From positions 1 to 22,018 of the IMG/VR virus record IMGVR_UViG_3300044701_001244: a stretch of 22,018 bases of DNA. One strand, given 5' to 3'. Of this stretch, positions 1 through 22,018 are shown in pieces; position 1 is the stretch's first letter, and the number at the start of each line of letters is the position of its first letter. This DNA is from a virus. Both the position numbers and the translations under genes were made by a program. Below the pieces are notes generated by a model. That model was not told the origin of the DNA. It did not search any database and saw only the letters and a program-made list of their open reading frames with translations.

Positions 1-71
1 AATCCGCCAATCGGCTGGTCATTCGCTATTCGGAACTGAAGGGCTTGGCCTTGTAGATCTGGTGCAGGCAT
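1..71 (-). CDS. 5' end of an unidentified gene, cut by the window edge
   Basis: An ATG at 71 opens a frame that stays open to position 1 and begins MPAPDLQGQALQ, about 23 residues visible. The ATG lies 3 bases after the stop of the DUF3310 gene, the tight packing seen throughout this block, so a real co-transcribed gene is likely. Cyanopodoviruses often carry nucleotide-metabolism or virion genes at this point, but the visible piece is too short to assign a family. Confidence 0.5.
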   Translation of the reverse strand, partial: MPAPDLQGQALQFRIANDQPIGG

Positions 72-73
72 GT

Positions 74-289
74 TTAGCGGTTTCTTGATTTAGATACAAG
101 CTGGATCTTCTTATCGATATAGGCCTTTGCCTTTAGCAGATCATCAAGCTCTTCTTCGTACTGCTTATGGCCAGCACGGCAGATGTACTTGACTACATTA
201 CCCAGAAAGTAATCAAGCTTCTGGTCTGCGATAAAGTCCCATACCTCGATGACTCCACGCTGGTAGTGATCAGGGCTGTACTTGCTCAT
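74..289 (-). CDS. DUF3310 protein (T7 gp1.7-related)
   Basis: A 71-residue protein matching the small DUF3310 domain: an N-terminal DHY motif (residues 7-9), an aromatic/acidic helix, then LGNVVKYICRAGHK (about 29-42) and a final ELDDLLKAKAYIDKK helix. The LGN-x-KY-x-x-RAG-K pattern is the family hallmark. T7 gp1.7, which carries this domain, is a nucleotide kinase that confers ddT sensitivity; whether this short version keeps that activity cannot be read from sequence. It sits at the end of the replication cluster, overlapping the membrane-protein gene upstream by 20 bases, which fits a DNA or nucleotide metabolism role. Family confidence is high, activity uncertain. Confidence 0.8.
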   Translation of the reverse strand: MSKYSPDHYQRGVIEVWDFIADQKLDYFLGNVVKYICRAGHKQYEEELDDLLKAKAYIDKKIQLVSKSRNR

Positions 290-548
290 CCTCTACCTCC
301 ATGTCCTTCAGGATTTCCTTTGCCATATCTAGATATCTGTCTTTGTTCTTCTTGATCCAGAAGATGTCCCACTCCAGGCGGATCATAAAGAAAAACCTTT
401 CAATAGCTAGCTCAAGTCGTCTGACTTGGAGATCAATGTATTTAACCAGGTTAAAATCAATTACGCATAGCGCTAATACAAGAGCTAGAAAGAATATGCA
501 GTTGGTCACGGTGTAAAGAGGATTGGTTCTTGTGTTTCCTCGTTCCAT
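270..548 (-). CDS. Small membrane protein, unknown function
   Basis: 92 residues. Residues about 13-36 (CIFFLALVLALCVIDF and neighbours) form one hydrophobic helix, followed by a long amphipathic basic/acidic region (about 37-85) that looks helical and cytoplasmic, and an acidic tail EVEDEQVQP. The start overlaps the last 43 bases of the exonuclease gene and the end overlaps the DUF3310 gene, so it is part of the replication operon. I do not recognise a family. A single-pass inner-membrane protein here could tether something or act on host envelope functions, but nothing proves this. The ATG at 548 is chosen because later methionines would delete the hydrophobic segment. Confidence 0.55.
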   Translation of the reverse strand: MERGNTRTNPLYTVTNCIFFLALVLALCVIDFNLVKYIDLQVRRLELAIERFFFMIRLEWDIFWIKKNKDRYLDMAKEILKDMEVEDEQVQP

Positions 549-1234
549 AGGTCAACAGTGAGAATGGTTGCGAGGCGGATATTGCGTATGGCATCTTCTT
601 TTGTCAGACCTGCGTCAATGAACGCTTTTACTACTGCTGCGCAGTAATCACCGTCTTTCACCTTGTTTAGGAGGGCCTCAGCTTTCTTCGGACCAACCCC
701 TGGAATTCCGGCATACCCATCGGTCTGGTCGCCCGTCAGCGCCTGTAGCCAGCGTTTGCGTGCTGCTTTCTCAGGCGTCTGTTCGTACTCTTCCTTCCCG
801 TTCCAGATCCGACAGGCAAACTGTTCCATGTCTTTATCTGGTGAGCAGAGAATAAAGCTGTCCCACTTTCCTGAGGTCACCTCAATGCCCATCAGGTCAT
901 CAGCCTCAAGGCCTGGCTTCTGGACACTGTGCCATTGACCTTTCATCCAACTCTTCAGCTTCTTATAACCAGCTGGCTTCCGCTTTGTCCGGTTACCCTT
1001 GTATGTAGGATCTATTCCCTTGCGGAAGTTCGTGTCATCGGTGAAGAATAGGATCAGTCGATCTGTGTCAAACCTAGTCTGTAGACCCTCGATATCCTGA
1101 TTGACGATCTGTCGCCCTCGCCGAAAACTCCCGGTCACAACCGTGACTTCAGACGTAAACTCCAGCTCCTCTTCAGCTGCCGAAGCTGCACGGTAGGCAA
1201 TTGGATCAGCATCAACTAACAGCAATGGTTGCAT
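506..1234 (-). CDS. 5'-3' exonuclease, T7 gp6-like (flap/FEN family)
   Basis: 242 residues, within the size range of podoviral 5' exonucleases. The N-terminus LLLVDADPIAYRA carries the first metal-binding Asp. LILFFTDDTNFRK and YKGNRTKRKP are the FEN-family core and helical-arch basic region; LEADDLMG and SPDKDMEQ supply further acidic metal ligands; and TGDQTDGYAGIPGVGPKKA is the helix-hairpin-helix DNA-binding motif with the conserved GD-x-x-DG-x-x-G-x-PG-x-G-x-K-x-A pattern. In T7 gp6 removes RNA primers and degrades host DNA for nucleotide recycling. It overlaps the endonuclease VII gene upstream by 23 bases. All key acidic residues appear intact. Confidence 0.93.
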   Translation of the reverse strand: MQPLLLVDADPIAYRAASAAEEELEFTSEVTVVTGSFRRGRQIVNQDIEGLQTRFDTDRLILFFTDDTNFRKGIDPTYKGNRTKRKPAGYKKLKSWMKGQWHSVQKPGLEADDLMGIEVTSGKWDSFILCSPDKDMEQFACRIWNGKEEYEQTPEKAARKRWLQALTGDQTDGYAGIPGVGPKKAEALLNKVKDGDYCAAVVKAFIDAGLTKEDAIRNIRLATILTVDLWNEETQEPILFTP

Positions 1235-1640
1235 CAGTGTAAGACAGTAGGTAAATAAGAGCGCGTTTAATAATCATCGGGTCATCATGTAGCAGGCCAA
1301 TGCCTGAGTTGCAACTTGGGCATATGTATCCTCGAAATTCTTGCCTATGATGACAATGGTCTAGGACCCAGTCACTTGTTTCATATTGGCAAACCGGACA
1401 GCGACCCGGCGGAGGCTTTGGGTGCCGATCCCTAAGTTGCTTCCTTATCTGTCGCTGTTTGTTGTTGCATACCTTGCACCGGTTTCGTGTTGCCCGGTGC
1501 CTTCCGTCTGCCTTCACAAATTCGCTGTCTTCCTTTTCCTCACCACAGTGCTTGCACTTTCTAGTGAGTGTCTGCCCATGTCCTGCCGACCTTGACCTCG
1601 CAATCAAGGCTAGTCCTAAACCTAATTGAATGTTCGACAT
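1212..1640 (-). CDS. Recombination endonuclease VII-like HNH nuclease
   Basis: 142 residues. Two zinc half-sites (CKHCGEEKEDSEF near residue 29 and CKVCN near 57) precede a CPVC-x(n)-LDHCHH core and FRGYICPSCNSGIGLLHDD, matching the T4 endonuclease VII family: zinc cysteines, the Asp-His catalytic pair and the Cys-Asn after the second zinc pair. The enzyme resolves branched DNA. The window thus encodes two junction resolvases, this and endonuclease I. The ATG start lies 80 bases inside the DNA polymerase gene, so the first ~25 residues share sequence with the polymerase C-terminus; I see no better in-frame start before the first zinc site. The 3' end overlaps the exonuclease start. Confidence 0.88.
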   Translation of the reverse strand: MSNIQLGLGLALIARSRSAGHGQTLTRKCKHCGEEKEDSEFVKADGRHRATRNRCKVCNNKQRQIRKQLRDRHPKPPPGRCPVCQYETSDWVLDHCHHRQEFRGYICPSCNSGIGLLHDDPMIIKRALIYLLSYTDATIAVS

Positions 1641-3327
1641 CCTTCATTGCTAATGGTATCAATGTCTTTGCCATATCTACGTGCTCGGGGTGTACTGCTA
1701 GCTGGACCTCATCATGCACAAAAGCAAGTGGTGTGTAATCCACGCCTGCCTCCTGTAACAGTTCATTCATTCGTACTACCCACATCTTGCAGATGACGGC
1801 CCCACAGCTCTGGAGCAGGTAGTTCAATGCAGCATGTGGCTTCCGAATCCGAATTGGGCGACCGTCAATCCCAGAAATGACGCCTGATTCTGCACGCTTC
1901 TGGACAGCATCCACCAGGGTTCTGAAGCCTTCAATGCCATCGAGTAGTTTTGTCCTCAGCTCTTTACCCCTTGCTGCTGCCTCTTTCTTTGAAGCCCCAG
2001 CTGATAAACCAAGCTTGACATCGCCTCCTCCATAGATGAGGCAATACGTTACGGTCTTCTGTGTCTTTCTATCTACGCCCGCTATGTCAGCCATGGCTTG
2101 GTGGATGTCTCCATCTACCACTGTCCGACCGAACGCACAGCCGTCGTACTTAGCCAGGTAGTGTGAAAGACAACGCAGCTCCAGGCTTGAAGCGTCAGCC
2201 CCAACCTGTGCGTAGCCTTCCCCTGCATGAAACAGCTCCCTGAATTCGTGCCCAGAGGGTGTCTGCGCTAGGTTTGGACGGAGGTGTGCGTTGCGGCCCG
2301 TTGCTGTGTTGAGCATGCAGCTGTGATGGATCTTGCCATCCTTCTCGATCTGCTTTAGCCAGCTGTTGGTGCCCTCCGATAACAGGCCAAGCTGCTTCTG
2401 TAATTCAAGGATGCGAGCAAACTTGCGACTCTCTTCAGTATCAATCGCAAACAGTACATCTTCATCAATCCTTGGTTTTCCTTTGTCGGTAAACTCGATC
2501 GGTTCCCAGCCTCTGTACTGTTGAAAGGCCCAAGCAATATGCTCGCGGCTTGTTGGACTAAACTCGATAAGGCGTGTCATTGGAGCCCCGGTGACATACC
2601 CACGAGAGGCGTCATTACGTCGGGGTACAAACTCCTTGCCTGCTACGTATAAGAACGTAGCTCGCATCTGGTCTGAGAGCGTTTCGAGTTCAGCCCTTAG
2701 CTTGCCTTCAAGTTGCTGAGCTTTCTTTTCGTCAAACGGAAACCCCGCTTGCTCTTGCCAACTCATTACCAACGCGCATTGATGTTCTAGATCAATGCAC
2801 CTCTCGTACTCCTCCAGCTTGGGCTGAAACAATTTCACGAGGGGGTAGTTGGCTTCTACATCCTGTGTGCAGTACTCCAACATCTCTGGGTTGTACTGTG
2901 ACCAGTCACCATGTAGCTGCTTGCCATACTCACTCTTAAGAATCCCTAGGCGATATCCCCAGGATTCAAGTGAATGCCTACCATAAAGGTTGCCTGGCAT
3001 ATTGGCAGGCTTGCACCGCAGATCCCGGTCTAGCATGTCAGTGAAAAACAGCCGAGACAGAATTAGCGTGTCATAGTACTTGGTCTTCCAAGGCTTGAAG
3101 AATGGGTATATCTCCTTGATTGCCTCCACATCGAACCCGACAATATTGTGGCCCCATATCTCTTCTGCCTCCATTAATAGCGTTAGACCGGTTGTTACCG
3201 ACTCCCTTTGTCCGCTGTCATCAAACTGCAGCACCTGTCCAGTGTCAATGTCTTTTACGACAAGACAATGGATCCTAGTAAGCTTTCTGAGAAGGCCATC
3301 TGTCTCCAGGTCAAATACAAACTTCAT
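1561..3327 (-). CDS. T7-like family A DNA polymerase with 3'-5' proofreading
   Basis: 588 residues versus about 704 in T7 gp5. The N-terminal exonuclease domain has FDLETDG (D6, E8), NIVGFDVE (D66) and CTQDVEANYPL (D156, Y161), so proofreading looks intact. The polymerase domain has motif A VGADASSLELR (D378), motif B RKTQKTVTYCLIYGGGD (about 420-436) and motif C FVHDEVQ (H538, D539, E540). The shortfall against T7 falls between the exonuclease and palm domains, where T7 carries its thumb and thioredoxin-binding insertion; the insertion is probably reduced or absent. The start overlaps the stop of a thioredoxin-fold gene as ATGA, implying translational coupling. Replicates the phage genome together with the primase-helicase and SSB of this cluster. 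Confidence 0.97.
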   Translation of the reverse strand: MKFVFDLETDGLLRKLTRIHCLVVKDIDTGQVLQFDDSGQRESVTTGLTLLMEAEEIWGHNIVGFDVEAIKEIYPFFKPWKTKYYDTLILSRLFFTDMLDRDLRCKPANMPGNLYGRHSLESWGYRLGILKSEYGKQLHGDWSQYNPEMLEYCTQDVEANYPLVKLFQPKLEEYERCIDLEHQCALVMSWQEQAGFPFDEKKAQQLEGKLRAELETLSDQMRATFLYVAGKEFVPRRNDASRGYVTGAPMTRLIEFSPTSREHIAWAFQQYRGWEPIEFTDKGKPRIDEDVLFAIDTEESRKFARILELQKQLGLLSEGTNSWLKQIEKDGKIHHSCMLNTATGRNAHLRPNLAQTPSGHEFRELFHAGEGYAQVGADASSLELRCLSHYLAKYDGCAFGRTVVDGDIHQAMADIAGVDRKTQKTVTYCLIYGGGDVKLGLSAGASKKEAAARGKELRTKLLDGIEGFRTLVDAVQKRAESGVISGIDGRPIRIRKPHAALNYLLQSCGAVICKMWVVRMNELLQEAGVDYTPLAFVHDEVQLAVHPEHVDMAKTLIPLAMKDVEHSIRFRTSLDCEVKVGRTWADTH

Positions 3328-3731
3328 TCAGTAAATGTACGCAGGTAGTCTATGGTTTGCAGCATCCCCCTAAGGCTATCCTCATGCATCTTTCGCACGC
3401 AGAGTTCACGGTGGATGACTGCTGCATTGGCATCTAAGACCAGCAGTGTTGGAAAGTCTTCGATTTCATACGAAATACACACAGCCGGATGATATTGTTT
3501 CTCAAGCACTGCTGTGTAGCAGCGGTAGTGCGTGCCTTCAAGTGCGTTGTCTAAGTTCTTTAACGCGACCTGAGATGGTAACTGATCCTTGTCTACAAAC
3601 AGTACAATGTGATGAGCCCTAGAAGTCGCTGTAATTGGCAGCGGTTGATTCTTGCTGCACCCCCAGGAGCTGTTGCATTCTTCCTGTACCTCTGTCGTAC
3701 CGGAGCATGCCGGCTTCACCCGTTGTCCCAT
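3324..3731 (-). CDS. Thioredoxin-fold protein without CxxC, coupled to DNA polymerase
   Basis: About 135 residues from an ATG at 3731 (a GTG at 3719 is equally possible). The start is uncertain because the frame overlaps the primase-helicase 3' end by over 100 bases and has no ATG, GTG or TTG outside the overlap until late. The unique part reads as a thioredoxin fold: strand HHIVLFVD, a helix, strand YRCYTAVL, then ISYEIEDFPTLLVLD, where EDFPTLLV lines up with the cis-proline GIPTLLLF strand of thioredoxin, a beta hairpin, and a final helix. The WCGPC active site is replaced by DKDQLPSQ, so it should not be a disulfide reductase. Its stop overlaps the polymerase start (ATGA). A structural or polymerase-accessory role is inference. 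Confidence 0.6.
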   Translation of the reverse strand: MGQRVKPACSGTTEVQEECNSSWGCSKNQPLPITATSRAHHIVLFVDKDQLPSQVALKNLDNALEGTHYRCYTAVLEKQYHPAVCISYEIEDFPTLLVLDANAAVIHRELCVRKMHEDSLRGMLQTIDYLRTFTE

Positions 3732-5208
3732 TGAAACGGTTCTTGAGAACCCGGAGAAGTGAGGTGTCATCTCCAGCTGCCAGGTTCCGCTCAAGGCTGA
3801 TGACGATGTCCGAGAGTTGCACAATGCTGTGCGACCCCCGAAGATGCGAGAGAGAAACCTGGCCACCGTCTTCGTGACCTTTGTCATTATGCAACCTCCT
3901 TAGGTGTGAAATAAGCAGTAAACCGACTCGTGTCTCTTCAACAAATGACCGAAGCTTGGTCATCGTTACATCGATCATCTTGCGCTCATCGTCTGAGGCA
4001 TTGCCAGACAACAGGATGGAGAGGTGATCCAGAATCACCCACTTCACATCTCGTGCCTTAACCATGAAGCGAATATCATTGATAATCACATCAGGATCAA
4101 CACTGCCAAAGCCGTCGCGTAGAAAGACACGGCCAGAGCCAACGCTTTTCTGAAATGCGGATCTGAAGTCATCGTCAGGAATTTGATTATCTATGTGTAG
4201 TGGCTTGTTCGCCACGACTGACATCAATCGGAGCCCCGTCCTCTGGATGGATTCTTCAAGGGCGATGTAGCCAACACTGAACCCTTGATCGACAAGGGCT
4301 TGTGCTGTCTCCCCGCAGAACGTGCTCTTGCCCACGCCGGAGCCGGCTGTGACGCAGACCAGCTCCCCCAGTCGCAGACCACCAGTAATGGCATTGAGAC
4401 CGTCAAAAGACCAATCAGCGTCCCTGCCAACCATTGGCCGGCGAAGTACATCAAATAGACTTCGTCCGTCAATGATCTCTTTGGGACTGTACGGCGCGGC
4501 ATTCCAGATCGCTTGGCGGATGGCCTCCCCATCCCGTGCTTGCAAGGCCTCTGAGGCGTCCTTATACGCCCCCATAGAGGCGATCTTTACCTTGTCAGGT
4601 GGAAATAGCTGGGCACACTTAACGGCTGCTTCCTGCCCCGGAGAATCGTTATCAAACAGGAGCACCACCTCATCGAACCCCAAGCAGAATGCCAGTTGGT
4701 TCTGTAGGTCTTTGTATGCTCCAGCTGCTCCGCTATAGATTGAGACGACTGGCCATTTCGGCTGCGCCTCCCAGACAGACAGGGCATCCATCTCCCCTTC
4801 GGTGACCACCAAGCGCTTGCCGCTCCCGAACAGGTTCTGTCCAAACAGCCGCTTTTCAGCGTTTTTGCCGATCCAATGGAACTGTTTCTCTTTGTTGCGC
4901 TCCTTTGCACCGACTACGCGGCCTGATTGGTCGGTATATGGAAATCGAATGACAGGACCGCTGTCGACCCGTACATTGAACTTTCGGCAGGTGGCCTCGG
5001 TGATGCGCCTAGATCGAATCTCGGCAAAGTCACCGTGATAGTGAAAGCTTCCCCCTGAGCGCTCAGAAGGGAGTGTCTCGTCCCCACCTGGTGTGTAGGT
5101 CTCACAGGAGAAACAATACATGTGCCCATCTGTGTAGAGACTGTTCGCATCGCTACTCCCGCAGTTCGGGCACGGCTCATGCCGGATGAACTCTGAGTCC
5201 TCACTCAT
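3619..5208 (-). CDS. DNA primase-helicase, T7 gp4-like
   Basis: 529 residues from the ATG at 5208, preferred over an upstream ATG at 5250 because it gives the usual short N-terminus and overlaps the stop of the preceding small ORF. Order of domains: zinc ribbon CPNCGSSDAN...CFSC for template recognition; TOPRIM primase core with VVTEGEMDAL and LLFDNDSPGQ; then a RecA-type DnaB helicase core with Walker A AGSGVGKST, Walker B WVILDHLSI, LLISHLRRL and the arginine-finger region ISLERN/LKNRFNG. The C-terminus ends NYSDF; an acidic tail with terminal Phe is what T7 gp4 uses to contact the polymerase. It unwinds DNA and primes the lagging strand. Confidence 0.96.
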   Translation of the reverse strand: MSEDSEFIRHEPCPNCGSSDANSLYTDGHMYCFSCETYTPGGDETLPSERSGGSFHYHGDFAEIRSRRITEATCRKFNVRVDSGPVIRFPYTDQSGRVVGAKERNKEKQFHWIGKNAEKRLFGQNLFGSGKRLVVTEGEMDALSVWEAQPKWPVVSIYSGAAGAYKDLQNQLAFCLGFDEVVLLFDNDSPGQEAAVKCAQLFPPDKVKIASMGAYKDASEALQARDGEAIRQAIWNAAPYSPKEIIDGRSLFDVLRRPMVGRDADWSFDGLNAITGGLRLGELVCVTAGSGVGKSTFCGETAQALVDQGFSVGYIALEESIQRTGLRLMSVVANKPLHIDNQIPDDDFRSAFQKSVGSGRVFLRDGFGSVDPDVIINDIRFMVKARDVKWVILDHLSILLSGNASDDERKMIDVTMTKLRSFVEETRVGLLLISHLRRLHNDKGHEDGGQVSLSHLRGSHSIVQLSDIVISLERNLAAGDDTSLLRVLKNRFNGTTGEAGMLRYDRGTGRMQQLLGVQQESTAANYSDF

Positions 5209-5356
5209 AGTCAAAGACAAGAGTCTCAAAGCGACTGACTTCCTTCTCAATCCCTTCGATGATGTCTGGCGGGCTTACACCCTCATCCATCAGACTGTTA
5301 ATCAGCTCTCGCAGTGATCGGCGCACATACTTCATGTCGAGTGTCTTCTTGTTCAT
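5201..5356 (-). CDS. 51-residue hypothetical protein upstream of primase-helicase
   Basis: A short ORF beginning MNKKTLDMKYVRRSLRELI and ending ETLVFDYE. It has a strong Shine-Dalgarno, GGAGGAG, about 6 bases before the ATG at 5356, and its start overlaps the stop of the 45-residue ORF (CTATGA). Its stop lies just inside the primase-helicase start, so the three are translationally coupled. It is predicted all-helical, basic at the N-terminus and acidic at the C-terminus, with no cysteines or membrane segment. I do not recognise a family. Ribosome-binding site and coupling make it a probable real gene, possibly a replisome accessory or host-takeover peptide. Confidence 0.7.
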   Translation of the reverse strand: MNKKTLDMKYVRRSLRELINSLMDEGVSPPDIIEGIEKEVSRFETLVFDYE

Positions 5357-5490
5357 AGCAGCTCCTCCGAGATTTCAATGTACTCAGCAATAGCTTCTAG
5401 TACCTCATCGAAGTCGTACCCCTGTGCCTCTAGGCTTTCGACAAAAGCGTCAATCTTAAAGAAGATGTCAGAAGTGTGCTCGTTACTCAT
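5353..5490 (-). CDS. 45-residue acidic hypothetical protein
   Basis: A tiny ORF from the ATG at 5490 to a TGA at 5353: MSNEHTSDIFFKIDAFVESL, then an acidic helix and a C-terminal IEISEELL. Start and stop both overlap neighbours in ATGA style (endonuclease I stop upstream, 51-residue ORF start downstream), strong evidence that it is translated. The protein is strongly acidic and probably helical, with no recognisable motif. The 3' end also encodes the Shine-Dalgarno of the next gene, so part of its sequence is constrained for that reason. Confidence 0.65.
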   Translation of the reverse strand: MSNEHTSDIFFKIDAFVESLEAQGYDFDEVLEAIAEYIEISEELL

Positions 5491-5837
5491 TCAAACCATT
5501 GTGGTGGGACGTCTGGCCATACACACGCAGGGAAGCCGTTCTTTTCAGCCCAGCTCATGTAGGTGTGTTTTGAACCCTTGGCCAACGGGTTGTTGCGTTG
5601 AAATACGAAGCGAATATCGAGTTCTGGATTGGCTTTCTTTACGGCAATCATCTTTCTTCGGTCGCTCGGCTTTAAGAAACCTTTCGCCTCGATGATTACG
5701 TTGTTAAAAAGGACAAAGTCCGGTGTATAAGAGCAGTCGAGCGTGTAGTTGTATTTGGAGGGCTCATATAGGTAGAGCTGCCCCCCTTTATCAAACGTCT
5801 TGGCGATCTGCTCCTCAAATTTGGAGCGGAAGGCCAT
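5487..5837 (-). CDS. Endonuclease I, Holliday-junction resolvase (T7 gp3-like)
   Basis: 116 residues versus 149 in T7 gp3. The catalytic core is clear: an N-terminal Glu (E8 or E9), the YTPDF motif with D40, then IIEAKG with E50 and K52, matching the E-D-E-x-K nuclease centre of T7 endonuclease I. FRSKFEEQIA at the start and VFQRNN later fit the family. The enzyme resolves branched replication and recombination intermediates and helps break down host DNA. The ATG overlaps the SSB stop by one base (TAATG), and the gene ends overlapping a tiny acidic ORF, all within one operon. Confidence 0.93.
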   Translation of the reverse strand: MAFRSKFEEQIAKTFDKGGQLYLYEPSKYNYTLDCSYTPDFVLFNNVIIEAKGFLKPSDRRKMIAVKKANPELDIRFVFQRNNPLAKGSKHTYMSWAEKNGFPACVWPDVPPQWFE

Positions 5838-6409
5838 TAGAAATCGTAGGCCTCATCCGTGCTCTCTTCCGCCTCCGCCCTTCGAGGAGCCGGGGCTGAC
5901 TGTTTGAAGCCGCTGATCGTGTCGCCTTGGAACAGTGCGACAATGTCTGTTTCGGTCAGCTCGCCTGAATCCGACACTTGGCCTGAGACCAGCTCCACGA
6001 CCTGAGCTCCCAGCACCTTGAGCGTGGTTCCCATGGCCGGCTTGGTGTAAGGCTTCTGATCGACGATGATCCGAACCTTTGTGCCCTTGCGGATTGAGGC
6101 CCGCACTTCATCCGCCAACACCGTGCCATCGGTGTCGACAAACAGCACAGCATCACGGCCGGTGTCGCCGCCGTAGGAATACTTGACCAGACCTTCGTCA
6201 TCCCATTTCGGAGGGTTGGTGGCCAGGCGCTTCGGATTGTCGACCTTCTTCTCAATCCACTTCAGCAGCTCTTCACGGTCAGCGTCGGCTTGCTCCAACA
6301 CGGCCGGTGGCAGCCGAAAGGAGAAGCACATGTTGTTGTATTTGCCAGAGGGCTGGTCGACGTTGACAAAGCCCTCCAGGGTGGTCTCAAAGGTGTAGCG
6401 GTTCGCCAT
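5837..6409 (-). CDS. Single-stranded DNA-binding protein, T7 gp2.5-like
   Basis: 190 residues, shorter than T7 gp2.5 (232). The position between RNA polymerase and endonuclease I is the T7 order. The protein begins MANRYTFETTLEGFVNVDQP, has a beta-rich OB-fold-like body (SFRLPPAV, KYSYGGDTGRDAVLFVDTDG, GTKVRIIVDQ, LKVLGAQVVEL), and ends in a strongly acidic tail EAEESTDEAYDF with terminal Phe, the hallmark used by gp2.5 to contact polymerase and helicase. It coats single-stranded DNA and coordinates the replisome. Just upstream is the small inverted repeat TTACA-CACC-TGTAA, which could influence initiation. Confidence 0.88.
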   Translation of the reverse strand: MANRYTFETTLEGFVNVDQPSGKYNNMCFSFRLPPAVLEQADADREELLKWIEKKVDNPKRLATNPPKWDDEGLVKYSYGGDTGRDAVLFVDTDGTVLADEVRASIRKGTKVRIIVDQKPYTKPAMGTTLKVLGAQVVELVSGQVSDSGELTETDIVALFQGDTISGFKQSAPAPRRAEAEESTDEAYDF

Positions 6410-6431
6410 TTACAGGTGTGTAAGCGAAAGG

Positions 6432-8789
6432 TTAACAGAAAAAGTAGGTGGACGCATTGACCAGGTCGATGTCCAGGTCGCCCTTGATCAGGTCCGGTGG
6501 CAGCGTGGCTCCCACTTGATTAGCCCAATCCTGCAGCACGTTGCCTTTGTACATCTCAGCAAAGTGAAGCCGAATCATCCGACCCATTTCATCCATATCG
6601 CAGGACCGCCCCAGCGCACAGTCATGGATGACCGTGAACGGTTTGTCCCACTCTGAGAATGTAAAATGGAGCAGCGAGGCATCGGCGGAATGCACGAGGT
6701 TTGGTGCCGTGCAGGACTTGTGTTTGTCGACGTCCACAGGACCAGGTCCTTTGTAGACAGACGATTTGATCGCCCCTTGGCCCATCAGTTGTGTCTTGAT
6801 GCGCTCGACTTCTGGCTTGTTAGCCTCCTGTCGAACCACAAAACCTGATGGGGTTGTCCAGGTGATGTGTTCAGCGCCCTCTCGCGTGATGCGGGCGGCG
6901 CTCTCCTGGATCCAGTTCATCACTCGAACCGGTCCGTCAAACACCTCGGGCATCGCCTGGTCGTAGATCGCTTTGGTGATTGTGGACAAATCACCTGGAT
7001 CGTTCAGCGTGCAGCCGGCATCCCGCAGAGCCTCACGGATGTAGCCACGGGCACTGTGACGGGTCACTCCATAGGGTGTACACATCACGGTGCGCTTGGT
7101 CACCTTGCGGGTGATCCACTCGTGGTAGTTCGTGTCCAGATGCTTCTTTGCCTGCTCAGCCACCGTCTTGTAGCCATCCGCTGGTATCGGCGTGGGCGTG
7201 ACGTTGACCAGGGCGGCAGCTCGTGCATCCAAGGTCATTGCCGACAAATGCTGGAGGCCACTGCAGGTGGCATCGACGCCGACGGGTAAGCCTGAGGTCT
7301 GCTTTGTTTTTGCAATGCAGCACTCGTAGTACTCAAAGCAGCTCGCTAGAAAGCACCACGGCTCTTCAGCCTGGCGCCACTCTGAGATTGTATCGAGGGG
7401 ATTGCATGCAATTCTGGAGATCAGCTCCGTATTTGCACGGGCCCACTCCACTCGTTCCTGCATCGTGGCTTTGTCAAGACCAAACGTGGTCGCCACCTGA
7501 AAGGCCAGCCAATATTCATTGACTTCCCCTTCATCCGCAAAGTAGAACAGACTCTTGTCGAAATCTGTACCCTGCGGTGTGAGACAGGTATTGAGTGGAT
7601 AGATTCTCCCCCGGTAGTCGAAGCTCCAGCAAATCCAGAAGCGATCGACATCAACAAACTTCCTGGCGACATAGATGCATTCCATTGTCCTCCAGTTGTT
7701 TCGCTCCAGCTGTGCGTTCACATCCTCCAGCTTGCGTCGAGCCAGCTTGTACTCCTTGATTGCCTCTTCACTTGCGCCCTCGGCGGGCGGTGTGGGTGGT
7801 TCCCTGCGCTCCTCGCGCTTGAACTGTCCAACTGTGATGAAGTTCTCAAAGCAATACTCCGCCACCTCGAACACCTTCCCGTTGATTCGGTAGGCTTGTT
7901 TCTGGAGATTGTTGAGCATCTGGATGGGCAGGTCCCCCTGCCGTAATGTCGACCCTGTGTGGGTTCGCACCATCTTGAACTTGCGCTCACTAGCTGTGAG
8001 ATACCCGCCTGGGTGATCATTAGACCAATCGACAGGTTCACACAACATCGGCCATGTACAGGAGGCCAGCTCCATGGCGCGTTCCATGATGCGCTCTTTG
8101 AGATGCATGAACTCCTTGGAGAACCGCACCATGAGCACTCGGTTTTTGTAGCCAGTCCCCGTCAGATCAGTGGAGATCCAGCCTGTCCGCCGCTGCAGGC
8201 AATCAAGCAGCCATGCACCAATACGTGTGGAGATGGTGGGGCTCCAGGTCTGCCATTCAATCCCTTCACGGTTAAAGCGCAGCTTGTACACCGTTGCCTT
8301 CTGGCGGGTGCCGGTTGAGGCATGGAAGCCACGGGTCACGGCTCTAAATAGCTCGGGGTCCTGGCTCTTGTAGTGCTGCAGCCGCAGCTCGGTTTGAACG
8401 GCGCGGCCGATTGCCCCGGTCAGGTTGGTGTAGGTCATCAGCGGCTTGCCGGTCATCTTGGTGACCTGACCGCCAGCCATCCCCAGGGTGTCCAGACAGG
8501 TCTTCATGGCCAGTAGAGCCAGCACCTTGGCGTCCGCGCTGCCGATCCGTTCGGCAATCAAGCGGTAGTCCTGGCCGGCAATGCCATTGGAGATGCGGCC
8601 GAGGCGTTGGCCGATCAGCTCCGCAACACCCCCCAGGTGGGCCTCTAGGGCCTTCTTGCCATAGATCGTGGCTGAGGCATAGGCCCGAGCTTCGGCCTGA
8701 CGGGTGCGGCTCTGGAGGCGGCTCTGGCCCTCTTGGTCCATTGCCAGTTCCATTGCCAGCTGACGTGCTATGCGATCAGCATCTTGCAT
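6432..8789 (-). CDS. Single-subunit RNA polymerase, T7-like
   Basis: 785 residues versus 883 in T7; cyanopodovirus enzymes are likewise shorter. Catalytic elements: FDYRGRIYP (about 390-398, first catalytic Asp), PVGVDATCSGLQHLSAM (about 502-518), RKVTKRTVMCTPYGVT (about 561-576, with the O-helix Lys/Arg and Tyr573), LVHSADASLLH (about 698-708) and VIHDCALG (about 720-727, second catalytic Asp). T7 has HDS where this has HDC. The C-terminus ends STYFFC rather than the T7 FAFA. It transcribes the middle and late phage genes; its promoters here are unknown, though the 25-base repeats at 10867 and 11989 are candidates. A 50-residue ORF ends 9 bases upstream. Confidence 0.97.
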   Translation of the reverse strand: MQDADRIARQLAMELAMDQEGQSRLQSRTRQAEARAYASATIYGKKALEAHLGGVAELIGQRLGRISNGIAGQDYRLIAERIGSADAKVLALLAMKTCLDTLGMAGGQVTKMTGKPLMTYTNLTGAIGRAVQTELRLQHYKSQDPELFRAVTRGFHASTGTRQKATVYKLRFNREGIEWQTWSPTISTRIGAWLLDCLQRRTGWISTDLTGTGYKNRVLMVRFSKEFMHLKERIMERAMELASCTWPMLCEPVDWSNDHPGGYLTASERKFKMVRTHTGSTLRQGDLPIQMLNNLQKQAYRINGKVFEVAEYCFENFITVGQFKREERREPPTPPAEGASEEAIKEYKLARRKLEDVNAQLERNNWRTMECIYVARKFVDVDRFWICWSFDYRGRIYPLNTCLTPQGTDFDKSLFYFADEGEVNEYWLAFQVATTFGLDKATMQERVEWARANTELISRIACNPLDTISEWRQAEEPWCFLASCFEYYECCIAKTKQTSGLPVGVDATCSGLQHLSAMTLDARAAALVNVTPTPIPADGYKTVAEQAKKHLDTNYHEWITRKVTKRTVMCTPYGVTRHSARGYIREALRDAGCTLNDPGDLSTITKAIYDQAMPEVFDGPVRVMNWIQESAARITREGAEHITWTTPSGFVVRQEANKPEVERIKTQLMGQGAIKSSVYKGPGPVDVDKHKSCTAPNLVHSADASLLHFTFSEWDKPFTVIHDCALGRSCDMDEMGRMIRLHFAEMYKGNVLQDWANQVGATLPPDLIKGDLDIDLVNASTYFFC

Positions 8790-8798
8790 GTGTGTAAT

Positions 8799-8951
8799 TC
8801 AGAGGTCAAATTCAACCAGGTGCCGGAGGATCCGGTGGTACTCGTCGCTGAACTGGTCGTCGTCCACCAGCTCGATATCCCCGTAGGCCAGCAGTCGGCA
8901 GTAGGCCTCGGGGTCCAAAGCGTCGATGTCTTCTTGACTCAGATACGTCAT
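8799..8951 (-). CDS. 50-residue acidic hypothetical protein upstream of RNA polymerase
   Basis: From the ATG at 8951 the frame reads MTYLSQEDIDALDPEAYCRL and ends LRHLVEFDL, with a TGA 9 bases before the RNA polymerase ATG. The protein is very acidic (DDDQFSDEYH in the middle), helical, with one cysteine. The spacing and orientation suggest it is the first gene of the RNA polymerase transcript and could couple to it. There is no clear Shine-Dalgarno. I do not recognise a family. An acidic DNA-mimic or polymerase modulator is conceivable but purely speculative. Confidence 0.6.
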   Translation of the reverse strand: MTYLSQEDIDALDPEAYCRLLAYGDIELVDDDQFSDEYHRILRHLVEFDL

Positions 8952-8995
8952 TAGATTCGGTGTTTAGTAACTTGCACACGTGAAACCGAGTAGGC

Positions 8996-9024
8996 AAAAG
9001 GAAGGCCGGGCGTTTAACCCGGCC
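8996..9024 (-). terminator. Rho-independent terminator between attP and RNA polymerase block
   Basis: On the minus strand a perfect 7-bp GC-rich stem (GGCCGGG/CCCGGCC, 7-base loop) at 9024-9004 is followed by TTCCTTTT. It should end transcripts arriving from the integrase, separating the lysogeny-type module from the replication module. An adjacent perfect inverted repeat ATTGCA-CACA-TGCAAT lies at 9026-9041. Confidence 0.7.
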
Positions 9025-9025
9025 A

Positions 9026-9041
9026 ATTGCACACATGCAAT
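9026..9041. repeat. Small inverted repeat beside attP
   Basis: ATTGCA and TGCAAT flank CACA, a perfect 6-bp inverted repeat 12 bases from the tRNA-identical core. It could be an integrase arm or accessory-factor site, or simply extend the terminator structure next to it. Function is inferred from position only. Confidence 0.3.
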
Positions 9042-9053
9042 GTGGATTCCTAT

Positions 9054-9094
9054 GTACCTGAAACTAGCGCGTCTACCAATTCCGCCACATCCGC
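9054..9094 (-). other. attP: attP core: 41 bases of a tRNA-Leu(CAG) gene 5' half
   Basis: Read on the minus strand from 9094 to 9054, the sequence is a tRNA-Leu from position 1 through the acceptor 5' strand GCGGATG, the whole D-arm with AATTGGTAGACGC, the anticodon stem CTAGT and loop TTCAGGT (anticodon CAG), ending two bases into the 3' side of the anticodon stem, where it diverges. The variable and T arms and acceptor 3' strand are absent, so this is not a functional tRNA gene. It lies 84 bases downstream of the integrase stop. From memory, P-SSP7 carries a 42-bp match to a host tRNA-Leu next to its integrase. Very probably the phage attachment site. Confidence 0.85.
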
Positions 9095-9148
9095 AGGGCG
9101 TTCTGGGTTGCTCCCCAGTGATGGTGAACGTAGCAGATCGGGCTCCAA

Positions 9149-9167
9149 GGGGCCGTTTTCGGCACCC
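9149..9167 (-). terminator. GC-rich hairpin after the integrase gene
   Basis: A stem GGG-GCCG / CGGC-CCC with a TTTT/AAAA loop and one bulged base lies 11 bases past the integrase stop. It lacks a downstream T-tract on the minus strand, so it may be an RNA-stability or processing hairpin rather than a true terminator. Confidence 0.35.
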
Positions 9168-9178
9168 ATTAGTCGCGT

Positions 9179-10042
9179 CTAGATCGCCGCAATGGCGGTT
9201 CTAAGCGCACTGTCGGTGGCCTTCACGTAGCGGAGAGAGGTCTCCACTTGGCGGTGTCCCATCAGCGCCATGATCTGCCGAGGATGCGCGACCTCGCCCA
9301 CCCAGGTCCCGAAGCTGTGCCTCAGGCTGTGCCAGACGTGGTCGTCCGTGATCTTGCAGTAGTCACGAACCTTCTTAAAGCTGCCGTATAGCTGGTCCTT
9401 ATTGGTCCAGTCACAACCAAACACCAATGCTGATGGCATGGACGCTTCAGTGCGGCGTCTCAAGATGGGACTAATCCGTTCATGGATGGGAACAGCCCGC
9501 ACATTTTTACCTTTTGTAATACGGCCCGGCTTGCCGCCAAACCACACGTTGCCGTTGCCCCAATCCACGTCCTCCACCCGCAGCTTGAGCAGCTCCGCTT
9601 GGCGGGCGCCGGTGTAGGCTGCAAACAGGAGGGCATCGGCTAGGTCCTGTCGATCGAAGACGTCGACTGCCGCAAAGGCCATGCTCTCCACCTGTTCCTT
9701 GCTGAACCAGGTCAGGCGGTGCTCGCCTTCCTTGAGCCGATCAAACGCCGGCACGGTCACCGTCGTCAGCTCCGCTTTGTGACACATCCGCAGCACCGTG
9801 GTGCCAGCTGAGGTCACCCGGTTGACGGTGCTCGTGCTCCATTCGGGGTGTTCATCCTGGAGCTGGGCAATCATCTGGATCCACCAGGCCGGCTTGGCCA
9901 TGCGGGCCAGGGGCATCGAGCGACCGCAGAAGGCCGTGATGTGACCTGCATTGATCTGGTTGGTGCGGGCGCTGTTCAGGCGCCGCCAGTGGTTCTTCCA
10001 GACCCAGTCGAGGGCTTCCCCCCAGGTCTTGACCGATTCCAT
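9179..10042 (-). CDS. int: Tyrosine recombinase (site-specific integrase)
   Basis: 287 residues with a full catalytic set: Arg in YTGARQAELLKLR (R147), HSLRHSFG (H238, R241), the third-box MGHR (H263) and the nucleophile in SLRYVK (Y272). The N-terminal ~100 residues are the helical core/arm-binding domain. It begins 3 bases after the stop of the winged-helix gene and uses the Shine-Dalgarno TTGGAGGC located in that gene's last codons, so the two are coupled. With the adjacent tRNA-Leu attP it should insert the phage genome into the host tRNA-Leu gene. Active-site residues are intact, so loss of function is not indicated; whether cyanopodoviruses actually lysogenise remains poorly documented. 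Confidence 0.95.
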   Translation of the reverse strand: MESVKTWGEALDWVWKNHWRRLNSARTNQINAGHITAFCGRSMPLARMAKPAWWIQMIAQLQDEHPEWSTSTVNRVTSAGTTVLRMCHKAELTTVTVPAFDRLKEGEHRLTWFSKEQVESMAFAAVDVFDRQDLADALLFAAYTGARQAELLKLRVEDVDWGNGNVWFGGKPGRITKGKNVRAVPIHERISPILRRRTEASMPSALVFGCDWTNKDQLYGSFKKVRDYCKITDDHVWHSLRHSFGTWVGEVAHPRQIMALMGHRQVETSLRYVKATDSALRTAIAAI

Positions 10043-10045
10043 TGC

Positions 10046-10384
10046 TTAAGCCTCCAATTGAGATGACAGTAAGAACGCCAAGCGTTCACCCTTTGGCGTC
10101 ATAAAAACCCGGCAACGTTTATAGTCGGCCGGGTCCTGATCACGTCGGATGAGCTTGAGTCCAGGGTTGCCGTGACGATCGACATCCCCCAGCTTGGCGA
10201 GCACACGCGAGATTGATGCTTCTGAATTACCCGTGACCTTGATTAAGGTCTGCTGTAAGCAGCCATCGTGAAGGGCAATATACAGAAAGACAATCAAGAA
10301 ATGTAGTTGCAGCTCTTGATCACCCGCCGCTCGAAACACCTCAAGCGCACTCAGCATCTGTTGCAGGTTTGATTTGTTGTCCAT
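10046..10384 (-). CDS. Winged-helix (MarR-like) transcriptional regulator
   Basis: 112 residues. Helices around LQQMLSALEVFRAAGDQELQ and HFLIVFLYIALHDG lead to a helix-turn-helix LQQTLIKVTGNSEASISRVLAKLG (about 50-73), then a basic wing (LKLIRRDQDPADYKRCRVFMT) and a terminal helix PKGERLAFLLSSQLE. This is the layout of a MarR/PadR-type wHTH. It starts with GGAGACGACT before ATG and is translationally linked to the integrase. By position it is the best candidate for a regulator of integration or early transcription, but the target operator is unknown. The two large HTH-flanking helices suggest dimerisation. Confidence 0.75.
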   Translation of the reverse strand: MDNKSNLQQMLSALEVFRAAGDQELQLHFLIVFLYIALHDGCLQQTLIKVTGNSEASISRVLAKLGDVDRHGNPGLKLIRRDQDPADYKRCRVFMTPKGERLAFLLSSQLEA

Positions 10385-10414
10385 AGTCGTCTCCGCTTCC
10401 GCTAGTGTAAGGGA

Positions 10415-10678
10415 TCACGGACACTCCTGGAATACCGCTCGCGCTGCCTCCAGATAGGCATCCTCCTCGCTAGCTTTCAGTAGCCCCTTGGCCAGAAGCT
10501 TGGTGGTGACTCGGTCAAGCTCCGTGGCCAGCACCTGGGCGGATTGCCCCTGGCGGCTTAAGGAACAGACCACTTCTCCAGCGATAATGCCTCCCAGTTC
10601 AGCATAATTGGGCTGGGCTGCAGCAGGCTGGATCAGGAGCAGGGTGCTCAGGACAATGGCAGGCTTAGCAAAGACCAT
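10415..10678 (-). CDS. Predicted exported small protein with signal peptide
   Basis: 87 residues. The N-terminus MVFAKPAIVLSTLLLIQPAA followed by AQ is a classical Sec signal peptide with an AxA-type cleavage site near residue 21, giving a mature acidic helical protein of about 66 residues with two cysteines (one in VVCSLS, one in FQECP) that could form a disulfide in the periplasm. The leader before the ATG is a run of CACC/ACC triplets with no Shine-Dalgarno, unlike its neighbours. I do not recognise the family. An early exported protein could act in the host envelope, for instance in superinfection exclusion; this is inference from localisation only. Confidence 0.65.
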   Translation of the reverse strand: MVFAKPAIVLSTLLLIQPAAAQPNYAELGGIIAGEVVCSLSRQGQSAQVLATELDRVTTKLLAKGLLKASEEDAYLEAARAVFQECP

Positions 10679-10726
10679 GGTGGTGGTGGTGCGGTGGTGA
10701 ACGGATCAGCATTAATGCCTAGACAA

Positions 10727-10864
10727 TTAACGGCCCTGGCCTCGATAGGCTTTGCGTCCTTTACGAGGAAGACTACAGCGGCCGCAGCCTTGGTGTGTCA
10801 ACTTAGGCGGCCCTGGTTGGAATTCAATTCGGGCTGCTTTGGTGGGTGAGGCTTTCTTTTTCAA
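10727..10864 (-). CDS. 45-residue basic protein ending RGQGR, TTG start
   Basis: The frame opens at a TTG at 10864 (KKKASPTKAARIEFQPGPPK, then HQGCGRCSLPRKGRKAYRG) and ends QGR just before TAA. No ATG is in frame nearby. I recall many short basic proteins of marine Synechococcus, Prochlorococcus and their phages that share the pattern PGPPKLT-x-QG ... YRGQGR at the C-terminus; their function is unknown. The start sits 2 bases after the 25-base repeat, and the terminator of the preceding gene lies just upstream of that, so it is probably the first gene on its own transcript. Two cysteines in CGRC could bind metal. Confidence rests on the recognisable C-terminus. Confidence 0.65.
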   Translation of the reverse strand: MKKKASPTKAARIEFQPGPPKLTHQGCGRCSLPRKGRKAYRGQGR

Positions 10865-10866
10865 GG

Positions 10867-10891
10867 TAAACGCGACGATTAGTGATGGTGA
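10867..10891 (-). promoter_or_regulatory. 25-base repeat, copy 1: candidate phage promoter
   Basis: On the minus strand this runs TCACCATCACTAAT, then C, then GTCGCGTTTA. It is 24/25 identical to the copy at 11989-12013. It lies between a terminator-like hairpin (10924-10900) and the TTG start of the RGQGR gene, the usual place of a phage promoter. The sequence does not resemble the T7 consensus or a sigma-70 promoter. Confidence 0.5.
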
Positions 10892-10899
10892 AAGCGCAT

Positions 10900-10924
10900 A
10901 AAAAGGAGGGCCTTTCAGCCCTCC
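10900..10924 (-). terminator. Rho-independent terminator
   Basis: Minus-strand stem GGAGGGC/GCCCTCC, perfect 7 bp with a 6-base loop, followed by TTTTTAT. The stop codon of the 52-residue gene lies inside the hairpin loop, so the gene and its terminator are fused. Confidence 0.85.
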
Positions 10925-11073
10925 GGATGAAACTCAATCTCCCAGAGAAAACATTCCTCTAAATAATCGGCAAGCTTGGCAAGGGCCTTGTTCTCATGGT
11001 GTAATTTATGCCTGCTATACCACTCTAAACGCTCTAGTGTTGTGGCATTCTCAGGATATCGTTCTGCCATCAT
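10915..11073 (-). CDS. 52-residue hypothetical protein
   Basis: Starts with two ATGs (MMAERYPENATTLERLEWYS) and continues as an acidic/aromatic helical protein ending FLWEIEFHPEG. The first ATG at 11073 lies 1 base after the stop of the 64-residue gene (TAGTATG). Its TGA is in the loop of the terminator. Pattern RLEWYSRHKLHHENKALAKL suggests an amphipathic helix. I do not recognise the family. Position and termination structure support a real gene, the last of a small operon running from 11989. Confidence 0.65.
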   Translation of the reverse strand: MMAERYPENATTLERLEWYSRHKLHHENKALAKLADYLEECFLWEIEFHPEG

Positions 11074-11074
11074 A

Positions 11075-11269
11075 CTACCAATCTTCCTTCAAATAAACGT
11101 TGGTAACCCTGTAGAAGTGAGGCAACAATTCAATGCCTTGCTGCCATGCGTGCTCTTTATCTTTCGCCCAGAAATCCCAGTAACCTGGGAGACCGTTGAC
11201 GTCTGTATAGCTCACACGATAGAGAGAATGGTGGCAGTGTTTAACCGGACAATTAGCCACAGCTTTCAT
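11075..11269 (-). CDS. 64-residue protein, member of a small early paralogue family
   Basis: The body reads as two beta strands, a helix and a strand: SLYRVSYTDVNG, YWDFWAKDKEHAWQQGIELL, then FYRVTNVYLKED. The same strand, turn, AxDxxxAW helix and final strand appear in the proteins at 13336-13494, 13567-13737 and, more diverged, 11801-11989, so these look like duplicated genes. The Shine-Dalgarno GGAGGAGG is 2 bases before the ATG, which overlaps the upstream stop (ATGA). Function unknown; small early phage proteins often bind host enzymes. The two N-terminal cysteines (NCPVKHCHH) are unique to this copy and could bind metal. Confidence 0.7.
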   Translation of the reverse strand: MKAVANCPVKHCHHSLYRVSYTDVNGLPGYWDFWAKDKEHAWQQGIELLPHFYRVTNVYLKEDW

Positions 11270-11466
11270 GCCTCCTCCAAATTAACCAACGATTCGATCA
11301 GGTCGATCAGTAAGTCACGCACCAAGACGGCACGCTCAAGATTCTTATCAAGATATCCGTATAAATCAGAATCACTGGCAACATGATTCAGTTCGTCCAC
11401 AAGCGTGTGGATGTGGGATGACTGAGCCCGAGTAATGACCCCGAGCTCATGTACAACATCAATCAT
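11266..11466 (-). CDS. 66-residue helical hypothetical protein
   Basis: From ATG 11466: MIDVVHELGVITRAQSSHIH, then DELNHVASDSDLYGYLDKNLERAVLVRD and a C-terminal DLIESLVNLEEA. It is almost wholly helical and acidic. A GTG at 11511 could extend it by 15 residues, but that extension (FLTCYSLSHPIP) has low family-like character, so the ATG is preferred. The stop overlaps the next start (ATGA) and the last codons double as a strong Shine-Dalgarno for that gene. No family recognised; the heptad-like spacing of Leu/Val suggests a coiled coil or helical bundle. Confidence 0.6.
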   Translation of the reverse strand: MIDVVHELGVITRAQSSHIHTLVDELNHVASDSDLYGYLDKNLERAVLVRDLLIDLIESLVNLEEA

Positions 11467-11534
11467 CTTAGGGATAGGGTGCGATAATGAATAGCAAGTT
11501 AAAAAAGCCACCTAAAGATGACAGTACACATGTA

Positions 11535-11717
11535 TTATTTTGTAACGACTAGATTTTCTTCAGTCTTGGCTGCAGAGTGCTGCACCCACCGACCCTCCAG
11601 ACTGCTCCAGACGATCTCTCGAGGGGCGGGCGGATGGAGTTTACTAATCACAGCCCGCGATTCTGCAGCCAATTCATCCAGCAGACGGGCACGATCGGTA
11701 TCAGCGTTGTAGCGCAT
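11535..11717 (-). CDS. 60-residue hypothetical protein
   Basis: Starts MRYNADTDRARLLDELAAES and contains SKLHPPAPREIVWSSLEGRW before a basic tail. A Shine-Dalgarno GGAGAAAA precedes the ATG at 11717, and its start overlaps the end of the 39-residue gene by 17 bases. The N-terminal half is helical, the C-terminal half is Pro/Trp-rich and possibly folded against it. No family recognised. Confidence is moderate and comes from the ribosome-binding site and gene packing. Confidence 0.5.
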   Translation of the reverse strand: MRYNADTDRARLLDELAAESRAVISKLHPPAPREIVWSSLEGRWVQHSAAKTEENLVVTK

Positions 11718-11820
11718 TGGATTTTCTCCAGAATGGACGTGGAATGGAACGAATAAAACCGAATACTAAAAATGAAGCGAAGTAGAGCGGATTGGTAGCT
11801 CTATGTAATGACTTGATCAT
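11701..11820 (-). CDS. 39-residue possible membrane peptide
   Basis: From ATG 11820: MIKSLHRATNPLYFASFLVF, then GFIRSIPRPFWRKSNALQR. A hydrophobic stretch (LYFASFLVFGFI) flanked by basic residues could span or lie in the membrane. The ATG overlaps the last 20 bases of the upstream gene and the stop overlaps the next gene, in keeping with the local tight packing. With no family match and a short length, this is a tentative call. Confidence 0.35.
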   Translation of the reverse strand: MIKSLHRATNPLYFASFLVFGFIRSIPRPFWRKSNALQR

Positions 11821-11989
11821 CTTTGATGTGATCAACATAAAGAACCTGTTCATGCCTAGCACACATTGACTTAGCACGTTGCCAAGCCAATCGACTATTA
11901 GGTGCATGAACAATATGTGAGCCTGTAATTCTCAGGCCCCCACGATTCATGCGAAAGCCAAACGTTACAGCAAATCTAGAATCCTCCAT
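11801..11989 (-). CDS. 62-residue protein, diverged member of the small paralogue family
   Basis: Starts at the ATG at 11989, directly after the 25-base repeat: MEDSRFAVTFGFRMNRGGLR, then SHIVHAPNSRLAWQRAKSMC and a final strand VLYVDHIKDDQVIT. The FRMNRGGLRITGSHIVHA / LAWQRAK / VLYVDHI layout matches strand-strand-helix-strand in the 64-, 52- and 56-residue proteins. The frame is open further upstream to 12169, but those codons run through the hairpins and the repeat, so the short start is preferred. It begins a run of five small genes ending in the terminator at 10924-10900. Confidence 0.65.
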   Translation of the reverse strand: MEDSRFAVTFGFRMNRGGLRITGSHIVHAPNSRLAWQRAKSMCARHEQVLYVDHIKDDQVIT

Positions 11990-12013
11990 AAACGCGACAA
12001 TTAGTGATGGTGA
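11989..12013 (-). promoter_or_regulatory. 25-base repeat, copy 2: candidate phage promoter
   Basis: Differs from copy 1 at one base (T instead of C between TCACCATCACTAAT and GTCGCGTTTA). The last base is the A of the downstream ATG's start codon, so a transcript starting inside it would be nearly leaderless. A 7-bp hairpin lies 3 bases upstream, the same hairpin-then-repeat-then-gene order as at 10867. Confidence 0.5.
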
Positions 12014-12016
12014 TTT

Positions 12017-12037
12017 GGCCACAGTAGTGTTGTGGCC
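12017..12037 (-). other. Perfect 7-bp hairpin upstream of repeat copy 2
   Basis: GGCCACA/TGTGGCC with a 7-base loop. No T-tract follows on the minus strand, so it is more likely an RNA-processing or stability hairpin than an intrinsic terminator. It sits between the tRNA-arm-like element at 12041 and the 25-base repeat. Confidence 0.5.
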
Positions 12038-12040
12038 AGA

Positions 12041-12086
12041 GGGTGCAAAGGGATTCGATCCCCAGCAATCGCGCATTATTGCACCC
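12041..12086. other. 46-base structured element with tRNA-like outer stem
   Basis: An outer 8-bp stem GGGTGCAA/TTGCACCC encloses the small hairpin GGGAT-TCG-ATCCC (12050-12062). Read on the minus strand, the layout of a 7-bp acceptor-like helix closed on a GGG-ATCGAAT-CCC arm recalls the acceptor plus T-arm half of a tRNA, but D and anticodon arms are missing. A related element with the same GGGAT-x-CG-ATCCC hairpin is at 12953-12997. It occupies the gap between the ribbon-helix-helix gene and the 62-residue gene. Confidence 0.45.
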
Positions 12087-12098
12087 CGTTGGTTTACA

Positions 12099-12242
12099 CT
12101 AATGGGGCTGAGAATCAATAACCTTCTCGACAAGATGAGCGACAAGATTACTAAGACTGCGACCTTCATTCAGTGAGCGTTCAACCAACCTCTGATAGGT
12201 GTGATGATTAATTGTGAAGGTAATTCGTTGAGGCTTACGCAT
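12099..12242 (-). CDS. Ribbon-helix-helix (CopG-type) DNA-binding protein
   Basis: 47 residues from ATG 12242 to TAG: MRKPQRITFTINHHTYQRLV, ERSLNEGRSLSNLVAHLVEK, then VIDSQPH. The alternating strand RITFTI, helix YQRLVERSLNEG and helix SLSNLVAHLVEKVID are a textbook ribbon-helix-helix fold, with R/T/T side chains of the strand facing DNA and the G-R-S-x-S-x-L turn of CopG/Arc-like proteins. It should act as a dimer on an operator, possibly the inverted repeats close by. It and the winged-helix protein are the two regulator candidates of the early region. A good candidate for autoregulation or control of host/phage early promoters. Confidence 0.8.
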   Translation of the reverse strand: MRKPQRITFTINHHTYQRLVERSLNEGRSLSNLVAHLVEKVIDSQPH

Positions 12243-12287
12243 TAAATAGCGTGCCCGAAGTGTAGTGGCTTCCATTGCTGTAATTGA

Positions 12288-12902
12288 TCAAACACCATGA
12301 AGACGCTTGTGAGCACACCAGGTAATGGCCTGTATCTGACAGGTGGTGAAATACTCATCGCCGTTGTCATTAACAAACTGTGTGGCTGTGCGATAATCAG
12401 ATTTGATCTGTTCACGCAGTTTCTTGCCAATGGAGGGAACTTGCTTCATGGTGAGACGCTCGCCAAACCACACCGAATATGCGTGGCCGTCAATACAGAC
12501 GTCTTCATAAAGTCCCGTGATACAATGATAGAATTCAATGATCTTGGGACCTTTGAGCAATTCTTCATAGCGGTTGTGGCAGCTGTTAAGGATGTCGACA
12601 GCCTTAGAAAGATTCTTGCCATAGGTGCAAACACGAACACCTAAGGCATCATCAACACCGCCCAACATGTAGGCAGCAACCACATTCTCAGCGTCTTTAA
12701 TGTTGCGCTCCCACTTATTATTTGGTGAGAGGGCAGCAATCACAGCGGCTACAGTCTCTGCATTCAGCCCATAATCCAGGCCAATGCGATTGCAAACATT
12801 AAAGGCCTGCCGATACCATTCTTTGCCCTGTTCAATCTCAAGGCTAGTGGCATCCATAAACCGAGCGACAATATGCCGCTGATTAACTGTAAGCTGAGTC
12901 AT
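12288..12902 (-). CDS. 204-residue conserved phage protein, possible HhH-GPD-like fold
   Basis: From ATG 12902 (MTQLTVNQRHIVARFMDATS). The pattern AALSPNNKWERNIKDAENVV (about 67-86), then YGKNLSKAVDIL, LLKGPKIIEFYHCITG and VCIDGHAYSVWFGERL recurs, as I recall, in uncharacterised proteins of diverse phages and plasmids. The order of a helical bundle, a G-P-K-I-x-x-F helix and a VxIDxHA motif resembles DNA glycosylases of the endonuclease III type (HhH, then VDTHVxR), but the catalytic Lys and iron-sulfur cysteines are not evident. DNA glycosylase-like or structural homologue is a hypothesis only. It is by far the largest gene of the early small-gene region. Confidence 0.75.
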   Translation of the reverse strand: MTQLTVNQRHIVARFMDATSLEIEQGKEWYRQAFNVCNRIGLDYGLNAETVAAVIAALSPNNKWERNIKDAENVVAAYMLGGVDDALGVRVCTYGKNLSKAVDILNSCHNRYEELLKGPKIIEFYHCITGLYEDVCIDGHAYSVWFGERLTMKQVPSIGKKLREQIKSDYRTATQFVNDNGDEYFTTCQIQAITWCAHKRLHGV

Positions 12903-12952
12903 CGCATTAAACAAATGACAATTGGATGGCACGCATCAATAGGTGCCAAACA

Positions 12953-12997
12953 GGGGTGAGGGATCCGATCCCACGCATCCCGCTTGCATCCCTGCAA
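12953..12997. other. Structured intergenic element related to that at 12041
   Basis: Nested hairpin: outer GGGGTG/CATCCC (12953-12958 with 12976-12981, one G-T pair), inner GGGAT-CCG-ATCCC (12960-12972), followed by a separate TTGCA-TCCC-TGCAA hairpin (12984-12997). The inner 13 bases differ from the 12050-12062 hairpin at one position, and both are preceded by GGGTG. It fills the gap after the DUF3574-like gene. Confidence 0.45.
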
Positions 12998-13001
12998 TTG
13001 A

Positions 13002-13298
13002 TCAGACAAACGAAAGGGCTGGCAGCTGCTGAATGCCGACAGAATCCTGCCTGAATTGCTTTTTATACAATTCGGCGATCTCCTGCACCTTAGGTGCGTC
13101 GTAATTCTCACAGCTGATAGATAGAACCATTGTTGATTCTGATTGACCTTTCCAGAATCCGAGCGCCTCACTAACAGTAAAGGCATCAAATCGAGGACAA
13201 ACAACAAACCGGATAAAGTCCGACAATTGCGCCTCGCTTACAACATCCGCTGAGTCGGGAATGTTGCGACCGCAGAACAGCTGATAGGTGCTGGCCAT
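13002..13298 (-). CDS. DUF3574-like protein
   Basis: 98 residues from ATG 13298, starting MASTYQLFCGRNIPDSADVV. The pattern F-x-GRNIPDS-x-x-VSEAQLSDFI, VCPRFDAFTVSEALGFWKGQ, SESTMVLSIS and a closing IAELYKKQFRQDSVGI follows the DUF3574 family layout (FGR, VTPRFPDGLTV, GQW, REPSxVV, YKxRFxQESV). The family is found in secreted or periplasmic bacterial proteins, but this copy has no signal peptide. Cyanophages commonly carry short relatives with the same motif order, as I recall. The upstream frame extends to 13460, overlapping another gene, so the internal ATG is preferred. Function of the family is unknown. Confidence 0.7.
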   Translation of the reverse strand: MASTYQLFCGRNIPDSADVVSEAQLSDFIRFVVCPRFDAFTVSEALGFWKGQSESTMVLSISCENYDAPKVQEIAELYKKQFRQDSVGIQQLPALSFV

Positions 13299-13316
13299 GG
13301 CTGGTGATTGTGAATG

Positions 13317-13332
13317 CTTACAGTGGTGTAAG
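13317..13332. other. Intergenic 6-bp hairpin
   Basis: CTTACA-GTGG-TGTAAG, a perfect stem with a 4-base loop, in the 37-base gap between the DUF3574-like gene and the 52-residue paralogue. One of a series of intercistronic hairpins in this region. Confidence 0.4.
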
Positions 13333-13335
13333 TGA

Positions 13336-13494
13336 TCAGACAGACGGAAAGCAATATGTGATCTTAAAGGCCTCAGGTTGAAGCCGATTAAACCACCTAA
13401 CCGCATCGCTTGCATTGTGTGCAATGATGGGCCAATCGGTTTCTCTATTCTGTCGATCACGGTAGGTGATACGATAGAGTTTCATTGTGGCCAT
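13336..13494 (-). CDS. 52-residue protein, member of the small paralogue family
   Basis: From ATG 13494 (or the second ATG at 13485): MATMKLYRITYRDRQNRETD, WPIIAHNASDAVRWFNRLQP, then FKITYCFPSV. Compare LYRITYRDRQNRETDW here with LYRVSYTDVNGLPGYW in the 64-residue protein, and the helix SDAVRWFNRL with KEHAWQQGIEL. The same strand-turn-strand-helix-strand plan makes these paralogues. A perfect GCCTCTC hairpin precedes the start by a few bases, as for the next family member upstream. Small size and early position suggest a host-directed role, unproven. Confidence 0.7.
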   Translation of the reverse strand: MATMKLYRITYRDRQNRETDWPIIAHNASDAVRWFNRLQPEAFKITYCFPSV

Positions 13495-13500
13495 GATTAA

Positions 13501-13519
13501 GCCTCTCTCAGTGAGAGGC
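13501..13519 (-). other. Leader hairpin, copy 1
   Basis: Minus strand: GCCTCTC-ACTGA-GAGAGGC, perfect 7 bp, ending 6 bases before the ATG at 13494. It is repeated at 13767-13749 with one change that keeps pairing (A to G opposite T), suggesting that the RNA fold on the minus strand is conserved. It overlaps the position of a Shine-Dalgarno (GAGAGGC), so it could gate translation. Confidence 0.55.
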
Positions 13520-13527
13520 AATAGACA

Positions 13528-13548
13528 GGCTAGGGTTTGCACCTAGCC
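13528..13548. other. Intergenic 7-bp hairpin
   Basis: GGCTAGG-GTTTGCA-CCTAGCC. It lies 9 bases upstream of leader hairpin copy 1, just after the stop of the 56-residue gene. The TTGCACCTAG part (13537-13546) is also the inverted complement of CTAGGTGCAA at 13848-13857 on the far side of that gene. Confidence 0.45.
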
Positions 13549-13566
13549 GCCCGCTTTTACGGATTG

Positions 13567-13737
13567 TCAGTAGTCTGCGATGAAATAGACATCCTCAACG
13601 TCAAAGGTTGGATGAATTGCAACACACTTAGCATATGCTTCTGATTTGGTTTCAGTGACATATGAAAGGATGTCGTACCGCTGCTGTTTGGTATCCCATC
13701 CACGGACGCCCCACACAGACAATTTAGTGTCGTTCAT
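13567..13737 (-). CDS. 56-residue protein, member of the small paralogue family
   Basis: From ATG 13737 to TGA at 13567: MNDTKLSVWGVRGWDTKQQR, YDILSYVTETKSEAYAKCVA, then IHPTFDVEDVYFIADY. It has the same short strand, charged turn, strand, helix and final strand as its neighbours (LSVWGVRGWDTKQQRYDILSYVTE aligns with LYRITYRDRQNRETDWPIIAHN). Leader hairpin copy 2 ends about 11 bases before the start. Not previously obvious because of its length. It is bounded by a 10-base inverted repeat (13537-13546 and 13848-13857), which might reflect cassette-like movement. Confidence 0.7.
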   Translation of the reverse strand: MNDTKLSVWGVRGWDTKQQRYDILSYVTETKSEAYAKCVAIHPTFDVEDVYFIADY

Positions 13738-13748
13738 TGTCCTAATTA

Positions 13749-13767
13749 GCCTCCCTCATTGAGAGGC
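13749..13767 (-). other. Leader hairpin, copy 2
   Basis: Minus strand GCCTCTC-AATGA-GGGAGGC: six Watson-Crick pairs and one G-U pair. On the plus strand the same position would be a C-A mismatch, so the minus-strand transcript is the one whose fold is kept. It precedes the 56-residue gene in the same way copy 1 precedes the 52-residue gene. Confidence 0.5.
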
Positions 13768-13771
13768 AAGT

Positions 13772-13971
13772 GGGCAGTCAACGAGTCGACGTTGATCCAC
13801 GGCGGGCCGTGCTGCCCAGTTCATCTGTTCGCCCTGTCTTCAGTTGTCTAGGTGCAAGTGAGACGGGACGGCTGTCCCCCTCACACCAGCAATGATGGCC
13901 CATCCCTTGCACCAATGCAACCGACTGACGGGCTAACCAGTTGGACAGGCGTCTACACCCTAGTGTTTGCA
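13772..13971. ncRNA. Candidate structured RNA: three consecutive three-way junctions
   Basis: This gap of 280 bases (13738-14017) holds no convincing gene but folds densely. Junction 1 (13772-13816): outer GGGCAG/CTGCCC enclosing TCAACG-AGTCGA-CGTTGA and CACGGC-GG-GCCGTG, with 2 unpaired bases. Junction 2 (13851-13913): outer GGTGCAAG/CTTGCACC enclosing TGAG/CTCA with a nested GGGAC-GGCT-GTCCC, and GATG-GCC-CATC. Junction 3 (13916-13971): outer TGCAA/TTGCA enclosing CCGACTG-(10)-CAGTTGG (one G-U on plus) and ACAC-CCTA-GTGT. Strand is undecided: all flanking genes are on minus, but the wobble in junction 3 favours plus. Could equally be a DNA element (origin, cruciform) rather than RNA. No known RNA family recognised. 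Confidence 0.5.
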
Positions 13972-14017
13972 AGGGGTCTGGCCCTAAAAGTCGCTGTAAT
14001 AATGTTGTTACAATCCC

Positions 14018-14212
14018 TCAGTCTGTCCGTGGTGCTCGCATGCTCGGATCAACAATCCACTCTTCCTCTATAGCTTCTGCTGCCTGTTTAATCTTGGCCC
14101 GTTGTTTGTCTGTGATCTTCATGTAAGGGTCATTCATAACACAAACCAATCGATCTAAGCGATCACACATAGAGAGATAAGCCTGTTCAATTGGTGTAGA
14201 GAATTGATGCAT
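14018..14212 (-). CDS. 64-residue hypothetical protein
   Basis: MHQFSTPIEQAYLSMCDRLD is followed by RLVCVMNDPYMKITDKQRAK and a helical acidic part IKQAAEAIEEEWIVDP, ending MRAPRTD. It is predicted helical with two cysteines. It lacks a clear Shine-Dalgarno, but an AT-rich stretch with TATAAA (about 14238) lies 25-35 bases upstream on the minus strand. No family recognised. Probably one of the first early genes after the genome end. Confidence 0.5.
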   Translation of the reverse strand: MHQFSTPIEQAYLSMCDRLDRLVCVMNDPYMKITDKQRAKIKQAAEAIEEEWIVDPSMRAPRTD

Positions 14213-14499
14213 TGGATTGCGTACAGATTTATTCGTATTTATATTCTCTAAATGATATTAATTCGCATCACACTAAGACTCACAAAGGCTATCCCATGCC
14301 CCTCATCAGATCTCCCATCTAATGAGATCCCAGGCACCGCAAGGGCTCTCGCATCCCTAACCCTATGTCACCACACTTGCGGCCGCTGTTTGACTGGTAC
14401 ATCCGTACGGATTGACCTGGTAAGGTATATTTAGGACCCCCTATGGGGGGATTGCTGGGGCCACATGCCTACGTACCCTCCTCGGATTTTTCTGTCAGA
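14213..14499. other. Intergenic stretch with inverted repeats, no gene seen
   Basis: Contents: an AT-rich segment (14219-14275); a hairpin CTCAT-x-AGAT-CTCCC-ATCT-x-ATGAG (14302-14326); a 7-bp stem CCGCAAG/CTTGCGG spanning 14337-14382; a NotI-type palindrome GCGGCCGC (14379-14386); a 12-base perfect palindrome ATCCGTACGGAT (14401-14412); and CCCCC-TAT-GGGGG (14437-14449). Only very short ORFs (up to 27 codons) without support occur. Early promoters are likely here but I cannot place them. Confidence 0.5.
14437..14454. repeat. G/C-run element, copy 1
   Basis: CCCCCTATGGGGGGATTG matches 14971-14991 (CCCCCTATGG, ATA inserted, GGGGATTG). Both copies form inverted repeats and both lie in non-coding DNA flanking the 99-residue ORF, in the region expected to hold the genome ends. 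Confidence 0.4.
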
Positions 14500-14799
14500 T
14501 TACTCCGACCACGGTGCTCTCAAGCGGATCTCATCCAACCCCTCCACCTCAGACGGCTTACTAGAAAAGACAGGACTAGACACACCACTAGGACCAACAT
14601 CAATAGACTCTAGCTGTCTATCCACATCATCCATGGTCATCTTAGTCTTTATGTATACCCAGCCATTTCTACACTGATCAATAGCATTCCTGTACCAAGA
14701 CTGTAGTCTTACAGCAGGGTATTTACTGGAATACCATAGCAGTAGTTCGTATACACAATAGTAGAGGTATTCTCTCATAATCCTAAGCGGATACGTCAT
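14500..14799 (-). CDS. 99-residue hypothetical protein, first early gene candidate
   Basis: MTYPLRIMREYLYYCVYELL leads to an aromatic, membrane-associating N-terminal half (LWYSSKYPAVRLQSWYRN) and an acidic, Ser/Pro-rich C-terminal half ending APWSE. The second Met (14778) has AGGA 3 bases before it and is an alternative start. The N-terminal 30 residues could be an amphipathic membrane helix. It is isolated between two non-coding stretches and lies just after the terminase region, where T7-like phages place their first host-takeover genes. No family recognised; its isolation makes the call moderate. Confidence 0.5.
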   Translation of the reverse strand: MTYPLRIMREYLYYCVYELLLWYSSKYPAVRLQSWYRNAIDQCRNGWVYIKTKMTMDDVDRQLESIDVGPSGVSSPVFSSKPSEVEGLDEIRLRAPWSE

Positions 14800-14889
14800 A
14801 TAACACTAGTTATAACATCAACATCTAAGCGAACCTTTAACGCCATTAACGCAATGATTCTCATCGTGTTAAACGTGTTAATACTAGGT

Positions 14890-14903
14890 TATAACCGGTT
14901 ATA
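14890..14903. repeat. 14-base perfect palindrome
   Basis: TATAACCGGTTATA is its own reverse complement, set in an AT-rich stretch with a second GTTATAAC 80 bases away. It could be an operator for a dimeric regulator such as the ribbon-helix-helix or winged-helix protein, or mark the terminal-repeat edge. Confidence 0.4.
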
Positions 14904-14970
14904 GCCGTATATAACTCTATGGTTTGACTAGCAGTAGGAAATGCTAGTGGTAAAAACCTACCCCCCTTAC

Positions 14971-14991
14971 CCCCCTATGGATAGGGGATTG
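14971..14991. repeat. G/C-run element, copy 2
   Basis: CCCCTAT-GG-ATAGGGG forms a perfect 7-bp inverted repeat; relative to copy 1 (14437-14454) it has three extra bases. Preceded by two further C-runs (CCCCCC at 14961-14966). Confidence 0.4.
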
Positions 14992-15047
14992 GGATGTATG
15001 TCTTTACAGAGAGAGAGGGCTTGACTGAGCTAGCGAGGTCTCTGCTA

Positions 15048-15079
15048 CTTCATTCAGGAACTACCAAAACCTGATGAAG
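15048..15079. other. Long hairpin downstream of terminase
   Basis: CTTCAT(T)CAGG pairs with CCTGATGAAG: 10 bp with one bulged T and an 11-base loop. It follows the terminator at 15145-15110 on the minus strand. A possible packaging, processing or second terminator element. Confidence 0.4.
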
Positions 15080-15109
15080 CGGGGGTTATGTGGACAAGCT
15101 GTCGATGGG

Positions 15110-15145
15110 AAAAAGCCCCCAAAGACCATGGACCCACTAGGGGCT
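15110..15145 (-). terminator. Terminator downstream of large terminase
   Basis: Minus strand AGCCCC...GGGGCT (20-base loop) followed by TTTTT, about 64 bases after the terminase stop. The loop is long but the stem and T-tract are well placed to end the late transcript. Confidence 0.55.
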
Positions 15146-15208
15146 ATGGGATTTGGGGTGCTAGATCCGCTTGGAAGAGAGCACCACTTCTCTTCCGTAA
15201 TGGCCACC

Positions 15209-16966
15209 CTAGGCGTTTGGGATAGCTTCTAGGGGGTTAGACCAGTCATAGATCCTTGTGACGGAACGCTTCTGGAGCTCCATGAAGGGGAGGCCAAGGG
15301 CGAGGCCATCAACAGCCCGTTTAGGATCGTCTTGAATCATCTGTTGCATAGCAGCCCATTCTTCGTTACGACGTTGGGCCTGTTGTTTAGCAGCAGAGAG
15401 GGCCAGGGCATCGGTAAACCATTGAACACCCTGACTAATGGAGTCGACCCTATCGTCATGCTTAACAGCACCCTTCTCTTTGCACATGCGAGAGAGCTGG
15501 TACATGAGCATGTACTCCAGTCTCTTCTCAGGAGCCTCGTTGGGATTGGAGCGGTAGTCCCACTCAATGATCTTGGGATCAATGATCAGTTTATGTTGGT
15601 TTAGGACAGGCTCCAGGGTAGCGATGATGCGCTCCTCTTTACGGACAGAAGCCCGCACCTCTTCGACATGGGCATTGCATTGCTGTTGGACGAGGTGTCG
15701 TTTAAGGAGCTCACAGACCATGCCATCACCGAAGTTGGATTCCACGAGGAAGGTGCCAGCCTCATAGCGTTTACCGAGCTGGACGATCTGTCTGAGGGTT
15801 TCATCGCTATAGCCATCCCTAAAGGCCAGCATGTCTCTGATAAAGAGATAGCCATTAGCTTGGCTCATGACCACGGCCACGGTTTCGTCTAGGCCACGAC
15901 CAGAGGGATCTAGGGAGACGATGGTTTCACTGAAGGGGCAGCAGGCCGCATCAATGAACATGGGGGAGTACCAACGGTCACCGGGAAGGCCGACCGCTGG
16001 GAGTTCTTTAAGGATGTATCGAGGATCACTGGACCAGGCGTACTTTTCAGCACACTCAGACCCAATAGGAGTAACAATAAAATCAGAGAACCTAAGAGGG
16101 AACTTATCGGCATCGCTGAGGGTTGTATTGAGTTGGAACTGAAGCTCAAAGTTCGAGCGGCCCATGGAGGCCTCACGTTCCATCAACTCAATATCCGAGA
16201 AGCGGGTATCGGTTGGATCTCCGGGGGAGGCGCCATTCTCTAGGTCTTCCAGCAGCTGAGGCGCCAGGAGGCCTTCATAGAGGCTGGTGTCCTTGGGATA
16301 CCTAGAGGGCCAGACAAAGGGCTTGTAGGCCCTCTCAGCAAGCTTTCGGTAGCAGGTAAAGGTTGTCTGGGGAGTCCCTAGAAAGATGATGCGAGAGGAC
16401 GGTTTCGGCATCAAGATAGCCTCAGCTTCTGAGATTAGTTGGAGAAGCTTTTCTCTCTGCATGTCTGTTGCAGAGTTATTAGGAACCTCGACGTCATCAA
16501 AGAGCATGATGTCAGCACGGGAGCCGGTCATGTTGCCGGTAATACCGACTGACTTCACAGAAGGGGCTTGGGTTGGTACGCAACCACCAATATCAAAGGA
16601 GATCCGAGACCATCTAGACTCATCTGAGGATGGTCGCATGTGTTTCAACCAGGGGATGGTCAGGATCAGCTTCTGAAGAAAGATCGAGTTGTTGTCTGCC
16701 CGCTCTTTTGAGGCAGAGATACACATGATCTTTTTATTGGGGTCTTTATAGAGCTCCCACAGGACATAGGCCGCAGTAACGTAGCTCTTACCGATTCCTC
16801 GAAAGGCTTGTACCTGAAGACGCTTAGGGCCGTACTGAAGGTAGTCAGCAATAGCGTATTGGGCCCGCGTTGGAGAGGGTAGTCCTAGCTCGTGCCATAC
16901 GGCAGAGAGAAAGGTTTTAAAAGACCCCTTCAGATGGCCCTCTAAGGCCTGTGTAGAAGGGCTCAC
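15209..16966 (-). CDS. Terminase large subunit (T7 gp19-like packaging ATPase/nuclease)
   Basis: 585 residues, the T7 gp19 size (586). Starts at GTG (GTGAGCCCTTCTACACAGG), not ATG. ATPase domain: Walker A FRGIGKS (55-61), ISASKERADNNS, Walker B IMLFDDVEVP (153-162) and the coupling motif LGTPQT. Nuclease domain: VSLDPSGRGLDETVAVV with the first catalytic Asp, LVESNFGDG, and HDDRVDSISQG with the last acidic pair. It translocates concatemeric DNA into proheads and cuts at the genome ends. A terminator hairpin lies between it and the tail-lysozyme gene, so it may have its own late promoter; TATATT about 10 bases upstream is noted but unproven. Confidence 0.97.
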   Translation of the reverse strand: MSPSTQALEGHLKGSFKTFLSAVWHELGLPSPTRAQYAIADYLQYGPKRLQVQAFRGIGKSYVTAAYVLWELYKDPNKKIMCISASKERADNNSIFLQKLILTIPWLKHMRPSSDESRWSRISFDIGGCVPTQAPSVKSVGITGNMTGSRADIMLFDDVEVPNNSATDMQREKLLQLISEAEAILMPKPSSRIIFLGTPQTTFTCYRKLAERAYKPFVWPSRYPKDTSLYEGLLAPQLLEDLENGASPGDPTDTRFSDIELMEREASMGRSNFELQFQLNTTLSDADKFPLRFSDFIVTPIGSECAEKYAWSSDPRYILKELPAVGLPGDRWYSPMFIDAACCPFSETIVSLDPSGRGLDETVAVVMSQANGYLFIRDMLAFRDGYSDETLRQIVQLGKRYEAGTFLVESNFGDGMVCELLKRHLVQQQCNAHVEEVRASVRKEERIIATLEPVLNQHKLIIDPKIIEWDYRSNPNEAPEKRLEYMLMYQLSRMCKEKGAVKHDDRVDSISQGVQWFTDALALSAAKQQAQRRNEEWAAMQQMIQDDPKRAVDGLALGLPFMELQKRSVTRIYDWSNPLEAIPNA

Positions 16967-16980
16967 GATAGAATATACTT

Positions 16981-17023
16981 AAAAGAGTAAAGAGGGGCCA
17001 CGTTGCGCCTTCTAGGCCCCTCT
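16981..17023 (-). terminator. Terminator upstream of large terminase
   Basis: Minus strand AGAGGGGCC/GGCCCCTCT, perfect 9 bp with a 15-base loop, followed by TTACTCTTTT. It ends the transcript of the structural/lysis genes 10 bases after the tail-lysozyme stop. Like the T7 late terminator it would be partial if the terminase is read through. Confidence 0.75.
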
Positions 17024-17032
17024 CAGAGTGGA

Positions 17033-18049
17033 TTAATTTACGCCGAAGCCAGCCTTCCACGCATTACCAACAGAAGACGAAGCTGACGGCATGGTATAAC
17101 CACCAGAAGCAGCAGCACTAGATGCAGCTCGAATACCAAGGCTACGCCCTAGATCAAGGGAACCACCATAGCTTCTGTTGTTAATAGTCATGGTGTTAAA
17201 GTTGCTGCTAAATGCAGCCTGACCATAGCTATTAGAGCTTGACTTAAACTGGCCAAGATTGCCAATACCTGCCTGAGCAACCTCTACCAAACCTGGCAAG
17301 CGACCAATATTGGATTGCTTTGTTGGACCTGTCAGGTCACCTGGTTTAGAGATTAGGAAGTCTGGAGTTTTAAGGAAGTCAGCTGCTTGGCTCTTATTCC
17401 ACTGGGCTTGAGCGGGTGAGATGGAGAGACCTTGTGCCGATGAATTCGGTTGAAAGATCTTCTTGATACCCTTCATTGGGTCGAAGATTTGGGAAGGGCT
17501 CTGACCCGTCGACGGCTTTGGGGAGGCATAGTGTTCAAACACCTCCTTAGCTGCTTGCATGCGGCGATCCCAGTGGGGTACACCAGGTCTGAAATAGCCA
17601 GTGCCTGAAGCAGCGGACCCCGTAAAGTATTTAGCATAATCTGCTGGGCTACCAGTCTTAGGCATGCTCTCAAATACACGAGTCCAACCAATAAGGTCTC
17701 GATTCATGTATTCCTTGGCAAAGTATTCAACCTGCCATTGAGCAGAGTTTGGATCTCGGCCAGATGCCTTAGCAGCTGCTACTGCTTGGTCATAGGGCGT
17801 CCGTCTAACGCCCGTATATTGTGAAAGCCCACGTCCACGTCCTGTACCAGCTTCTACAACATCAAGCCGTTCAAGACCGCGCCGTCCTGTTTCAATAACC
17901 CATGACCCAACTAGGCCAGCGGCGGCTGCTGGCGTCATCTTAGGTATGCGACCACCACTGAGCTTTGTTACCGTCCCATCAGTAAGGGCTTTAAAGATAT
18001 AGTCAGTGTTGGGTGTGGCCGCAAACCACTTATTAGCTCGCGGCGCCAT
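17033..18049 (-). CDS. Phage tail lysozyme domain protein (virion-associated lysin candidate)
   Basis: 338 residues. The N-terminal ~160 residues carry the phage tail lysozyme pattern: MTPAAAAGLVGSWVIETG (helix with the likely catalytic Glu), AGTGRGRGLSQYTGVRRTPY (the G-R-GLxQ-Y turn), then WQVEYFAKEY. Proteins of this kind cut peptidoglycan. The C-terminal half (from about 190) is Ser/Ala/Gly/Asn-rich, low complexity, with repeated SSSNSYGQAAFSS-like segments, suggesting an extended virion-associated part. It could be an endolysin or an entry lysin; its position next to terminases, away from classical tail genes, leaves both open. Start ATG 18049 follows a small gene by 5 bases. Confidence 0.8.
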   Translation of the reverse strand: MAPRANKWFAATPNTDYIFKALTDGTVTKLSGGRIPKMTPAAAAGLVGSWVIETGRRGLERLDVVEAGTGRGRGLSQYTGVRRTPYDQAVAAAKASGRDPNSAQWQVEYFAKEYMNRDLIGWTRVFESMPKTGSPADYAKYFTGSAASGTGYFRPGVPHWDRRMQAAKEVFEHYASPKPSTGQSPSQIFDPMKGIKKIFQPNSSAQGLSISPAQAQWNKSQAADFLKTPDFLISKPGDLTGPTKQSNIGRLPGLVEVAQAGIGNLGQFKSSSNSYGQAAFSSNFNTMTINNRSYGGSLDLGRSLGIRAASSAAASGGYTMPSASSSVGNAWKAGFGVN

Positions 18050-18054
18050 ACTAA

Positions 18055-18279
18055 TCAGGCCTTAACAGACGTTGCGTAGCCGGTTGATGCCACAGCAGTA
18101 ACGCGATTACGCCCAATACAGGCATTCAGAATCTTCAGAACATCACCAACCGTGCTGGCAGTCGTGATTGCTGCCAGTGCAGTGTCTGCAGTAGCATCGA
18201 TCTTAATCTTTCGGTATTCCGTCTCAGTGGCAAAGGCACCACGAGGTTCAACAATAGCCGTAAAAACTTGTGCAGTCAT
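18055..18279 (-). CDS. 74-residue hypothetical protein
   Basis: MTAQVFTAIVEPRGAFATET is followed by YRKIKIDATADTALAAITTA and an Ala/Thr/Val-rich C-terminus with one Cys. It has alternating strands and helices, no charge bias, and no membrane segment; it could be a minor virion protein. It ends 5 bases before the tail-lysozyme start and begins 6 bases after the HNH stop, so it is co-transcribed with the packaging genes. No family recognised. Confidence 0.6.
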   Translation of the reverse strand: MTAQVFTAIVEPRGAFATETEYRKIKIDATADTALAAITTASTVGDVLKILNACIGRNRVTAVASTGYATSVKA

Positions 18280-18285
18280 TTCTCT

Positions 18286-18552
18286 TTATGCAAGTCGTAG
18301 TTGAATAAATTGATCTAACTGCATGGATCCCTTCGCAAGGTTGCAGGAGCGACAAGCTGTCACGCAGTTAGATGCTGTTGTCGGCCCGCCTTTACTACGA
18401 GGACGACAATGATCAATGGTTAAATTGGTATTTGAGCCACAGTAGACACATTGCCTACCATCTCGATCAAAGATACTTTCTCTCCACATTCGTTTCGCGT
18501 CGCTGCTGCGAAACGTCAGGAGATCCTGCATTAAAGACCGAGGCGTTTCCAT
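18286..18552 (-). CDS. HNH endonuclease between the two terminase genes
   Basis: 88 residues: FDRDGRQCVYCG (C35, C38), LTIDHCRPRSKGG (D47, H48), ASNCVTACRSCNLAKG (N62, C67, C70, N71) is a complete McrA-type HNH motif with a zinc site. An alternative start is Met8. HNH proteins next to terminases assist genome cutting in HK97-type phages (gp74); T7-like phages normally do not need one, so it may also be a homing-type free-standing nuclease. It is flanked by the basic protein/TerS on one side and the tail lysozyme and TerL on the other. Confidence 0.85.
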   Translation of the reverse strand: METPRSLMQDLLTFRSSDAKRMWRESIFDRDGRQCVYCGSNTNLTIDHCRPRSKGGPTTASNCVTACRSCNLAKGSMQLDQFIQLRLA

Positions 18553-18572
18553 GGTGACAAGTCATGGGAAGG

Positions 18573-18851
18573 TTATTTTTTAGTAGATTTGCCGTTTGCC
18601 CCATTACGGGCTCGATTCTTTTTCGGGGATTCGGCTACAAGGCGGCCACTCTTTGTATGTGACATATCTGGACCGCCTTCTCCATAGATGCCACGCTTCC
18701 GTCGCTCAGCATTGAGTTCAGAGCGGTACTTTCGATTGGCTGCACTTTTGTTTCTTTTGCGTTGTGCAGCGTTCTTCTTAGCGCGGGCTTCTGGGTTTGA
18801 TGCGTAATAGCGAGCGCTTTTGCCAGGGTTTGATGCTTTCCGAGGGGCCAT
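18573..18851 (-). CDS. 92-residue strongly basic protein
   Basis: MAPRKASNPGKSARYYASNP, then EARAKKNAAQRKRNKSAANR and a repeat-like RKYRSELNAERRKRGIYGEG, followed by GPDMSHTKSGRLVAESPKKN and RARNGANGKSTKK. Basic and probably disordered at both ends. I recall related small proteins in marine phages that keep the G-x-D-x-SH-TKSG ... NRxRNG C-terminus. The H and N spacing resembles a degenerate HNH fold, so a DNA-binding role linked to packaging is plausible but unproven. Shine-Dalgarno GAGGAGG lies in the TerS 3' end; the ATG is 2 bases after the TerS stop. Confidence 0.65.
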   Translation of the reverse strand: MAPRKASNPGKSARYYASNPEARAKKNAAQRKRNKSAANRKYRSELNAERRKRGIYGEGGPDMSHTKSGRLVAESPKKNRARNGANGKSTKK

Positions 18852-18853
18852 AC

Positions 18854-19108
18854 TTAGCTGACCTCCTCTTGGATATCCTCAAACGACAACTCGGGGATCA
18901 GACCAGCAAGGCTGGCAAGTGGGCTATCAGCGACAGGTACCCCTGTAATGTCATTCTTAGCAAGCCAGTCAATGGCTGCTCGGAGATCAGCCGTGGTGGC
19001 TTCTCCAGTCTGAATACGAGCGATCAGCTCCTTAGTCAGGATGCCATGGAGTTGTTGGAACATCTCCTCTGTGGCCATTGCTGACTCGACTTTCTTCTTG
19101 CTGGCCAT
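18854..19108 (-). CDS. Terminase small subunit (T7 gp18-like)
   Basis: 84 residues close to T7 gp18 (89). ATEEMFQQLHGILTKELIAR, then IQTGEATTADLRAAIDWLAK with NDITGVPV and an acidic end FEDIQEEVS: the L-x-x-ELxxRIxxGEATxxDLxxAxxxLxxNxI pattern is typical of the T7-type small terminase/maturase. It recognises the concatemer junction and loads TerL. The order TerS, basic protein, HNH, small protein, lysozyme, TerL is an expanded version of T7 18-19. Confidence 0.85.
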   Translation of the reverse strand: MASKKKVESAMATEEMFQQLHGILTKELIARIQTGEATTADLRAAIDWLAKNDITGVPVADSPLASLAGLIPELSFEDIQEEVS

Positions 19109-19112
19109 TTAA

Positions 19113-19346
19113 TTACTTCCCGAGAGTCTCGATTTCCTGATAGATAGCTGCTACCTTGGCCTTCAACGCATCAATCTTGTTGTCTTCTGAACGGAAGGGG
19201 CGTTGGCCATCAATAATGGTTTTAAGCAGACCTGCCACGCTATTGTTCTTCAGCTTCTTTGACGAACCGATCACTTCAGAAGCGATAAAAGCAGCTAGAA
19301 ACCCAAGGACTTCATAGGTCAGCTTGATGCCAAATACTTCAATCAT
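19113..19346 (-). CDS. Small membrane protein, lysis or TerS-linked candidate
   Basis: 77 residues; a hydrophobic segment LTYEVLGFLAAFIASEVIGS (about 9-28) is followed by a basic SSKKLKNNSVAGLLKTIIDG and a coiled-coil-like C-terminal helix IDALKAKVAAIYQEIETLG. One membrane pass then a soluble helix fits a holin, spanin or virion membrane protein. The start ATG overlaps the end of the 82-residue membrane protein by 8 bases. I recall similar proteins in cyanopodoviruses without known function. Confidence 0.6.
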   Translation of the reverse strand: MIEVFGIKLTYEVLGFLAAFIASEVIGSSKKLKNNSVAGLLKTIIDGQRPFRSEDNKIDALKAKVAAIYQEIETLGK

Positions 19347-19587
19347 TTGCTTTAAGGGTGTGACTGTAGATGTATGTGTCTAGTTTCTGTTCCAGTCGTT
19401 CGACTAGGTTGTAGAGGCGCTCTTGGTAGTACCTATATTCGTCTTTTGGTACATACTCTGAGCGCATAGACATCTCTACACTTGTAATCTTCTTGTCCAA
19501 ATCACTTAGCCTTTTGAGCAGTGCAGTAGACAGGCTTCCAGCACCCGCTGCAGCGCCTATGATTAACGGAACAACAATTTCAAGCAC
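19339..19587 (-). CDS. Holin/spanin-like small membrane protein with coiled coil
   Basis: 82 residues. N-terminal hydrophobic MLEIVVPLIIGAAAGAGSLS can be a signal-anchor, then LLKRLSDLDKKITSVEMSMR and a heptad-patterned region YYQERLYNLVERLEQKLDTY. A membrane anchor plus coiled coil is the layout of i-spanins and of the T7 gp17.5/18.5 lysis proteins, and the position next to a peptidase and TerS is where T7 places holin and Rz. The exact role, holin or spanin, cannot be chosen from sequence. Confidence 0.6.
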   Translation of the reverse strand: MLEIVVPLIIGAAAGAGSLSTALLKRLSDLDKKITSVEMSMRSEYVPKDEYRYYQERLYNLVERLEQKLDTYIYSHTLKAND

Positions 19588-19593
19588 TGCTAT

Positions 19594-20262
19594 TTAGCGA
19601 GGGGAGCATGACAAGTACCAACCAGTATTCTTTCCATCGACCTCCCACCTTGGCAGCCAGTTCTTTCGGCTGTATGCCACTTGGGATCCTTTTGTATTGT
19701 TGACGTAGCCTCCTTGTACAAGTGAGGCCTCTCCATTTGGATCATGGAATATAAAATGAGTTGGTGTATAACCAATGACAACCGACCAGTGGCCCCCTCC
19801 AGAGGGCCTTGTCACTGGACCTTTATGGAGCCAGCCAACAGCAACAGGCTGTTCTGCATCAAGAAGACGAACAAGGTCCTCTGCACCACCATCACTCTTA
19901 AAAGTTGGACTTAAGCCAAGCTTTGTCAGTGCTCCTAGTTGAGCTCCAAGGTCGGTAGTGTCACCAAAGTTCTGGCGAATTAGATTGTATTGATCGTCAG
20001 ACTTTACCTTGCCATAAAAGGCGGCCAACATGGCACAGGAGGAGCTAAAACACTCCCGATAACCTGTGCCACTGGCGTTATCGTTTTGAGAGAAGTAGGG
20101 GACCTGTAGCGGATTCGTCGCCAGAGGCTTCTGCGCCGTCCTGTAGGAAGCCTTGAATGTTTCTAGCGTGTCATTGGATAGCTGAGCTTCTAGAGCGTCC
20201 CAGGCGGCCTTCTGGTGTGGCTCAGCTTTGTAGTATTTGGCCGCTTCAGATAGAAACGCCAT
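19594..20262 (-). CDS. C39-like cysteine peptidase/amidase
   Basis: 222 residues. LQVPYFSQNDN (Q59, oxyanion) and YRECFSSSCAM (C71, nucleophile) mark the N-terminal half, GGHWSVVIGY supplies H158, and FHDPNG supplies D174: the Q-C-H-D/N set of C39-type papain-fold peptidases. The first ~50 residues are helical. It has no signal peptide. In this place, next to the holin/spanin candidates, it may cut cell-wall peptides as endolysin or entry enzyme, alongside the tail lysozyme encoded 1.5 kb away. Upstream is an AT-rich TATATAAC leader and a LamG remnant. Confidence 0.85.
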   Translation of the reverse strand: MAFLSEAAKYYKAEPHQKAAWDALEAQLSNDTLETFKASYRTAQKPLATNPLQVPYFSQNDNASGTGYRECFSSSCAMLAAFYGKVKSDDQYNLIRQNFGDTTDLGAQLGALTKLGLSPTFKSDGGAEDLVRLLDAEQPVAVGWLHKGPVTRPSGGGHWSVVIGYTPTHFIFHDPNGEASLVQGGYVNNTKGSQVAYSRKNWLPRWEVDGKNTGWYLSCSPR

Positions 20263-20309
20263 TTGTTATATATTATGATTGTCCACTAGACGGGGACACT
20301 ACTGGGTGC

Positions 20310-20340
20310 CTAGATGTCAGGGAACGGCGCGGTAGTAGTG
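20310..20340 (-). pseudogene. Remnant of a LamG gene 3' end
   Basis: Minus-strand codons read VTTTAPFPDI then TAG, repeating the last residues PPTAPFPDI-stop of the intact LamG gene 53 bases upstream. Over 25 bases the two copies differ at about 4 positions. The remnant is not in the same frame as the intact gene's end and has no start, so it looks like the leftover of a second tail gene after recombination or a local duplication. Confidence 0.6.
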
Positions 20341-20362
20341 ACCGTGACTAATGGGGCTGGGG

Positions 20363-21061
20363 TTAGATGTCCGGAAACGGTGCGGTGGGCGGGGTGAAGT
20401 TAGCCGTGTAGCGGGCTACGCCTTTGGTGATGCGGAGGTCGTCGATGTAGCCGTTCAGGGGTAGCAAGCCTCCATTGCGCAATCCGATCCGAAGGCTGTC
20501 CGAGGAAAGTGTTGGGCTGTAATTAGATGCCGATCCTACGTCAACTCCATTGCGGTAAATTTTAATTGTCGAGCCCGTATTAACAACGGCCAAATGAATC
20601 CACTCTGCGGTTGTCAGCTTGGTTGAAAGACTTGCAGTAATTCCTGCGCCATTGTTGGCGAAGAAAAGGTCACCACCTGTAGTGGCGTCAATAGTCCAGC
20701 CCTGTTCACCTGCTGCAGACCACACGCCAACCAGGAATGGACGTGGAGCTGTAAAAGCATTGAAACGAAACCATCCTTCAATGGTGCCTATGTTGCCAGA
20801 TTGCGGAAATGTCGCAAAGCTGATGTCATAAGGAACTGCCAGCCCATCACCGGTGCCATCAAACGCAATGCTGGCCCCACCAAACTTGCTCTGTGCTGTG
20901 CTGATTTGGGCATCACCAACAACCGTTACTGTTCTGGCCGCCGGACCGCTATCAACAATTGTCGTGCTGCCGTTGGTGCCGTTGCCGTGGAGTAGCAGAG
21001 AGACGCTGCCAAACTGTGGATCAACCTTCGTTTTCTCCGAGCCCGTAATTACCCAACTCAT
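20363..21061 (-). CDS. LamG/concanavalin A-like tail adhesin
   Basis: 232 residues. From about residue 20 the pattern VSLLLHGNGTNGSTTIVDSG, then FGGASIAFDGTGDGLAVPYD, IEGWFRFN, WIHLAVVNTGSTIKIYRNGV and YIDDLRITKGVARYTANFTP is a canonical LamG/LamGL3 beta-sandwich ending in the frequent TPPTAPFP tail. Such modules bind sugars and are common at the tips of phage tail fibres. The N-terminal ~20 residues (MSWVITGSEKTKVDPQ) may be the link to the rest of the tail. It starts in a 4-base overlap with the 21-codon mini-ORF, so tail genes are co-translated. Receptor-binding role is inferred from family. Confidence 0.85.
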   Translation of the reverse strand: MSWVITGSEKTKVDPQFGSVSLLLHGNGTNGSTTIVDSGPAARTVTVVGDAQISTAQSKFGGASIAFDGTGDGLAVPYDISFATFPQSGNIGTIEGWFRFNAFTAPRPFLVGVWSAAGEQGWTIDATTGGDLFFANNGAGITASLSTKLTTAEWIHLAVVNTGSTIKIYRNGVDVGSASNYSPTLSSDSLRIGLRNGGLLPLNGYIDDLRITKGVARYTANFTPPTAPFPDI

Positions 21062-21123
21062 AGCATCACCTCCAAAGGCATCGTAGTGGCAGTGTCTAGT
21101 AGGTCGTGGTTTGTGTAGTTCAT
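21058..21123 (-). CDS. 21-codon mini-ORF coupling two tail genes
   Basis: MNYTNHDLLDTATTMPLEVM-L between the glycine-rich and LamG genes. Both ends overlap neighbours as ATGA, and TTTGGAGGTGATG near its end provides the Shine-Dalgarno for the LamG start. It may serve only to relay ribosomes or be the shortened remnant of a larger tail protein; a free peptide function is not indicated. Confidence 0.45.
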   Translation of the reverse strand: MNYTNHDLLDTATTMPLEVML

Positions 21124-21878
21124 ATCGCGTACCTCACGATGACGATGCCGGAGCCGCCGTTTTTACCTGGAGCTCCGATTCCATTTGAAACGCCACCGCC
21201 ACCGCCACCCGTATTGGCTTGGCCTGGAGTGGCCTGAGTGCCGGTGCCGCCTGGGGCGTAATTTTCACCGCGACCGCCACCGCCGTTGCCGCCAAGTCCA
21301 CCAGAGGTGAAACCACCACCACCACCACCTGCGTAAACAACTGAAGTGCCAGTAATGGAAGATGTGCCACCGGCACCCCCGGCACCAGCTTGATGACCGC
21401 TGCCAATTTCTCCTGGGGTACCAGTGCCACCAGCGCCGCCGTTTCTAGCTACAGCAGAAGAAACACCACTTCCCCCAACTCCGCCAGTTGCTGTAACAGA
21501 AGCCAAAACCGAGTTGCCTCCGTTGCCTCCGTTTGCGTTTACAACGCCAATTCCACCTTGGCCAACTGTTACTGTCTGCGATCCAGCGGCAAGAGATACA
21601 GACCCAGACAAAAGCTGACCTGCATTGCCCCCATCTCCGCTGTTTCCAGCAGCGCCATTACCCCTGCCAGCGCCTCCACCAGCAACAACGAGGTACTCAA
21701 AGTTGCCACCTTTCATCACATTCAACGATGTGGTGCCAACGGCCTTGAATTCGTGGACGCGATAGCTGGTGCCGCTTACGACAATGGTGTATGTAAGGTC
21801 GCCGCCTTCGGCCCAGGCGGATGATGTTTTGCGGAGATTAAACTTAGCTCCGCTGGGCTTCTGAATAATTAACGTCAT
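21120..21878 (-). CDS. Glycine-rich tail/adhesin protein
   Basis: 252 residues. The N-terminus has a small beta domain (SYRVHEFKAVGTTSLNV), then EYLVVAGGGAGRGNG and about 150 residues of Gly-rich repeats (GGNGGNS, GGVGGSG, GGAGGTG, GGGGGGF) ending SGIVIVRYAI. The YLVVAGGGxGG...GxxGIVIVRY frame is the glycine-rich domain of phage tail and adhesin proteins, where poly-Gly helices pack into receptor-binding tips. It starts in an ATGA overlap with the previous gene and ends in one with the mini-ORF. The repeats are recombination-prone, so strain variation is expected. Confidence 0.8.
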   Translation of the reverse strand: MTLIIQKPSGAKFNLRKTSSAWAEGGDLTYTIVVSGTSYRVHEFKAVGTTSLNVMKGGNFEYLVVAGGGAGRGNGAAGNSGDGGNAGQLLSGSVSLAAGSQTVTVGQGGIGVVNANGGNGGNSVLASVTATGGVGGSGVSSAVARNGGAGGTGTPGEIGSGHQAGAGGAGGTSSITGTSVVYAGGGGGGFTSGGLGGNGGGGRGENYAPGGTGTQATPGQANTGGGGGGVSNGIGAPGKNGGSGIVIVRYAI

Positions 21879-22018
21879 CCAGCCGTCCCCGTAGAGTCGT
21901 TGACTACTGGGGCCACATACGGTGTGCCGTCAGCGTTGAACTGGGGCGGGATTGGGCCGGTGTAGTACGGGCCGACCTTCAGGTCCTGGCAGATTTTGGT
22001 TGCCAATGTGGTGGCATA
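21875..22018 (-). CDS. 3' end of an upstream gene, cut by the window edge
   Basis: The last 47 codons of a gene entering from beyond 22018: LATKICQDLKVGPYYTGPIP, then PQFNADGTPYVAPVVNDSTG and TAG before TGA. The stop overlaps the glycine-rich gene start as ATGA. The Pro/Gly/Tyr-rich tail fits the C-terminus of a tail or neck protein but cannot be assigned. Confidence 0.65.
   Translation of the reverse strand, partial: YATTLATKICQDLKVGPYYTGPIPPQFNADGTPYVAPVVNDSTGTAG

Follow-up and report, generated by a model that had tools for sequence, protein, structure and literature searches.

Small folded RNAs between cyanophage genes as candidate tRNA-like punctuation marks

Repeated structured sites between genes are familiar from phage T7, whose RNase III sites, long double-stranded hairpins, lie between early genes and before start codons, and tRNA-like t-elements were reportedly the subject of work by Hanic-Joyce in 1990 and by Forner in 2007. 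The t-elements of plant mitochondria are described as derived from recognisable tRNA genes with their tRNA-like secondary structure kept, and as defining mRNA ends through recognition by RNase P, RNase Z and the CCA-adding enzyme (PMC11658184). Like human mascRNA, they are tRNA-like folds at transcript ends that serve as substrates of RNase P and RNase Z and remain uncharged (PMC11658184, PMC11693755). mascRNA and menRNA, from MALAT1 and MEN-beta, are non-aminoacylated mimics at the 3' end of long transcripts, with reduced D and anticodon arms and a coaxial acceptor/T-arm (PMC11693755). Host RNase P also cuts phage RNAs, namely the C4 antisense RNA of P1 and P7, M3 RNA and T4 gene 32 mRNA, which are single, structurally unrelated cases and form no repeated intercistronic family (PMC11143913).

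For the cyanophage elements described here, the fold, its covariation, its position, the family, its exchange with tRNA genes and a common 3' trailer can be read directly from the sequences compared. They share with t-elements the tRNA-like structure at the end of a coding unit, which in t-elements is not used in translation; they differ in having no anticodon arm, an invariant side hairpin (P2), an embedded stop codon and a following structure (P4), and cleavage is here only proposed. The features listed for mascRNA and menRNA are likewise resembled, although those are animal long non-coding RNAs whose elbow uses two D-loop guanines that were not seen here (PMC11693755). In contrast to the T7 sites, the elements have a 12-bp stack with a T-loop, and their occurrence extends to further phage groups and, as a related form, to hosts; an RNase III site of the T7 type (stem of ~20 bp) was rejected because the longest continuous stack, of ~12 bp, is too short.

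The window and its first junction

The window, i.e., the whole stretch of 22,018 nt that was analysed, is assigned to a cyanopodovirus as a fragment close to Synechococcus phage S-CBP2. Its minus strand carries genes for DNA polymerase, an endonuclease, a Gp2.5-like SSB, a T7-type RNA polymerase, an integrase and a terminase (15209-16966), the last being 84% identical to its counterpart in the isolate record taken as S-CBP2. The gap under study lies between the terminase gene and the early genes, which is the left genome end. Two contigs from one sample that are identical to the window (L004 and L022) end or start near 14651 and 14777 and have 127 bases in common; these ends perhaps mark a terminal repeat or the genome end. 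Upstream of the gap lies a small conserved ORF of 64 aa (14018-14212, minus strand); four IMG/VR loci contain homologues of it that are 46-100% identical. Near its end, inside a conserved block, a hairpin-like sequence, TTGTAACAACATTATTACA, was observed at 14000-14030 (minus strand), with longer versions in S-CBP2, L008 and L010.

An earlier note on this DNA had described three three-way junctions in a row between 13772 and 13971, overlapped by no good gene. The stretch is indeed free of good genes, and the first junction, at 13772-13817 with a 6-bp outer helix, is present exactly as described. On the minus strand it consists of P1 (GGGCAG/CUGCCC, 6 bp) closing on the hairpins P2 (CACGG-CCCG-CCGUG, 5 bp) and P3 (UCAACG-UCGACU-CGUUGA, 6 bp), with two unpaired bases at the junction; the 3' strand of P3 continues directly into that of P1, giving a P1+P3 sum of 6+6 = 12 bp. 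Designated type B, it is the only three-way junction found by a strict scan (outer helix of at least 6 bp, hairpins of at least 5 bp, at most 6 unpaired bases) in the whole 22-kb window; when the 200-nt region was shuffled with its dinucleotide composition kept, 1 of 300 shuffled versions contained such a junction. The 200 nt as a whole fold only moderately better than shuffled sequences (plus strand, z of -2.5; minus strand, z of -2.3).

Junction 1 is kept in five sequences (the window, S-CBP2, L006, L008 and L010), in which compensatory, two-sided changes occur in P2, in P3 and in the hairpin that follows. This hairpin, P4 (13749-13767, minus strand; GCCUCUC-AAUGA-GGGAGGC, 7 bp), of which three pairs change on both sides, comes after the linker ACUU and is followed, 11 nt behind it, by the AUG at 13737 of a 56-aa ORF (13567-13737, minus strand) that has no match in PHROGs. 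The span originally drawn (13772-13971) is thus too short at this side, as the functional unit extends into the P4 hairpin and the AUG at 13737; the strand that matters is the minus strand. The covariation, G-U pairing on that strand and the lack of any match to the Rfam 15 covariance models, even at E<=5, agree with the suggestion of a structured phage RNA outside the described families. Two of the suggested roles fared less well: a decoy RNA is not supported, and the G-U pairs on one strand and the position in mRNA speak against a DNA cruciform, or a DNA structure for replication or packaging. The element belongs to intercistronic mRNA, and it returns between genes of many cyanophages and, in a related form, in host chromosomes.

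The conserved non-coding stretch at 13839-13971 (minus strand) contains the other two of the supposedly perfect three-way junctions. They can be drawn, from GGTGCAAG/CTTGCACC and TGCAA/TTGCA, yet a loose scan of the 200-nt region yields one non-overlapping junction, which is junction 1. Homologues, in which junction 1 covaries, lend them no such support: their pairs are kept in 76% of cases vs 73% with shuffled partners, two-sided changes affect 5 of 35 pairs, several helices break and the predicted folds of the region vary among homologues. Comparison thus leaves both unsupported as drawn; as the sequence is conserved, a different structure is possible there.

The second element and the type A family

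The stop codon of the 56-aa ORF, UGA, forms the first three bases of a second element (13501-13569, minus strand), which follows the plan of junction 1 (junction, short linker, P4, AUG) with a different junction sequence. Its three-way junction (type A, 13520-13569, minus strand) comprises P1, a conserved P2 hairpin, CCGUAAAAGCGG, and P3 with the T-loop UGCAAAC; its P4 (13501-13519, minus strand; GCCUCUC-ACUGA-GAGAGGC) ends 6 nt before the AUG of a 52-aa ORF (13336-13494, minus strand) that matches PHROG 38550, of unknown function (E 1.2e-10). Model R1, trained on type A only, matches this element with 69.2 bits (E 7e-23 in the window), its core being one of the 28 R1 seeds, and model R2 (type B) matches 13749-13817 (minus strand) with 93.8 bits, the window copy being a seed sequence. 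Because R2 also matches weaker relatives, among them several type A copies, type B is treated as a divergent form of the same plan, with common ancestry as a candidate reading.

With R1, 151 copies were found in 90 selected viral loci, clustered and numbering one to five per record. In the R1-fitted alignment, two-sided changes affect 13 of 16 pairs, 97.9% of cells are paired vs 74% after shuffling, and the covariation score is 0.64 vs 0.17, a signal that is lost when the partners are slid. The helices are variable around a nearly invariant P2 hairpin (AUCCGUNAARNCGGG) and T-loop, and P-SSP2 alters even the otherwise invariant P2 helix with pairing retained. The R1 seed was itself chosen with a pairing filter; a scan with the P2 pattern, a control independent of seed choice, gave at least 124 matches in viral contigs and at least 118 in bacterial genome contigs. 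Among the matches listed, the T-loop was present in 86 of the 124 viral ones, 84 of these with a perfect 7-bp P3, and in none of the 118 from bacterial genome contigs. Rfam 15 (riboswitches, manA, wcaG, glutamine-II and others) gave no match over the elements, nor any family there at lax thresholds, and no account of an element of this kind, either in cyanophages or in Prochlorococcus, appeared in the open-access literature searched. By all these comparisons of sequence, type A elements are a large RNA family that had not been catalogued before and is absent from Rfam, its small folded members lying between cyanophage genes. The family ranges from S-EIV1-like phages through to the marine T7-like cyanopodoviruses and includes, as a related form, copies in picocyanobacterial chromosomes.

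Nearly invariant P2 and T-loop sequences amid variable helices are the usual look of an aptamer, as would be expected of a regulatory RNA that binds a ligand or protein in a P2/T-loop pocket and uses P4 as its expression platform. Such a function is very unlikely, given that each genome carries one to five copies before unrelated small genes, that the related form lies in host 3' UTRs and that no common pathway emerges. A gene-specific riboswitch was rejected, the downstream genes being too diverse.

tRNA likeness and exchange with tRNA genes

Of 106 phage copies, 69 have a P1 and P3 that together make 12 bp, and in 103 the sum lies between 11 and 13 bp. The T-loop has the consensus UGCRAWC, in which the U and the A at the fifth position hardly vary, so that a 7-nt loop with U54, C56, R57 and A58 sits on a coaxial stack of ~12 bp; position 55 is G where tRNA has U, and the element of S-TIP37 has the canonical tRNA T-loop UUCGAUU. 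A single unpaired, invariant G follows P2, and the type A core is followed by one unpaired base, the presumed discriminator, a near-invariant UU and then P4. Compared with tRNA (RF00005), acceptor/T-arm length, T-loop, CCA-less 3' side and U-rich trailer are alike, but the elements, of ~50 nt, have neither anticodon nor D arm and are missed by tRNA models. In three picocyanobacterial genomes, CCA is absent from 36 of 38 tRNA genes, and U is the first trailer base in 29 of 36 and U or C the second in 28 of 36, compared with 27% U farther downstream; the UU that follows the element therefore looks like the 3' trailer of the host's own tRNAs.

Genuine tRNA genes stand in for the element at two sites, where spacing and flanking sequence are unchanged. 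In several marine T7-like cyanopodoviruses, a single copy lies ~110 nt before the capsid gene and behind a small gene that is itself downstream of psbA. At this major-capsid site, NATL1A-7 has a tRNA-Gly(UCC) in place of the element, with the same U-UUGGC trailer. In the podovirus contigs L030 and L035, whose RNA polymerase, primase and DNA polymerase genes we take to be such from reading their translations, a tRNA-Asp is followed by G and UU and then by a P4 hairpin of the window type and a start codon. The exchange is thus seen in three records, L030 and L035 being closely related to each other and both picked up with the P4 hairpin pattern, and the tRNAs may simply be insertions. A different 9-bp hairpin with a variable stem and a conserved 15-nt loop, CACCTCAGAGTCGGA, occupies the capsid site in S-RIP2, P-SSP10 and 9515-10a (L314-L316) and is possibly another functional substitute.

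Two further observations were made alongside. Between psbA and the small ORF before the capsid gene, glutamine-II riboswitches (RF01704) were found in S-RIP2 (L314:330-384), S-TIP37 (L317:475-528) and P-SSP2 (L318:521-574). tRNA-Leu genes with an encoded CCA occur in the element-bearing contigs L045, L051, L053, L093 and L113, in the first four ~20 nt before an ATG, as elements are.

The reading preferred here, to which we give close to an even chance, is that the elements punctuate phage mRNA as tRNA mimics, which tRNA-processing enzymes of the host would cut or hold, and so mark where long viral messages are cut or protected. Directly behind one stop codon, and usually overlapping it, ahead of the next gene, the P1+P3 stack of ~12 bp under its T-loop would imitate the acceptor/T-arm of tRNA, with the short side hairpin P2 as a stand-in for the D and anticodon arms. 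Enzyme recognition, cleavage and effect on the mRNA are what we infer from this likeness: host enzymes that measure tRNA shape, most likely RNase Z, would recognise the element, and RNase Z would cut behind the unpaired base after P1, before the conserved UU, while RNase P might act on the 5' side. The upstream message would gain a folded 3' end with its stop codon kept, and the downstream message would begin with a protective P4 hairpin or pseudoknot before its start codon. Since the embedded stop codon would be lost if RNase P cut on the 5' side of P1, only a 3' cut would fit most phage copies, and the embedded stop thus appears to favour RNase Z in phages. RNase P, RNase Z and RNase J are present in cyanobacteria, the last in every one sequenced (PMC10989914).

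In favour of this reading are the covarying fold, the P1+P3 sum with its T-loop (6+6 bp also in type B), the exchange with tRNA genes, the tRNA-type UU, the stop codon inside P1 and the position of the host copies. Against these tRNA-like punctuation marks stand the missing anticodon arm, with no tRNA called at the elements by ARAGORN or the Rfam tRNA models, and the P2 loop (NAAA, no GG), which lacks the two elbow guanines of tRNA and mascRNA (PMC11693755). G at position 55, the frequent 13-bp sum in host copies and the different capsid-site hairpin of S-RIP2, P-SSP10 and 9515-10a also argue against them. In a fuller and more tentative form, with somewhat below an even chance, cyanophages and some picocyanobacteria would use a dedicated family of miniature tRNA mimics with a built-in stop codon, between or behind mRNAs, that exploit host tRNA 3'-end processing and the chemistry of CCA-less tRNAs. 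These mimics would be a bacterial counterpart of mitochondrial tRNA punctuation, replaceable by or derived from real tRNA genes. The elements suggest a concrete, testable way for phages to divide polycistronic messages and a reason for isolated tRNA genes between phage protein genes.

Neighbouring genes, P4 classes and host copies

The stop codon of the upstream gene lies inside P1 in ~84% of copies and moves with P1 on a one-base register shift, and the next start codon follows ~30-45 nt behind the element. Stop-codon readthrough into the next gene, which calls for a continuous frame, was rejected, as the frame of that gene relative to the upstream stop is uniformly distributed (36/35/32). 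Among distinct tails, P4 is a 7-bp hairpin in 33, a 5-bp hairpin in 28 and an H-type pseudoknot in 55, 15 fitting none of these classes; the second stem of the pseudoknot is fully formed in 53 of 55, with double-sided changes. A Shine-Dalgarno GGAG stands behind 41 of the 55 pseudoknots vs 1 of the 61 hairpins, and P4 thus tracks the initiation mode. This, together with the embedded stop and the nearby start, would suit translational control, in which junction and P4 couple termination upstream to the next initiation as a repressor, enhancer or reinitiation signal. The reading is nevertheless unlikely, since the related host elements often have no close same-strand gene behind them, the marine phage copies lie ~110 nt from the capsid start and the genes downstream fall into numerous families with no relation to one another. 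Searching with P4 alone, as a 19-nt motif, was abandoned: a scan of viral contigs gave many unrelated terminator-like hairpins, so the hairpin alone is not diagnostic.

Gene families on both sides are diverse small unknown proteins, and the small genes that precede one copy also follow another (542 homologous pairs). Individual P3 variants accompany a wide variety of genes; GACCAGG, for instance, is found with 17 downstream families. Both patterns would be expected if the element were a recombination module, i.e., conserved DNA between small genes through which phages shuffle early-gene cassettes. This is the least probable of the explanations weighed, with only a slight chance, because selection acts on pairing, with G-U intermediates, and not on sequence identity, and because P4 and the 3'-UTR copies of hosts would be left unexplained; the shuffling may be a by-product.

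The position of the host copies counts in favour of the tRNA-like reading. Within one picocyanobacterial family, 41 of 251 sampled genomes have a hit; the weakest matches in a phylum-wide set of 292 genomes may be due to chance. In 24 of 32 host loci examined, the related element is preceded at 6-22 nt by the stop codon of one gene, whose product is a conserved, basic, lysine-rich protein of the same type (MSQLTIKLSAKADALIAQLQKEIFNRRRKK...) with no Pfam match, and the next gene often faces the other way. The core is accordingly tied to the 3' end of the upstream message, and not to the next start alone. Four other host loci, in larger genomes, have the stop at the phage position, followed by what appears by eye to be a terminator-like hairpin with a U-run. 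P1+P3 is often 13 bp in host copies.

Such hairpins directly behind some host copies, the 3'-UTR position and the compact junction with its pseudoknot, in the manner of viral exonuclease-resistant RNAs, would also fit a nuclease roadblock, at which 5'-3' decay by RNase J, the enzyme found throughout sequenced cyanobacteria (PMC10989914), or 3'-5' decay by PNPase is stopped, the RNA being uncut by tRNA enzymes. A roadblock is distinctly unlikely, as it predicts neither the 12-bp ruler with its T-loop, nor the exchange with tRNA genes, nor the tRNA-type UU trailer. Among the host loci, the element was observed in the 3' UTR of the lysine-rich protein gene at L277, L280, L287, L292-L301 and others.
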